Of a stretch of DNA of 64,000 bases, positions 1 through 64,000 are shown one piece after another. The notes under the pieces were generated by a model, which saw only the letters and a list, made by a program, of their open reading frames with translations, was not told the origin of the DNA and made no database searches. How positions within the stretch are numbered: position 1 is the first letter of the stretch; every line of letters starts with the position of its first letter. Both the position numbers and the translations under genes were made by a program. The DNA comes from Polyangium spumosum. GTDB lineage: Bacteria; Myxococcota_A; Polyangia; Polyangiales; Polyangiaceae. Where the stretch lies: NCBI RefSeq assembly GCF_009649845.1, contig NZ_WJIE01000001.1, positions 853,054-917,053 of the forward strand, written 5' to 3'.

Positions 1-1201
1 TGGTGGACGGCGGAGCAAAAGGCACGTAGCTGCTCGGCGCGGGCGTCATGACCTGGAGGCCGGGCGTCGACTGCGCCGAGCCCGGGGTCGGCGTCAGGAT
101 TTGCGTGGGCTCGATCGGCGCCGCCGGGAGGCCCACGCGCTGGGAGGCCGGGAGGAACGAGCCCGAGCCCGACGTGCCGAGGCGCGGCGAGGAGCCGATC
201 GCGCTGCGCTCACGCGGCGCGCCGCTCGCCACACGCGCGAGCAGGCCTCTGCGCCACGCGCATCGGTCGGGGAACGTCTCGACGATCCACGCGGCGGCCG
301 CGGCGGCGTCGTGCGGAGCGCCGCGAGCGCGCGCCCAGGCGCGGAGCTCGTTCTCCACGGCGAGGGCCGTCGGATATCGCTCGGCGCGATCCCGCGCCAT
401 CGTGCGCATCACGATGGGATCGAGCGAGGCGTGGATCACGTCGCGCAGGCGGCTCGGCGCCTCCACCACGGCGCTCTGCAGCGCCATGATCGTCTCGAGA
501 TCGGAGTCCCGCGCGAAGGGCGACTGGCCCGTGCAGAGCTCGTAGAGCATCACGCCGAGGCTGAAGACGTCGACCGTGCGATCCACGACCTCGCCGCGGA
601 ACGTCTCGGGGGCCATATACGGGAGCTTGCCCTTCAGCTCGCCGTGCGACGTCTGCACCAGGCGCTGCTTCGCCTTGGCGACGCCGAAGTCGAAGAGCAT
701 CGGGTGACCCGCGTCGGAGAGGATCACGTTGGAGGTCGAGACGTCGCGGTGGATGATCTCGAGCGACTCGCCTTCGAGGGTCTTCGCCTCGTGCGCGGCG
801 TGCAGCGCGGACGCGACCTCGGCGCCGATCCACGCGACCATCCAGTCCGGGAACGCGGCGCCGTGGTGCTTCTTGAGGTCGCGCAGCATGCGCTGCAGCG
901 GATCGCCGTTCGCGTAGTCGAGGACGACGAAGTGGTTGCCCGCCTCGTGGCCGACGTCGATCGTCGAGATGATGTTCGGGTGACGGATGGCCGCGGCGAC
1001 GTTGGCCTCGTCGTGCAGCATGTGGATGAAGGTCTCGTCCTCGGCCAGAAACGGGTGGATCCGCTTCACGGCGACGGGCTTCACGAAGCCGCCGGGCGCG
1101 ACGAAGCGCGCGATGAAGACCTCGCCCATGCCGCCGGACGCGAGCCGCTCTACGATCTCGTAGCGACCGAGGCGCTCGGGGACGTCCTGGGACTCCGACA
1201 T
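1..1201 (-). CDS. Ser/Thr protein kinase (3' end cut by window edge)
   Basis: Eukaryote-like (PknB/Hanks-type) Ser/Thr kinase, open to the left edge so the C-terminus is missing (about 400 codons visible). The translation starts MSESQDVPERLGRYEIVERL and shows a glycine-rich loop (ASGGMGEVF), a VAVKRI lysine strand, the catalytic loop HRDVSTSN, a DFG motif (LFDFGVAK) and an APE-like segment (MAPETFRGE), so it should be an active kinase. After the roughly 270-residue kinase domain comes a Ser/Pro/Thr-rich linker (repeated TPAP, SSPRLG-type stretches) of the kind that usually leads to a membrane or sensor domain, not visible here. The ATG at 1201 was chosen because it directly precedes the kinase domain and lies 9 nt after a good -10 element. 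The substrate is unknown. Confidence 0.9.
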   Translation of the reverse strand, partial: MSESQDVPERLGRYEIVERLASGGMGEVFIARFVAPGGFVKPVAVKRIHPFLAEDETFIHMLHDEANVAAAIRHPNIISTIDVGHEAGNHFVVLDYANGDPLQRMLRDLKKHHGAAFPDWMVAWIGAEVASALHAAHEAKTLEGESLEIIHRDVSTSNVILSDAGHPMLFDFGVAKAKQRLVQTSHGELKGKLPYMAPETFRGEVVDRTVDVFSLGVMLYELCTGQSPFARDSDLETIMALQSAVVEAPSRLRDVIHASLDPIVMRTMARDRAERYPTALAVENELRAWARARGAPHDAAAAAAWIVETFPDRCAWRRGLLARVASGAPRERSAIGSSPRLGTSGSGSFLPASQRVGLPAAPIEPTQILTPTPGSAQSTPGLQVMTPAPSSYVPFAPPST

Positions 1202-1210
1202 GGGACGCCC

Positions 1211-1239
1211 AAGGTACACCTTTGACGCGCGCGCCACAA
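1211..1239 (-). promoter_or_regulatory. Putative sigma-70-type promoter of the truncated kinase gene
   Basis: On the minus strand TTGTGG (1239-1234) is followed by a 17-nt spacer and TACCTT (1216-1211). Only 9 nt separate the -10 from the ATG at 1201, so transcription would start at or within a few bases of the start codon (leaderless or nearly so). There is no Shine-Dalgarno sequence in that gap. Motif match only. Confidence 0.4.
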
Positions 1240-1319
1240 ACACCCGGCGTTCGCCGCGCGCCGGACGAGCCTGCACCTCGCCTCCCCGGTAACTGGAGTT
1301 TCCGGGGCTGACCCGCCGG

Positions 1320-2450
1320 TCAGTGTTTCGCGTCGACGGCGCCGGGGCCGAGCAACGTGCCGCACATGGTCTTGCAGAGGATGTCTTTCTCCGCGCAGGT
1401 GCACTGGCCCTGCTTCTTCAGCTCGAGCTTCTTCTGCATCTCGGCGATGGTGAACCCGGCCCGCTTCTCGACCTTCTCGATGGTCCACTTGTCGCGGACC
1501 TGCCACGGCGTGCGAGGATCGGTGGGTTTGCCGTCGGCCTCGGCGCAGCAGCGGAAGCTCAAGAAGTAATAATAAAAGTCCTCGTCGTGCGTGTAGACCT
1601 TGGGGCGGCACTGGTTGCGCACGCCCTTGTACCAGGGGCCGCCGGTGTGGACGCTGTCGAAGTGCGCGCGCCGCGAGCCCTTGGGTTGCTCGCTGGCGAC
1701 GACCTCGTCGGTGTTGGCCGGCATGTCGGCGACGCCGAAATCGCTGATGCAGCTCGGCTGCGAGCCGCTCGGCACGCCCTTCCAGAGGCGCGCGAGCTCG
1801 CCGGGATCACGCGCGGCGACCTTCTTCATGTTGGGGCCGTCCCAGAGATGGTCCCCGTTGCACTTGGCCGCGTCGCGGACGTAGCCGTGCGGGAAGGGCT
1901 TCATCTCGGGGCCCTCGCACGCGAAGTTCCACTCGGACTCGGTGCACATGCGCTTGCCGACGGAGGCGCATTTGATCTGCGCCTGGTGGAAGCGGTTCAT
2001 CACCTCCGGCCGCACGCCCTTCTGGTTCGGCCATTCGTAGGTGTCGACGCAGTAACGCTTCTTCACCTTCTTGCCGACGCACTTGCTCCAGGGCTCGAAC
2101 TCCTCGCAGACCTCTTTCTTGTTCGATTTGTCGAACCACTGCTTCTTGCACTTGTGCTCGACCTCGGTGCAGTACTCGCCCTCGACGAGCTTCATGTCCG
2201 GGGGGCACGCCGAAGGCTCGGCGTCGGGCACGGGCACGGGCGCAGGCGTGGCCATGACGCTCGCGGCAGGCGGCGCGTCGGCCGGGGCCGTGTCAGCGGG
2301 CGCGGCGGTGGGGACGGCGGCGGCGGGAGGCGGCGGAGGCGGGGGCGGCGGCGGCGGGCCGCCCGTCACGGGCTCGGGGGTGGCGGCACCGCAGGCTGCG
2401 AAAAACACGACGGCCGCGACGATCGAAGGGAGAGACGTGACGATCCGCAT
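1320..2450 (-). CDS. Lipoprotein with formylglycine-generating-enzyme-like (SUMF1) domain
   Basis: 376 residues. The signal peptide ends in a lipobox (FFAACG, Cys near residue 20), so it is probably a lipid-anchored exported protein. A Pro/Ala-rich linker follows (about 25-80, including a run of eleven prolines). The Cys-rich C-terminal part carries FGE/SUMF1-family hallmarks: a YCVDTYEWPN segment, a KRMCTESEWNFACEG segment and a late FRCC motif. These resemble the sulfatase-modifying-factor fold common in myxobacterial exported proteins. Most such copies are not true formylglycine-generating enzymes, and I see no sulfatase next door, so a binding or structural role is as likely as catalysis. 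The ATG at 2450 has a GGGAGG Shine-Dalgarno about 6 nt upstream. Numerous cysteines suggest disulfides in the periplasm or outside. Confidence 0.75.
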   Translation of the reverse strand: MRIVTSLPSIVAAVVFFAACGAATPEPVTGGPPPPPPPPPPPAAAVPTAAPADTAPADAPPAASVMATPAPVPVPDAEPSACPPDMKLVEGEYCTEVEHKCKKQWFDKSNKKEVCEEFEPWSKCVGKKVKKRYCVDTYEWPNQKGVRPEVMNRFHQAQIKCASVGKRMCTESEWNFACEGPEMKPFPHGYVRDAAKCNGDHLWDGPNMKKVAARDPGELARLWKGVPSGSQPSCISDFGVADMPANTDEVVASEQPKGSRRAHFDSVHTGGPWYKGVRNQCRPKVYTHDEDFYYYFLSFRCCAEADGKPTDPRTPWQVRDKWTIEKVEKRAGFTIAEMQKKLELKKQGQCTCAEKDILCKTMCGTLLGPGAVDAKH

Positions 2451-2490
2451 ACACGCCCTCCCATAGTCGAGCGCGGATCACGCGCCAGCC

Positions 2491-3915
2491 TCATTTCGGC
2501 GGCACGGGCGGCTCGTCGTCGGGCTGGATGCAGGCCGAGAGGTCGAAGAGCATGAAGAGCAGCGCCTTCTCCTGCGGCGAGAGCTCCGTCGTCTCGCAGC
2601 CGGTCGGGAACGGATCGCCGACGTCGTCGCCCGACGAGACGTGGATGTCGCTGAAGACCACGCGCCCGCACTGGTTCTCCTCGGGCACGGCGATCGGCGT
2701 GTTGAAGGTGAGGTACTGGACCGAGGCCGGCGATTCGCCATAAATCCAGCGGCGCGAGATGGCCGGGTTGACGTCGTCGACCGTGTGTTGCCCCTCCTTG
2801 ATGACGAGCTCTCCGGGGGTGGTCGAGGCGCTGACGTTGACGAGCCAGTCGCGGAGCGCGGCGCCCTTGGGGAAGGTGTCGTCGATCTTCGCGGTGAAGG
2901 GGTTCGCGAGGTCGGCCTGGTGGTTGAAGACCGCCGTCTGCGGGAAGGGCTCGGGGCCCTCCTCGAGCCAGTAGTTGTGCCAGTGCGAGGCGAAGATGCG
3001 GCCGCCCTGCGAGGCATACTCGAACATGGCCTGACGCGCGGCCTGGGGCTTCTGGCTCGTGTTCTGCGCGGCCTCGCAGGCCATGAGGACGATGTCGTAT
3101 TTCTTGAGGCTGTCGACGCTGCTCCAGAGGGTCGTCGCGGCCGCGAAGCTCGCGCCGTTGTTGAGCGAGGAGGCATATTTGTTCGAGCCGCCGGGGCCGG
3201 CGAAGAGCTGGACGCGGCCGCCGCCGTCCGCAGGCGTGAACTCGGCGTCGTCGATGCCGATCTTGCGCAGGAGGCACTCGAGCGGATCCGCGCCGCCCGT
3301 GGTGAGCGCGATATGCGGCAAATCACCCTCGGACTGGTTGCGCGGCAGGCGCGTGACCTGGGGATCGGCGAGCGGGTTGTCGACGCACTCGGTGACGGCC
3401 GGCAACACGATCTGCCGGCGCCACTTGCCGACCTGGATCACGAGCGGGATGTCCTTGCCGACGGGGACGTCTTCCAGGACGAACTTGCCCTCGGTGTCCG
3501 TGAGCGCACTGACCACCGGGTCACCCGAGAGGACGGAGCCGCATTGATCACAACTCGCGCCCTCGGGGAGCGGCGAGAGGGGCTTGTTCGGGATGTAGAC
3601 GGTGACGTTGTAGAGCGGGGTCTTGCCGGCGGGATCGTAGACCTTGCCGGACACGGTGGTCTTGGCGCCGCCGGCGCAGCTCACCTGCTGGCACTCGAGG
3701 TTCTCGCAGGGCGGCCCGCCGCCCGTGAAGATGTTGCCGCCGACGCCGTCGTTGCCGGTGCCGCCCTGGCCCATGCCGCCCATGCCGCCCTGGGCCGTGC
3801 CAGAGCCTCCCGAGCCCGGCGTCCCGCTGCCGCCACCACAAGCGCTCGCCGAGAGCCCGGCGAGGATCAAAAAAGTCGCGCCGATCCCCACGCAAACCGC
3901 GTGTTTGCTTCTCAT
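2491..3915 (-). CDS. Lipoprotein with carboxypeptidase-regulatory-like domain
   Basis: About 474 residues from the ATG at 3915, which has GGGAGAGG upstream and directly opens a signal peptide. The frame extends further upstream but that part is low-complexity and has no signal. The lipobox is LSASAC, followed by a Gly/Ser-rich spacer ([18 protein letters not shown]). Residues about 85-175 look like a carboxypeptidase-regulatory (Ig-like, CarboxypepD_reg) domain: [20 protein letters not shown] and [15 protein letters not shown]. The remainder (about 200-474) has an alpha/beta pattern with an [11 protein letters not shown] strand and an [10 protein letters not shown] segment, faintly reminiscent of a ThuA/glutamine-amidotransferase-like fold. 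I do not recognise it with confidence. It follows the SUMF1-like lipoprotein by 40 nt on the same strand, so the two may be co-transcribed. Function unknown; cell-surface location inferred. Confidence 0.75.
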
Positions 3916-4117
3916 GTCGCTGCCTCTCCCGGCGCCCGCGGCGCCAAGCAAAGAACCCGAGCCAGCGCCGAGCAGGGCGCGCCGATCGCCGCCCGCCCGG
4001 CCGTCATCATTGTGCATGATGCCTGGGCCAACGGAACGCGGCATCGCCGTCAAGCGGCTGACGTCGTGTCTCGCGAGACGCCGCCTCGAAGGGGAGGCAG
4101 CGTCGGGAGGAACGTAG

Positions 4118-4190
4118 TGCCCAGGGTCGGAATCGAACCAACCACACGCGGATTTTCAATCCGCTGCTCTACCAACTGAGCTACCTGGGC
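4118..4190 (-). tRNA. tRNA-Phe (GAA)
   Basis: On the minus strand GCCCAGG at 4190 begins a 73-nt cloverleaf: acceptor GCCCAGG/CCTGGGC plus discriminator A, D-loop AGCTCAGTTGGTAGAGC, anticodon stem GCGGA/TCCGC with loop TTGAAAA (anticodon GAA), and T-arm GGTTCGATTCC. CCA is not encoded. It is the only tRNA I find in the window. Confidence 0.96.
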
Positions 4191-4229
4191 GTCTTCCGCG
4201 TTCGCCCTTTCGAGCGCCGCGGACCGCGT

Positions 4230-4257
4230 ACGTTACGCGGAACGTATCCCAAGTCAA
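4230..4257 (-). promoter_or_regulatory. Promoter of tRNA-Phe
   Basis: Minus-strand TTGACT (4257-4252), 16-nt spacer, TAACGT (4235-4230), about 40 nt upstream of the mature tRNA 5' end. The -35 hexamer overlaps the stop codon of the preceding membrane-protein gene, so the tRNA has its own promoter embedded in the end of that operon. Motif-based. Confidence 0.5.
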
Positions 4258-5348
4258 GCGTCGAGTTGGGAGCCCGTCACAACTTTTTCTTCGGCGGGGA
4301 CGAGCGGCGGGTTTTCCGCGGTGTTTTCCGCGAGGAGCCCGAGCGGCGCGGGGGCCTCGGCCGGAGGCGCTTCGGGGAGCGAGGCCACCTGCGGGGGTTC
4401 GGCGTCGTCTTCGACGGGGGCTTCAGGCTCTTCGGGGACCTCGGGGAGCGACGCCGCGACGACGGGCGCGGTCGTCGTCGTCGTTCGAGGCAGGACCTGG
4501 TCGACGTGGCGGATGGCCGCCGCGAGCCAGGAGGCGCGGAGGAAGAGGACCGCGACCACGGATGCTTGGTGCACCAAGAATCCGGCGAAGACCTGCGCCT
4601 TGCGCTCGACGCCGATACGCGACCCGAGGACGAGCGCGAGGCCGAGGCAAGCAGCGCCGAGCGCAGCGCGCCAGGACCAGCCGACGAGGAGCGAGAGCGG
4701 AGCGCGGCGCGCGGCTGCAAAGGCGCTCTTGATGGAGGCGCGCGCGCCGAGCTCGCCACGCACGGCCGCGACACGCGCGAGGTCGTGCAGCACGGAGACG
4801 AGCAGGACGAGGACGAGCGCGCCCGCGACGAAGCCGATCCGCACCTGATCGGCGGCGCGTAGATCGATCGTGTTCCGCTTGGCGATCGCGTTGCCGATCG
4901 CGATCACCGCTCCGCCGAGGAGGACCTCGACGAGCGCCGCAGCGCCGAGCAAAAGCGAGAAGGTGCCGAGGGGGCGGAGGGCCCAGGCGCCGAGATCACG
5001 GGCCGTGACGCGGCCCTTCGCGCCGAGCGCGCCGATGAGCGCGGCGAGCGGCAAGAGGCTCAGGAAGCAGACGAGGACGAAGAGGAGCAAGGAGCTCGAC
5101 GTCGCGGGCCGGAGGGCCCCGGCGGAGCGACGTAGCGCCTCGAGGAGGAGGAAGCCGCCTTGGTCGAAGAGCACGGCGTCGCCGCGCGGATAGCCCGAGA
5201 CGGCGCCGCCGAGCGCGACGGCGAAGGGCCAAGCGAGCAAGAGCGCCGCGACGAGGCGGAAGGCGTAGACGAGCAGGATGACCCCTGGGCGCTTGCGCGC
5301 GAGAGGCCGTTCTTCGATCGTGCCCGGCGCTTGGTTCATCGTGCTCAC
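4254..5348 (-). CDS. Polytopic membrane protein of unknown function
   Basis: 364 residues, starting with GTG at 5348, which overlaps the stop of the upstream peptidase gene (GTGA), so translation is coupled. About six hydrophobic segments are visible: VILLVYAFRLVAALLLAWPFAVAL, LLLFVLVCFLSLLPLAALIG, a segment near 140-165, IGFVAGALVLVLLVSVLHD, LGAACLGLALVLGS and VVAVLFLRASWLAAAI. A Pro/Glu/Ala-rich cytoplasm-like tail of about 75 residues follows (repeats of PEVPEEPEAP type). No domain is recognised. The overall plan resembles multi-helix DUF-type proteins that accompany exported peptidases. Coupling to the M1 peptidase suggests a shared envelope role; this is inference only. Confidence 0.8.
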   Translation of the reverse strand: MSTMNQAPGTIEERPLARKRPGVILLVYAFRLVAALLLAWPFAVALGGAVSGYPRGDAVLFDQGGFLLLEALRRSAGALRPATSSSLLLFVLVCFLSLLPLAALIGALGAKGRVTARDLGAWALRPLGTFSLLLGAAALVEVLLGGAVIAIGNAIAKRNTIDLRAADQVRIGFVAGALVLVLLVSVLHDLARVAAVRGELGARASIKSAFAAARRAPLSLLVGWSWRAALGAACLGLALVLGSRIGVERKAQVFAGFLVHQASVVAVLFLRASWLAAAIRHVDQVLPRTTTTTAPVVAASLPEVPEEPEAPVEDDAEPPQVASLPEAPPAEAPAPLGLLAENTAENPPLVPAEEKVVTGSQLDA

Positions 5349-7399
5349 GGTGCGAGGAGCCAGAGGAGGAGCTCGGCGCCGAAGATGCCGCGCTCGAGCA
5401 CACGCGAGCCAGGCCCGCCGCCTCGCTCGCTCTGCGCGTTGTTCAGCAGGTCGTCGTCGAGAAGCACGTGGTGCTCCGGATCGATGACGGCCGCGACGAG
5501 GCGACGCTCGCCCTCGTAGTCGATCTCGTGCGTGACGCCCTTGCCGTCCCAGCGCACGCGCTTCGTCGAGCCGTCCTCCATCACGAGGTCGATGTCGACG
5601 GGGAACACCAGCGTGCCGCGGCGCCGCACGAGGACACGACCCTTGTAGCCATAGGTGTCGAGCACGGGCGCAGCCGAGGGTTTGTCGGGATCGCCGAAGA
5701 CGCCGCCGAGCGTCGCCATGCGGCTCGAGCTCACCTCGGCGACCGTGTAATCGACCCAGCCGCGCTCGAAGACCGCGACACGCATGGCGAGCTCGGCGTC
5801 GGGGCCGATCGTGTCACGCACGACGCCGAGCAGCTCCTCGGGCCCGGGGTGGCGGAAGCGGTAACGGCGCGTGTAGCGGCCGATCGCCTCGCGGACCTTG
5901 TCGGGCCCGTAGACACCGGCGAGCGTGTTCAAGATCGTCGCGGTGCGCGAATAGACGAGCGAGCCGTAGTCGCCGCCGCTCGCGAAGCCCGCGGCAGACT
6001 GCGCGACGGCGTCGTTGTGCTCGACCTCCGCGGCGGCGACGCGGTAACCCGCGGGGAGCGCGACGCCGAAGCCACCAGGCAAGCGCACCGCGGAGTGTCC
6101 GGGCCAGCGCGCCTCCATGGACTCGCCCTCGGCGTACGTGTTGAGGCCCTCGTCGAGGAACGGATACGCGTGCTCGTTCGTGGCGACGAGCCCGTAGAAC
6201 CACTGATGCCCGAGCTCGTGGATCGTCACGCCCTCGATGGCGCGCGCGCCGGTCTCGGGCGTCCACCACGCGCCGCCCGTGGTGATCAACGTGGGGTACT
6301 CCATGCCGCCGGCCTCGCCCGCGCCGCGGGGCGGGTGCACGATCGTGACCGTGCCATACGGGTACTTGCCGTACGCCGCGCCGAAGTGCTCGAGCCCGAA
6401 GCGGACCGCGTCGAGCTCGATCGTCGCGACCCTGTCGAAGCCCGGCGGATAGAGGCAACGAAGCGCGACGCCGTCCGCCGTCGTCGCCGTGACCTCGCGG
6501 AAATGATCCCACGCGGTGAAGGCGAAGTCGTGCACGTCCTCCTGCACGAAGCGCCGCTCGACGCGGCCGTCCTTCAGCGTCTCCTTGTCGAGCCTGCCGG
6601 TCGCGCCGACGACGAAGTCCTCGGGCGCGTCGATCGTGACGTCGTAGTTGCCGTAGTCCGCGTAGAACTCCGAGAACCGATAAAACGGGAAGTGCGCCCA
6701 GCGCCCGTCGGGCTCGATCTTCGCGAGCTTGGGGAACCACTGCGCCACCATGTGGAAGCTGTCGTCGAAGCCGGTGCGCAACGTGACGCTCGGCAGATCC
6801 GAGACGAACGCGACGTCGAAGGTGATCGTCTCGCCGGGCTCGACGGCGCGCGGCAAGGGCACGCGGATGTCGGTCTCGTCGTCGGGATCGCCCGGCGTGT
6901 GTTTGTCGGCCTTGTCCCAGAGCTCCGTCTCGAGCTCACGCGCGTAGAGCTTGGAGACGCGGATCCAACCGTAGTCGACGAGCGCGCCTCCGCCGCGGAA
7001 GCCCCGCGCGCGCTGCCGCATGTAGTTCGTCTTCTCGTTCTTGAAGGCGTTCAGGTAGAGGTGCAGCCAGACCTCGCGTTGCGGGACACGCGAGGCGTTG
7101 CGCCAGACGATCGTGCCCTCGCCGCGCACCTGGTGGAGCTTCGGATCGAGCGAGGCGCGCAGCGTGTAGCTGGCGACGGGATCGGCGTGCGCGGCCATGG
7201 GCTCGGCGGCGAACGCCGGCCGCGCGCCGCCGCTCGGCGGGACGATCACGTCTGCGAGCTCGACCCCCTGCGCCGGGGCGGGCTCGGCCGGGACGCCGGT
7301 GGTCGCCGCGAGCGCCGCTCCGTACGTCGCGCCGAGGCCCGCCACGATCGCGAGGAGCGTCTTGCCCCACGCGAGAGCCGCCGCGTGCGCGCGGCTCAT
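5345..7399 (-). CDS. M1-family zinc metallopeptidase, membrane-anchored
   Basis: 684 residues. The ATG at 7399 overlaps the upstream stop (ATGA). The frame is open further 5' but that stretch is the shadow of the upstream gene. A single N-terminal hydrophobic segment (about 12-32) serves as signal or anchor. The catalytic motif is complete: HELGH at 394-398 with the third ligand Glu at 417 (HExxH-18-E, in the DEG context), and GGMEYPT at about 364-370 corresponds to the exopeptidase GxMEN loop. The N-terminal part (about 75-270) fits the beta-sandwich of M1 enzymes. The C-terminal region has no clear ERAP-type extension. Expected activity is aminopeptidase or related zinc-dependent peptide cleavage on the outer face of the inner membrane or in the periplasm. 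It lies between a proline-rich scaffold-like protein and a membrane protein in one coupled operon. Confidence 0.92.
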   Translation of the reverse strand: MSRAHAAALAWGKTLLAIVAGLGATYGAALAATTGVPAEPAPAQGVELADVIVPPSGGARPAFAAEPMAAHADPVASYTLRASLDPKLHQVRGEGTIVWRNASRVPQREVWLHLYLNAFKNEKTNYMRQRARGFRGGGALVDYGWIRVSKLYARELETELWDKADKHTPGDPDDETDIRVPLPRAVEPGETITFDVAFVSDLPSVTLRTGFDDSFHMVAQWFPKLAKIEPDGRWAHFPFYRFSEFYADYGNYDVTIDAPEDFVVGATGRLDKETLKDGRVERRFVQEDVHDFAFTAWDHFREVTATTADGVALRCLYPPGFDRVATIELDAVRFGLEHFGAAYGKYPYGTVTIVHPPRGAGEAGGMEYPTLITTGGAWWTPETGARAIEGVTIHELGHQWFYGLVATNEHAYPFLDEGLNTYAEGESMEARWPGHSAVRLPGGFGVALPAGYRVAAAEVEHNDAVAQSAAGFASGGDYGSLVYSRTATILNTLAGVYGPDKVREAIGRYTRRYRFRHPGPEELLGVVRDTIGPDAELAMRVAVFERGWVDYTVAEVSSSRMATLGGVFGDPDKPSAAPVLDTYGYKGRVLVRRRGTLVFPVDIDLVMEDGSTKRVRWDGKGVTHEIDYEGERRLVAAVIDPEHHVLLDDDLLNNAQSERGGGPGSRVLERGIFGAELLLWLLAP

Positions 7400-8877
7400 C
7401 GTCGCACCCTCGGGAACGCGGCGAGATCGAGCCTCTGCGCCACGAGCAGATCGTGGATGACCCGCAGCACCTCGATCGTCGGCAGGCCCGCGGCGCCGAT
7501 GATGTCGTCGACGGAGAGCACGCCGTCGATCGACGCGACCACGACGCGCCCGCGCTCGTCGAGGCCGCTCCGCACGAGCTCCTCGACGGAGACGCGGAGG
7601 CGCGGCACGAGACCCGTGTCGCCGATACGCGCCATGTACCTCTGCTTCAGCATCTGCCTCGAGCTCTCGGCGTAGCTCAGCGCGCCGATGTTGTCGGGCA
7701 TGTCGGCGAGGATCGCCTCCGCGAGCGCGAGCGCGGCGCGATGATCGCCGGCCTCGTAGCGCGAGCGCACCTCGTTGAGCCGCTCGCTCACGGGCACGCT
7801 CGGCGCAGGGGAGACGCGATCGCCCGACATGAGCGACTCGCTGCTGCGCGAGCCCGTCTCCGAGCCCCGCCGGCGGTGCGAGCCCGGTCGACCCGCCGTG
7901 CTGCTCGGCGCCGGCGGCGGAGGTGGAGCGTCGGTCGTGGGCTTCGCGGTCCACGGAGGCGTCACGCGTGGAGCGAAGCGCGGGCGCTCCTCGATCGAGC
8001 GAGGGCGCGGCAGCTCCTCGGGCGCGTGCGGACGCGAGCGCACGGGCTCTTCCACCGGACGCGAGCGCGGAGGCTCTTCCACCGGACGCGAGCGCGGAGG
8101 CTCTTCCACCGGGCGCGAGCGCGGAGGCTCTTCCACCGGACGCGAGCGCGGAGGCTCGGTCTCCCGTGCGCGCGGCGGCTCGGTCTCGAGGGTGTCTCGC
8201 GCGCGGAAGAGCTCCACGCCGAGCTCTTCGAACACGGCCTCCGCCGTGTCGATCGCGCGCGCCGTGAGCGACGACGACGAGTCACGCGCGGTGATGCCTC
8301 GGTAGAGCGGCTCGTGCTCCTCCATCAGCCCAGCGGCGACGCCCGGCATCGTGTCCGCGTCGAGCAGCGGCGGCGGCAGCGTGGCGAGATCGTCCTGCCG
8401 CAGATCGACCGTGGTGTCGTCCCCACGCGGCGGCTCGGAGTCGTCGCCGCGCGGCGGGACCGTCTTCGCGTCGTGCATCCGCGGCGGGATCGTGTCGTCA
8501 CCGCGCGGCGGGATCGTCTTCGCGTCGTCGCCGCGCGGCCGCACCGTATCGACGTCGCTCGCCGGCGGCGGGACCGTCTCGGCCGCGGAGGAGGCCCGCT
8601 CCTCGGGCTCCTCGGGCTTCATCATCTGCTCGACGAGCTGCTCCATCGGGATGGGCGGCGGCAACGTCTCGCGGTCCTGCATGAACTCCGGCAGCGGCTC
8701 GGCCTCGCCGAACGAGACCACGGGCTGCGGCGGACGCACGGTGTCACCGGCGAGGCCGAGGCCACGCGGCACGACAGGCTTGCGCGCGCCGCCGCGATCC
8801 GCGGCGCCCTTGCCTTCCGGGTCCGTGGCCTCGTCTCCGGTCTCTTCGTCGGTTCGTTCGGGAGGCTTCTGCGACAT
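7396..8877 (-). CDS. Proline-rich repeat protein with C-terminal helical domain
   Basis: 493 residues from the ATG at 8877 (MSQKPPERTDEETGDEATD). A longer frame exists upstream but would run into the dnaK 3' end. Residues about 45-330 are low complexity: units of the kind TIPPRGDD / TVPPRGDD, then four near-identical nonapeptides (PVEEPPRSR) encoded by a 27-bp DNA repeat. The C-terminal 150 residues look folded: a TPR-like pair (RSRYEAGDHRAALALAEAIL), then a segment VVASIDGVLSVDDIIGAAGLPTIEVLRVIHDLL resembling the winged-helix-like end of DUF4388-type myxobacterial regulators. Its C-terminus is similar in style to the N-terminus of the J-domain protein at 10.8-12.5 kb (IDGVVSERELSLITGLS). Probably cytoplasmic and adaptor-like. 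Its stop overlaps the peptidase start. Confidence 0.75.
   Translation of the reverse strand: MSQKPPERTDEETGDEATDPEGKGAADRGGARKPVVPRGLGLAGDTVRPPQPVVSFGEAEPLPEFMQDRETLPPPIPMEQLVEQMMKPEEPEERASSAAETVPPPASDVDTVRPRGDDAKTIPPRGDDTIPPRMHDAKTVPPRGDDSEPPRGDDTTVDLRQDDLATLPPPLLDADTMPGVAAGLMEEHEPLYRGITARDSSSSLTARAIDTAEAVFEELGVELFRARDTLETEPPRARETEPPRSRPVEEPPRSRPVEEPPRSRPVEEPPRSRPVEEPVRSRPHAPEELPRPRSIEERPRFAPRVTPPWTAKPTTDAPPPPPAPSSTAGRPGSHRRRGSETGSRSSESLMSGDRVSPAPSVPVSERLNEVRSRYEAGDHRAALALAEAILADMPDNIGALSYAESSRQMLKQRYMARIGDTGLVPRLRVSVEELVRSGLDERGRVVVASIDGVLSVDDIIGAAGLPTIEVLRVIHDLLVAQRLDLAAFPRVRR
8046..8153. repeat. Four tandem 27-bp repeats inside a CDS
   Basis: Units start at 8046, 8073, 8100 and 8127, beginning GCTCTTCCACCGGACGCGAG on the plus strand. 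Copies differ by single bases. On the coding minus strand each unit encodes a Pro/Arg/Glu nonapeptide. Copy number is likely to vary between strains by slippage; this does not shift the frame because 27 is a multiple of three. Confidence 0.9.
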
Positions 8878-8905
8878 CACACCCCGGCAAAGCGCCGCGC
8901 CGAGC

Positions 8906-10735
<1,830 letters not shown>

Positions 10736-10817
10736 CGATTCAGGTGCTCCGTGGAGGGGGGTGCCGTAGAGGGGAGACGGACGTGCCAACGTACGGTGAG
10801 GCCGCTCGGGCCGGGGA

Positions 10818-12536
10818 TCATTTCTCCGGGTCGCCGCCGTCTTGTTTCTTCATCTGCGCGCGAAGCTGCGCGATCGCCTCGCGCATCCTAGCATCGTTCG
10901 GCGAAAGCTCGGCGGCGCGCTCCATCTCGACCCGCGCGCTCGTCTCGAGCCCGGCTGCCATGTAGGCCCGCGCCAGGGTGAGCCGGTACTCGCCGACACC
11001 AGGGGCGAGCTTCACCGCGCGCCTCGCGAAATCGATGGCGCGGCGGTTGTTCTGGCCCGTCTTGAGCGTGCAAAAGGCGACACGCTCGTGCGGCCGCGGG
11101 TCGTCTCCCCTCGCTTTGCAGACGTTCGCGAAGCTCATGGCCGCCTCCGACCAGCGCCCCTGGCTGGCCTCGTACTCGGCCTGCCGCAAGAACCCGTCCG
11201 CGAGCTCCGCCGCCGCTTGCTGCTGGATCTCGGCCGCCTTCCGCGCGAGGCCCTCGTCCTCGGGCGCGAGCGCCACCGCGAGCCTGTAGGCGTTCGCCGC
11301 GGCCGCGAGATCCTTGCGCTCGAGCGCCACCTTCGCCGCCAGCACGTACCGCTCGAGCTGCAGACGCCGCGCCTCGTTTCGCGTCGCGTCGTAGCGGCGC
11401 GTGTGATCACCCGCCGGCGGAGCCTGCGTCACGGGCACGGCGGGCGCGCCGCCCACGTCGCCCGCCGCGCGCCGCAGGGGGTTGCTCCCGAGCTTCGCGC
11501 TGAAGGTCCGACGGAGCCGCACGCTCTCCGGGCTCGTGTCCTCGCCGACGAGGCGCCCCGCCGACGTCGGCGGCACGCTCGCCGGCGGATCCTCGGCCGC
11601 CGCGACGACCGCGGGGATGTCGGTCGGATCGTGCTCGAGCAGCGCCGCCATCGTCCGGTTCCGCCGCGTCTGCTCGAGGTACGCGTCGTACTCCGCGCGG
11701 CGCTGCTTCGACGTGAGCACGTCGTGCGCGAGCGTGAGCCGGTCGAAGATCGCCTCGATCCGCTGCTTGTACGAGCCGAGCTTCTTGCGGAAATACTTGT
11801 CCGGATGGAACTCCGGCGCGAGCACCCAGTACGCGCTCTTGATCGCCTTCTTGTCCGCGTCGGTCGGGACCCCGAGCAGCTCGTAGTGGTTGCGCTCGTC
11901 GAGCGCGTCGTGGATCTCGAGGACCCGCTTCTTCTTCGCGTGATCGAGCTCGACGGGCTCCTCGAGCTCCGGATCGACGATCCGCGGCGGCTGCTCGACG
12001 GTGAGCTCGATCCCGCGGCGCGTCACGGGCGGCGCCTCGACGCCCGTGTCGGTGCCGCTGCGGCGCTCGGCGGAGAGCTCGATGCTGCGTCGGGTCGGCG
12101 GCGGCAGCTCCGCGAGCGGCTCGAAGCTGCGACGGCTCGCGGGCGGCGTCTCCACCGTCGCCTCGAACCTGCGCGACGACGGCCCCGCGCCGAAGCCTGC
12201 GTCGAAGCTTCGACTCGAAGGGCCCTCGCCTCCGCGGCTCGAGACGGAGCTCGAGGTCGGCGCCACGCTCGGGTAGGCGCGGCGGGACACCGGGGCCTTG
12301 GGTTCGTTGAAGTCGACGGCGCCGAGCACGAAGAGCCGATCCAGCGCCGTCGTCACCTCGGCCTGCGAGAGGCCGGTGATCAGCGAGAGCTCACGCTCGC
12401 TCACCACGCCGTCGATGCGCGAGAGCAGGTAAGCCTCGTCGGGCCTCATCGGCAGCGACTTGATGTCGCACCCGGGCACCGGCCTGGGAACACGCACCAT
12501 GGGGAAACCGGACGTAGCGGACTCGAAACCGAGCAT
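10818..12536 (-). CDS. J-domain protein with N-terminal regulator-like domain and TPRs
   Basis: 572 residues. Residues about 30-80 form a small helical module (IDGVVSERELSLITGLSQAE) shared in style with the proline-rich protein at 7.4-8.9 kb. A Ser/Arg/Pro-rich linker (85-200) has repeated SRR-FE motifs. A J-domain spans about 216-286 with the essential HPD at 244-246 (PEFHPDKYF). The C-terminal 200 residues are TPR-like (AAKVALERKDLAAAANAYRLA and following). It lacks the Gly/Phe and zinc-finger regions of DnaJ, so it is a class C J-protein. J-domains stimulate Hsp70 ATP hydrolysis; the gene lies 82 nt upstream of dnaK, so this is the likely partner. The TPRs would supply client binding (inference). 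Confidence 0.88.
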   Translation of the reverse strand: MLGFESATSGFPMVRVPRPVPGCDIKSLPMRPDEAYLLSRIDGVVSERELSLITGLSQAEVTTALDRLFVLGAVDFNEPKAPVSRRAYPSVAPTSSSVSSRGGEGPSSRSFDAGFGAGPSSRRFEATVETPPASRRSFEPLAELPPPTRRSIELSAERRSGTDTGVEAPPVTRRGIELTVEQPPRIVDPELEEPVELDHAKKKRVLEIHDALDERNHYELLGVPTDADKKAIKSAYWVLAPEFHPDKYFRKKLGSYKQRIEAIFDRLTLAHDVLTSKQRRAEYDAYLEQTRRNRTMAALLEHDPTDIPAVVAAAEDPPASVPPTSAGRLVGEDTSPESVRLRRTFSAKLGSNPLRRAAGDVGGAPAVPVTQAPPAGDHTRRYDATRNEARRLQLERYVLAAKVALERKDLAAAANAYRLAVALAPEDEGLARKAAEIQQQAAAELADGFLRQAEYEASQGRWSEAAMSFANVCKARGDDPRPHERVAFCTLKTGQNNRRAIDFARRAVKLAPGVGEYRLTLARAYMAAGLETSARVEMERAAELSPNDARMREAIAQLRAQMKKQDGGDPEK

Positions 12537-12541
12537 TCAGT

Positions 12542-13516
12542 CTAGTGAGGATCGAGCGCCCCCCGCAACGCGGCCGGAGGCCGAGGCGGCACGAAGCCCC
12601 CGAGCCACGCCTCCGGCCATGCCGCGATGCGTCGTTCGAGCTCCTCCGTGATTCGCGTCACGAGAACGTCCTCGGCGCAAGGATCCGGACCGAGATCGTC
12701 CAGAGGAATCCGGGAGATCTCGACCACCGGGTATGACGAACGAGGGTTCGAAGACGCTGGCGCGGGAGGCGCACACGTGCCGACGACCACCGCTGCCCGT
12801 CGCGCGAGCGCGATACGCGCCGGCCCGACGGGGACGAGGACGTCCGCGCCGCAGAGGCGTCGGGTGATCGAGGGCACGCGCGCGGGGATGTCGACGAGAA
12901 ATCCCACGGCGCGTCCTTCCGCGAGCTCGCGCGCGATGGAGAGGGCGACGCCGCGCCGGCCTCGATAAAGCGAACGAACACCACGCGGGCGACGCAGCCG
13001 CTCGTAGAGCTCGGTGAAGCGCGGGTCGTAACTCTCGCGCGCGACGGTCGCGACGGGAAAACCCTCCTCGACGAGCAGCGCGGCCATGCGCTCCCAGGGT
13101 CCGAGGTGCGCCGCGACGAACACCACGCCCCGCCCCTCCGCGAGCGCCTCCTCGAACACACGCCGCGACGCGGGATCGAGCGAGAGCCGCGCGCCCGCGC
13201 GCTCGCCGGGTCGCAAGAGATCGAGCGTGTCGGCGAGCATCTCCGCGACCGTCACGAAGACATCTCTCACGCGCGGCCTTCTGGCACCGAGACCGGCCTC
13301 GAGCCGCGCGGCGACGACGCGCCGCGCGCGCGGCAGGACGAGGTACGCGACGAAAGCGAGCGCGCGACAAACCAAGCGGAGGGCTCGCCGCGGCAGGAGC
13401 AACGCGACGGCGAGCGAGGCGCGCACGAGCGCGTACACGACGTCGTTCTTCCGCCGTTGCCGCGGGGTCCACGTCCCGCCCTCGCGGACATCGGCGACGG
13501 GCTCCTCGCTCGCCAC
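12542..13516 (-). CDS. LpxL/HtrB-like lysophospholipid acyltransferase
   Basis: 324 residues from GTG at 13516. An N-terminal hydrophobic segment (about 28-60) would anchor it to the inner membrane. The family catalytic motif HX4E is present in VVFVAAHLGPWERM, about residue 137, and the FLVDIPARV segment corresponds to the conserved region after the active site. Lipid A late acyltransferases transfer an acyl chain from acyl-ACP to lipid A. Size and motif fit, but the N-terminus is short and the acceptor cannot be read from sequence, so ornithine or other lipids are possible. Last gene of a sigma/anti-sigma operon (7-nt gap from its neighbour), which would make it a target or effector of envelope control. 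A second family member lies at 63.1-64.0 kb. Confidence 0.8.
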   Translation of the reverse strand: MASEEPVADVREGGTWTPRQRRKNDVVYALVRASLAVALLLPRRALRLVCRALAFVAYLVLPRARRVVAARLEAGLGARRPRVRDVFVTVAEMLADTLDLLRPGERAGARLSLDPASRRVFEEALAEGRGVVFVAAHLGPWERMAALLVEEGFPVATVARESYDPRFTELYERLRRPRGVRSLYRGRRGVALSIARELAEGRAVGFLVDIPARVPSITRRLCGADVLVPVGPARIALARRAAVVVGTCAPPAPASSNPRSSYPVVEISRIPLDDLGPDPCAEDVLVTRITEELERRIAAWPEAWLGGFVPPRPPAALRGALDPH

Positions 13517-13523
13517 GCGCGGC

Positions 13524-14114
13524 TCAGCGCGGACCGGCGTCGCCGAGCGCCGAGTTGATCACCTGATCCTGGATCCGCACGGCCTCGTCGAACGCATCCA
13601 TCGCGGCCTTGCGCGCGCGCTCGCGCCCTTCGCCTTCCGGCAGGGACTTCGCGCGCCGCTCCTCGACGAGCCCGCGCACCTCGAAGAGATGACCGCGGAA
13701 GTACGTCGTCTCCTTCGCCAGCAAGAGCCCCGCGTCGACGTCGCGCAGCGCCGCATCGAACTCGCCACGCGCGCTGCGCAGATCGGCGAGGCGCGCGTAC
13801 GTGTCCGAAAGGACCTCACCTGCCTCGGGCAGCGGCGTCTCGCCTCCGGGACGCGCGCCGCTCGTGAGCGACTCGAGCGACACGATCGCCGCCGCCACGT
13901 CGCCCGAGTCCTCCGCGAGATCGGCCTTGTGGTGCGCCGCGCGCGCCTTCGACAGGAACGCGAGCAGCACCGAATCGACGACCGGCGCGGCGCCGGGCTC
14001 GCACGCCGAAGGTTGCATCGCAGCGCGCTCCGACCGCGCGCAGTTCACGCCGATCGCCCCGAGCACCACGAGGCCGAGCGCCGCGATCGTCATCCTCGCC
14101 GAGCGGCGCGTCAT
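13524..14114 (-). CDS. Small membrane-anchored protein of unknown function
   Basis: 196 residues. The ATG at 14114 overlaps the preceding stop (ATGA). An in-frame GTG four codons upstream is possible but less attractive. A hydrophobic N-terminus (MTIAALGLVVLGAIGVNC) is a signal anchor, or a weak lipobox with Cys about 25. The rest is helical and charged: repeated Ala-rich amphipathic helices (KARAAHHKADLAEDSGDVAAAIVSLESL and EFDAALRDVDAGLLLAKET) that look like degenerate TPRs. No family recognised. Third gene of the coupled sigma/anti-sigma/acyltransferase operon. Confidence 0.72.
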   Translation of the reverse strand: MTRRSARMTIAALGLVVLGAIGVNCARSERAAMQPSACEPGAAPVVDSVLLAFLSKARAAHHKADLAEDSGDVAAAIVSLESLTSGARPGGETPLPEAGEVLSDTYARLADLRSARGEFDAALRDVDAGLLLAKETTYFRGHLFEVRGLVEERRAKSLPEGEGRERARKAAMDAFDEAVRIQDQVINSALGDAGPR

Positions 14115-14821
14115 CGCACACCCCACAAGGCGAAGCGGTTCTGCCGGAGCTCCGTGGCGCGCGTGCTCGCGATCCTGTCGACGCGCGCCGAAGCGCCGCC
14201 CACGCGCGGGAACGGCGTGTCGAAGAGCTCGCCTGCCGAGCGGGATCGCGAGAGCTCCGGCGCCTCCGCGACCGCGCTGTCCGACGAAGGCTGCAGCGTG
14301 AGCACGAAGCCCGCGGCCGCCGCGGCTGCCATGACGACCGCCGCCGTGACGACCGAGAGCACGCGCCCCTTGCGCGGCTCTGCCGACGCGCGGCGGAGCG
14401 CGCGCGCGATGAGCGCCTCGTTCCGGAGCGGCTCGATCGCGCGTGGCCTGTGCGCCGCCACGAGCGCCGCTGCGAGCTCCACGAGCGGCGCGCCGTGCTC
14501 CTCGCCGCGCGCGCTTTCCAGCGCATCACGCAGCCGCGTGGCCCCCGCGCGCTCGGAGGCCGTCGGCGGTTCGTCCTCGCCCTCGGCGCGCGCCTCGTGG
14601 TTGCCGAGCGCGCGCTCGATCAGCGCGTCGTTCAGCGCGTCGTCGATCCCTGCCGGCGCGCTCGCGGAGCGCAGCACCACGGCGAGCGGGTGCTCGCCCT
14701 TCTCCAGCGCCGCGCGCAGCGCATCGGCCTCCGCGAGCTCCTCGGGGGACGGCGGCGGCTCGTCCTCGAACGTCACGCGCTCGTCCGGACGAACCAGCCT
14801 GAGTTTGTGCTCCCTTTTCAT
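14111..14821 (-). CDS. Putative anti-sigma factor, single-pass membrane protein
   Basis: 236 residues. The start overlaps the sigma-factor stop by 4 nt (ATGA), the usual arrangement for an ECF sigma and its antagonist. The N-terminal about 165 residues are acidic, helical and presumably cytoplasmic, with two similar segments (EADALRAALEKGEHPLAVVLRSA and ATRLRDALESARGEEHGAPLVELAA) suggesting an internal duplication. One transmembrane helix lies at about 167-190 (VVTAAVVMAAAAAAGFVLTL), then a short outer tail. I see no HxxxCxxC zinc anti-sigma motif, so assignment rests on topology and context. It would hold the sigma factor at the membrane until an envelope signal releases it. Confidence 0.65.
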   Translation of the reverse strand: MKREHKLRLVRPDERVTFEDEPPPSPEELAEADALRAALEKGEHPLAVVLRSASAPAGIDDALNDALIERALGNHEARAEGEDEPPTASERAGATRLRDALESARGEEHGAPLVELAAALVAAHRPRAIEPLRNEALIARALRRASAEPRKGRVLSVVTAAVVMAAAAAAGFVLTLQPSSDSAVAEAPELSRSRSAGELFDTPFPRVGGASARVDRIASTRATELRQNRFALWGVR

Positions 14822-15567
14822 CGCGGAGCCTCCCTCGACGCGAGCTTACCCTCGCCTGCGCGGGGCACGTCGATCGCCTTCTTCAGCGCCGCGAGCGCGC
14901 GGTGCAGCACCACGTCGAACGTCGACACCGTCACGCCGAGCGCGCTCGCCACCTCTTCGCGTGATCGCTCCTCGAGCACGCGCAGCCGGATCGCCTCGGC
15001 GTAACGCGGGTGGATCGATCGCAGCGCCGCCTCGACACGCGCGCGCGCCTCGGCGAGGTCCCGCTTCTCGCAGAGCTCCGCCTCCCCGTTCGCCTGCGGA
15101 TCGGCCTCGGCCGCGTCGATCTCGCGCTGCAGATCGTCGGGCTCGTACAGCGTCTCGCGCTTGCGCGAGCGCAGGATGTCGTACGCGATCCGCATCCCCA
15201 CCACGCGCAGCCACGGGTACACGCCCGCGTCTTGCCACTGGAACTGGTGGAACCGCTCGACCACACGCGCGTACGTCTCGGCGAGCGCGTCCTGCGCGAG
15301 CGCCTCGCGACCGAGCCGCGGCAGGAGCACCGAGCGGTAGAGGATGGGCCCGTAACGGCGCAGGATCTGCCCGAGCGCCGCGCGATCACCGGCCCTCGCG
15401 CGCTCGCAGAGCTCGCGCTCCGCTTCGAGATCCGTACGCGCAACGGCCACGGACGCCACGATACCCGGACTCGGCCTCTGCCGCACAGCCTCGACCGGCG
15501 CGGGCTTCGGACGCGGCGCGCGAGGTGCGCGGCGACCGAGCCCGACCGCGAGCAAAAGCGCCGCCAT
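14818..15567 (-). CDS. RNA polymerase sigma factor, ECF/sigma-70 family
   Basis: About 249 residues from the ATG at 15567. The first 40 residues are Pro/Arg-rich and not conserved-looking, so GTG at 15459 or 15450 (about 210 residues) is a real alternative; none has a clear Shine-Dalgarno. Region 2 is evident (LGQILRRYGPILYRSVLLPRL through the VYPWLRVVGMRIAYDILRSR helix) and region 4 as a helix-turn-helix (YAEAIRLRVLEERSREEVASALGVTVSTFDVVLHRALAALKKAI). No region 1.1 or 3, as expected for an ECF factor. It directs RNA polymerase to a small regulon. It heads a coupled set with a putative anti-sigma factor, an anchored protein and an LpxL-like acyltransferase, suggesting control of envelope lipid composition (inference). 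Confidence 0.88.
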   Translation of the reverse strand: MAALLLAVGLGRRAPRAPRPKPAPVEAVRQRPSPGIVASVAVARTDLEAERELCERARAGDRAALGQILRRYGPILYRSVLLPRLGREALAQDALAETYARVVERFHQFQWQDAGVYPWLRVVGMRIAYDILRSRKRETLYEPDDLQREIDAAEADPQANGEAELCEKRDLAEARARVEAALRSIHPRYAEAIRLRVLEERSREEVASALGVTVSTFDVVLHRALAALKKAIDVPRAGEGKLASREAPR

Positions 15568-15765
15568 CGGATCGAGGGCGGGCGGCGCGAGCGGACGGAA
15601 CGCGAGGGCTTCTGCTTGCACGCCCGGAGAACGGCCCTTGCCGCTCGACCTTACGGGCGATCGCCACCACATTGAGCCCCGGCGCGCGCGGGGCGCGCCC
15701 TCTTCCGGCCTCGAACGGATTTTCTCCGATGGAAACCCCGGATTTTCAGACAAGGGAGCGTCGAC

Positions 15766-16728
15766 TTGGCTGAAGAAGGACAACCCACGCGGTCGAAGAC
15801 CATGCCTTGCGAGCGCTGCGGCGCGCTCAACGGGGCGGGCTTCGATCGCTGCGTGCGCTGCGGACACGCGCTCTCCACGGTCGCTCGTTCGGTCGATCGC
15901 CTCGGCGCGCGCCTCGATCCGGAGGCCTTGCTCGCCTCGAAGTTCGTGATGGGACTCACGATCCTGGTCTTTGCGGCGCAGATCTACGTCGCGCTGCGCA
16001 CCCGGGGCACCGGGGACGTGCTCTCGGCGCTGCTTCGCCCGGCGCCGATCGACACCCTCCGGTTCGGAGCGCTTCACGCCTTGCTCGTCTTCGCGGAGCC
16101 GTGGCGGCTCGTCTCCGCGGTGTTCGTGCATTTCGGCGCCCTGCACCTGCTCGGCAACATGTTCGTCTTCTCGTGGCTCGGCCGGATCGCCGAGCCCGCC
16201 GTGGGCCCGGCGCGCCTCGTCCTCACGTACGTCGTGTCCGGCGTCGCGGGGTTCGTCGCATCGATGGCCTACACGTTCCTGTTCGACCCCTCGGGTGGTG
16301 GGCTGACGGCGGGCGCGAGCGGCGCCGTCTTCGGGATCATGGGCCTCGTGGTGGCGATGCTCTACCGGCAGCGAAACCCGCAGTGGAAGCGGTTCGCCCT
16401 GCAGGCCGTGCTCCTCAACGTCGTCCTCGGCTTCGCCATCAACCAGGCCCGGGTCGGCGTGCTCATCAACAACATCGCCCACCTCGGCGGCCTCGGCGTC
16501 GGCGTCCTGTTCGGCCTGTATTTTGCCAAACGGGTGTCCGCTTCCAGCCGCAGCGGCAAGTCGGACCTCGGGCTGAACGTCGCCGCGGCGCTGGGGCTCC
16601 TCACGTGCGTGGCTTCGCTCGTCCTGGCGCAGCTCTCGCCGACGTGGCGCGAGCTCGCGCAGGGTGAGGAGCGTTCGTCTCGGCGACCGGTCGAGACCCG
16701 GGTTGTCGATTTCCCGACGAAGCGGTGA
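15766..16728 (+). CDS. Rhomboid-family intramembrane serine protease with zinc ribbon
   Basis: 320 residues. I prefer the TTG at 15766, because GGGAG lies 7-8 nt upstream; an ATG at 15802 has a poorer site but still keeps the first domain. Residues 15-32 form a zinc ribbon (Cys15, 18, 29, 32). The membrane domain has about six helices with rhomboid hallmarks: HLLGNM (His127, Asn131), the nucleophile Ser185 in GASGAVFG and the catalytic His239 in NIAHLGGLGVG. It cleaves transmembrane substrates within the bilayer. Divergent from the sigma-factor operon across a 198-bp gap that contains two copies of CGGATTTTC. The substrate is not indicated; the neighbouring membrane-anchored anti-sigma factor is an appealing but unproven candidate. 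Confidence 0.92.
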   Translation: MAEEGQPTRSKTMPCERCGALNGAGFDRCVRCGHALSTVARSVDRLGARLDPEALLASKFVMGLTILVFAAQIYVALRTRGTGDVLSALLRPAPIDTLRFGALHALLVFAEPWRLVSAVFVHFGALHLLGNMFVFSWLGRIAEPAVGPARLVLTYVVSGVAGFVASMAYTFLFDPSGGGLTAGASGAVFGIMGLVVAMLYRQRNPQWKRFALQAVLLNVVLGFAINQARVGVLINNIAHLGGLGVGVLFGLYFAKRVSASSRSGKSDLGLNVAAALGLLTCVASLVLAQLSPTWRELAQGEERSSRRPVETRVVDFPTKR

Positions 16729-16787
16729 TTGCAAATTCGTCTCCGACCGTCTACCGCCTCGTGTCGATTTCTTCCCGAGGAGACGTC

Positions 16788-17498
16788 ATGTCGCACAGCT
16801 CGCTCCGGCTCGCCCTTCTTGCCTCCGCGGTCGCCCTTGGCGGCTGCACCGTCTACGTCAACAACCGCAACCCGTCGAACCAGCGCCAGCCAGCGCAGGC
16901 GCAGGCGACGCGGCAGCCGACCCGCGGAACCATCCCCCGCCCGACGAACGCCCAGCGCCCCACGCAGACGACGCCCACGCAACCGAACACCACCAAGCCC
17001 GCTGTCGAACCGCCGCGCATCAACGGCAGGATCGCCTTCGGGAACGGCACGCTCGGCGCGTTCAAGGGCTACGCGTACGTGATCCCCGACACGACGACGC
17101 GCATGCCGGACCTCTCCAAGATGGTCCCCTTCGCGACGCTGCTCACCGACAGCTTCATCGTCCAGCGCCAGGAGTTCTCGGGCGGCTTCCCCGGCGTGCT
17201 CGCCCAGGAAGAGTGGTTCGCGATCCGCTACGAGGGCGCTTTCGACGTCCCGCGCGAGTCCGGCTACACCTTCAAGCTCACCTCCGACGACGGCGCCATC
17301 CTGTACATCGACGGCGCGAAGGTCATCGACAACGACGGCCTGCACATGCCCCAGGAGGCCACCGGGACGAAGCTGCTCAAGCCCGGCCGCCACCAGCTCC
17401 GCCTCGACTATTTCCAGGGCCGGAAGGGTACGGTCGCCCTCGCGCTCTCCATGGGCGAAGGTGACGCACCGCCGCGTCCCCTCGTCGGCGTTCGCTAG
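16788..17498 (+). CDS. PA14-domain lipoprotein
   Basis: 236 residues. The ATG at 16788 has GAGGAG 6-10 nt upstream. The signal peptide has a lipobox (AVALGGC, Cys about 20), then an Asn/Gln/Pro/Thr-rich linker (25-75). The C-terminal domain (about 80-230) matches PA14: WFAIRYEGAFDVPRESGYTFKL, then TSDDGAILYIDGAKVIDNDG, which carries the Asp-Asp pair used for calcium and sugar binding in PA14 lectins, and RLDYFQGRKG. Likely an outer-membrane or surface glycan-binding protein. It follows the rhomboid gene by 59 nt on the same strand. Confidence 0.85.
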   Translation: MSHSSLRLALLASAVALGGCTVYVNNRNPSNQRQPAQAQATRQPTRGTIPRPTNAQRPTQTTPTQPNTTKPAVEPPRINGRIAFGNGTLGAFKGYAYVIPDTTTRMPDLSKMVPFATLLTDSFIVQRQEFSGGFPGVLAQEEWFAIRYEGAFDVPRESGYTFKLTSDDGAILYIDGAKVIDNDGLHMPQEATGTKLLKPGRHQLRLDYFQGRKGTVALALSMGEGDAPPRPLVGVR

Positions 17499-17630
17499 CT
17501 CGCGCGCGCGCCCCTCTCCGCACGATCCCGACTCTCTCCACCCCACCGTTCGCCCCGGACCACGACAGCGCTGCACGCCTGCGGCTTATTCGCCGCGCCG
17601 GGTGTCCATGGTGCTATCGTCGCCTCGCGT

Positions 17631-19106
17631 ATGGCGTCGGTGAACCCGCTCTCGCGGGAGCTCGTCTTCAAAATCGTCTATTACGGCCCTGGGCTCGGCG
17701 GGAAGACGACCACGCTCGAGTACATCCACGCGACGGCCAAGCCCGAGCATCGCGGCAAGCTCGTCTCGCTCGCGACGCCCGTCGACCGCACGCTCTACTT
17801 CGACTTCCTGCCGATGCGCTTGCCGCCCATCCGCGGCATGAACGTCCGCCTGCAGCTCTTCACCGTCCCCGGGCAGGTCTACTTCAACGCGACACGCAAG
17901 CTCGTCCTCACCGGCGCCGACGGCATCGTCTTCGTGAGCGACTCGCAGATCGCGCGCGCGGACGCCAACCTCGAGAGCTTCGACAACCTCCGCGACAACC
18001 TCGCCGATCAGGGCCGGAACGTCGCGGACATGCCGCTCGTCTTCCAGCACAACAAGCGCGACCTGCCCGATGTCCTCCCCATGGAGGAGATCGACAGGAT
18101 GCTGAACCGTTACGGCGCGCCATCCCTCCCCGCGTCGGCGAAGACGGGCCTCGGCGTGTACGAGACGCTCGAGCGCATCACGCAGGTCGTGCTCGCGTCG
18201 TTCGAGTCGCAGATCCCCGAGTCGGTGCGCGCCGCGGCCGCAGAGGCCTACGATCCGGCCGAAGAAGGGCTCGCCGCCGCGCTCCGCGACGCCTCGCGCA
18301 GCGACCGTCCGCCCGTGAGCGCCGCGATGGTCAACCGCGTCGAGCCGAGCCGCGCCTGGGGCAGCGTGCCTCCCGATACGGGCCTCGAGGAGCCCGATGA
18401 GCTGAAGAGCGCCGCGATGCGCCCGCCTCCCCTGCCCGTCACGAGCTTCCCCGAGGCGCACGAAGAGCCCGCTCCGTCGAGCGCGCAGCTCGCGATCGCG
18501 CCGCCCGCAGAGGCGCCGATCCTCCCGAAGACCGAGTCCGTGCGGCCTCCGCCGCCTGCGTCGGTGCAGTCTCCGCCCACGGTGGGCAGGCCTCGCGCTC
18601 CCGAGTCCGTGCGTAGCCGGACGCGTGGCTCCGTCTTCCCGCCGCCGAAGCCCTTCGCGCCGCTCGTCCCGCAAGCGCCGACGTCCGCGCCGTCGACGCC
18701 TGGCTCGCCCGTGAACATCGCGGCGAAGGCCGACGCAGGCGGGCCCTTCGAGGCGCCGCGTGGCTCCGGGATGTCGTTCGTGGAGCTCTGGCCCGACGGC
18801 GATCACGCGCTCGTGCACAACGTCGAGTCGGCCATCGCGGGGGGTCGATATGCCGAGGCGATCGAGCAGTGTGATGGCCTCGTGTCGCGACAGCTCGCGA
18901 GCGCCGCGAGCTTGTTCGGCGCCTCGGACGCGCCGCGTGATCCCGCGGCGGTGACGCTGCTCCTCGGGCTCGATGGACGCCGTTACCTGTCCTTCCGCGG
19001 GGCCGTGCGCGCGGCGCGCGGGGGCGGGAAGATGACGGCGCGCGACGCGCTCGCGGCCTACGCGTTCGCCATCGACGCGCGGCTCGCGCGAAGCTCGATT
19101 CGCTAG
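17631..19106 (+). CDS. MglA-type small GTPase with long C-terminal extension
   Basis: 491 residues. The first 195 are an MglA/Ras-like G domain: P-loop GPGLGGKT at 19-26, the MglA-specific TVPGQV (78-83) in place of DxxG, NKRD at 141-144 and SAK at 169-171. MglA proteins are molecular switches; the M. xanthus namesake sets cell polarity and gliding direction. MglA itself is only about 195 residues. Here about 170 residues of Pro/Ala/Ser-rich linker follow and then a conserved-looking helical domain (about 375-491: HNVESAIAGGRYAEAIEQCD, ALAAYAFAIDARL). No cognate roadblock (MglB) gene is adjacent. No Shine-Dalgarno is visible; TATCGT ends 10 nt before the ATG. It converges with rodA with only 10 nt between stops. 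Confidence 0.88.
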   Translation: MASVNPLSRELVFKIVYYGPGLGGKTTTLEYIHATAKPEHRGKLVSLATPVDRTLYFDFLPMRLPPIRGMNVRLQLFTVPGQVYFNATRKLVLTGADGIVFVSDSQIARADANLESFDNLRDNLADQGRNVADMPLVFQHNKRDLPDVLPMEEIDRMLNRYGAPSLPASAKTGLGVYETLERITQVVLASFESQIPESVRAAAAEAYDPAEEGLAAALRDASRSDRPPVSAAMVNRVEPSRAWGSVPPDTGLEEPDELKSAAMRPPPLPVTSFPEAHEEPAPSSAQLAIAPPAEAPILPKTESVRPPPPASVQSPPTVGRPRAPESVRSRTRGSVFPPPKPFAPLVPQAPTSAPSTPGSPVNIAAKADAGGPFEAPRGSGMSFVELWPDGDHALVHNVESAIAGGRYAEAIEQCDGLVSRQLASAASLFGASDAPRDPAAVTLLLGLDGRRYLSFRGAVRAARGGGKMTARDALAAYAFAIDARLARSSIR

Positions 19107-19116
19107 CGAGCTCGGT

Positions 19117-20250
19117 TCAGAGCCGGTCGGGCGCGGGCACGACCGAGTAGCGGCGCATCGACACGTTCATGAGCAGCGCGACGCACATGATCATCGTCGT
19201 CACGCTGGATCCGCCGTACGAGAAGAGCGGCAAGGTCACGCCGACGACGGGCAGGATGCCGCAGACCATGCCTGCGTTGATGAACGCGTGCCAGAAGAGG
19301 ATCGCGCTGCAGCCGACGCCGAGCACGGCGCCGAAGCGATCCTTGGCGAGCGAGGCGATGCGGATCGACCACAAGCAGAGGAAGCCGTAGAGCAGCATGA
19401 GCAGCACGCTGCCGGCGAACCCCCACTCCTCCGCGAAGACGGGGAACGGGAAGTCCGAGAACTGATCGGGCAGGAAATTGAACTGGTTCTGCGTGCCCTT
19501 CATGTACCCGTTGCCGAAGAGGCCGCCGTTGCCGATGGCCACGCGCGAGTGATGCGCGTGCCAGCCGGTCTTGAGGATGTCGTCCTCGGGCCGCAAGAAG
19601 ACGGTCACGCGCGCCTTCTGGTAGTCGAGCAGGACGTAGTTCCAGATGAGGGGGAGCGCGCAGATGACCGTCACGACGAACGTGAGCACGCTCTTCCACT
19701 TCACCCGCGTGAGCGCGGCGATCATGAGGAAGACGAGGACGTGGATCGACGCCGTGCCGAGATCGGGCTGCTTCAGGATGAGCAGCGCGGGCACGCCCGT
19801 GAGCAGGGCGGGCACGAGGAGATCCTTCAACGTGCGCCCTTCGCTGCGTGGATCGTCGTGGAGGAACTTCGCGAGCGCGATCACGAGGAAGATCTTCATG
19901 AACTCGCTCGGCTGGAAGCGGAACGCTCCGAACTCGATCCAGCGCTTACTGCCTCGCAGGTCCTTCGCGAAGATGAAGACCAGGATGAGCGAGAAGACGC
20001 CGAAGGTGTAGATGGCGTAGCCGAGGCGCTCGAGGTGGCGATAGTCGATGGCGACGAGGATCCCGCCGAGGATCCCGCCGAGCACGAGCCAGTAGATCTG
20101 GCTGATGTAGAGCTCGGCGCGCACGCCCTGGTAGACGCTCGTCGCGCTGTAGAGGTTGACCACACCGAGCACGGCGATGAGCGCCGCCGTGATGAAGAGC
20201 GGCCAGTCGAAGTGATCTTTCGCGCGCGGCGAGACGTCCCCTCGGATCAC
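19117..20250 (-). CDS. rodA: RodA, SEDS-family peptidoglycan glycosyltransferase
   Basis: 377 residues, about ten transmembrane helices, typical RodA/FtsW/SpoVE length and layout. The signature segments include LRGSKRWIEFGAFRFQPSEFMKIFLVIALAKFL in the middle and, near the end, a stretch reaching GILPVVGVTLPLFSYGGSS. The GTG start at 20250 overlaps the mrdA stop (GTGA). RodA polymerises glycan strands for side-wall synthesis with PBP2. Last gene of the mreBCD-mrdA-rodA operon, so the whole elongasome core is co-transcribed. Confidence 0.96.
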   Translation of the reverse strand: MIRGDVSPRAKDHFDWPLFITAALIAVLGVVNLYSATSVYQGVRAELYISQIYWLVLGGILGGILVAIDYRHLERLGYAIYTFGVFSLILVFIFAKDLRGSKRWIEFGAFRFQPSEFMKIFLVIALAKFLHDDPRSEGRTLKDLLVPALLTGVPALLILKQPDLGTASIHVLVFLMIAALTRVKWKSVLTFVVTVICALPLIWNYVLLDYQKARVTVFLRPEDDILKTGWHAHHSRVAIGNGGLFGNGYMKGTQNQFNFLPDQFSDFPFPVFAEEWGFAGSVLLMLLYGFLCLWSIRIASLAKDRFGAVLGVGCSAILFWHAFINAGMVCGILPVVGVTLPLFSYGGSSVTTMIMCVALLMNVSMRRYSVVPAPDRL

Positions 20251-22187
20251 GGCGCACCTCCCCGATCGGGCTTCGGCTTGTGGCCCGCGTTGTTCACGCC
20301 GGCGCGCGGGGCGCGCTCACGCGCGAGCTCGTTGTACGCGCGGACCACCTCGAAGGCGACGGGCGCGGCGTGCTTGCCGCCCGCGCCGCCGTGCTCGACG
20401 AGGACCACGACCGCGACCTCGGGCGCGCGTGAAGGCGAGTAACCCGCGAACCACGCGTGCTCGCGGTTGAAGTACCAGACGCGCTCGGCCTCGGCGCCAC
20501 GCGCGAGCTTGTGCGAGACCTGCGCGGTGCCCGTCTTGCCGGCCATGTCGACGCCGAGCACGCGCGCCTTGAAGGCGGTGCCCGCCTCGGAGTTGACGCC
20601 CGCGTAGAGCGCCTTCTGCACGAGCGAGATGTTCTCGGGGCTCACCTCGATCTGCCTGCGCACGCGCGGCGCGAACTCCTGCACCACCGTGCCCGCGCTC
20701 GTCTCGACCGCGCGCACGATCTGCGGCTGATACAGCGTGCCGCCGTTCGCGAGCGCCGCGTACGCGAGCGCGAGCTGGAGGACCGTCACGGTCGTCGCGC
20801 CCTGGCCGATCGCCGCGTTGAGGCCGAAGCCGAGGCGGAACTGGCCCTTGTTGCGCAGGGTCATCCACGCGCGCGTCGGCATGCGGCCCGCGGCCTCCGC
20901 GTTCACGCCGAGGCCCGTCTTCGTGCCGAGGCCGAAGCGCTGGCCCATCTCGGCGATGACGTCCATGCCCACGCCGAGCTCGGCCGCGAGGCGGTAGAAG
21001 TAGACGTTGCACGACTCGGCGATCCCCTGGTGCAGATCCACCGGTCCATGCACGTGCGTGCATCGGAAGGTGCGCTTGCCGAAGGTGAGCGCGCCCCGGC
21101 AGTTGGACGCCTGCCGATGATCGATGAGCCCCTTCTCGAGCGCCGCGAGCGCCGTGAAGGGCTTGAACGTCGAGCCCGGCGGGTACGCGCCCGAGATCGT
21201 CTTGTCGAGCGCGGGCTTGAGCGGATCCGAGTAGAGCCTCCGGAACGCGTCGCGGATGACCTGCTTGCCCGAGCCGCCCGAGAGCGCGTTCGGATCGTAA
21301 CTCGGCTTCGAGTAGAGGCCGATGATGCGGCCCGTGCGCACGTCGATCAGCGCGACGCCGCCCGCGAGCTCGCCGCGCATGGCCTTGTCGATCGCGCGCT
21401 GGATGTCGGCGTCGAGCGTGAGCCGCAGATCGCGGCCCGGGATCGGATCCACGCGCCGCGGCTCCTCGATGATCCCCTCCCCGCCGGACCGACGCCGCCC
21501 CTTCGCGTCGACGAGCACCTTCTCCCAGCCACGCGTGCCGCGCAGGTAGCTCTCCCACGCGCGCTCGATGCCCGTGGCGCCGACGCGATCGCCCTCGACG
21601 TAGCCCGCGCTGCGGAGCTTGCTCAGCTTCTCCGCGTCGACCTCGACCATGTACCCGAGCGCGTGCGCGCCGACCTCTTCGTACGGGTAGTAGCGGACCG
21701 GCACGGGCACGACGTCCACGAAGGGCAGCTCCGCGTCGTGCGTGCGCAGCGTGGCCACGGCGTCACGCGAGATGTCCTCCTTGAGCAGGATCTGCTGGCT
21801 CTTCCGAGGTCCGTCGCTCGCGCGGATGTTGGTCAAGAGCGCCTCGAGCCGCGCTCGCTCGTCCACGCCGACGCCGAGGTACTCGACGAGCCTCGGCCAG
21901 ACCACCTGCATGTCGATCTTCTCGGGGACGACGTAGAGGTTGTACGAGGGCCGGCTCGCCGCGAGGACCTTGCCGTTGCGATCGCGGATGATCCCGCGCG
22001 TCGTCGCGAGCGTGATGCGACGGACGATGTTCTCGCGGGCGATCGCCTTGTTGTCCTCGCCCTCGAGGATCTGGAGCTGGAACAGGCGCCCGATGAGGAC
22101 GAAGAGCAGCACCACCATCGCGAGCGCGATCCACCGGAACCGGCGCCGGAACTCGCTGACGTCGGAGCGCTGGACGACGAGGCTCAT
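20247..22187 (-). CDS. mrdA: Penicillin-binding protein 2 (transpeptidase)
   Basis: 646 residues, normal PBP2 length. The N-terminal cytoplasmic stub and single membrane helix lie at about 18-38, the pedestal domain at about 60-240, the transpeptidase domain at 250-610. Active-site motifs: STFK (Ser339, Lys342), SCN (392-394), KTGT (550-553). The ATG at 22187 overlaps the mreD stop (ATGA). It cross-links peptidoglycan during elongation as the partner of RodA. The last about 35 residues are basic and variable. Confidence 0.96.
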   Translation of the reverse strand: MSLVVQRSDVSEFRRRFRWIALAMVVLLFVLIGRLFQLQILEGEDNKAIARENIVRRITLATTRGIIRDRNGKVLAASRPSYNLYVVPEKIDMQVVWPRLVEYLGVGVDERARLEALLTNIRASDGPRKSQQILLKEDISRDAVATLRTHDAELPFVDVVPVPVRYYPYEEVGAHALGYMVEVDAEKLSKLRSAGYVEGDRVGATGIERAWESYLRGTRGWEKVLVDAKGRRRSGGEGIIEEPRRVDPIPGRDLRLTLDADIQRAIDKAMRGELAGGVALIDVRTGRIIGLYSKPSYDPNALSGGSGKQVIRDAFRRLYSDPLKPALDKTISGAYPPGSTFKPFTALAALEKGLIDHRQASNCRGALTFGKRTFRCTHVHGPVDLHQGIAESCNVYFYRLAAELGVGMDVIAEMGQRFGLGTKTGLGVNAEAAGRMPTRAWMTLRNKGQFRLGFGLNAAIGQGATTVTVLQLALAYAALANGGTLYQPQIVRAVETSAGTVVQEFAPRVRRQIEVSPENISLVQKALYAGVNSEAGTAFKARVLGVDMAGKTGTAQVSHKLARGAEAERVWYFNREHAWFAGYSPSRAPEVAVVVLVEHGGAGGKHAAPVAFEVVRAYNELARERAPRAGVNNAGHKPKPDRGGAP

Positions 22188-22711
22188 CGTTGCCCTCCCT
22201 CTCCAGGCCTCGGCACGTTGATGGTCGCCTGGTGCACGCGCTCGGCGAGGCTGAAGACGAGCGGCGCGAAGAGCGCCGTGCCGATCGCGTGCGGCGCGAC
22301 GAGCGTCGCCAGCGCCCGCGGCCGCGCCGTGTCCGTGCCGAAGATCGCCGTGAGCACGATGATGAGCACGCCCTCGAGGAGCGCGAACGCGAAGGCGAGC
22401 GCGACCTTCGTGAGGAGCGTCTGCGCGGCGAGGCGCACGCCCGCGGCGCGCGCGACGACGAACGTGGCGACCGTGATGAACGTGAACAGGCCGATCGGCG
22501 CGGCCGAGAAGAGATCGAGCAGGTAACCGAGCAAGAACGCGAGCGCCGCGCCGCGCGCGATCGAGTACTCGTGCACGCCCATGAAGACCACGAGCGGCAG
22601 GAGCAAGCTCGGCGTGATCCCCGCGATCTGCAGCCGACCGATCAGCCGATAGAGGTTCGACTGGATGATGAGAAGGGCGATGCCGACAGCGAGAAATGCG
22701 GTGTTTCGCAT
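22184..22711 (-). CDS. mreD: Rod-shape-determining protein MreD
   Basis: 175 residues, five to six hydrophobic helices (NTAFLAVGIALLIIQSNLYRL; LLPLVVFMGVHEYSIARGAALAFLLGYLLDLFSAAPIGLFTF), typical MreD size and hydrophobic pattern with the conserved GYLLDLFSAAPIG segment. Inner-membrane component of the elongasome. Position between mreC (25-nt gap) and mrdA (4-nt overlap) supports the call. Confidence 0.92.
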   Translation of the reverse strand: MRNTAFLAVGIALLIIQSNLYRLIGRLQIAGITPSLLLPLVVFMGVHEYSIARGAALAFLLGYLLDLFSAAPIGLFTFITVATFVVARAAGVRLAAQTLLTKVALAFAFALLEGVLIIVLTAIFGTDTARPRALATLVAPHAIGTALFAPLVFSLAERVHQATINVPRPGEGGQR

Positions 22712-22735
22712 CGTCCTCTCTCCTCCTCTCCGACC

Positions 22736-23608
22736 TTACCGCCTCGGCGTGGAAGAGCCAGACGCGCCCGCCGAGGCCTCCTCCGGGGGCGCGGAGGTGA
22801 CGATGAGCACCTCCTCGAGCCGCGAAAAATCCACGGCAGGCGTCGCGTAGACCTGCTGGTAGATGCCGAAGTCCCGCTTCACGACCTGCGTGACCTTGCC
22901 GACCGGGATGCCCTTCGGATACCGCTTCCCGACGCCGCTCGTGACGAGCAGATCGCCGACCTCCACCTCGTCGGTGCGCTGCACGTACTCCACGCTGCAG
23001 AGGTACTTCGACTCGTCGCCCGTCCCGCGGACGAACCCACGCGCGCCCGTCCGCTGCACGACGACGTCGACGCCGCTGCCCGCGTCGACGACGAGGCGCA
23101 CGTCGATGGTGTCGCCCGAGATCTTGAGCGTCGTGCCCACGACGCCGTCGGGCGAGATCACGGGCAGGTTCGGCTGGATGTCGCGCGACTCGCGATCGAG
23201 CGTGACACGCGCGATGCGGAAGAACTCGTTCGTGTTCTTGCCCGTGACGACGGCGCTCACGACGTCCGTGCGGACGCTCGTACGGAGATCGAGCAGGCGC
23301 CGGAGCCTGCGGTTCTCCTCCTCGAGCGCCTCGAGCTTGCGCACGCGCTCGCGAAGACGCGCGTTCTGCGAGGCGATACGCGCGTTGTCCTCCTTGACGT
23401 CGACCAGGTAGATGTAGTCGCCCCAGATGTTCGAGAGCCCCCGCGCAAGCGTCGCCGCGGCGTACTGGAGGGGCGTGGCGATCCGGACGATCACCTTGTC
23501 GGCGCCCGTGACCTTCCCCGGATCACGCATGCTGGCCCGGAGGAACCAGAACGGCACCGCCAGGGCGAGCAGGACGATGGCCAGATCGCGGTAACGCTTG
23601 AAGTTCAT
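22736..23608 (-). CDS. mreC: Rod-shape-determining protein MreC
   Basis: 290 residues. One N-terminal membrane helix (about 7-25), a coiled coil (about 66-100: NARIASQNARLRERVRKLEALEEENRRLRRLLDL), then the periplasmic beta-domain with VVTGKNTNEFFRIARVTLDRE and SPDGVVGTTLKISGDTIDVRLVVD. It scaffolds MreB, PBP2 and RodA. A short Ala/Gly/Ser tail ends the protein. It lies 113 nt downstream of mreB. Confidence 0.94.
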   Translation of the reverse strand: MNFKRYRDLAIVLLALAVPFWFLRASMRDPGKVTGADKVIVRIATPLQYAAATLARGLSNIWGDYIYLVDVKEDNARIASQNARLRERVRKLEALEEENRRLRRLLDLRTSVRTDVVSAVVTGKNTNEFFRIARVTLDRESRDIQPNLPVISPDGVVGTTLKISGDTIDVRLVVDAGSGVDVVVQRTGARGFVRGTGDESKYLCSVEYVQRTDEVEVGDLLVTSGVGKRYPKGIPVGKVTQVVKRDFGIYQQVYATPAVDFSRLEEVLIVTSAPPEEASAGASGSSTPRR

Positions 23609-23721
23609 GCTTCGGGCGGCTCTGGCGCCGTGAAACGCGCTGTCCGTCGGGGCGAAGGGCTCCCCGCTCCTCCCTCGATGCCACGAGACGCGCGCGGACG
23701 CTACCTGCTCACGCGCGCCGG

Positions 23722-24765
<1,044 letters not shown>

Positions 24766-24827
24766 TTATGGAAGCTGTGGGTCCGGTCCGCCCGAGACGC
24801 GCATGAATGCCGCACGGGCAGGGGCCG

Positions 24828-24856
24828 GTCCTATCATCCTTGGGGGGTGGTCGCAA
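24828..24856 (-). promoter_or_regulatory. Possible promoter of the mre operon
   Basis: Minus-strand TTGCGA (24856-24851), 17-nt spacer, TAGGAC (24833-24828), predicting a leader of about 65 nt before mreB. Spacing is ideal but the -10 match is only partial. Confidence 0.3.
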
Positions 24857-24906
24857 CGAGAGCACCTGCTCAGGTCGAGCACACCCGTTCAGCAGCAAGC
24901 ACGGGC

Positions 24907-24931
24907 GGACCCATGGCCTCGCCATGGATCC
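24907..24931. other. Hairpin between rpmG and mreB
   Basis: A 10-bp inverted repeat with one wobble pair: GGACCCATGG (24907-24916), 5-nt loop, CCATGGATCC (24922-24931). It lies about 50 nt downstream of the rpmG stop, so it could act as a terminator or transcript-end stabiliser, but no T-tract follows on either strand. Confidence 0.5.
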
Positions 24932-24977
24932 ACCCGTCCATCACGAACGATTCAGCGGCAGATCCCGAAAAGGCCGA

Positions 24978-25139
24978 TCAGCCCTTCGAGATCTTGCCTT
25001 CCTTGTGCTCGTAGTGCTTGCGGCAGACCGGACAGAACTTCTTGATGACGAACTTGTCCGACATCGTCCGCTTGTTCTTGGTCGTGTGGTAGTTCGCCCG
25101 GCTGCAATTGGCGCACGTCAGCTTGATGATGTCGCGCAT
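24978..25139 (-). CDS. rpmG: 50S ribosomal protein L33
   Basis: 53 residues beginning [20 protein letters not shown] and ending [11 protein letters not shown]-like. It has two CxxC pairs (CANC and CPVC), so this is the zinc-binding form. The ATG at 25139 has AGGAG 8 nt upstream. It is too short for most gene callers' size limits but unmistakable. The usual secE/nusG or tRNA-Trp neighbours are absent; it stands alone between the mre operon and the RRM protein, with its own promoter. Confidence 0.97.
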
Positions 25140-25219
25140 GGCTATCTCCTGAAACTCACCGGTTCCGCGCCGGCTCGGTCACGGGCACGCTCACGTCCGA
25201 GCGCGCGCTGCGAAACCCG

Positions 25220-25261
25220 CCCTCCACAGCCCCGCCGCGGCGGGGGGGCCCGAAGGAGGGC
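25220..25261 (-). promoter_or_regulatory. Nested inverted repeat at the 5' end of the rpmG leader
   Basis: Outer arms GCCCTCC (25220-25226) and GGAGGGC (25255-25261) enclose a 16-bp perfect palindrome (CCCCGCCGCGGCGGGG, 25230-25245). Given the upstream promoter, the transcript would begin at or just inside this structure, about 120 nt before the L33 start codon. A role in RNA stability or in control by a ribosomal protein is possible but unproven. Confidence 0.45.
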
Positions 25262-25264
25262 GGT

Positions 25265-25292
25265 AACCTACGGAATTTCCCGCCGCTGTCAA
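25265..25292 (-). promoter_or_regulatory. Promoter of rpmG
   Basis: Minus-strand TTGACA (25292-25287), 16-nt spacer, TAGGTT (25270-25265). The -35 is a perfect consensus in an otherwise very GC-rich context. Predicted leader about 120 nt. Confidence 0.6.
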
Positions 25293-25379
25293 CGTCGGCG
25301 AGCACGACCTTCGGCAAAGATCCCAAACGAGCCGTGACGGGCGAGCTCGAGCCGACGCTCGAGCGCTCGCCCAGCCCGA

Positions 25380-26300
<921 letters not shown>

Positions 26301-26724
26301 CGAAAAACCTGCGCACCATCGATCCTAGCGCCTCGCCTCCGAGGCTCGCGCCCTCTTGCTCGCCTCGAACACTCTCCCCGAGAGGCGCGCCTCGCTTCAC
26401 GATGGCGAGGACCGAGCCTTCTGGGACGAGCTACAGCCCACGATATATGGCCCCCTTCCCGCGTCAAGGGAGCCCCTCTCGGCCTGTTCGTCCCCGAGCG
26501 CCGTCCATTCGTCCGCGAAGGCGCCTCGAGCCCCCGCCCGACCCACCGCCGCTCCCCTCCCCGTCTCGCCGTTCGTTCGCTGAATCCGCGCGTGGCGAAG
26601 CGCGCTACGCAGCAAAAAAGCAGGAGGAGGACACGCTCGGCGCCCGAGCGACCGGGACGGAGGATCCGCTTGCGTCGCCAGACGTAAATCGTGTTACGAC
26701 CCGTTCCCCGAGGTTCAAAACGCG
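26301..26724. other. 424-bp gene-free divergent region
   Basis: It lies between the divergent RRM-protein gene (minus) and the ferritin-like gene (plus). No conserved reading frame: all frames spanning it look like random high-GC translation. It is relatively AT-richer near 26440-26470 and 26680-26725. It holds a candidate promoter for the RRM gene and presumably the promoter of the ferritin-like gene, for which I see no convincing -35/-10 pair. Confidence 0.6.
26440..26467 (-). promoter_or_regulatory. Candidate promoter of the RRM protein gene
   Basis: Minus-strand TTGACG (26467-26462), 16-nt spacer, TATCGT (26445-26440); the spacer end also contains CATATA. It predicts a 5' leader of about 130 nt before the ATG at 26300, unusually long for this window, where most spacings are short. 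Confidence 0.45.
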
Positions 26725-27612
26725 ATGGCGGAGCACTTCAACATCGAGCGCTTGATGGATTCGTCCGGCAGGGTGGACCTTTCGGACATCGACTGGTCCG
26801 AGGTCCCGAAGCACCCGATGACGCCCGAGGCGATCCGTTGCCTGCGGTATTTCCTGCTGACGGAGAACTCGACCTTCTTCTACGTCAAGGCCCTCATGTC
26901 CACGGACGCCGTGTACGAGGAGCCGGAGATCGCGCCTTTCCTCTGCGTCTGGATGTACGAGGAAGAGTTCCACGGACGTGCATTCCGCAGGTTCATGGAA
27001 GCGCTGGGCGAGCCCCTCTCCCCGACCTACCGGCGCGACATGTTCCTGTCGCGTAGCCCCGGCGAGCGGCTCGACGAGTTCGGCCAGAACATGCTCGGGA
27101 AGATCTTCCCGGACCACTGGCCCGCCGTGCACATGACCTGGGGCACGATCCAGGAGTTCACGACCTACAGCGCCTACCAGGCGCTCATCGAGCGGATCGA
27201 TCATCCGATCCTGAACAAGATCTGCCAGCGGATCATGAAGCAGGAGCTGCGGCACTACGCGTTTTACCGCGAGCACGCGAAGCGCCGCCTCGCGCGTGAT
27301 CCGATGACCCGCAAGATCGTCTCCACGGCGATCAAGCTCGCCTGGACGCCCGTCGGCGATGGTATGTGCCCCAAGGAAGAGGTCGTGCACGCGATCCGCT
27401 TCCTGCTCGACGGCGTGGGCAGCAAGTCGATCGCGCGCGTCGAGCAGAAGATCCGCGAGCTGCCCGGGCTCGAGTGGTTCGACTTGTTCACGAAGTTCTG
27501 CGAGCGCCACGATATCCGGGAGGCGCCCGACGCCTGGTTCCCGCGGAACTTCCGCACCAGGGCCCCGAAGATCGAGGCCGCCGAGCCCGCGTCGATGTAC
27601 GACGCGGAGTGA
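26725..27612 (+). CDS. Ferritin-like di-iron protein
   Basis: 295 residues, almost all helical. Metal-ligand spacing of the ferritin/di-iron oxygenase superfamily is visible: Glu47 (LLTENSTFF), Glu80-x-x-His83 (EEEFHGR), Glu144 (TIQEFTTY), Glu174-x-x-His177 (KQELRHYAF). This pattern is shared by acyl-ACP desaturase-like and AurF-like enzymes. The second-helix context (CVWMYEEEFHGRAF) also fits the acyl-ACP desaturase-like group. The substrate cannot be told; oxidation or desaturation of a lipid or small molecule is plausible. It stands alone: divergent from the RRM gene and convergent with lgt (70-nt gap). The C-terminal 100 residues have no metal ligands and may form a docking lobe. Confidence 0.8.
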   Translation: MAEHFNIERLMDSSGRVDLSDIDWSEVPKHPMTPEAIRCLRYFLLTENSTFFYVKALMSTDAVYEEPEIAPFLCVWMYEEEFHGRAFRRFMEALGEPLSPTYRRDMFLSRSPGERLDEFGQNMLGKIFPDHWPAVHMTWGTIQEFTTYSAYQALIERIDHPILNKICQRIMKQELRHYAFYREHAKRRLARDPMTRKIVSTAIKLAWTPVGDGMCPKEEVVHAIRFLLDGVGSKSIARVEQKIRELPGLEWFDLFTKFCERHDIREAPDAWFPRNFRTRAPKIEAAEPASMYDAE

Positions 27613-27682
27613 CGCCCGCCCGGTACGCTCGACGCGGCCCACGAACGACGTGGATCGCGTCGAGCGACGCCCGCAAGACCCT

Positions 27683-28642
27683 TCAGCTCTCCTGACCCGT
27701 CGCCCCGCTCTCGCCGCTCTCCGCGGCGGGCGTGCTCTCCGCAGGGCGAGCCTTCTTCTTGCGCTTCTTCTTGCCTGCCGCAGGCGGCGCGCCGCCCGTC
27801 GCCTCCGGGTCCTTCTTGGCGAGCACGAACGTGAACCAAGCGCCCAGGGCGAAGAGGCCGAAGCACGCCCACTGCGCGGGCGTGAGGCCGCCATACCGAG
27901 GATCTCCGCCGATCATGCTCGCGCCCTCGACCTCGCGGAAGAAGTCGAGCACGAAGCGCACGGGCGCGTACGCCATGCAGATGATGCCGGTGAAGTAACC
28001 AGGCGGTCGCGGGCCGCGACGCCAGAGCCACGTGACGAAGAGCGCGAGAGGGATCGTCAGGACGAACTCGTAGAGGCCGAGGTCGTAGCGGCCGACCCAG
28101 CCGCTGCCCATCGGGTAACGAACCGCGAACCACGCGTCGGAGAGGCGGCCCGGATGATCGTGCACGACGGAGCAGCCGGCGCGGCCGAAGATCCAGGCGA
28201 TCGGGAAGGTCGCGACGACGACGTCTGCGTACGGGAGGACCTTCTCGCGCTTGATGTACTTGTACGCGAAGCAGCCGACCATCGCGCCGATGAAGCCGCC
28301 GTAGCTCGAGAGCCCGTCCCACAGCATGAGCAGGTAGAGCGGATCTCGAGCGACACGCTCGGGGTGATAGAAGATCGCGTCGAGCATGTGCCCGCCGACG
28401 AACCCCGCGGCGACGACCCAGAAGATGAACTCGTTCATCTTCTTCGTGTCGAGGTTGCGCTCCTTCGCGCGGTGCATCGTGATGACCGAGCCGATGTAGA
28501 CGCCGAGCGCGACGAGCGTGCCGAAGGGCTTGATCGACGGCGGCCTGGCCGCGTCGAAGAGCTTGTTCAGGCCGGGGATGTCGAGCAGGAATCCGAGCGG
28601 GATCTCGGGGAGCGTGATGTAGGGGATCAGCGGCTCTGCCAC
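27683..28642 (-). CDS. lgt: Prolipoprotein diacylglyceryl transferase (divergent)
   Basis: 319 residues from GTG at 28642 (MAEPLIPYITLPEIPLGFLL); no strong Shine-Dalgarno, and the frame is open further 5' but without similarity. Lgt landmarks: DPLYLLMLWDGLSSYGGFIG, FGRAGCSVVHDHPGR (Arg equivalent to E. coli R143), and AYAPVRFVLDFFRE (Tyr and Arg equivalent to Y235 and R239). It deviates from E. coli at two places: the H103 position reads Tyr, and the HPSQLYE motif reads YDLGLYE. The C-terminal 45 residues are a Lys/Ala/Glu-rich tail (GKKKRKKKARP). It transfers diacylglyceryl to lipobox cysteines, needed by the many lipoproteins here. Confidence 0.88.
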   Translation of the reverse strand: MAEPLIPYITLPEIPLGFLLDIPGLNKLFDAARPPSIKPFGTLVALGVYIGSVITMHRAKERNLDTKKMNEFIFWVVAAGFVGGHMLDAIFYHPERVARDPLYLLMLWDGLSSYGGFIGAMVGCFAYKYIKREKVLPYADVVVATFPIAWIFGRAGCSVVHDHPGRLSDAWFAVRYPMGSGWVGRYDLGLYEFVLTIPLALFVTWLWRRGPRPPGYFTGIICMAYAPVRFVLDFFREVEGASMIGGDPRYGGLTPAQWACFGLFALGAWFTFVLAKKDPEATGGAPPAAGKKKRKKKARPAESTPAAESGESGATGQES

Positions 28643-28749
28643 GCGGACGTGCGTAGCGCAGCGCGCGCGCCGACGCCATGGACGCGCGCGGCGAGCGTGC
28701 ACCACGCCCCGAGGGTGACGGCGAAGACGGGCTCTGATAAGACGAGCGC

Positions 28750-29517
28750 GTGCGAGCGCTGTCCTTGCCCGGCTGCGCCTGCCGGGCGGCGTTCCAGTTC
28801 GGCGTGCTCTCGCGCCTCGTCGCCGCGGGCGAGCGCTTCGATGTCGTGGCGGGCGCCTCGTCGGGCTCGGTCTCCGGAGCCGCGCTCGTCGCAGGCCTCG
28901 CCGACGTGGGGCCGGACCTCTGGCGCTCGATGGCGAAGACGCCGGTCGTGTCGCGGCGGTACCTCGCGAGCGAGCGGAGCCCGTTCGGGATGAGCGCAGT
29001 CCTGCGCGGCGCGCTCGAGCGCTTCTTGCCCGAGGAAAAGCTCCACGGGACGGAGGCCGAGCTGCTCGTGGCGACGACACACGCGCGGCGCTTCTTCGCG
29101 GGGAGGAAGGACGCGCTCGTGGTGCACTCGAACCACGAGCGGCGCGACATGCACGACGTGCTCGTGGCGTCGTGCTTCATCCCCGTGATTTACGCGCGCG
29201 TGCCGCGGCTCGACGGGGAGGTGCACATGGACGGCGGCGCCGCGGACAACACCCTCATCGACGCGCTCGTGGCGCGCGGAGCGACGGACATCACGGTGAT
29301 CTCGCCGTTCGCGGGAGGAAAGATCGCCCGCACGCTCTTCTCGCCCGAGGCGCCCCCGACAGCGCCGCCACACGTGCGCCTCCGCCTGCTCTTCCCCGAG
29401 CGCCCGCTGCGACAGCGGCACTTCGACTTCGATCCTGGCCCCATGGAAGAGGCGCTCACGATGCCGCACCGATCGGTCATCGTGGAGCCCCGTAACCGCT
29501 GCACCGGATCCGTATGA
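28750..29517 (+). CDS. Patatin-like phospholipase
   Basis: 255 residues from GTG at 28750. The nucleophile elbow GASSG (Ser37) sits unusually close to the N-terminus, because the glycine-rich oxyanion region is reduced to LSLPGCACRAAFQFGVL. The catalytic Asp is in VHMDGGAADN (about 160). So both dyad residues are present but the canonical GGGxRG oxyanion loop is modified (PGCACR). A serine acyl hydrolase acting on lipids is expected, cytoplasmic or membrane-peripheral. The stop overlaps the moaB start (ATGA), so it is coupled to the Moco operon, for no obvious biochemical reason. Confidence 0.82.
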   Translation: MRALSLPGCACRAAFQFGVLSRLVAAGERFDVVAGASSGSVSGAALVAGLADVGPDLWRSMAKTPVVSRRYLASERSPFGMSAVLRGALERFLPEEKLHGTEAELLVATTHARRFFAGRKDALVVHSNHERRDMHDVLVASCFIPVIYARVPRLDGEVHMDGGAADNTLIDALVARGATDITVISPFAGGKIARTLFSPEAPPTAPPHVRLRLLFPERPLRQRHFDFDPGPMEEALTMPHRSVIVEPRNRCTGSV

Positions 29518-30059
29518 GCACCAAAGAAGAGTTCGAGGTTTTCCGCGTCGCCACGTTCACCCTGAGCGACACGCGCACGCCGAGCGACGACGTGGGGGGG
29601 CGTGTCCTCGTCGATCGCCTGCGCGCCGCGGGCTTCTCGATCACGAGCCACGTGATCCTGCGCGAGGAGCCGGACGAGCTCCGCGCGTCGATCACCCACG
29701 TATGCGACGCGGACCTCGCCGACGCGATCGTGCTGACGGGCGGCACGGGGATCGCTCCGCGCGACCGGACGATCGAGGTCGTCGAGGGCATGCTCGACAA
29801 GACGATCGACGGCTTCGGCGAGGCGTTCCGCAGGCTCTCGTGGGAGCAGATCGGGCCCCGCGCGATCCTGTCGCGCGCGATCGCCGGCGTGGTGCGGGGC
29901 AAGGTGATCGCAGCGCTGCCGGGCAGCCCGAGCGCCGTCGAGCTCGCGGTGGACGCGCTGCTCGCGCCGACGCTCTCGCACGCGATCGCGCTCGCGTCGG
30001 GTCGAGGCGGCAAGCACGCCGCGCACGGCCATCACGGCAAGCACGGGAGGAAACACTGA
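29514..30059 (+). CDS. moaB: Molybdenum cofactor biosynthesis protein MoaB
   Basis: 181 residues. MoaB/MogA fold: FTLSDTRTPSDDVGG at the N-terminus, IVLTGGTGIAPRDRT (molybdopterin-binding loop) and ALPGSPSAVELAVD. It adenylylates molybdopterin before Mo insertion (MogA-type activity is attributed to many MoaB proteins). The C-terminus is an added basic, His-rich tail of about 20 residues (GKHAAHGHHGKHGRKH), absent from typical MoaB. The ATG overlaps the patatin stop; its own stop overlaps the moeA start (TGATG). Confidence 0.93.
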   Translation: MSTKEEFEVFRVATFTLSDTRTPSDDVGGRVLVDRLRAAGFSITSHVILREEPDELRASITHVCDADLADAIVLTGGTGIAPRDRTIEVVEGMLDKTIDGFGEAFRRLSWEQIGPRAILSRAIAGVVRGKVIAALPGSPSAVELAVDALLAPTLSHAIALASGRGGKHAAHGHHGKHGRKH

Positions 30060-31261
30060 TGCTCGCCTACCGCGACGCGCTCGCGCGCCTGCTCGCCGCA
30101 GCGCGGCCCGTGGCGCAGGAGCGCGTGAGCGTGGATCAGGCCGCCGGGCGCGTGCTCGCGGAGGACCTCGTGGCGCGCGCGCCGATGCCGGCGTTCGATC
30201 ACAGCTCGATGGACGGCTACGCGGTGCGCGCCGCGGATCTCGAGGGAGACGGCCCCTTCGAGTTGCCCGTGGTCGGGGAGAGCTCGGCGGGCGGCGAGAC
30301 GCCCGCGCTCGCGCCGAGGAGCGCGTGCCGCATCTTCACCGGCGCGCGGCTGCCCGAGGGCGCGGATGCCGTGATCATGCAGGAGCACGTCGAGCGGCGC
30401 GGAGACGTGATCGTGATCCGCGAGGCGCCGAAGGCGGGCGCGTGGATCCGACGGCGTGGATCGGACCTCGCCGAGGGCGCGGTGGCGATCGCCCGAGGCA
30501 CGCGGATGACGCCGGGGCACGCCGCGCTCGCCGCCGCGCTCGATCGTCCCTTCGTGCTCGTCGCGCGAAGGCCCGTGGTGACGATCCTCTGCTCGGGTGA
30601 CGAGCTCCGGTCGCCGGGCGAGCTGGGCAAACCCGGATCGATCGCCGAGTCGAACGGCGTGTTCGTCGCGGCGGCGGCGCGGCAGATCGGGGCGATCACG
30701 CGCGCCTCCGCGTACGTACCCGACGACCTCGACGTCGCGCGCGCGGCGGTCGTGGAGGCGCTACGCGGCAGTGATCTGGTGGTGACGATCGGCGGCGTGA
30801 GCGTCGGCGATCGGGACGTGATGCGGCCGGCGTTCGAGGCGGCGGGCGTGACGCTGGATTTCTGGAAGGTGGCGATCAAGCCGGGCAAGCCGATCGTCGT
30901 GGGCCACGCGGGAGACGCGCTGGTGCTCGGGTTGCCTGGCAACCCCGCGAGCGCGTCGCTCACGTGGCTGCTCTTCGGCGCGCCGCTCGTGCGCGCGTTG
31001 CAAGGGGATGCGTCGCCGCTGCCGAGGCGAGAGCGCGTGGTGGTGGCGGGCTCGTACGAGCGCGCGCCGGGCCGCGAGGAGTTCGTCCGCGCGCGTCTCG
31101 ACACCGACGCAGGCGCGAAGCGCGCGCGGCTCCTGCCGAACCAGGCGTCGGGCGCGGTGACGAGCTTCGCCGAGGCGGAGGTGCTCGTGGTGGTGCCCGC
31201 GAGTCAGGGCAGGGTCGAGGACGGGAGCGAGCTCGAGGCGATCCGGATCGACGCGTTCTGA
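30059..31261 (+). CDS. moeA: Molybdopterin molybdenumtransferase MoeA
   Basis: 400 residues, normal MoeA length. Signatures: FDHSSMDGYAVRA (domain I), CRIFTGARLPEGADAVIMQE, VTILCSGDELRSPGE, TIGGVSVGDRDVMRPAFE (MPT-binding subdomain) and GLPGNPASASLTW. It inserts molybdate into adenylylated molybdopterin. The start overlaps the moaB stop. It converges with moaE, with 2 nt between stop codons. Confidence 0.96.
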   Translation: MLAYRDALARLLAAARPVAQERVSVDQAAGRVLAEDLVARAPMPAFDHSSMDGYAVRAADLEGDGPFELPVVGESSAGGETPALAPRSACRIFTGARLPEGADAVIMQEHVERRGDVIVIREAPKAGAWIRRRGSDLAEGAVAIARGTRMTPGHAALAAALDRPFVLVARRPVVTILCSGDELRSPGELGKPGSIAESNGVFVAAAARQIGAITRASAYVPDDLDVARAAVVEALRGSDLVVTIGGVSVGDRDVMRPAFEAAGVTLDFWKVAIKPGKPIVVGHAGDALVLGLPGNPASASLTWLLFGAPLVRALQGDASPLPRRERVVVAGSYERAPGREEFVRARLDTDAGAKRARLLPNQASGAVTSFAEAEVLVVVPASQGRVEDGSELEAIRIDAF

Positions 31262-31263
31262 GG

Positions 31264-31761
31264 TCAGCGCTCCTCGTCATCACGCGCGTGGCCGTGATGC
31301 GCGTGGCCGTGAAACGCGTGTTCGCCGTGGTCGGGGGCGCAGCGCGCGTCTTCCCAGCCGACCCAGTAAGGCCCGTCGGGCCCGTGCTCGCGTTTCCAGA
31401 TCGGCAGCCTCGCCTTGATGCGATCGATGAGCTCGCGGCACGCGCGAAACGCCTCGCCGCGATGCGGTGCGCTCGCGGCGCAGACGACGGCGGCGTCGCC
31501 CACGTGGAGCGCGCCGATGCGGTGCGTGGCCGCGACACGGACCTCTGGGATCTCGCGCTCGAGCTCCTCGAGGATCCGCGCGAACTCGGCCTCGGCCATC
31601 GTGCCGTAGGCTTCGTACTCGAGCAGGCTCACGCTGCGGCCGTCGTTCGTGTTGCGAACGACGCCGAGGAAGGTGGCGATCGCGCCGGCCTCGGGGCGCG
31701 CCACGATCTGGACGACCTCGTCGAGCGAGAGGGCCTCGCGGCGAATACGCGGCGCGCTCAC
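31264..31761 (-). CDS. moaE: Molybdopterin synthase catalytic subunit MoaE
   Basis: 165 residues from GTG at 31761, which overlaps the moaC stop (GTGA). MoaE features: GAIATFLGVVRNTNDGRSV, LEYEAYGTMAEAEF, HRIGALHVGDAAVVCAASAPHRGEAF and IKARLPIWKREHGPDG carrying the active-site lysines. It forms MPT synthase with MoaD. A His-rich, acidic tail (EHAFHGHAHHGHARDDEER) extends beyond the usual end. Last gene of moaD-moaA-moaC-moaE. Confidence 0.95.
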   Translation of the reverse strand: MSAPRIRREALSLDEVVQIVARPEAGAIATFLGVVRNTNDGRSVSLLEYEAYGTMAEAEFARILEELEREIPEVRVAATHRIGALHVGDAAVVCAASAPHRGEAFRACRELIDRIKARLPIWKREHGPDGPYWVGWEDARCAPDHGEHAFHGHAHHGHARDDEER

Positions 31762-32696
31762 GGCTTCCTCCGGAAATGGCCCGATCGGCCGCCGCTCTTC
31801 TCCACCAGCATCACGTCCTCCACGACCATCTCGCGATCGATGCCCTTGAGCATGTCGTAGAGCGTCAGCGCGGCCATCGACGCCGCCACCATCGCTTCCA
31901 TCTCCACGCCGGTCCTGTCCGTGGCCTCCGCGCTCGCGGTGATCGTGACGCGCGCGCCCGCCTCGTCGACGTCGAGCGCGATCGCCACGTGCGTCAGGGC
32001 GATCGCGTGGCACATCGGGATGAGCTCCGGCGTGCGCTTGGCGGCCATGATGCCGGCGATACGCGCGGTCGCGAGCACCTCGCCCTTGGGTGTATCGCCA
32101 CGCGCGAGGCGAGATGCGGTCTCGGGGCGCATGCGCACGCGCGCGACGGCGACCGCGCGACGCTGGGAGGGCGCCTTCTCGGCGACGTCGACCATCCGCA
32201 CGTCGCCGCGCGGGCCGAGGTGCGAGGAGAGGCTCGTCGCGTCGGCCTTCTGCGGAGCGGCCTCGGGCGCGAGCACGTCGAGCGCGGCCGCGAGGATCGA
32301 CGGATCCCCACGCTTCGACGCGCGGCGGAGGCAGTGCACGAGAGAAAAACGCGCGAGGCCGGAGAGGGAGGCCCACGTCCGCAGGTCGAACGCGCGGCCC
32401 GCGGGCAAGGCCAGGAGCAGGCCTTCGGGCAGGTGATCGGGGCTCGGATCCCCGCCGAGAGGCATGGGGAGCGCGGGCGGGTAGGCCTGCTGCACGATCG
32501 CGGCGACGGACGGCACGTCGACGATCTCCTCGGCGCCTGCGCGGGTGATGCGCCTTCGATCCTCGAGCGAGAGGGAGCGCCACCCTTCGAGGGGCAACCG
32601 GAGGCCCGCGTGATCGAGCGCGCGGCGCGCGGCGAGAGGGACGAGATCCAGCGCGGGCCCGATCTCTTCGGCTTCGAATGAAAACAGTTCCTTCAC
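31758..32696 (-). CDS. moaC: MoaC fused to an N-terminal nitrate-reductase-associated domain
   Basis: 312 residues, twice the size of MoaC. The C-terminal domain (166-312) is a complete cyclic pyranopterin monophosphate synthase: MVDVAEK, IPMCHAIALTHV, ATDRTGVEMEAMVAASMAALTLYDMLKGID (Asp and Lys catalytic positions) and VEKSGGRSGHFRR. The N-terminal 130 residues (FSFEAEEIGPALDLVPLAARRALDHAGLRLPLEGWRSLS) resemble the small nitrate-reductase-associated protein family (Nitr_red_assoc) known from cyanobacterial nitrate-assimilation loci. It begins 12 nt after moaA. The fusion suggests that domain acts in, or senses, Moco supply (inference). One open frame with no internal stop; a separate start before the MoaC part is not evident. 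Confidence 0.93.
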   Translation of the reverse strand: MKELFSFEAEEIGPALDLVPLAARRALDHAGLRLPLEGWRSLSLEDRRRITRAGAEEIVDVPSVAAIVQQAYPPALPMPLGGDPSPDHLPEGLLLALPAGRAFDLRTWASLSGLARFSLVHCLRRASKRGDPSILAAALDVLAPEAAPQKADATSLSSHLGPRGDVRMVDVAEKAPSQRRAVAVARVRMRPETASRLARGDTPKGEVLATARIAGIMAAKRTPELIPMCHAIALTHVAIALDVDEAGARVTITASAEATDRTGVEMEAMVAASMAALTLYDMLKGIDREMVVEDVMLVEKSGGRSGHFRRKP

Positions 32697-32708
32697 GGCG
32701 GCCGGATC

Positions 32709-33758
32709 CTACCCGCCGATCGCGCGCATGGATACGCCCGCCGCGGTCTCTTCGGTGCAGCCCTTCCAGATCGTGCCGTCGGGCTTCATGGCCCAGGCGC
32801 GCCCGATGTCCTCGACGATCGCCGCGGCGTCCCCCGCGCGCGCAGGTGCCCCTGCGTCGACGCCGTCGTCCGTGGCGAGGCAAGGTCGCAAGACGCCCGT
32901 CGACGAGACGCGCAGGCGATCACAGGTCTCGCAGAACGTGTCGCTCGTGCCCGTGATGAACCCGACGCGGAGCGACGGATCGTGGCGGGCGCGCACGTAC
33001 TTCGCAGGACCGAGGCCCGGATCGGTGACGGCCTCCTCGGCCGTGAGGTGCGCGGCGAGCGCGCGGCGCATCTCTGCGGCGGTGACGAGGTGATCGGCCA
33101 CGAGCTTCGCCCCCTCGGCGATGGGCATGACCTCGAGGAACCGCGGGAGCATGCGCCTCTCCCAGGCCCAGAGCAGGATACGCTCGAGCTCCTCGTCGTT
33201 CACGCCGCGCAGCACGACCGTGTTCAGCTTGATGGGCGGAAACCCCGCCTCGCTCGCGGCCTCGATGCCCGCGAGGACGGCGCCGAGATCCCCGCCACGC
33301 GTGACGGCGCGGAAGCGATCGGGGTCGAGCGTGTCGATCGAGACGTTGATGCGGTGCAGGCCCGCGTCGCGCAGCGGCCGCGCGAGCTTCGCGAGCTGCG
33401 AGGCGTTCGTGGTGAGCGCGAGATCCTCGAAGCCGAGCGAGGCGAGGTGCGCGACGATCGAGACGATCTCGGGGTGCACGAGGGGCTCGCCGCCCGTCAG
33501 CCGCACGCGGCGCACGCCCGCGCGGCGAAGCGCCTCGAACATGGTCTTCCACGCCGACGTCATGAGGCGCCCGTCCGCGTAGCCGTCGTTCCGCGAGGGC
33601 CGGCAATACGTGCAGGCGAAGTCGCACCGATCGGTCACGGAGACGCGCACGCTGCGCGGCGGCGGCCCGGACGCGACGCGCGTCGGCACGAGCGCGCGAG
33701 CGCCGAGCACCGGCAGAGAGCGCCGCTTCTCGGCGGCCGGATCGTTCGTCACCGCCAT
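32709..33758 (-). CDS. moaA: GTP 3',8-cyclase MoaA (radical SAM)
   Basis: 349 residues. The radical-SAM cluster motif is CDFACTYC (Cys45, 49, 52). The C-terminal second cluster lies in FCETCDRLRVSSTGVLRPCL. RLTGGEPLVHPEIV and INVSIDTLDPDRF are typical. It ends in Gly-Gly (SMRAIGG), needed for activity in characterised MoaA. It carries out the first step of Moco synthesis with MoaC, encoded next. An N-terminal extension of about 30 residues precedes the domain. 4-nt gap from moaD. Confidence 0.96.
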   Translation of the reverse strand: MAVTNDPAAEKRRSLPVLGARALVPTRVASGPPPRSVRVSVTDRCDFACTYCRPSRNDGYADGRLMTSAWKTMFEALRRAGVRRVRLTGGEPLVHPEIVSIVAHLASLGFEDLALTTNASQLAKLARPLRDAGLHRINVSIDTLDPDRFRAVTRGGDLGAVLAGIEAASEAGFPPIKLNTVVLRGVNDEELERILLWAWERRMLPRFLEVMPIAEGAKLVADHLVTAAEMRRALAAHLTAEEAVTDPGLGPAKYVRARHDPSLRVGFITGTSDTFCETCDRLRVSSTGVLRPCLATDDGVDAGAPARAGDAAAIVEDIGRAWAMKPDGTIWKGCTEETAAGVSMRAIGG

Positions 33759-33762
33759 CGCC

Positions 33763-34014
33763 TCACCCTCCCGCGACGGGCGGGATCAACGCAACCTCGT
33801 CCCCCGACCGGACCTCTTCGCCGGGCTGCGCATACGCGCCGTTGACCGCGACGCGGATCGAGCGCCGATACGGCACGAGCGCGGGATATCGGCTGCAAAC
33901 GTGGTGAAGAAGCTCCTCCGCGGTGCACGGCCCGTCGAGGGGAAAGGAGAGCTCGGCGGCTCCGAGCACGTCGCGCGCCCCCGCGAACGCGAGCAGCCTC
34001 ACCGTGTTCGACAT
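33763..34014 (-). CDS. moaD: Molybdopterin synthase sulfur carrier subunit MoaD
   Basis: 83 residues from the ATG at 34014 (MSNTVRLLAFAGARDVLGAA). Ubiquitin-like fold with the obligatory C-terminal Gly-Gly (LIPPVAGG), which becomes thiocarboxylated. The long frame running far upstream is the antisense shadow of the kinase gene. First gene of the minus-strand Moco operon, divergent from the kinase at 34123 across 108 bp. Confidence 0.95.
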   Translation of the reverse strand: MSNTVRLLAFAGARDVLGAAELSFPLDGPCTAEELLHHVCSRYPALVPYRRSIRVAVNGAYAQPGEEVRSGDEVALIPPVAGG

Positions 34015-34122
34015 GTTCCGTAACGTAGCATTGTTGAATTGCCGTTGACAGTTCGGGGGCGCCAAAGAGCCGACTCGGTCGCTGTGCCGGGCGGCCGGGG
34101 GCCGGATATATTGGCCCGTCCG

Positions 34123-37100
34123 ATGAGCGAACAAGCCGGCACGATCGGCAAGATTCTGGCCGGACGATACCAGGTACGGCGGGAGCTCGGGCGGGGCGGG
34201 ATGGGGGTGGTCTACCTCTGCCGCGACCTCGTGGCCGACGACCGCGTGGCCGTGAAGGTCCTGAGCCGACCCGGGGCGCGTCCACGCGCCGAGGAGGCGT
34301 GGTGGTTCCACGAGGAGGCGCGCGCGCTCGCCGCGCTGTCGCACCCGTGCATCGTGCGCGCGAGGGACTTCGGCGCGCTCGCCGACGGGACGCCGTTCCT
34401 CGTCATGGACGCCGTGCCGGGTCGCTCGCTGCACGAGTGGCTCTACCTCGCGCAAGAAGAAGGCGGCCTGCCGTGGCCCCTCATCTGGAAGATCACCGAC
34501 GACGTGCTCGCGGCGCTCGCGCACGCGCACGCGCGCGGCGTCATCCACGGGGATCTCAAGCCTTCGAACATCCTCGTCGACATCCCGCACGACGACACGG
34601 AGCCGCCGACGGTGCACGTGCTCGACCTCGGGCTCGCGTGGCTCATGCAGGATCGTGTCGATCACAGGCTCGACGGCTCGCCCGCCTCGAAGCCGACGAT
34701 CCGCTGGGGCGCGGGCACGCCGGGGTGGATGGCGCCGGAGCAGATCCGTTACGCCGCGCCGCACGTGGGCCCGTCGACGGACCTCTACTCGCTCGGCTGC
34801 ATCCTGTTCACGATGCTCGCGAACCACGAGCCGTACGAGGGGACGGACGAGGAGCTGCTCGCGAAGCACAAGAGCGCGCCCTTGCCCGACGTGCCGATCC
34901 GGCCCGGGATCCCGCCGGACATCGCGCCGGTCGTGCGGCGCCTGATGAACAAGCGCCCGTGGCAACGCTTCGACTACGCCGCCGACGCGCGCGCGTTGCT
35001 CTGGCGGATGCGGCCGCGCGGCGGAGACCCGAGCGCGACGCCGAGGCCCTCGGCCGCGCCGCCGATGTCGATGCCGCTGCGCGACTCGCCGCTCGTCATC
35101 GAGAGCAACTACCTCGACTCGCAGGTGACCACGACGGGCCTGCTCGGGCTCCGGCCGAGCCCCTTCGTCGCGCGCGCGTCCGAGCGCTCGCGGCTGCTCG
35201 ACATGGCGAGCGTGATCGCCAGTTCTTCGCATGGGGCTTCGGGTCGCGCAGAGGCGCCCGAGCACCGCTTCGTGCTGCTGTCGGGCGAAGCGGGCGTGGG
35301 CAAGACGCGCCTCGCCGAGTGGCTCTGCGAGGAGGTGCACGAGCGTGGCCTCTTGGCGCCGCTGCGCGCGCGTTACCGGAAGATCGCCGCGCCGCTCGAC
35401 GGCGTGGTCGGCGCGATCGTGCAGCACTACCGGCTGGAGCGTGAAGGCCGCGAGGTCGTCGAGAAGGTCCTCCTGAACCAGTGGGAGGTCGCCCCCGAGG
35501 ACGACGAAGGCAAGATGTGGGTCGCGGCGACGGCCGAGTGGATCCGCCCCTCGTCGCCGGGTGACGCGATCGGGCCGACGGGCAAGCGCTTCGCGCTCTC
35601 GTCGGAGACGCGCTTTCGCGTGATGCAGTACGCGCTGCAGAAGGTCGCCAAGAACCGGCCGCTGCTCCTGATGCTCGACGATCTGCACCACGGCTCGCCG
35701 ACCACGTTCGAGGGCATGGCGCGCCTGCACCGCGAGACGCCGGGCCTGCCGCTCTTCATCGTGGGCACCGTGCGCGACGAGGCGATCATGACGGATCCGG
35801 TCGCGCGGGAGTGGGTGGAGTGGCTCCTGCGTGAGCTCGGCGGCGATCGCATGCAGCTCGAGCCGCTCGATCCGACGCAGACGCACGCGCTCCTGCGCGA
35901 GACGTTGCCGCTCGACGAGGCGGCCGTGGTCGAGGCCGCGCAGCGGAGCAAGGGCAACCCGCTGTTCGCGCTGCAGATCGTGCACGCGTGGGCGACGGGC
36001 GGGCACATCGAGCTGCGCGACGGCAGGTACGTGGTGCCCGAGGCGAAGCTCGCGATGCGCGCCGGCACGACGGCCGAGCTCTGGGAGGAGCGACTGCGCG
36101 CGATCCCCGAGGACCTCCGGCGCGGCGCGCGCGCGGCGGCGGCGCTCGGCGGCGACATCCGCGAGGACGTGCTGCGGCTCGAGCTCGGGGCGCTCGGCGT
36201 GGACGCGGAGCGCGCGGTCGCGGCGATGAAGCGCGCGCAGATCCTCCTCGCGTCGGGTGAAGAGCGCCTGCGCTGGCCTCACGCGCTCCTGCAAGAGCAC
36301 TTGCTCGGGCAGCTCTTCGCGCAGCCCGACGCCGCCGCGGTCCTGCGCGCTGCGGCGAACGCGCTCGCGCATCACCCCGACGCGACGAGCCGCCGCATCG
36401 TGCGCCACCGCGTGACGAACCTCGTCCGCGCCGGAGACGTGAACCCGGCCGCGGAGCTCTTGCATCACTCGATCGCCGACTCGTGGGGGCGCACGCGTGA
36501 CGTGCAGGCGACGTTGCGTGATCTGTCGCTGCTCGACGGCAGGCTCGAGGGCCTCCTGCTCGCGCGGCACAGGCGGTGGCGCGCGGAGGCGCTCCGGCAC
36601 GCGGGCAGGCTCGAGGACTGCCGGCGCGAGGCCGAAGAGGCGCGCAAGCTCTTCCACCAGGCGGGAGATCCCGAGAGCGAGGCTGCGTGCCTCAGGCTCC
36701 TCGGTCATGTCGCGAGTGACCTCGCCGCGCCCGCCGAGGGGCGCAAGCTCGTGGCGAAGGCGCTCGAGATGTTCCAGTCGCTCGGCGACACGCATGGGCA
36801 AGCGCTCTGCGAGGTGATCCTCGGGGAGATCGACTTCCTGCTCGGCGCGCACCTCGACGCGGCTCGTATCCTCGAGAGCGCGGGCCCGAAGTTCCAGGCC
36901 GTGGGGGATCGCCTCGGCCACGCGCAGTGCCTCGTGCTGCACAGCTTCGTCGAGCAGGCCGGCGGCTCGCCCGAGAAGGCGCGCGCGCTCTTGCGCACGG
37001 CGCGCGCCGAGTTCGACGCGATCGGCTACCGGCTCGGGATGGCCCAGTGTGACGTCGCGCTCGCGCACTCGGACCACCGTGAAGGTCGGCTCGAAGAAGC

Positions 37101-37656
37101 GCGGCGCGTGGCGCTCCTCTCGCGTCGGAGCTTCCGCGACCTCGGCAACCCGCGCGGCGAGGGTGCCTGCGAGCGCCTGCTCGCGATGACTGCGTTCGAC
37201 GCGGGCCAGCTCGACATGGCGGACGCGCATGCGCGCGCTGCCACTGCGCTCTTCGATCGGCTCAGCGATCCTTGGGGGCAGGTCGAGATCAAGATCATCG
37301 TCGCGCAGATCGCGCTCGAGCGTGGTCGAGCGGATGTGGCGCGTGCGGCGCTCTCCGAGTGTGATGCCACGGGGCTCGCCGAGGCCGAGCCGCAGCAGCA
37401 CCTCGCGCTCACGCGCGCGTGGCTCGCGTACCACGAGGGGCGCTTCCAGGACGCCGCGCACCAGCTCGAGCGAGCGCGCGACACGTACCAGGATCCGAGC
37501 CGCACCGGGGATCACACGCCGGAGCTCTTGCGCAGGTTCAGCCGCATGGGCTGGCCTGCGCCTGCGAGCGATACGATCGCGGCTTGGAGACGCGCGCTCA
37601 CTTCGCGGGGCCCGCTCTCGGCGCCTCCCCCTGCCGCGCCGCCCTCCGCCTCGTAG
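34123..37656 (+). CDS. Ser/Thr kinase fused to AAA-type ATPase and TPR region
   Basis: 1177 residues. Kinase domain about 15-290: glycine loop LGRGGMGVVY, Lys45, catalytic loop HGDLKPSN (142-149) and DLG (168-170) in place of HRD and DFG. The catalytic Asp144 and metal Asp168 remain, so activity is possible, but it is a non-RD kinase. The second block (about 340-750) is an STAND/AAA-like NTPase: Walker A GEAGVGKT (388-395) and Walker B LLLMLDDLHH. The rest (about 750-1160) is a helical TPR-like array (AEALRHAGRLEDCRREAEEARKLF and following). This PknB-ATPase-TPR plan is common in myxobacteria as large signalling hubs. The ATG at 34123 has no Shine-Dalgarno; TATATT ends 10 nt upstream. Confidence 0.9.
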   Translation: MSEQAGTIGKILAGRYQVRRELGRGGMGVVYLCRDLVADDRVAVKVLSRPGARPRAEEAWWFHEEARALAALSHPCIVRARDFGALADGTPFLVMDAVPGRSLHEWLYLAQEEGGLPWPLIWKITDDVLAALAHAHARGVIHGDLKPSNILVDIPHDDTEPPTVHVLDLGLAWLMQDRVDHRLDGSPASKPTIRWGAGTPGWMAPEQIRYAAPHVGPSTDLYSLGCILFTMLANHEPYEGTDEELLAKHKSAPLPDVPIRPGIPPDIAPVVRRLMNKRPWQRFDYAADARALLWRMRPRGGDPSATPRPSAAPPMSMPLRDSPLVIESNYLDSQVTTTGLLGLRPSPFVARASERSRLLDMASVIASSSHGASGRAEAPEHRFVLLSGEAGVGKTRLAEWLCEEVHERGLLAPLRARYRKIAAPLDGVVGAIVQHYRLEREGREVVEKVLLNQWEVAPEDDEGKMWVAATAEWIRPSSPGDAIGPTGKRFALSSETRFRVMQYALQKVAKNRPLLLMLDDLHHGSPTTFEGMARLHRETPGLPLFIVGTVRDEAIMTDPVAREWVEWLLRELGGDRMQLEPLDPTQTHALLRETLPLDEAAVVEAAQRSKGNPLFALQIVHAWATGGHIELRDGRYVVPEAKLAMRAGTTAELWEERLRAIPEDLRRGARAAAALGGDIREDVLRLELGALGVDAERAVAAMKRAQILLASGEERLRWPHALLQEHLLGQLFAQPDAAAVLRAAANALAHHPDATSRRIVRHRVTNLVRAGDVNPAAELLHHSIADSWGRTRDVQATLRDLSLLDGRLEGLLLARHRRWRAEALRHAGRLEDCRREAEEARKLFHQAGDPESEAACLRLLGHVASDLAAPAEGRKLVAKALEMFQSLGDTHGQALCEVILGEIDFLLGAHLDAARILESAGPKFQAVGDRLGHAQCLVLHSFVEQAGGSPEKARALLRTARAEFDAIGYRLGMAQCDVALAHSDHREGRLEEARRVALLSRRSFRDLGNPRGEGACERLLAMTAFDAGQLDMADAHARAATALFDRLSDPWGQVEIKIIVAQIALERGRADVARAALSECDATGLAEAEPQQHLALTRAWLAYHEGRFQDAAHQLERARDTYQDPSRTGDHTPELLRRFSRMGWPAPASDTIAAWRRALTSRGPLSAPPPAAPPSAS

Positions 37657-37673
37657 CCCCCATTGCCTGGGCA

Positions 37674-37915
37674 AGCTCCGTGCCGATCTGCCGATCTTGT
37701 TGCGAAAATCGACATCTCGGACGCCTGAGCTGGGCTTTTCGTGGTCCTGATCGCCACCTCGGACGCCCCCGTACCCGTTCCAGCCAGCGGAAACGGGCAC
37801 TCGGCCATCCGAACACCCGTCTGAGCCAGCGAAAACGGCGACTGGGCTCCCCCACTCGCCGTCTTCCGCGTCGCGATCGCCGACTCACCTTCCCGAGTCG
37901 ACGTTTTCTCCCTCG
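37674..37915. repeat. Degenerate tandem repeat, 42-bp period (2 x 21)
   Basis: Landmark CTCGG/CTGGG recurs at 37716, 37758, 37800 and 37842, exactly 42 bp apart, and each period splits into two alternating 21-mers. One type begins CTCGGACGC and ends CCCGT; the other resembles CCAGCGGAAACGG and ends GGCGA or CGCCGA. About five periods, moderately diverged. It fills the convergent gap between the kinase and ftsH. Because 42 is a multiple of 3, several frames stay open and read as 14-residue repeats, but I do not regard it as coding. Confidence 0.75.
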
Positions 37916-38015
37916 ACAGCGCGCTTGCGCGCTGTCCCCGGGGGCCGGGGGGGGGCGGGGGGGGGGGTGGGGGGGGGGCGCCCCCCCCGGGGGGGGGGGG
38001 GGCGCCCCCCCCCTC
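37915..38015. other. Hairpin followed by long G/C homopolymer tracts
   Basis: A perfect inverted repeat, GACAGCGCGC (37915-37924), TT, GCGCGCTGTC (37927-37936), is followed by runs of about 5 to 15 G on the plus strand interrupted by single bases, then C runs (to about 38013). The G runs could form G-quadruplexes on the plus strand, or self-pair with the C runs. It lies just past the ftsH stop. Exact run lengths may be unreliable in any assembly. Confidence 0.7.
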
Positions 38016-38020
38016 TCCCC

Positions 38021-39829
38021 TCACGCCTGCGCGACGAACTCCACGGGCGCGACCTCGACCTCCTCGGTGCACTTCTCGAAACACGCGACGATGGCCTCGC
38101 CGACCAGCGTGTCCTCTTCGAGTAGACGCTCGGCGAGGAGCAGGACGCCGGCGCGCGTCTCGCGGACGATGCGACAGGCGCGCTCGAGTTGGTACTCGAC
38201 GAGCTTGCGTGCCGTCTCGTCGACGCGGGCGTGCAGGTGCTCGCTGTGTGTCACGTGGCCCGGGTGATCCGTCACGTTGATGGGGCCTAGCTCGCTCATG
38301 CCGAGCTCGGCGACCATCTTTCGTGCGAGTGATGCGGCGCGCTGGATGTCGTCGGCGGCGCCTGCGGTCATCGTGCCGAGCACGACCATCTCGGCTGCGC
38401 GGCCGCCCATGAGCATGCAGATCTGATCTTCGAGGTACTCCTTCGTGTAGAGCAGCCGGTCTCGCTCGGGCAGTGCTTGGGTCACGCCGAGGGCGCGGCC
38501 GCGGGGGAGGATTGACACCTTGTGTACGGGGTCTGCGTGCTTCGCGGCGAGGGCGACTGTCACGTGCCCGGCTTCGTGGATTGCGGTCGCGCGGCGCTCC
38601 TCTGCGTCCATCACGAGGCTCTTTCGCTCCTCGCCCATGAGCACGCGGTCACGCGCCTTGTCGATGTGCTCGAGGTCCACCTTGTCTGCGCCGCTGCGCG
38701 CCGCGAGGATTGCGGCCTCGTTGAGCAGGTTCGCGAGCTCTGCGCCGGAGAAGCCGGGGGTCACCTTCGCCACGTGCGCGAGGTCGATGTCCTCCTTCAG
38801 CGCGATGGGGCGCGCGTGCACCTCGAGGATCTCTCGGCGGCCGCGCAGGTCCGGCAGTGGCACCACGATCTGGCGATCGAAGCGGCCGGGGCGGAGCAGC
38901 GCTGGATCGAGCACGTCGACGCGGTTCGTCGAGGCCATCACGACGATGCCCGTCGTGTGATCGAAGCCGTCCATCTCGACGAGGAGCTGGTTCAGGGTCT
39001 GGTCGTGATCGGCGGAGGCCGAGTCGCCTCCACGACCGCGGGAGCGGCCCACGGCGTCGATCTCGTCGATGAACACGATGCAGGGTGAGACGCGGCGCGC
39101 CTCGGCGAAGAGGTTGCGTACGCGGGAGGCGCCGACGCCGACGAACATCTCCTGGAAGCTCGAGCCCGAGGCGGAGAGGAAGGGCACGCCTGCTTCGGTC
39201 GCGACGGCGCGCGCGAGCAGCGTCTTGCCTGTGCCCGGCTCACCCGTGAGCAGCACGCCGCGTGGCGCGCGACCGCCGAGGCGACCGAAGCGATCGGGGT
39301 TCTTGAGGAACTCCACCGTCTCGGCGAGCGCCTCCTTCACCTCGTCCATGCCTGCGACGTCCGAGAAGCGGACCTTGCCGACGCTCGCGGACTGGCCCTC
39401 GGAGAAGTGCGCGCGGCTCTTCTTGCGGTGCATGCCGATGCCGACGGCGCCGAGCGCGAGCATCACCGCGATCGGCGCGATGGCCGTCGCCGCGCGCGCG
39501 CCCGTCGAGCCCTCGCGCGCGCCGTACTCGACGGCGATGCCTGCTGCTGCGAACTTGTCGACGAGCGCGTGGCGCGCCTTCTCGTCGCCGACGATGCCCA
39601 CGCGGAGCGATCCGTCGACCCCTCGAATCGAGAAGCGCTCACCTTCCACCCGCACCTCGGAGATCGCCTGTGATCCCGTGATCTGCGTGAGCTCGGTGTA
39701 CGAGATCGTCCCCTCGCGTGGTCCTCGCAGCGAGTAGACGAGGGCGCCGATCGCTACCGCGATGATCAGGACGACCACCGGACCGACCACCCGCCCAAGC
39801 CGCTTTTCGAATTTCGAGAGCCATCCCAT
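38021..39829 (-). CDS. ftsH: ATP-dependent zinc metalloprotease FtsH
   Basis: 602 residues from the ATG at 39829 ([20 protein letters not shown]). Two membrane helices (about 15-33 and 112-132) flank a periplasmic domain of about 75 residues. AAA+ domain: Walker A GEPGTGKT (196-203), pore loop MFVGVG (228-233), Walker B IVFIDE (251-256), SRH with [10 protein letters not shown]. Zinc protease motif HEAGH (418-422). It degrades misfolded membrane proteins and regulators. Shorter and with a more compact C-terminus than E. coli FtsH (644), so it may be one of several copies. Confidence 0.95.
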
Positions 39830-40035
39830 CGTGCTGCACCTCGTCACCCGGCACACCCGGCGCGCAGTCGACCGATGTGGTCGCAGCGCTCCGCGGTTTG
39901 CGGCCGGGGCGAAGCACGATAGCGGCGAGGAGGTTGTCCGCCAGCACGGACGATCACGTTTTATGTTCTGGTTTCCAGCACTTACAGGCTCGGCGGGCGG
40001 CCTGGTGCAGGGCTCTTTCCGGGCTCTTCAGGAAC

Positions 40036-41205
40036 TCAGAATGCGAGGCCGGCGCGAACGCGGAATCCGTTGATGGTCGCGCTGTTCGAGCCGCCGAGCG
40101 GGCCGCCGAGGGGGATGAGGAAACCGAGGCCCGCGCGCAAGGCGAGCGACTTGCCGAGGGGGATCGTGCTGTTTGCGCCGGGCTCGATCACGAACTGCGC
40201 GCCCGAGTAGTCGCTCGTGCCCTTGGTGACCGCCTGCTGCGAGACGGCGAGCCATGCGCGCAGGCCCGGCGAGACCATGCCGTCGAGGAAGTCGTAGGAG
40301 AACGACGCGCTCGTGACCCAGTTGTATGCGGGCGCGTGGATCGTGCCGACGTTCGCGCTCTCGGGCGTGCCGCCGCCCGTCTTGATCATGAGCTCGAACT
40401 TGGTGCTCGCCGCGAAGTGCAGGAGGCGCGTGTCGTAGGCGAAGCCGACGCTCGGCACCGCGCCGAGTCGGTTCGGCGTGTAGGGCGCTTGCTCCTCCCA
40501 GCCACGCGCGCCGGCGACGGCCTGGTTCAGGACGGCCTGCGGCCTCGCGCCTGCGTCGTTTTGCTCGGGGAACATGTCGCCGCTCGCGGTGGGCACGGCG
40601 AGCGCGAAGCTCACGGGGAGCGTCATGCGTCGCTTCAGCTTGAAGCGCGCGTGCACGCTCGCCTCGATGTTGCCGAGCGCGAACGAGTCGACGGGGTCCT
40701 CGATCGGACCGTCGATGGTGCCCGTCGCGAAGGGCACGCGCGCGCCGATCGCCCACGTGTCGTTCAAGCGCCAGAAGAAGTAGGGGACGAACGACGCGAC
40801 GGTGACGTCGGTGGGGTTCGTGTCGCTGAGGACATCGCGGATCTCGCCGAAGCCGATCACCGTGTCGACGCCGAACTCGCGCGGCGGCAGCACGCGGTAG
40901 TCCTCGGCCTTCGCCTCTTCGGCTTTTTCTGCCTCTTCTCGCTTCTTCGCGCCCGTCTTGCCGGAGGGCGCGAACTTCCCTTCTTCTTCGGCGCCGCCGA
41001 CGCCCCAATCACCCTCTTGCGCGGGCGGGAGCGGCGGGGGCTCGGCGGGCGCGGCGTCCGGATCGAGCTCCATGTCGGTCCCCTTTCCGGGCGGCGCCTG
41101 AGCGAAGGCGAGCGTGGGGACGGCGACGAGCGCGAGGGCCGAGAGGCCGAAGGCGAGCTTCGTGCGAACACTGCGGCTGCAGGAACAGGGCGTGGGGCGT
41201 AGCAT
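40036..41205 (-). CDS. Exported beta-barrel-like outer-membrane protein
   Basis: 389 residues from the ATG at 41205, which opens a signal peptide ending near TLAFAQ. The upstream continuation of the frame is antisense to the kinase gene. Residues about 25-85 form a Pro/Glu/Lys-rich, charged linker (EKAEEAKAEDYR). From about 90 on there are alternating, aromatic-rich strands (VASFVPYFFWRLNDTWAIGARVPF, FRVRAGLAF at the terminus) and the last residue is Phe, the usual signal for BAM-mediated barrel insertion. Likely 10-14 strands. Function not recognised; resembles the transporter or MetA-pathway-like barrel families of unknown role. Confidence 0.72.
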   Translation of the reverse strand: MLRPTPCSCSRSVRTKLAFGLSALALVAVPTLAFAQAPPGKGTDMELDPDAAPAEPPPLPPAQEGDWGVGGAEEEGKFAPSGKTGAKKREEAEKAEEAKAEDYRVLPPREFGVDTVIGFGEIRDVLSDTNPTDVTVASFVPYFFWRLNDTWAIGARVPFATGTIDGPIEDPVDSFALGNIEASVHARFKLKRRMTLPVSFALAVPTASGDMFPEQNDAGARPQAVLNQAVAGARGWEEQAPYTPNRLGAVPSVGFAYDTRLLHFAASTKFELMIKTGGGTPESANVGTIHAPAYNWVTSASFSYDFLDGMVSPGLRAWLAVSQQAVTKGTSDYSGAQFVIEPGANSTIPLGKSLALRAGLGFLIPLGGPLGGSNSATINGFRVRAGLAF

Positions 41206-41292
41206 GCTCGATGTCACGGGAGTGGGTCGCGACGCTACCATGCGGCCGAGGCGTCCGTCTTCCTCCTCTCCCCGCCTCCTTCCCCGCGCGCG

Positions 41293-45698
<4,406 letters not shown>

Positions 45699-45702
<4 letters not shown>

Positions 45703-46958
45703 GTTCGAAGTCCACGAAGCGCAGGCGAAAGGTCGCGTTGATCCTGTCGGGCGGCGGCGCGCGCGGCGCGTACGAGGTCGGCGTCATGTCGTACGTGCTC
45801 GACAACTTCGCGCGCGTACGCGGCGCGGTGCCGCGCATCGACATCCTCTGCGGCACCTCGGTCGGCGCGATCAACGCGTGTTTCCTCGCGGCGCACCTCG
45901 GCGACGCGACGACCGGCATTCGCCGCCTCGCGAACCTCTGGACCGAGCTCGATCTGCCGGACGTGCTCGGCTTCGGCCTCCGCCAGGCCGTGAGCTTGCC
46001 GCGTGTCCTCTTCGGCGGCGGCAAGGCGGCGGCCGGCGTCTTCGACGTCACGCCGATGGCCAAGCTCGTCGAGCGCGAGATCCCGTGGCGCGCCATCGCG
46101 CGCACGCTCCGCCGCGGCCACCTCGGAGCGCTCAGCGTCTCGGCCACCGAGGTCGGTTCGGGCCGCACGGTCATCTTCATGCAGACCGGCCCCGACGGCG
46201 CGTTGCCCACGACCGCGCCGCCGCGCACGCTCATCCGCGGCGCTCACATCGGCCCGCTGCACGCGCTCGCCTCGGCGGCGATCCCCATCTTGTTCCCGCC
46301 GGTGCGTATCGGCCGCGAGCTCTTCATGGATGGCGGCGTCCGGCAGAACACGCCGATCGCGCCGGCGCTCCGGCTCGGCGCGACACACGTCTTCGCGATC
46401 GGCCTCTCGCGCGAGCTCGGCCCGAGCCCCACGCCCGAGGACGAGAAGCCGCCGGGCGCGGCCTTCTTGCTCGGCAAGATCCTGAACGCGTTCCTCCTCG
46501 ATCACATCCAGACGGACCTCGAGGTGATGACGCGCTTGAACCACATCATCGAGGACGCGGAGAACACCTACGGTCCGGACTTCCTGCCGAAGGTGAACGC
46601 CAGCGCCGATCGTCGCGGCAGCATGCCGTACAACCGCATCCACTCGCTCGTCGTGCGCCCGAGCGAGGACATCGGCCGTCTCGCGGCCGAGTACGTGCGT
46701 CGCGGCAACATCCACGGCGGACCGGCCTTCGCGCGGCGCATGCTCACGCTCGTCGACGTCGGCGAGGCGACCGAAGCGGACCTCGCGAGTTACCTGCTCT
46801 TCGACGGCGCCTTCGCGCGCAGGCTCATCGATCTCGGCCGCGCCGACGCCGAGGCGCGCAGGCACGACATCGCGGACTTCTTCGGCAGCGCGGACGAGGA
46901 CGACGCGCCTCGCCACGCCGAGAACACCACCTGGACGATCCCGCCTCCGGTCGAGTGA
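45699..46958 (+). CDS. Patatin-like phospholipase coupled to the kinase gene
   Basis: 419 residues. Complete patatin signature: oxyanion loop SGGGARGAYE (17-26), nucleophile GTSVG (Ser54 in 52-56), catalytic DGG (211-213). The C-terminal about 150 residues (TDLEVMTRLNHIIEDAENTYG and onward) are outside the core. It belongs to the RssA/YchK-like bacterial group, probably cytoplasmic and membrane-associated, hydrolysing phospholipid acyl chains. Translation is coupled to the upstream giant kinase by ATGA. It is distinct from the shorter patatin at 28.7 kb, whose oxyanion loop is altered. Confidence 0.9.
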
Positions 46959-46968
46959 CGCGCGCCGC

Positions 46969-47262
46969 AAGGGCACCGTCGCTCGCGACAAGGGCACCGT
47001 CGCTCGCGACGAGGGCACCATCGCTCGCGACGAGGGCACCATCGCTCGCGCCATGGGCACCGTCGCTCGCGCCATGGGCACCGTCGCTCGCGTCATGGGC
47101 ACCGTCGCTCGCGACAAGGGCACCGTCGCTCGCGCCATGGGCACCGTCGCTCGCGCCATGGGCACCGTCGCTCGCGACAAGGGCACCGTCGCTCGCGCCG
47201 AGGGCACCGTCGCTCGCGACGAGGGCACCGTCGCTCGCGACGAGGGCACCGTCGCTCCCCGG
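46969..47262. repeat. 21-bp tandem array, about 13.7 copies
   Basis: Thirteen full units plus a partial one, each of the form (A/G)(A/T)GGGCACCGTCGCTCGCG(A/C/T)C. Variation is confined mostly to positions 1-2 and 20, plus one G-to-A change at position 10 in units 3 and 4. The array exactly fills the convergent gap between the patatin stop and the next minus-strand gene. All frames are open through it (GTVARDK / ATVPSSR-type heptapeptides), which follows from the period and is not evidence of coding. Confidence 0.95.
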
Positions 47263-47274
47263 GCCGTCCCGGCG

Positions 47275-48066
47275 CTAGCCCTCGATCGCCGCGACCCTCC
47301 GGCCTGTTCGGCTCGCCGCGTACGTCGCCGCGCGGAGCATCTGGAACGGCCCGATCGGCATGATCCCGCGACCTGCGTGGAACGGCGTGAACGACAGCGA
47401 CTCCTGATCCACGAGCGATCGCTCCTCCAGATCGATCACCGCAACGGCTTGCCAGCGCGACACGCGCACGATCCCCTCCGGCGCGCGGAGCCGCGCCGCG
47501 AGGCCCCCCGCCTGCATCACCTCGAGCGTGAACACGGCGTTGCCCGCGGCGACGGCTCGCTCCAGCCGCGCGCGCCGGCTGCCGTGTGAATCCTTCTGCC
47601 GCGTCGGCACGAGCCTGAACTTCACGCGCCCGAGCCCGAGCACGTAAAACGGCAGGATCGCGTGGTACGCGTTCGCCAGGAAGTCGCGCACGTTCGTGGT
47701 CAGCGGCGCGAGCGGGAGCGACAAGATGTGCTGGAACGTCGCGAAAAGCAGGTCTTGATCCCGCGCGGACGCCTCCACGCTCGTCGCCGTCGGCGCGCGC
47801 CCGCAGAACCGCACCGCGATCCCCAGCGCGTCCGGCAGCTCCTTTTCGTGACGCCACCACGCGCTCGACAGCCGGACGAGCGCGGGCCCCGCGAGCCTCT
47901 GCGCGAGCTCACCCACGGCGCCCTCGCGCACGAGCGGCCTCACGTCCGCCCGGAACAGGACGCCGTCCGGATGAAAGACCCGCGCACGCCGGAGGAGGCT
48001 GCCCTCCCCCGTGAGCGGAGCCAAAATGCCGCCGATCGCCCGCCCCAACGCCTCGGTTGCCCGCAT
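47275..48066 (-). CDS. Catalase-superfamily-like protein of unknown function
   Basis: 263 residues from the ATG at 48066 (GGGGAGGGG upstream). The middle (FHPDGVLFRADV, LAGPALVRLSSAWWRHEKELPDALGIAVRF, DQDLLFATFQHILSLPLAPLTTNVRDFLAN) recalls the small catalase-like proteins that keep the core barrel but lack most of the heme-pocket helices. I see no obvious proximal Tyr motif (RxFxY) or distal His in a catalase context, so peroxide degradation should not be assumed. Ends 13 nt from the 21-bp array. Confidence 0.5.
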   Translation of the reverse strand: MRATEALGRAIGGILAPLTGEGSLLRRARVFHPDGVLFRADVRPLVREGAVGELAQRLAGPALVRLSSAWWRHEKELPDALGIAVRFCGRAPTATSVEASARDQDLLFATFQHILSLPLAPLTTNVRDFLANAYHAILPFYVLGLGRVKFRLVPTRQKDSHGSRRARLERAVAAGNAVFTLEVMQAGGLAARLRAPEGIVRVSRWQAVAVIDLEERSLVDQESLSFTPFHAGRGIMPIGPFQMLRAATYAASRTGRRVAAIEG

Positions 48067-48233
48067 CACGCCCCTCCCCTTCGGTAGAACCTGGGCGTCC
48101 GCGCCACCCCTCCGCAAGCCCTTGCCATCTTCTCCACCCGCCGCCGACGTTCCCCGTCCGTTCTCAATGATTTCGAGGCATTAGGAGATCCCCCGGCAGG
48201 CGTGCACCTCGCCGCCGTGTCACCATTAACGTA

Positions 48234-49706
48234 ATGCATCACACGCTCGTGATTTCCGACATCCACCTCTGCGAAGTGGAGCCGGGGACCGGTCCGTGGA
48301 TGCGTCATCGGCAGCGAGCTTTCCTGCCGGACGGCGAGATCGCGAGCATGCTCGGCGCGGTCCTCGAGGCGGTCCGAGGTCAGCGGATGACGCTCGTTTT
48401 GAACGGGGACGTCTTCGACTTCGACGCGCCACGCGTGATCGACGGCCGCAGCGTCTGTCACGATCTGCCACGCGACGCCGAGCACGGCGTGCCCGCGATC
48501 GCGGCGATCCTCGACGATCACCCGATCGTCGTCGAGGCGCTCGGGCGCGTGCTCGACGAGGGGCACGAGATCGTGGTCGTGTCGGGCAACCACGACGTCC
48601 TGCTCACGCTGCCCGAGGTCCGCGCGCACCTCGCGGCCCGCCTCTGCGACGCCGCGCTCGCCGTGCAGAGAGGCGAGCCGAGCACGAGCGGGCGCGCGTC
48701 CATCGCGGCGCGGATCCACTTCCGCGCCTGGATACACGTCACGCCCGATCGGATCCTGATCGAGCACGGCCACCTCTACGATCCCTACTGCAGCTACCGC
48801 TACCCGATGGCGCCCTACGACGACGACGGGCGCGAGATCGTGGCCACGATGGGATCGATGGGGACGCGGCTGCTCGTCTCGCGCCTCGGCTACTTCAACC
48901 CGCACGACGACAGCTCCGTCATGCTGTCGAAGCTCGGCTATCTCCTGCACTGGGCGCGTTACTACCTCCTCTCGCGCCGCTGGCTCGCGATGATCTGGGC
49001 GCTCGGGACCGCGCGGATCCTCGGCCGCCTCTGGCGCCAGCGAAGGCCCTTCTGCCGCGCGCGTTACCGCGGCAACGTGCTCGCCTGCGCCCGCGAGACG
49101 GGCGAGCGCGTCGCCGCCGTCGCGCGCCACGCCCGCCTCTTCGAGCCGCCCGCCGAGTCGCGCTTCGTGCGCGTCGTGCGCGAGCTCTGGGTCGATCACG
49201 TGCTCGTGGTCCTCGTCGGCGCGGCGATCGGCGCCGCGATCCTCGCGTCCGTGCGCCTGCCCCTCGGCCTCGCCGGCGCGCTCGTGCCGCTGCTCGTCTT
49301 CGGCCTCTACGATCGCGTCGTCCCCAAGCCTCCGCTCGCCGAGACGTGGCTCCGCGTCGGCCGCGTGATGCGCAACGTCGCCAAGATCCACGGCGCGCGC
49401 GCCGTCGTCTTCGGCCACACGCACAACCCCGAGGGCGCGTGGGAGGCGGACGACGTCTTCATCGGCAACAGCGGCTCCTGGTCCGCGGCCACCTCCGGCC
49501 CCGACGGCGCCCCGTGCTTCGGCGAGCACCCCTTCGTCTGGCTCACGAGCGACGAGCAGGGCGAGCTCTCGGGCGGCCTCTACGCCTGGAAGCGCGGCGT
49601 GATCGAGCCACGCGTCGTGCGCGAGCCGCGGATCGAAGCGCCGCCGCACAGCGAGGCCGTGCCGCGCAGCGAGACCTCCGCCGGCGACGACGCGCGCGCG
49701 GTCTAG
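48234..49706 (+). CDS. Metallophosphoesterase with two membrane helices
   Basis: 490 residues. Calcineurin-like motifs in order: DIHL (9-12), GDVFDF, GNHD, EHGH, GHTHN, so a dinuclear metal site is complete. The overall length resembles UDP-2,3-diacylglucosamine hydrolase-like enzymes plus an insertion. A hydrophobic hairpin (about 325-365: VDHVLVVLVGAAIGAAILASV, LAGALVPLLVFGLY) splits the domain between GNHD/HGH and GHTH, anchoring it to the membrane. The substrate is unknown; lipid or nucleotide phosphoesters are plausible. Its TAG stop overlaps the stop of the convergent permease gene within a palindromic CTAG. Confidence 0.88.
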   Translation: MHHTLVISDIHLCEVEPGTGPWMRHRQRAFLPDGEIASMLGAVLEAVRGQRMTLVLNGDVFDFDAPRVIDGRSVCHDLPRDAEHGVPAIAAILDDHPIVVEALGRVLDEGHEIVVVSGNHDVLLTLPEVRAHLAARLCDAALAVQRGEPSTSGRASIAARIHFRAWIHVTPDRILIEHGHLYDPYCSYRYPMAPYDDDGREIVATMGSMGTRLLVSRLGYFNPHDDSSVMLSKLGYLLHWARYYLLSRRWLAMIWALGTARILGRLWRQRRPFCRARYRGNVLACARETGERVAAVARHARLFEPPAESRFVRVVRELWVDHVLVVLVGAAIGAAILASVRLPLGLAGALVPLLVFGLYDRVVPKPPLAETWLRVGRVMRNVAKIHGARAVVFGHTHNPEGAWEADDVFIGNSGSWSAATSGPDGAPCFGEHPFVWLTSDEQGELSGGLYAWKRGVIEPRVVREPRIEAPPHSEAVPRSETSAGDDARAV

Positions 49707-51028
49707 GCCTGCGCCCGCTCGTCGTCGATGCGGCTCGTCGGGACGAACATCGACAGGATCACGCCCGGGATCGAGGCCGCGAACGCGAGCAGGAAGAACG
49801 TCATGAACCCGACGCGCTGGGCGACGAGGCCGCTCACCGTGCCCGCGCCCGTCGTGATCAGGGACATGAGCGCGCTGCCGATCGCGAAGTGCGACGCCCG
49901 GTACGCCGCCCCGCAGCGCCGCATGAGGAAGATCATGAACGCGGCCGATCCCGTGTAGGCCACGAACTGCTCCACGAGCACCACGCCGAAGATCACCCAG
50001 AACCCCGGCCGCGCCCACGCGAGCCACGCGTAGAGCGGGATCGCCGCGCTCTGGAGGATCGTGATCGGCAGGAGCGTCCGCTCGAGCCCGAGCCGCGAGA
50101 CCACGACGCCGCCCAGCACCGAGCCCGCGATCGACACCGCCGTCCCCCACGTGCTCAAGAACCCGCGCTGCGTGAGGTCGAGGCCGAGGTCCTTCAGGAA
50201 CGGCGCGGACATCGCGAACATGAGCGCGTCGCCCGCGCGGAACGTGAGGATGAACGCGAGCACGAGCCCGACCTTCGGCTGGCGCAGGTACGTGGCGAAC
50301 GCCTGGCCGTACGAGGAGCCAGCGCGTGGAGGTTGCCCCGGCCGCGGCAAGAAGAGCGCGTGCCCGACGCCGAGCAGGAGCATCATCGCGGCCGCCGTGA
50401 GGAACGCCCAGCGCCAGCCGCCCGCGAGGCCCGCGAGCATGACGAGCCCGCCCTTGCCGACCAGCATCGCGCCCCGGAACGCCGCCACGCGTAGCCCCGA
50501 GTACGCCGCTTGCCGCTCCTTCGGCAGCGCGTCGAGGTAGAAGCCGTCCACCGCGATGTCCTGCGTCGCGGCGAAGATCGACACGGCGATGAGCCCCCAC
50601 GCCACCACGCCGAGGTCCCCGCGATCGGCCGGCGCCGCGAGCGCGAGCACCACGAGCCCGAGCGCGATCTGCGTCGCGACGACCCAGCCCCGCCGCTTGC
50701 CGTACATGTCGACGAACGGGCTCCAGAGGAACTTCGTGTTCCACGCGAGGCCGTAGAGCGACGTGTACCCGACCGCCGCGAGGCTCGCGCCGAAGTGCGT
50801 GAAGAGCTCCGCGCTCACCTGATGGACGATCGAATAAGGCAGCCCCTCGCCGAAGTACGTCGTGGCGACCCACGGCGCCTCGCGGACCGGGCTCACCGCG
50901 GGCTTGTCCTCGCTCGCCTCGCCACGTGGTTCGTCCGGCGCCGCGTTCTTCGGAGGCGCATAGACCTCTTCGAGGGAAGGCTCTTTCGAGGCCACCGCGC
51001 GGGCCGTCGCTCGTTCGACGCGTGACAC
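49703..51028 (-). CDS. MFS permease, AmpG-like
   Basis: 441 residues from GTG at 51028, chosen for AGGGGA 9-14 nt upstream; another GTG at 51058 is possible. The N-terminal about 50 residues are hydrophilic (Pro/Glu-rich), then 12 predicted helices. The first begins YFGEGLPYSIVHQVSAELF, matching the opening of AmpG-type permeases, and the loop SPFVDMYGKRRGWV resembles the MFS A-motif. AmpG imports muropeptides (GlcNAc-anhydroMurNAc peptides) for wall recycling. The family contains other solutes, so assignment is tentative. Convergent with the phosphoesterase gene, sharing the CTAG stop region. Confidence 0.82.
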   Translation of the reverse strand: MSRVERATARAVASKEPSLEEVYAPPKNAAPDEPRGEASEDKPAVSPVREAPWVATTYFGEGLPYSIVHQVSAELFTHFGASLAAVGYTSLYGLAWNTKFLWSPFVDMYGKRRGWVVATQIALGLVVLALAAPADRGDLGVVAWGLIAVSIFAATQDIAVDGFYLDALPKERQAAYSGLRVAAFRGAMLVGKGGLVMLAGLAGGWRWAFLTAAAMMLLLGVGHALFLPRPGQPPRAGSSYGQAFATYLRQPKVGLVLAFILTFRAGDALMFAMSAPFLKDLGLDLTQRGFLSTWGTAVSIAGSVLGGVVVSRLGLERTLLPITILQSAAIPLYAWLAWARPGFWVIFGVVLVEQFVAYTGSAAFMIFLMRRCGAAYRASHFAIGSALMSLITTGAGTVSGLVAQRVGFMTFFLLAFAASIPGVILSMFVPTSRIDDERAQA

Positions 51029-51213
51029 GTTGCAGAGTCCCCTACACCAGAAAACCACGGCGGGCCCACTTCTGGCCGACGCGCCGCGGAAATACCGGGG
51101 GCCTCGTTCAGAAGGTAGCGGTCCTCGGCCATCTCGTTTAAACGTGGAGACGACATGTCGAGGCTCTGCCGGCGCCGCTCTGGGGCCACGGATTCCGTGA
51201 TGAGGGAAGCGCG

Positions 51214-52584
51214 GTGAACGTCTACACCCGACGCGAGGAGATGCGCTGGACCATCGTCGCGCTGACCGTGCTCGTGCTCTCGTTCGGAGGCGCGGTCGTG
51301 CGGCTCGTGACGGCCGAAGGGAGGCTCATCCCGGACCCGGCCGCGATCGCCGCCGCGAAGGCCGCGGACACGAAGGCGCAGCAAGCGAAGGCCTGCGAGA
51401 CCGCCGCCGATCGCCTGAACACGGAGATCCCGGTGTTCAAGGCCTCCGCGAAGGCCGCGCGCCTCGCCGCCACGGCCACGCCGAGCGCCGCGCCGGTGAA
51501 AGGCAAAAAACCGCCGCCGCCGAAGGAGAAGGAGCCCGACGTCGAGCTCGCGTGGCCCGCGGCGCTCCCGGCCTACAAGCAGGTCAAGCTGCTCGCGCCG
51601 TGTCGCCCGCTCGTCGAGAGCGTCGCGCAGAACCCCGACGCGGCGAAGGGCTGGGACGCCGTCGCGACCGCGGCCGCCGTGACCGTCGGCGAGGACTACA
51701 AGTCGCAGGTCGAGGCCGCGCGCAAGCTGCTCGCCGCGCTCGCCGAGGCGCCGACCGACAAGGTGCTCGCGTCGGCGAAGGCCGCCGAGGCAGCGCTCCA
51801 GAAGGCCGCCGAGGCCGAGGAGGCGAAGGCCAGGACCGCGCAGGTGCGCGAGCCGCTCCCGAAGGGCCTGCTCTCGCGCGAGCTCGCCGTCGGCCTCGGC
51901 GTGCTCATCGGCGTGCTCACGCTGCTCGCGAGCTTCCTCAGCGTACGCGCGGCGGCCCAGCGGCGCCTCGCGACGTTGCTCCCGCTGCGCGAGGCCGCGA
52001 AGACGGGCAACTCCGGCATGCAAGCCGCGGCGCTGCTCACGCTCGCCTCGCAGCACAACGGCGGCGAGCCCGGGCTCGTCATCGGCGCTGGGCTCGGCGG
52101 CCTCATCGCGGCGATCGTGTTCCCGACCGACGCCGACATCTTCGTCGCGGGCGTGATGGTCGGCCTCCTGCTCGGCCTCGGCCTGCAGTGGGCCGTGCGT
52201 ATGTTCGAGGGCCTCTCGAACTGGCGCAAGCGCGCCACCGAGCTCGCCGACATCGAGAAGCCCGCCGTGCCCATCGTGCTCGTCCTCTCCACGGTGCACC
52301 TCGGCCGCGAGCCCGAGTTCTGGGCCTTCTTCAGCAGGCTCTCCGCGCAGGAGCAGGCCGCGACGGTCGCCCAGCTCGCCTCCCAGGCCGAGGAGCAGAT
52401 CCTCGCCGCCGCCGACGCCGGCGCGGCCCAACCCTACCCGCAGCAGGCGATGGTCCAGGGTTACCCCGGCGGCGGCATGCCCCCTGGCGGCGGATATCCC
52501 CCGGGCGGGATGCCTCCGGGTGGTGGGGGTGGGTTTCCCCCCGGTGGTGGTTTTCCCCCGGGCGGCGGCTACCCCGGCCGCTGA
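51214..52584 (+). CDS. Membrane protein with Gly/Pro-rich tail, unknown function
   Basis: 456 residues from GTG at 51214 (GAGGGAAGC upstream). One helix at about 12-30, an Ala/Lys-rich coiled-coil-like stretch (40-215), then helices at about 228-250 and 290-335 (LVIGAGLGGLIAAIVFPTDADIFVAGVMVGLLLGLGLQWAV). A helical segment follows (FWAFFSRLSAQEQAATVAQLAS), and a C-terminal PGGGYPPGGMPPGGG repeat tail. No family recognised. It would cross the inner membrane three or four times. Divergent from the permease gene across 185 bp. Confidence 0.75.
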   Translation: MNVYTRREEMRWTIVALTVLVLSFGGAVVRLVTAEGRLIPDPAAIAAAKAADTKAQQAKACETAADRLNTEIPVFKASAKAARLAATATPSAAPVKGKKPPPPKEKEPDVELAWPAALPAYKQVKLLAPCRPLVESVAQNPDAAKGWDAVATAAAVTVGEDYKSQVEAARKLLAALAEAPTDKVLASAKAAEAALQKAAEAEEAKARTAQVREPLPKGLLSRELAVGLGVLIGVLTLLASFLSVRAAAQRRLATLLPLREAAKTGNSGMQAAALLTLASQHNGGEPGLVIGAGLGGLIAAIVFPTDADIFVAGVMVGLLLGLGLQWAVRMFEGLSNWRKRATELADIEKPAVPIVLVLSTVHLGREPEFWAFFSRLSAQEQAATVAQLASQAEEQILAAADAGAAQPYPQQAMVQGYPGGGMPPGGGYPPGGMPPGGGGGFPPGGGFPPGGGYPGR

Positions 52585-52661
52585 CTTTTTTCACGAGCTC
52601 GCCCGTCCGCGGCAATAAAGTAGCCTTTTCCCCGTATCCATGGGAGGAGGCAACGACCCGG

Positions 52662-53702
52662 ATGCGCTTCTTTTCCCTTTCCTCGAAGAGCCTCTACCGC
52701 ATCGGCGCGCTCGTCTCGCTCGTCGGGGCGAGCCTCCTCGTCGGGTCCGTGCCCGCGGCGGCCGAGGACGAGGCCAAGGACAACAAGCCCGCGGTCCACG
52801 TCGCGCCCAAGGCCGAGCGTGCCGGCGCCGAGGCGGCCAAGGTCACGGAGAAGAAGTCGAGCGCGCCTTCCAAGAAGCGCCGCGGCGGCATCCACCCCTG
52901 CATGACGCCCGACCCGGGCTTCGGCATCTACGACCGCTGGTCGAACGAGCCCTCGGTCGGCCAGATGATCGCGCCACACAAGGGCGGCATCACGAAGAGC
53001 GGCGCCTTCGACCTCGTCGTCCACTTCCACGGCCACGAGCCGATCCGCAAGGAGTTCGTCAAGAGCGCCAAGGGCGCGGTGCTCGTCGGCATCGACCTCG
53101 GCATCGGCTCGGGCGCGTACGCGCAAGGCTTCGCCGCGCCGAACACCTTCACGAACCTCATCGCCAGCGTCGAGGCGGCGATGGCGAAGAAGACGGGCAA
53201 GAAGAAGGCGCACGTCCGCAAGCTCGCGCTCTCGGCCTGGAGCGCGGGGTACGGCGCGATCGAGCAGATCCTCCGCCAGCCGGCGGGCAAACGCGTCGAC
53301 GCGGTCGTCCTGCTCGACTCGCTGCACACCGGGTATGTCGACGAGCGTTCGAAGGCGCTCAAGACCAATCAGATCGACGTCTTCGTGGATTTCGCCAGGC
53401 GGGCCGCGAAGAAGCAGAAGTTCATGTTCATGAGCCACTCGTCGATCGTCCCGCCCGGCTACGCGTCGACGACGGAGGTCGCGAGTTACGTCATCGGCGC
53501 GCTCAAGGGCAAGCCCCGGAAGGCCAAGCGCGCGGACGTGCTCGGGCTCGACCTCATCCGCCGTTACGACAGGGGTCATTTTCACGTCCGCGGTTACACC
53601 GGCGACGACAAGCCCGATCACTGCGCGCACATCGGCCTGATGGCCGATATCGTGCGTGTCCACCTCGAGCCCCGCTGGAAGACTCCGCGCGGGAAGAAGT
53701 GA
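52662..53702 (+). CDS. Exported alpha/beta-hydrolase-like protein
   Basis: 346 residues, with a GGAGGAGG Shine-Dalgarno 11 nt before the ATG. The signal peptide is at about 14-35 (cleavage near VPAAAED), then a Lys/Ala linker. The domain from about 80 shows a hydrolase pattern: LVVHFHGHEP, a nucleophile elbow in LALSAWSAGYGAI, VVLLDSLHTGY and a late His in HFHVRGY. The oxyanion HFHG and Ser-Ala-Gly elbow suggest an esterase or peptidase fold, but the GxSxG is imperfect (WSAG). Substrate unknown. Confidence 0.7.
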   Translation: MRFFSLSSKSLYRIGALVSLVGASLLVGSVPAAAEDEAKDNKPAVHVAPKAERAGAEAAKVTEKKSSAPSKKRRGGIHPCMTPDPGFGIYDRWSNEPSVGQMIAPHKGGITKSGAFDLVVHFHGHEPIRKEFVKSAKGAVLVGIDLGIGSGAYAQGFAAPNTFTNLIASVEAAMAKKTGKKKAHVRKLALSAWSAGYGAIEQILRQPAGKRVDAVVLLDSLHTGYVDERSKALKTNQIDVFVDFARRAAKKQKFMFMSHSSIVPPGYASTTEVASYVIGALKGKPRKAKRADVLGLDLIRRYDRGHFHVRGYTGDDKPDHCAHIGLMADIVRVHLEPRWKTPRGKK

Positions 53703-53831
53703 TCTCGCGCTTCGAGCGCCCCGCGTAATCGAATCGCCACCTCCGCGAAGGCCATTTCGCAGGCATTTTCATGCGTTTCGGCTGTCGCGAAGTTCTTGAC
53801 GTTTCGACGCAATCCCGTAACGGATGATCAC

Positions 53832-54845
53832 ATGGGTGGCATTGGCGTCGTTCTGAACCCTCGCTCCCGACAGAACCGTCGTGACCCGGCCGCGGCCTCG
53901 CGGCTGGCACGGACGCTCGGCGATCGAGGCGTCGTTCGCACCGCGCGGACGCGGGAGGACCTCGCGCGGATCGCGGAGGATTTCCGGAAACTCAAGATCG
54001 ACGTCCTCGGGATCTCCGGCGGAGACGGCACGAATCACATCACGCTGACCGGGTTCCTCGAGGTCTACAGCGACGAGCCGCTCCCGCCGATCGCGTTCCT
54101 GCGCGGCGGGACGATGAACACGGTCGCGAACGCCGTGGGCGTGCCCCGCGGCAAGCCCGACGGCCTGCTCGCGGCGCTGATCGCCCGCTACAACGAGCGC
54201 GGAAAAGCGCCGCTCCGGGTGGTCGAGCGCAACACGATGCGTATCGACGACCATTACGGCTTCATCTTCGGCACGGGCGCGATCCACGGATACATGGCCG
54301 AGTACTACCGGCACCCCGAGCCGAACCCCGTCCACGCCGCGCGTGTGCTCTACGAGGCCAGCAAGGACGTCCTGCTCGGGCGCAAGACGCCGGTCGCCGA
54401 GCGCTGGGAGGGCACCGCCTTGCTCTCCGGCGGCGTGCGTTTGCCCATGCGGGATTACCTCTGCATCGCGGCGGGCACGGTCGACCAGATCGGCCTCGGC
54501 TTCCGGCCCTTCTACCGCTCGGGGCACGTCCCCGGGCGGTTCCACATCCTGGGCATCCACACGACCGCGCTCGGGTTCGTCAAGAAGCTGCCCGACGTCT
54601 GGCAAGCGCGCTCGATGGGCGAGGAGCACACGTACGACCACCTCGCAGAGCACGCGATCCTGGAGGCACGCTCGGGCGTGGTGCGGTACGTGCTCGACGG
54701 CGACCTGCACGAGCATCGTGGGCCGCTCGAGATGCGCGTGGGGCCACGCGTGAAGATCGTGGTGGAGCACAAGGCCGGCATCCGGCCGCCGGGCGGGAGC
54801 ACCTTCACCTTCCCCCCGCCCTGGATCCAGCCTGGCAATTCGTGA
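53832..54845 (+). CDS. Diacylglycerol kinase-family lipid kinase
   Basis: 337 residues from the ATG at 53832; an upstream ATG exists but gives non-conserved sequence. DAGK catalytic-domain features: VVLNPRSRQN at the start, the nucleotide-binding SGGDGTNH (62-69), LRGGTMNTVANAVGVP, and a C-terminal domain with GTGAIHGYMAEYY and YVLDGDLHEH. Bacterial members phosphorylate diacylglycerol, undecaprenol-like or sphingoid lipids. Cytoplasmic/peripheral. It converges with a small hypothetical gene, 3 nt between stops. Confidence 0.88.
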   Translation: MGGIGVVLNPRSRQNRRDPAAASRLARTLGDRGVVRTARTREDLARIAEDFRKLKIDVLGISGGDGTNHITLTGFLEVYSDEPLPPIAFLRGGTMNTVANAVGVPRGKPDGLLAALIARYNERGKAPLRVVERNTMRIDDHYGFIFGTGAIHGYMAEYYRHPEPNPVHAARVLYEASKDVLLGRKTPVAERWEGTALLSGGVRLPMRDYLCIAAGTVDQIGLGFRPFYRSGHVPGRFHILGIHTTALGFVKKLPDVWQARSMGEEHTYDHLAEHAILEARSGVVRYVLDGDLHEHRGPLEMRVGPRVKIVVEHKAGIRPPGGSTFTFPPPWIQPGNS

Positions 54846-54848
54846 GCG

Positions 54849-55322
54849 TTACGCCTCGGGCATCTCCGAGGCGTCCAGCCGCACCGTGACGAACGTCCCG
54901 TAGCTCATCACGGTCAGCGACTCGTGATCCACGATCATCACGCGCACGGAGCGCGCGGGCGCGGCGGAGCGGAGATCCTCGTACGGGTCGAACGGCGCGT
55001 CCTCCGCGGGAGGAAGCGCCGATCGCAGGAAGGCGTGGACTTTGTCGCGGTGCCCGATGAGCACGCACGTGCCCACGGGCTCCTCGTCCTGGAAAAACAG
55101 CTCGTGCGCGGAGACGTCGACGACGAGGACGGCCACGTCCACCACGTCGACCCCGCTCGTCACGCAGATCTGCTCGATCCGCGCGCAGACCGCGTTTTCC
55201 ACGCTCCTAAACAGCGCGATCCGCCGGCGCTGGCCCTCCGTCAGCGAGGCTTCGGCGAGGAAGTTCGAAAGGCTCGCCGGGATCTCCGATTGCGCGGTGT
55301 CCTTGTTCTTGGCGTCCCCCAT
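54849..55322 (-). CDS. Hypothetical protein, 157 residues
   Basis: Starts at the ATG at 55322 (MGDAKNKDTAQSEIPASLSN). A mixed alpha/beta sequence without signal peptide: LTEGQRRRIALFRSVENAVCARIEQI, then a hydrophobic strand VDVVDVAVLVVDVSAHELFF, an HRDKVHAFLRSA segment and a final beta-rich part (VRVMIVDHESLTVMSYGTFV). No family recognised. Single gene between two convergent or neighbouring units. Confidence 0.65.
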   Translation of the reverse strand: MGDAKNKDTAQSEIPASLSNFLAEASLTEGQRRRIALFRSVENAVCARIEQICVTSGVDVVDVAVLVVDVSAHELFFQDEEPVGTCVLIGHRDKVHAFLRSALPPAEDAPFDPYEDLRSAAPARSVRVMIVDHESLTVMSYGTFVTVRLDASEMPEA

Positions 55323-55492
55323 GATGCGATACCGCGAGGACTCCGCCGTGGGACGGGCCCGCCGCGCCTCCTTGCAGGGGCTTCCATGCACGAGCGTCGC
55401 CAACGCCCGTTTTCCGCCAAGAAGGAATGTGCCGGGCGGGAACGGGGCAGAGCGGTCGCGTTCGTCCGCCCTGCCTGCTCCCGTCCTGCGCG

Positions 55493-56605
55493 TCAGGGTG
55501 CGGCCCCGAGCGCCGCTTTCGTCTCCGTTTGGATCACGAGCTGCTGACCCGCCGGCTGCCCCGGTGATTTCAAGAGCGACTGCATCACGAGGGCGATCTG
55601 CCCCCGATCGGGCATGAACTTGGTGTCCCCCACCTCGATCTCGCCCTTGCCCCGCGACTCGAAGCGATCGAGCGAGACCGACACGTCCTTCGGCAAACCC
55701 GGCAGGCCAAGCGTCGTGTTCGTCGCGTATTGCCTGACCTCGAGGGACAAGGTGGCCCGCTTGCCGTCGAGCTTCTCCACCTTCGCCACGCGATACCGCA
55801 GCACATCCACGCCCGACGAGCGCGCCCGGTCCGTCACCATCCAGTACGCGCCGACCCCGATCGGCTTCTCGGGCAAAGGCACCGTCGCCGCGAGCACCGC
55901 GTCAGCCAGCGAGCTCACCATGAGCTCGATCATCGCGTTCGACTCCTTGGGGTACTCGACCACGAGATCCGTCGCGGTCCCCGAGGGCCCGAGCCGATAC
56001 CGGATCACGCTGTCCTTGATGTTCTTGAGCTCCGCCGGCAGGTCGCCGCGGATGGGCTTCACGGCCGCGAGCTTCACCACCACGGGTTGTCCTGCCGGGG
56101 CCGCTCCGGCCGCCGGGTCGGATTTTTTCTTGTCGTCCTTCGACTTCTCGGCCTTGAAGGCGAGGTCGACGATGACCGGCGGCAGACCCGTTTGCGCCGC
56201 GCGCACCTGGAGCAGGAGCGTCGTCTTGCGCTCGTCGCCGCCGGCGAACGCGTACGAGAGCGGGACCTTCGGATCAGCACCCTCGCCGAAGAGCTCGAGC
56301 TTGGGCGCGGCGTTCGGCGCGTGGGCGGCGTCGGCCGCGGCGGGCTCGAAGATGCCGGTCTCGGGCGGGCCGCCGGCGCCTCCGTCCTTCGGGCCAGCGT
56401 CCTGCACGGGCGGCGCCTGGGCGGCCTGGGCGAGTGCCTCGCCGAGCTTGCCGCCGACGACCGGCCCGGTCTGGGCGTCCGCCCCCGCGTCCGTGACGGG
56501 CGCCGCGGGCTTCTTCTCTTCCTGACACCCGATCGTGGAGAGGGAGAGCACGAGGCCGAGCGCGATCAAGCTCGCGCCTCGGGCTTCGTTCACACGTAGA
56601 GCCAT
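55493..56605 (-). CDS. Lipoprotein of unknown function
   Basis: 370 residues from the ATG at 56605. The signal peptide ends in a lipobox (LSTIGC, Cys27). An Ala/Pro/Asp-rich linker (30-110) precedes a beta-rich domain: YAFAGGDERKTTLLLQVRAA, SVIRYRLGPSGTATDLVVEYP, VGAYWMVTDRARSSGVDVLRYRV. This resembles the DUF6263-type periplasmic lipoproteins of myxobacteria only in general style; I do not claim a family. Divergent from the PEBP gene across 138 bp. Confidence 0.7.
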   Translation of the reverse strand: MALRVNEARGASLIALGLVLSLSTIGCQEEKKPAAPVTDAGADAQTGPVVGGKLGEALAQAAQAPPVQDAGPKDGGAGGPPETGIFEPAAADAAHAPNAAPKLELFGEGADPKVPLSYAFAGGDERKTTLLLQVRAAQTGLPPVIVDLAFKAEKSKDDKKKSDPAAGAAPAGQPVVVKLAAVKPIRGDLPAELKNIKDSVIRYRLGPSGTATDLVVEYPKESNAMIELMVSSLADAVLAATVPLPEKPIGVGAYWMVTDRARSSGVDVLRYRVAKVEKLDGKRATLSLEVRQYATNTTLGLPGLPKDVSVSLDRFESRGKGEIEVGDTKFMPDRGQIALVMQSLLKSPGQPAGQQLVIQTETKAALGAAP

Positions 56606-56743
56606 GGCGCACGATGTATCTCGTTTTCGCGAGGGTGTCAGGTCCGACCGGGCCGAACCGCACACGGGGATGCGACGAGGCGCCGCGGGCCGCATGTCCT
56701 GTCGCGCGCCGGTGTCACGCGAGCCGGCGCCGGAGGAGGGAGC

Positions 56744-57211
56744 ATGCTGACGATCACGTCCACCGCGTTCACGCCGCACGGCGAGATCCCGAAGGAGCAC
56801 ACCTGCGAGGGCGACGATCGACCGCCGCCGCTCGCCTTCGCGTCGGTGCCGCCGGGCACGCAGAGCTTGGCGCTGATCGTGGATGATCCGGACGCGCCGG
56901 ATCCACGCGCGCCGAAGCGGACGTGGGTGCACTGGGTCGTCTACAACCTGCCGCCGACGACGCCGGGCCTGCCCGCGGGCGCGGCGCTGCCTCCGGGCGC
57001 GCGCGTGGGGAACAACGACTGGGGGCGCGACGCGTACGGCGGCCCGTGCCCGCCGATCGGGCGACACCGCTACTTCCACAAGCTCTACGCGCTCGACGTG
57101 ATGTTGCCGGATCTCGGGGCGCCGACGAAGGCCGAGCTCGAGCGGGCCATGGAAGGGCACGTGCTCGAACACGCGGAGCTCGTGGGCACGTACGAAAAGA
57201 CCGGCGACTAG
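56744..57211 (+). CDS. YbhB/YbcL-family (PEBP-like) protein
   Basis: 155 residues, exact family size. PEBP motifs: LIVDDPDAPDP, WVHWVVYNLPP and YGGPCPPIGRHRYFHKLYALD, which build the anion-binding pocket. No signal peptide, so it is cytoplasmic. Bacterial members bind small phosphorylated or carboxylated ligands; the biological role is mostly unknown. GGAGGGAGC precedes the ATG. Confidence 0.93.
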   Translation: MLTITSTAFTPHGEIPKEHTCEGDDRPPPLAFASVPPGTQSLALIVDDPDAPDPRAPKRTWVHWVVYNLPPTTPGLPAGAALPPGARVGNNDWGRDAYGGPCPPIGRHRYFHKLYALDVMLPDLGAPTKAELERAMEGHVLEHAELVGTYEKTGD

Positions 57212-57224
57212 CGGCCGATTCGTG

Positions 57225-57596
57225 TCACTTGCGGCTGGCCGCGATGGCCTGGATGTCCTTCAGGAGCTCGAGCGGGCGGAAGGGCTTGGCGTAAAACGCG
57301 GTCGCGCCGGCGTCCTTCACGCGCTGGCGCGACTCGGGGTCGTCCATCGCGCTGATCACGAAGATGGGCAGCTCCTTCGTCGCCTCGTGCGCCCGGAGGC
57401 GCGCGCAGACCTCGAAGCCGTCGAGCGCGCCGGGGAGCATGAGGTCGAGCAGCAGGATGTCGAACCGCTCGGTCGAGGCGAGCTCCACGGCCTTGGCGCC
57501 CGTGGCGACGCCCACCACCTCGTGACCGCTCGAACCGACCAGCGTTTCGATCATCCGGCGGATGGCGTCCTGATCTTCGCAGACGAGCACTCGCAT
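57225..57596 (-). CDS. Single-domain response regulator
   Basis: 123 residues, receiver domain only. Acidic pocket Glu7-Asp8, phosphoacceptor Asp51 (LLLDLMLPG), Ser82 and Lys104 (FYAKPFRP) all present, so it should be phosphorylated by a histidine kinase encoded elsewhere. With no output domain it acts by protein contact (CheY/DivK-like). Divergent from the PH-like gene. Confidence 0.94.
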   Translation of the reverse strand: MRVLVCEDQDAIRRMIETLVGSSGHEVVGVATGAKAVELASTERFDILLLDLMLPGALDGFEVCARLRAHEATKELPIFVISAMDDPESRQRVKDAGATAFYAKPFRPLELLKDIQAIAASRK

Positions 57597-57752
57597 GTTT
57601 TCACTCGCTCCGGCCCCGAAGGGTCCGTTCGTCCCTTCTACATCGAGACCCGGGTGCGGGCCAGATCGAGGCGCTTCGATCGCCGCTCGGCCTCGCCCGA
57701 ACGCGGGCCCGGGGTATTGTCGGAAGGGTCACCTGCCCCCAAGCCTACGTCC

Positions 57753-58085
57753 ATGCCCATCCTGTACGAAGACAAGCACGTCGTGTGCGACGACGATGCG
57801 CTCACCATCAAGCGATACCACTTCCCCCTCGGCAGCAAGCGGATCCCGTACGCCGACATCCGGCGCGTGGACGACACGCCGATGGGCATGCTCACGGGCA
57901 AGCTGCGCATCTGGGGCATGGGCCCCGCGCCCATCTGGTTCCACCTCGACATGGATCGGCCAGGCAAGGATCGATGCATCCTGATCGACCGGGGCGGATT
58001 CATGAAGATCGCGCTCACGCCGGACGATCACGAGTCCGTGCTCGCCCTCTTGCGGGAGCGCGCGGGTCGATCGCGGGACGCGTGA
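57753..58085 (+). CDS. Small PH-like domain protein
   Basis: 110 residues from the ATG at 57753. Beta-strand pattern (YEDKHVVCDDDALTIKRYHFP, KRIPYADIRRVDDTP, GKLRIWGMGPAPIWFHLDMDRP) ending in a single helix (DHESVLALLRERAG), the layout of bacterial PH-like (bPH) domains. Cytoplasmic. The stop overlaps the hrpB start (TGATG), so the two are coupled. Function unknown. Confidence 0.75.
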   Translation: MPILYEDKHVVCDDDALTIKRYHFPLGSKRIPYADIRRVDDTPMGMLTGKLRIWGMGPAPIWFHLDMDRPGKDRCILIDRGGFMKIALTPDDHESVLALLRERAGRSRDA

Positions 58086-60664
58086 TGACGTTACCGATCG
58101 AGCCGTCGCTCTCCGAGATCTGCGCGCGCGTCGCCGAGCGACGCCGGCTCGTGCTGGAGGCGCCGCCGGGCGCGGGCAAGACGACACGCGTGCCGCGCGC
58201 GCTCTTCGAGGCGGGGCTCGGGGGTTCGGGGGAGATCCTGGTGCTCGAGCCGAGGCGCCTCGCCGCGCGGATGGCGGCCCGGCGCGTCGCCGAGGAGATG
58301 GGCCAGAGGCTCGGCGAGACCGTGGGCTGCACGATGCGCTTCGAGAACGTCGCGAGCCCCGCGACGCGCATCCGCTTCGTGACCGAGGGCGTGCTCACGC
58401 GCAGGCTCGTGCGGGATCCGAAGCTCGAGGGCGTGTCGGTCGTCGTGATCGACGAGTTCCACGAGCGGCACCTCACCGCCGACGTCTCGCTCGCGCTCCT
58501 CGCCCGCCTCGCGCGGGGCGCGCGCCCGGATCTCGGGATCGTCGTCATGTCGGCGACGCTGGAGGCGGATCCCGTGGCGACCTTCCTCGACGCGCCGATC
58601 GTGCGATCGATGGGGCGGATGTTCGACGTCGAGATCGAGCACCTCGAGCGCGCGGACGACAGGCCCCTCGAAGCGCAGGTCGCCTCCGCGGTGCGGCGCC
58701 TCGTGCGCGAGGGCCTCGACGGCGACGTGCTCGTGTTCTTGCCGGGCGCCGCGGAGATCCGCAGGGCGATGGAGGCGGTGCGCCCGATCGCGGAGGCGGA
58801 GAAGCTCCTCGTGCTGCCGCTGCACGGCATGCTTTCGCCGAAGGAGCAGGACCTCGCGGTTCGTCCGGCCGATCGGCGCAAGATCATCCTCTCGACGAAC
58901 GTGGCCGAGTCGAGCGTGACGATCGACGGCGTGGTCGCGGTGATCGACAGCGGCCTCGCGCGCGTGGCGTCGTACGCGCCGTGGTCGGGGTTGCCGACGC
59001 TCAAGGTCGCCAAGATCGCGCGGGCTTCGGCGGCGCAACGCGCGGGGCGCGCGGGAAGGACGCGGCCCGGCCGGTGCCTACGGCTCTTCACGCGGGGCGA
59101 TCTGCTCGCGCGTCCCGAGCACGACGCGCCCGAGATCCAGCGCGTCGATCTCGCCGAGACGATCCTCGAGCTCCACGCGTCGGGCGTCCGATCGATCGAC
59201 GAGCTCTCGTTCCTCGATCCGCCGCCGCGCGCCGCCGTCACGGCGGCCGAGGAGCTGCTCCGGAGGCTCGGCGCGATCGACGACGCGCGACGGATCACGC
59301 CCCTCGGTCGGCGCATGCAGCACTTCCCCTTGCACCCGCGGCAGGCGCGCTTGCTCGTGGAGGCGGAGGCGCGTGGCGTCGCCGAGGAGGGCGCCATGCT
59401 CGCGGCGCTCGTCGGGGAGCGCGACGTGACGAGCGGCGGCGCGTCGGGGCGGCAAGGCGCGCGAGAGACGCATCGATCGGATCTGCTGCACATGCTCGAC
59501 CGCCTCGAGGAGGTCCTGCTCGAACCACACACGACCGAGCAGGCGCGCAGGATGGGCCTCGATCCGGCGCGCTGCGACGCGGTGGATCGCGCGTTCAAGC
59601 AGCTCTCCCGGTTCATCGACGCGCGGAAGGCGAGGCGGCCCGAGAGCGCGCTCGATCGCGAACGAGCGCTCCTCATCGCCACGCTCGCGGGTTACCCCGA
59701 TCGCGTGGGCCGCGTGCGCAGGCCCGAGACGGCGACGGGGCGGAGCGGCCGCGAGATCGTGTTCGCCACGGGAGGCTCCGCGGTGCTCGCCGAGTCGAGC
59801 GTGCTCGGCGCGGAGGAGTACGTGGTCGCGGTCGACGTGGAGGAACGGACGGAGGGCACGAGGGGCCGCGTCGTCGTGCGCGCCGCGAGCGCGGTGGAGG
59901 CCGACTGGCTGCTCGATCTCTTCACCGACGCGATCACCGACACCACCGACGTGCGGTGGAACGCGGCGCAGGAGCGCGTGGAGGTCACGCGCAGGCTCGC
60001 GTACGAGGGCCTCGTGCTGGAGGAGTCGCGCGTCGCAGCCACGGATCCCGCTTCGCTCGATCGCATCGGACAAACCCTCGCGGACGCGGCCTGCGCTCGA
60101 GGCTACCGCGCGTTCGTCCGCGGCGACGGCCTCGACACGTGGCTCGCGCGGGTCGCGTTCGTCCGGACGCATTGCCCCGAGGTGGGCCTGCCCGAGCTCG
60201 ACGAGGCGGCGATCGTGGAGACGCTGCGCGCGCTCTGCGTGGGCCGGCAGAATTTTTCCGAGCTCCGGGAGGCTGATCTCGGCGCGGCCCTCGCCTCACG
60301 CCTCACGCCCGAGCAGGCGCGTCGTGTGGCCGAGTGGGCGCCCGAGACGATGCAGTTACAGGGCGGGCGGCGGCTGCGGCTCGAGTATGGCCCTGACGGC
60401 ACGGTCTCGGCGGCCTCGCGCCTGCAGGATTTTTTCGGGTTGGCTGAGGGCCCCCGCGTGGCGCGGGGCCGGGTGGCGGTCGTGCTCCACCTCTGCGCGC
60501 CGAACCAGCGTCCGGTCCAGGTGACCACGGATCTCGCGGGCTTCTGGGAGCGGCACTACCCGGCCATCGCGCGGGAGCTCCGGCGGCGGTACCCGAAACA
60601 TGCCTGGCCGGACGATCCTCGGCATGCGGCGCCGCCTCCTCCCAGGGGTATGCGCCCTTCGTGA
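58085..60664 (+). CDS. hrpB: ATP-dependent RNA helicase HrpB
   Basis: 859 residues. DEAH/DExH helicase core: Walker A PPGAGKT (27-33), LEPRRLAARMAA (Ia), DEFH (123-126), SATLEAD (III), STNVAESSVTIDGV, and QRAGRAGRTRPGRCLRLF (VI). The HA2-like and C-terminal HrpB-specific domain follows, ending PPPPRGMRPS. HrpB is widespread but its RNA substrate is unsettled. Coupled to the upstream small PH-like gene. Confidence 0.94.
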   Translation: MTLPIEPSLSEICARVAERRRLVLEAPPGAGKTTRVPRALFEAGLGGSGEILVLEPRRLAARMAARRVAEEMGQRLGETVGCTMRFENVASPATRIRFVTEGVLTRRLVRDPKLEGVSVVVIDEFHERHLTADVSLALLARLARGARPDLGIVVMSATLEADPVATFLDAPIVRSMGRMFDVEIEHLERADDRPLEAQVASAVRRLVREGLDGDVLVFLPGAAEIRRAMEAVRPIAEAEKLLVLPLHGMLSPKEQDLAVRPADRRKIILSTNVAESSVTIDGVVAVIDSGLARVASYAPWSGLPTLKVAKIARASAAQRAGRAGRTRPGRCLRLFTRGDLLARPEHDAPEIQRVDLAETILELHASGVRSIDELSFLDPPPRAAVTAAEELLRRLGAIDDARRITPLGRRMQHFPLHPRQARLLVEAEARGVAEEGAMLAALVGERDVTSGGASGRQGARETHRSDLLHMLDRLEEVLLEPHTTEQARRMGLDPARCDAVDRAFKQLSRFIDARKARRPESALDRERALLIATLAGYPDRVGRVRRPETATGRSGREIVFATGGSAVLAESSVLGAEEYVVAVDVEERTEGTRGRVVVRAASAVEADWLLDLFTDAITDTTDVRWNAAQERVEVTRRLAYEGLVLEESRVAATDPASLDRIGQTLADAACARGYRAFVRGDGLDTWLARVAFVRTHCPEVGLPELDEAAIVETLRALCVGRQNFSELREADLGAALASRLTPEQARRVAEWAPETMQLQGGRRLRLEYGPDGTVSAASRLQDFFGLAEGPRVARGRVAVVLHLCAPNQRPVQVTTDLAGFWERHYPAIARELRRRYPKHAWPDDPRHAAPPPPRGMRPS

Positions 60665-60707
60665 AACGTCCGCGTGCACGTTCGCGATGGAAACCCTCCA
60701 CTCGTGC

Positions 60708-60736
60708 TTGACATGCCCGGCCTCTTCCGCCACTTT
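60708..60736 (+). promoter_or_regulatory. Promoter of rpmB
   Basis: TTGACA (60708-60713), 17-nt spacer, CACTTT (60731-60736), giving a leader of about 50 nt. The perfect -35 matches the one seen for rpmG; the -10 is imperfect. Confidence 0.5.
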
Positions 60737-60794
60737 CCGCTGCCCCGAGCGACGGGTCCCGCGCGCGACGCGCGAAATGCCTGCTGAGGACGTC

Positions 60795-61019
60795 ATGGCG
60801 AAGAGCGACATCACTGGGAAACGGAAGCTTCTGGCGCAGAACGTCTCCCACTCGAACATCAAGACCAAGCGCTGGCAGAACGTGAACATCCAGACGCGCA
60901 AGCTCTGGGTTCCGGAGCTCAAGCGCTACGTCACGCTGAGCCTCACGACGCGCGACATCCGCAACATCGACAAGCTCGGCGTCGTCGCGTACGCGAAGCG
61001 GTACGGCATCACGCTCTAG
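60795..61019 (+). CDS. rpmB: 50S ribosomal protein L28
   Basis: 74 residues: MAKSDITGKRKLLAQNVSHS at the start, then the family motifs KTKRWQNVNIQTRKLWVPE and RYVTLSLTTRDIRNIDKLG. It lacks the cysteines of the zinc-binding form, while the L33 of this window retains its four cysteines. GAGGA precedes the ATG by 7 nt. Monocistronic with its own promoter and terminator. Confidence 0.97.
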   Translation: MAKSDITGKRKLLAQNVSHSNIKTKRWQNVNIQTRKLWVPELKRYVTLSLTTRDIRNIDKLGVVAYAKRYGITL

Positions 61020-61073
61020 GCTTGTCCTGGGGCTCGTCGCCGCGCCGTAAAACGAGGCAAAGCTGGCACGGGA

Positions 61074-61106
61074 ACGCGCCTCCATTCGGGGGCGCGTCTG
61101 CTTTTT
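61074..61106 (+). terminator. Rho-independent terminator of rpmB
   Basis: A 10-bp stem (ACGCGCCTCC 61074-61083 with GGGGGCGCGT 61088-61097, one T-G wobble) with a 4-nt loop, followed by CTGCTTTTT. The only textbook intrinsic terminator I see in the window. Confidence 0.85.
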
Positions 61107-61145
61107 GTCTCGGCGAACTGGGGAGCCCGTGCTCCATCCGCCTTG

Positions 61146-61294
61146 GCATCGACCGCATCGCGGTCGATGCGTTGCTTGACGATGGGGCTGCGCTCGGCAA
61201 GCCGAGCTACGCCCCAAACCCCCGGTCCAGGCCGTGCCTGGTCCGGGGTGCAGGGGGCGGACAGCCCCCTGCTGGGGTGCGGGGTGAAACCCCG
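61146..61294. repeat. Stack of five hairpins
   Basis: Consecutive inverted repeats: an 11-bp stem with ATC loop (61146-61156 / 61160-61170), CTCGGC-AA-GCCGAG (61193-61206), a 12-bp stem with one mismatch (61220-61248), GCAGGGGGC / GCCCCCTGC with a 5-nt loop (61250-61272) and CGGGGT-GAA-ACCCCG (61280-61294). No reading frame. This looks like a mobile or repeated intergenic palindrome element rather than a terminator. Confidence 0.7.
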
Positions 61295-61302
61295 GCCGGG
61301 CG

Positions 61303-62328
61303 CTACGCTTCGCCGGTCGAGATCAAAAACCGCGCGTCCCGCGCGTCCCGCAGCAAGGCCATCGCCGTGAGCGCGCCAGCCTGCTCGCGTAGGTCTGCGA
61401 CGGCTGTCTCGGCGGGCCAGCCCTCGGCGAGCGGGCGGAGCGCCGTGACGTCGACGCCGGCCTTCCCGAGCAGCGCGATTGCCGCGTAAAACCCGCTCTT
61501 GCTCACGATCGCGAGCGGCGCCGGCATGTCGAGCGGCGCGCCGGGCGTCGTGCGTGGCACGCCTCGACGAACTGGCTGTGCGTGCTTGCCGAGCACGAGC
61601 TCGAGCTCCGGGACGAGCACGCCCTGCTCGCGTCGCGTCGGCATGAAGCAGAGCGCTGCGAGCAGGCCGCGCCCGTCACAGGCGAGGATCGCGTCGGGCA
61701 CCGGGAGCCGGCCGAGCGGCGCGTCCCAGGGCACGCTGATCGCCGTCACGTCCTGCCCGAGCGGCGTCGAGCGGGCGGGCACGTCCTCGGGCATGGCGCC
61801 CTCCAGGTCCTCGGCGGTCAGGATGCCGCCCGCCACGGGGCCTCCTGCCGCCAGCAAGGCGCTCACGGCCTCCTCCGAGGCGAGGGCGAGAGGTCCGGCC
61901 GATCCGACACGCTTGAGCAGCGCCGCGCGTTTTGTCGCGCCCGCGGCCTCGGCTGCCGCGACGCCGGCCCGCGCGAGGCTGCCGAGCCCCGATCGACCAC
62001 GCGCCGCGTGCAGGATCGCGAGCAGGCCGAGGGATCGCGGCACGGCGACGTACGCGCCGGACGGGATCTCTTTCTCGGACTTCCAGCCACGCGGACGAGT
62101 GGCGCCTTTTCCCGGCTGCAGGGAGCGTCCGTCGATCACGCGCGCCCCGGCGCCGCCGCCCGCGACGATCACCACGACGGGCGAGAGCAGGACGGAGGCG
62201 TCTTGCCCGGCGGCTGCGAAGAACCCTGCGATGACTGCGTCGGCTGCGCTGCCTCCGGCGTCGAGCGCGGCCTGCGCCGGGCCCTGCGTGGTCGAGGAGC
62301 GCGCGAGGGCGAGTGCGCCGCGGATCAC
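61303..62328 (-). CDS. Truncated gamma-glutamyltranspeptidase-like protein
   Basis: 341 residues from GTG at 62328, overlapping the DUF72 stop (GTGA). The N-terminal part resembles the GGT large subunit: ALDAGGSAADAVIAGFFAAAG (GGNAVDAAVA-like), a hydrophobic strand with GGGAGARVIDGR, then RSLGLLAILHAARGRSGLGSLARAGVAAAE. GGTs are about 570 residues and self-cleave before a catalytic Thr. I find neither that Thr motif nor the small subunit, and no signal peptide. So it is a shortened, probably non-hydrolytic relative, not a simple broken gene: the frame is intact and ends with its own stop. Confidence 0.65.
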   Translation of the reverse strand: MIRGALALARSSTTQGPAQAALDAGGSAADAVIAGFFAAAGQDASVLLSPVVVIVAGGGAGARVIDGRSLQPGKGATRPRGWKSEKEIPSGAYVAVPRSLGLLAILHAARGRSGLGSLARAGVAAAEAAGATKRAALLKRVGSAGPLALASEEAVSALLAAGGPVAGGILTAEDLEGAMPEDVPARSTPLGQDVTAISVPWDAPLGRLPVPDAILACDGRGLLAALCFMPTRREQGVLVPELELVLGKHAQPVRRGVPRTTPGAPLDMPAPLAIVSKSGFYAAIALLGKAGVDVTALRPLAEGWPAETAVADLREQAGALTAMALLRDARDARFLISTGEA

Positions 62329-63056
62329 TGCTCCTCGTCCTCTGCGACGAGCGGTCGCACGATGGGCGCGACCGGCGCCGCGATCGATCCGGCCTCCGGC
62401 GCGCGGCCCGTGCGCGCGAGCGTGGCGACGAGCGTGCTCTTCGCGCGGATCGCGGCGCCGCGCGTCCCTTCGACCACCAGGAAAATATCGCGACGTTCGC
62501 CGAGACGCTTCGCCACACGATCGAGCGCGGCGGCCGACAGCATGGTCTGCGCGCCGAGGGATCGCAGGCGCGTGTAGACCACCGGGCCGCGCGGCAGCTC
62601 GTCACGCGCGGCATCGAAGATGGGGAGCACGCCCGCGGCGCGCGCCGTGTCGATCACGTCCTCGCGCTCCCACATGCCGCGCGGCTCCCAGAAGCGGAGC
62701 GCGCCTTCGGCCGGGATACGCGCGAAGAGCGCGGCGATGCGCTTGCGGTTCGCCGCGGTGGGTCGGATCTCGGTCGAGGTCGAGAGCACGATGCACCGCG
62801 CCTCGAGCGTCGTCGCGACCTCGAGCGAGGTGGCGAGCGCGTCATCGAGCGCCTTGCCGGGGGCGAGCTCGGCGACGACGCGCGGCAAGACCACGCTGAA
62901 CACGAAGGCGGGCGGGGCCGCTTTGCGCCACTTCCGCAAGCCGGGCGCGCCGGGCAACGACATGTCGACCGGGCGGATCTCCACCAGATCGAGCTGATCC
63001 TTGTACTTCTTGATGTCGCCCTGGAGGGCGTGCAGGCCCACGTGGAGTCTTGCCAT
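62325..63056 (-). CDS. DUF72 (YecE-like) family protein
   Basis: 243 residues, TIM-barrel-like. Family landmarks: FVFSVVLPRVV, ALRFWEPRGMWEREDV (the E-R-tryptophan region), VVYTRLRSL. The biochemical function of DUF72 is unknown. It lacks the usual initial GTSGW motif (here MARLHVGLHALQGD), so it is a divergent member. Coupled to the GGT-like gene; 12 nt after the acyltransferase gene. Confidence 0.78.
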   Translation of the reverse strand: MARLHVGLHALQGDIKKYKDQLDLVEIRPVDMSLPGAPGLRKWRKAAPPAFVFSVVLPRVVAELAPGKALDDALATSLEVATTLEARCIVLSTSTEIRPTAANRKRIAALFARIPAEGALRFWEPRGMWEREDVIDTARAAGVLPIFDAARDELPRGPVVYTRLRSLGAQTMLSAAALDRVAKRLGERRDIFLVVEGTRGAAIRAKSTLVATLARTGRAPEAGSIAAPVAPIVRPLVAEDEEQ

Positions 63057-63068
63057 GGCGGGGTCTCT

Positions 63069-63965
63069 TTACTCGAAGTGGAACCACTGCGTGGGGTTCT
63101 CGCGCAAAAAGCTTTCCATGGCAGCGGCGATGCGCTCTGCGGCGAGGGAGAGCTCCGCCTCGCTGGGCCGGCGCGGCAGCGAGATCGGCGGACAGCTCCG
63201 CACCTCGTAGCGCATGTAACCCTGCCGCCGCGTGAAGACGGGCACGATCGGCGCGCCGCTCAAGGCAGCGAGCGAGAGCGGGCCCTCGGGCACGACGAAG
63301 GGCTCGCCGAAAAGCGTGACTTCGCGCCCGCGCATGCCCTGCGGGAGCCTGTCGATCTGGACCGCCACCACGCCGCCGCGGCGGAGGTGCGAGAGCAGGG
63401 GCAACGCGTCGAGCGGGCTCGTCCCCACGTGTACGATCCGCACACCCGCCTTGTCCCTCGCCTCGTCCGTGAGCGCCTCCGCGCGCTCGTCGCGCTCGTG
63501 CGCCATCACGACGACGACGTCGGCCGCGTGCACGCTGCGCAGGATCGGACCGGCGGCTTGCCAGCCCCCCGTGTGCGCCGTCGCGATGATCACGCCGCGC
63601 CCTTGCCCCGCCGCGCCGACGTAGTTCTCGTCCGACGCGCAGAGGCCGACGAGGCGCTCGGGCCGATCACGCCCCACGAGGAACGCCTCCGTCAAGCAGC
63701 TCGCGAAGCTCGCGAAGACACGCGCGACGTCCATGGTCTCGACGAGGACGCTCCGGGGTCCGAGCGCGCGCCTCAGGTTCTTGCGCACGGCGCGCCGCTG
63801 CCGCCCGAGCGCGGCCCCGAAGGCGAGCCCGATGAGCGGAGGCGCATAACGCACGAAGGGGCGCGGGCCGTGCGTCACGCCTGCGTCGAGCGCGCGGCGC
63901 CAGAACACGGAGTCGTGCCGGCGCAGATCGTCGAGCAGCTTGCCGAGGTCGTCTCCGATCCCCAC
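63069..63965 (-). CDS. LpxL/HtrB-like acyltransferase with altered motif
   Basis: 298 residues from GTG at 63965 (AGGGGAGG upstream). Family pattern: N-terminal hydrophobic segment (FVRYAPPLIGLAFGAALG), RRAVRKNLRRAL, then the active-site region IIATAHTGGWQAAG and the later VAVQIDRLPQGMRG and FWVPEGP-type segment (FVVPEGPLSLA). The HX4D/E motif reads H-T-G-G-W-Q, so the acidic partner is replaced by Gln. It may still act on another acceptor, or be inactive. Head of a three-gene operon (acyltransferase, DUF72, GGT-like). The other copy, at 12.5-13.5 kb, keeps the Glu. Confidence 0.8.
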   Translation of the reverse strand: MGIGDDLGKLLDDLRRHDSVFWRRALDAGVTHGPRPFVRYAPPLIGLAFGAALGRQRRAVRKNLRRALGPRSVLVETMDVARVFASFASCLTEAFLVGRDRPERLVGLCASDENYVGAAGQGRGVIIATAHTGGWQAAGPILRSVHAADVVVVMAHERDERAEALTDEARDKAGVRIVHVGTSPLDALPLLSHLRRGGVVAVQIDRLPQGMRGREVTLFGEPFVVPEGPLSLAALSGAPIVPVFTRRQGYMRYEVRSCPPISLPRRPSEAELSLAAERIAAAMESFLRENPTQWFHFE

Positions 63966-64000
63966 GGGCCTCCCCTAGCGGCTCAACGGCGCGGCGCAAA

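Follow-up and report, generated by a model that had tools for sequence, protein, structure and literature searches.

A single open reading frame in the moa operon of Polyangium spumosum joins a NarM-like domain, which belongs to the nitrate-reductase-associated family, to MoaC. The gene lies within a stretch of 64,000 nucleotides that was analysed as a whole and is called the window here. Our preferred reading, to which we assign a probability of roughly 55%, is that the protein combines a working MoaC with an accessory module of molybdenum cofactor (Moco) synthesis, and that the NarM-like domain would dock MoaC to later pathway enzymes or to client enzymes. Such docking could let intermediates or the finished cofactor be passed on. 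An accessory role in Moco synthesis is suggested because the fusion is recurrent and lies in a moa operon, because the MoaC residues are kept and because MoaE and MobA-like transferases occur as fusion partners of this family as well. From the sequence data we infer that the NarM-like domain acts by docking or hand-off, and most likely it is not a part dedicated to nitrate reduction only. To our knowledge, the movement of Moco intermediates between enzymes and to their clients is little understood. One small domain that is naturally fused to three enzymes of one pathway points at the place where it acts, and the natural NarM fusions provide ready-made constructs for the question of docking and hand-off.

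The fusion gene (31758..32696, minus strand) starts with GTG and encodes 312 amino acids. A Pfam scan of this protein placed PF09655 (Nitr_red_assoc) at residues 4-124, corresponding to 32325..32687 on the minus strand, with 41.9 bits against a cut-off of 25 (E 1.7e-10), and MoaC (PF01967) at residues 168-303, corresponding to 31788..32195 on the minus strand, with 175.1 bits against a cut-off of 27. The sequence-only reading had proposed that both domains occur in one protein, and the profile check of the N-terminal half bears this out. The gene for the GTP 3',8-cyclase moaA (32709..33758, minus strand; TIGR02666 290.2 bits, cut-off 284.05) is located 12 nt upstream in the same frame, with a TAG stop codon between the two genes. 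Another 4 nt upstream of moaA, the translation revealed a gene for a small subunit of 83 amino acids (33763..34014, minus strand), which we take to be moaD-like from its position; phmmer homologues of this protein are found near moaA or near the fusion in relatives. Next comes moaE (31264..31761, minus strand; NCBIfam MoaE models 93-98 bits over 143 residues, under the equivalog cut-offs), which shares the last 4 nt (GTGA) of the fusion gene, and the operon reads moaD-moaA-NarM/MoaC-moaE. Convergent to it are a moeA-type molybdotransferase gene (30059..31261, plus strand; NF007960 314.5 bits, under the equivalog cut-off of 440) and a moaB-type gene (29514..30059, plus strand), the latter with 140.5 bits for TIGR02667 (under the cut-off of 222) and 98.2 bits for TIGR00177 (over cut-off). 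PF09655 and MoaC are each matched once in the genome, the fusion being the sole MoaC detected.

With the NCBIfam model TIGR02664, named 'nitrate reductase maturation protein NarM', the N-terminal domain scores 42.7 bits, which is under the cut-off of 110. The window domain is a divergent branch of the NarM family and is hence called NarM-like instead of NarM; since it is divergent and below this cut-off, conclusions on NarM proper would be drawn by homology. Membership in the family, as proposed from the sequence alone, therefore stands at the level of PF09655 and not at that of NarM as defined by TIGR02664, and the description of the family as uncharacterised has to be given up in view of the NCBIfam name. 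A profile of the divergent domains (30 domains, of which 28 are fused to MoaC, one to MoaE and one stands alone) was compared by hhalign with one built from 14 higher-scoring NarM domains of the same class, resulting in a probability of 99.6% and an E-value of 1.9e-24. Positions that are at least 80% kept in both profiles include L16, P20, R24, L27, D28, W39, R47, L111 and R116. The window domain is thus like the NarM family in its PF09655 match, in shared positions and in an internal repeat seen in both. In contrast to NarM, which is a separate protein, it is fused to MoaC in a moa operon, and no Nas/FDH-like gene was found in the window. The archaeal NarGH 'NarM', a membrane-spanning anchor according to an excerpt of PMC4683180, looks like an unrelated namesake.

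Within the NarM domain (32301-32696 of the window), a helical motif some 37 residues long seems to have been duplicated. In HHalign comparisons of the divergent domains, residues 14-60 matched residues 82-128 with a score of 21.5 and a probability of 55%, whereas 100 column shuffles reached at most 13.7. The same comparison with the higher-scoring NarM domains gave 29.4 and 89%, with a maximum of 17.5 in shuffles. As a control, the second repeat was compared with the middle segment and also scored 20.3, but this match is confined to the 14 columns that both segments contain; the valid control for the repeat is given by the column shuffles. An AlphaFold2 model of the domain is mostly helical with a mean pLDDT of 85.6. 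Assignment of a known fold was rejected. Foldseek against the PDB returned 5 rows, none of them at E<=0.001 and with a probability of 0.08 at best, VIA-align against only 11 chains found none at Z>=2, and searching by sequence for a known structure of the domain returned a single row with E 0.98; the lack of a PDB match does not imply a new fold. In the model of the full-length protein, the linker (residues 146-158) has a pLDDT <50, and with a pTM of 0.50 it is uncertain how the two halves are oriented.

Judged from its residues, the MoaC half looks like an active cyclic pyranopterin monophosphate synthase. As in other MoaC proteins, the whole domain is recognised by PF01967 and by the NCBIfam models TIGR00581 (180.9 bits, cut-off 141.5) and NF006870, all over cut-off, and solved MoaC structures (e.g. 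1ekr, 4pyd) align from residue 157 or 158 to 309. K204, H230, E265, D281 and K284, which we take to be the catalytic MoaC positions, are invariant in all 33 aligned fused proteins and are also present in solved MoaC in the alignments shown. Unlike MoaC, the window protein has some 155 additional residues at its N-terminus, which comprise the NarM-like domain and the low-confidence linker. NCBIfam models named MoaC/MoaB (NF002947), MoaC/MOSC (NF011069) and MoaC/MobA (NF011070) provide a precedent for MoaC fusions, but here MoaC is joined to the NarM family, and none of the models returned describes a NarM-MoaC pairing. At five loci (L079, L080, L082, L084 and L170) the MoaC half behind the NarM-like domain is degenerate. 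The degenerate halves score 21-31 bits by phmmer, except that of L084, which has no phmmer match and 22.6 bits by Pfam, and the YDMLK motif is lost in L080 and L084. A second, better MoaC match was found in G013, G191, G236 and G171.

The spread of the fusion was surveyed in a class sample of 289 genomes, with PF09655 in 82 and MoaC in 245 of them. Long stretches were covered for 77 of the 82 PF09655 genomes, including the window; for G116, G122, G256, G259 and G265, all of them high-scoring, only short loci were covered at this locus. A single frame that combines the domain with a MoaC part of at least about 90 bits was found for 42 proteins, including that of the window, and additionally for G138, which was missed by PF09655 and recovered by an alignment search. 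Counts of PF09655 absence are therefore upper bounds. The survey proposed by the sequence-only reading thus yields the same fusion in 43 of 289 genomes, 42 of which belong to the family of the window and one to another family of the order. Among the 80 genomes of the window's family with a MoaC match, 42 carry the fusion, 4 a degenerate form and 1 a gene that is cut by the contig end (L077, contig edge inside the gene, left out of the fusion count); 7 have an unfused high-scoring NarM and 26 no PF09655 match. All six genomes of the window's genus carry the fusion, and moaA, moaD or moaE occurs in the examined flank of 40 of the 42 fusions. Two unfused loci (L153 and L154) come from two genera in which the fusion also occurs; their moaD, moaC and moaE genes follow each other in the same order, and the domain is missing. 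Domain matches were observed in 38 genomes of a 377-genome phylum sample, none of them beyond the same order. Scanning contigs with a single peptide pattern returned 37 loci, titled myxobacterial or deltaproteobacterial except for one 'Proteobacteria'.

In a MoaC tree of 62 rows, from which the four rows with degenerate MoaC were excluded, the fusion label changes 6 times by parsimony compared to 16.5 times in shuffles. Well-supported branches force at least three changes, which counters a single origin of the fusion, and its history may be one of an early gain followed by losses, or of several gains. We also considered whether the fusion and high-scoring unfused NarM exclude each other in the window's family, where no overlap was observed (p 0.004 if genomes are independent). 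Because the seven genomes with unfused NarM represent two genera, this was not used as evidence.

Fusions of the same family to other enzymes of the pathway were also found. A NarM-like/MoaE fusion is encoded at L054:8150-9217 (plus strand); for its copy from the same contig, L121:5827-6894 (plus strand), Pfam gave 116.2 bits for MoaE and 50.2 bits for PF09655. The draft genome G266 (6% contamination) carries both a NarM-like/MoaC (L053) and this NarM-like/MoaE fusion. A triple fusion of NarM-like domain, MoaC and MoaE was recognised by Pfam in L134 and by phmmer in L063, L069 and L070. Fusions to MobA-like transferases occur in both orders. In G183 and G168, of one genus, NarM (79-80 bits) is followed by the transferase (PF12804, 93 and 84 bits; L112:5993-8491, plus strand, and L113:7601-9943, minus strand), and in G192 and G155, of another single genus, the transferase is followed by the NarM-like domain with 35 and 30 bits (L093:7921-8982, minus strand, and L097:7370-8563, plus strand). 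The label MobA denotes the best family for these four proteins, which score 60-75 bits with TIGR02665 (under the cut-off of 152) and 37-76 bits with TIGR02664 (under 110). The sequence-only reading had taken the fusion as a Rosetta-stone hint at cofactor supply or insertion; this holds and is strengthened by the fusions to MoaE and to MobA-like transferases. A gene for a CRP-family regulator adjoins the MobA-NarM fusion at L093:7139-7879 (minus strand) and L097:8582-9358 (plus strand).

The neighbours of the family were surveyed at 78 loci, of which 30 are fused to neither MoaC nor MoaE. Among these 30, mobA is in the same frame at 4, within 125 bp at 8 and within 2.4 kb at 1 more; counting stand-alone loci, mobA lies within 125 bp at 8 of 26. 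It is found within 5 kb of 11 of the 42 intact MoaC fusions, the window not being among these 11. At 13 of the 30 loci, neither mobA nor a Nas/FDH-like gene was detected in the examined flanks. One neighbour each was scanned for seven of those 13 on the basis of rough gene calls, resulting in two protoglobin histidine kinases, one hydrolase, one methyltransferase and three genes with no Pfam match. The histidine kinase adjoins divergent stand-alone NarM-like genes (L089:8355-9617, plus strand; L096:6634-7782, minus strand). The family had been expected beside nitrate assimilation genes. This is not the general pattern at the loci examined: the neighbours are formate dehydrogenase, NapA-like and other molybdopterin oxidoreductases and mobA, and many loci have none of these. 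A molybdopterin oxidoreductase is present in the flank of 8 of 15 higher-scoring NarM loci (two of the 15 being NarM-MobA fusions). In L100 it is a formate dehydrogenase alpha subunit (942.6 bits, cut-off 666), as in L101 and L115 by best phmmer match; in L109 it is a NapA-like enzyme (893.6 bits, slightly below its cut-off, which is 904), and the enzymes of L106 and L112 are of no assigned type.

The window genome has a candidate Nas/Nap-type enzyme (L033), which is encoded on contig C3, apart from the moa operon. With NCBIfam models it scores 578.6 bits for Fdh-alpha and 501.1 bits for NasC, both under cut-off. Against the PDB, a periplasmic nitrate reductase comes first with 495 bits, and the highest-scoring formate dehydrogenase reaches 410 bits, which suggests the Nas/Nap type but does not prove it. 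A close relative of L033 is present in three of the six genomes of the window's genus, in one of them as two pieces with a TGA. NarG was found over cut-off in 7 of 46 genomes with a fused or degenerate gene. Five fused genomes that are 94-99% complete (G147, G177, G180, G193 and G211), taken from the genomes listed with zero Nas/Nap matches, show neither a Nas/Nap/FDH-like match at E<=1e-60 nor a NarG that passes the cut-off. This search used one query, with which the NapA-like enzyme of L109 scores 391 bits (phmmer). G121 and G138 also have zero Nas/Nap matches and were left uncounted, as G121 has a NarG over cut-off and G138 was outside the NarG search. PF01568 enzymes are present in all five genomes. 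These genomes lack a detected nitrate reductase, which weakens a nitrate-only role; unless there is a type that escapes these searches, it is unlikely that the fused domain serves nitrate reductase alone. More generally, PF01568 is over cut-off in 42 of the 46 genomes and in 7 of 7 genomes with unfused high-scoring NarM. Taken together, 49 of 53 domain-bearing genomes compare with 19 of 26 relatives without PF09655 (Fisher p 0.034, kinship uncorrected), a weak trend in uncorrected counts towards dependence on bis-MGD enzymes. For PF02738 (xanthine-dehydrogenase types) no match was obtained in 10 of the same 46 genomes. Of the formate-dehydrogenase-like matches in the class, a number contain one in-frame TGA, perhaps for selenocysteine.

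These enzymes raise the alternative that the domain is specific to clients and matures nitrate reductase or bis-MGD enzymes, and that the fusion merely co-expresses it with MoaC or tethers it there. The NCBIfam name, the oxidoreductases flanking higher-scoring NarM, the PF01568 counts, the presence of L033 in the window genome and locus L125, where a molybdopterin oxidoreductase is immediately followed by the fusion as the next open frame, would all fit this explanation. The nitrate-only form of it is contradicted by the five near-complete genomes, however, and the examined flanks contain a Nas/FDH-like gene at 0 of 48 loci with a MoaC or MoaE fusion, a degenerate copy or a gene cut short. In addition, MoaC acts upstream of every Moco enzyme and would be an odd tether for a client-specific factor. 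We therefore regard this explanation as unlikely, while giving it real weight. It is quite improbable that the domain is regulatory, sensing a signal or an end product and adjusting MoaC. Retention of the N-terminal domain where the MoaC half is degenerate, and the CRP-type regulators or protoglobin histidine kinases beside some divergent copies, would be in line with regulation; on the other hand, Pfam found no ligand-binding family within this two-repeat, mostly helical domain, and regulation of MoaC leaves the fusions to MoaE and MobA-like transferases unexplained.

An even smaller chance is given to a passenger domain, which only stabilises the protein or drifts after an old fusion. Comparing the window with four named Polyangium loci (10 pairs), dN/dS is 0.09-0.37 for the N-terminal domain and 0.03-0.12 for MoaC, the former exceeding the latter in all 10 pairs, and the changes of the fusion label on the MoaC tree point in the same direction. 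But these values are well under 1, so the N-terminal domain is under purifying selection; 13 columns are invariant across 38 sequences, and a passenger would hardly recur in fusions to MoaE and MobA-like transferases. That the fusion results from a frameshift, which the sequence-only reading had considered, or from an assembly or gene-prediction error is of negligible probability. The sole point in favour is that many relatives are draft genomes, and recurrence refutes it, with both parts in a single frame in 43 genomes, including G186 (2 contigs) and G115 (5 contigs). Some observations also count against the preferred reading, a MoaC with a docking module. The 26 genomes of the window's family with unfused MoaC and without PF09655 indicate that MoaC as such can do without the domain, and we likewise count against it that the PDB gives no functional hint, that the full-length model leaves the arrangement of the halves uncertain, that the N-terminal domain has the higher dN/dS, and the 13 loci without mobA or a Nas/FDH-like gene.

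Extending the docking reading, we tentatively consider that the NarM family as a whole could be a general module of the Moco assembly line, a two-repeat helical adaptor that binds MoaC, MoaE and MobA successively; we hold this to be somewhat doubtful. Such an adaptor would hand intermediates or MGD from one enzyme to the next and then to the apo-enzymes. A narM mutant phenotype in Synechococcus elongatus, reportedly described by Maeda and Omata in 2004, is said to be behind the name NarM. If the extended reading is true, the cyanobacterial phenotype would result from nitrate reductase being the main Moco enzyme of these organisms. The natural fusions also suggest that 'nitrate reductase maturation protein' is too narrow a name for the family.

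An excerpt of PMC5862535 lists a cyanobacterial co-occurrence module of molybdenum cofactor proteins A and C, MoeA, 'MoeE', nitrate reductase and nitrate reductase associated protein, and in part of PMC13366656 narB and narM are tabulated among Synechococcus genes. The passages of PMC6370341, PMC10545762 and PMC7378029 do not name narM. No account of the molecular function of NarM was found in the open-licence literature, whose titles and abstract openings also contained no paper on NarM-MoaC, NarM-MoaE or NarM-MobA fusions. A different MoaC fusion, to MoaB, was observed in another family of the order at L092:5118-6149 (minus strand) and L166:4291-5403 (plus strand), and the L092 fusion has a NarM-like domain some 1.8 kb away.
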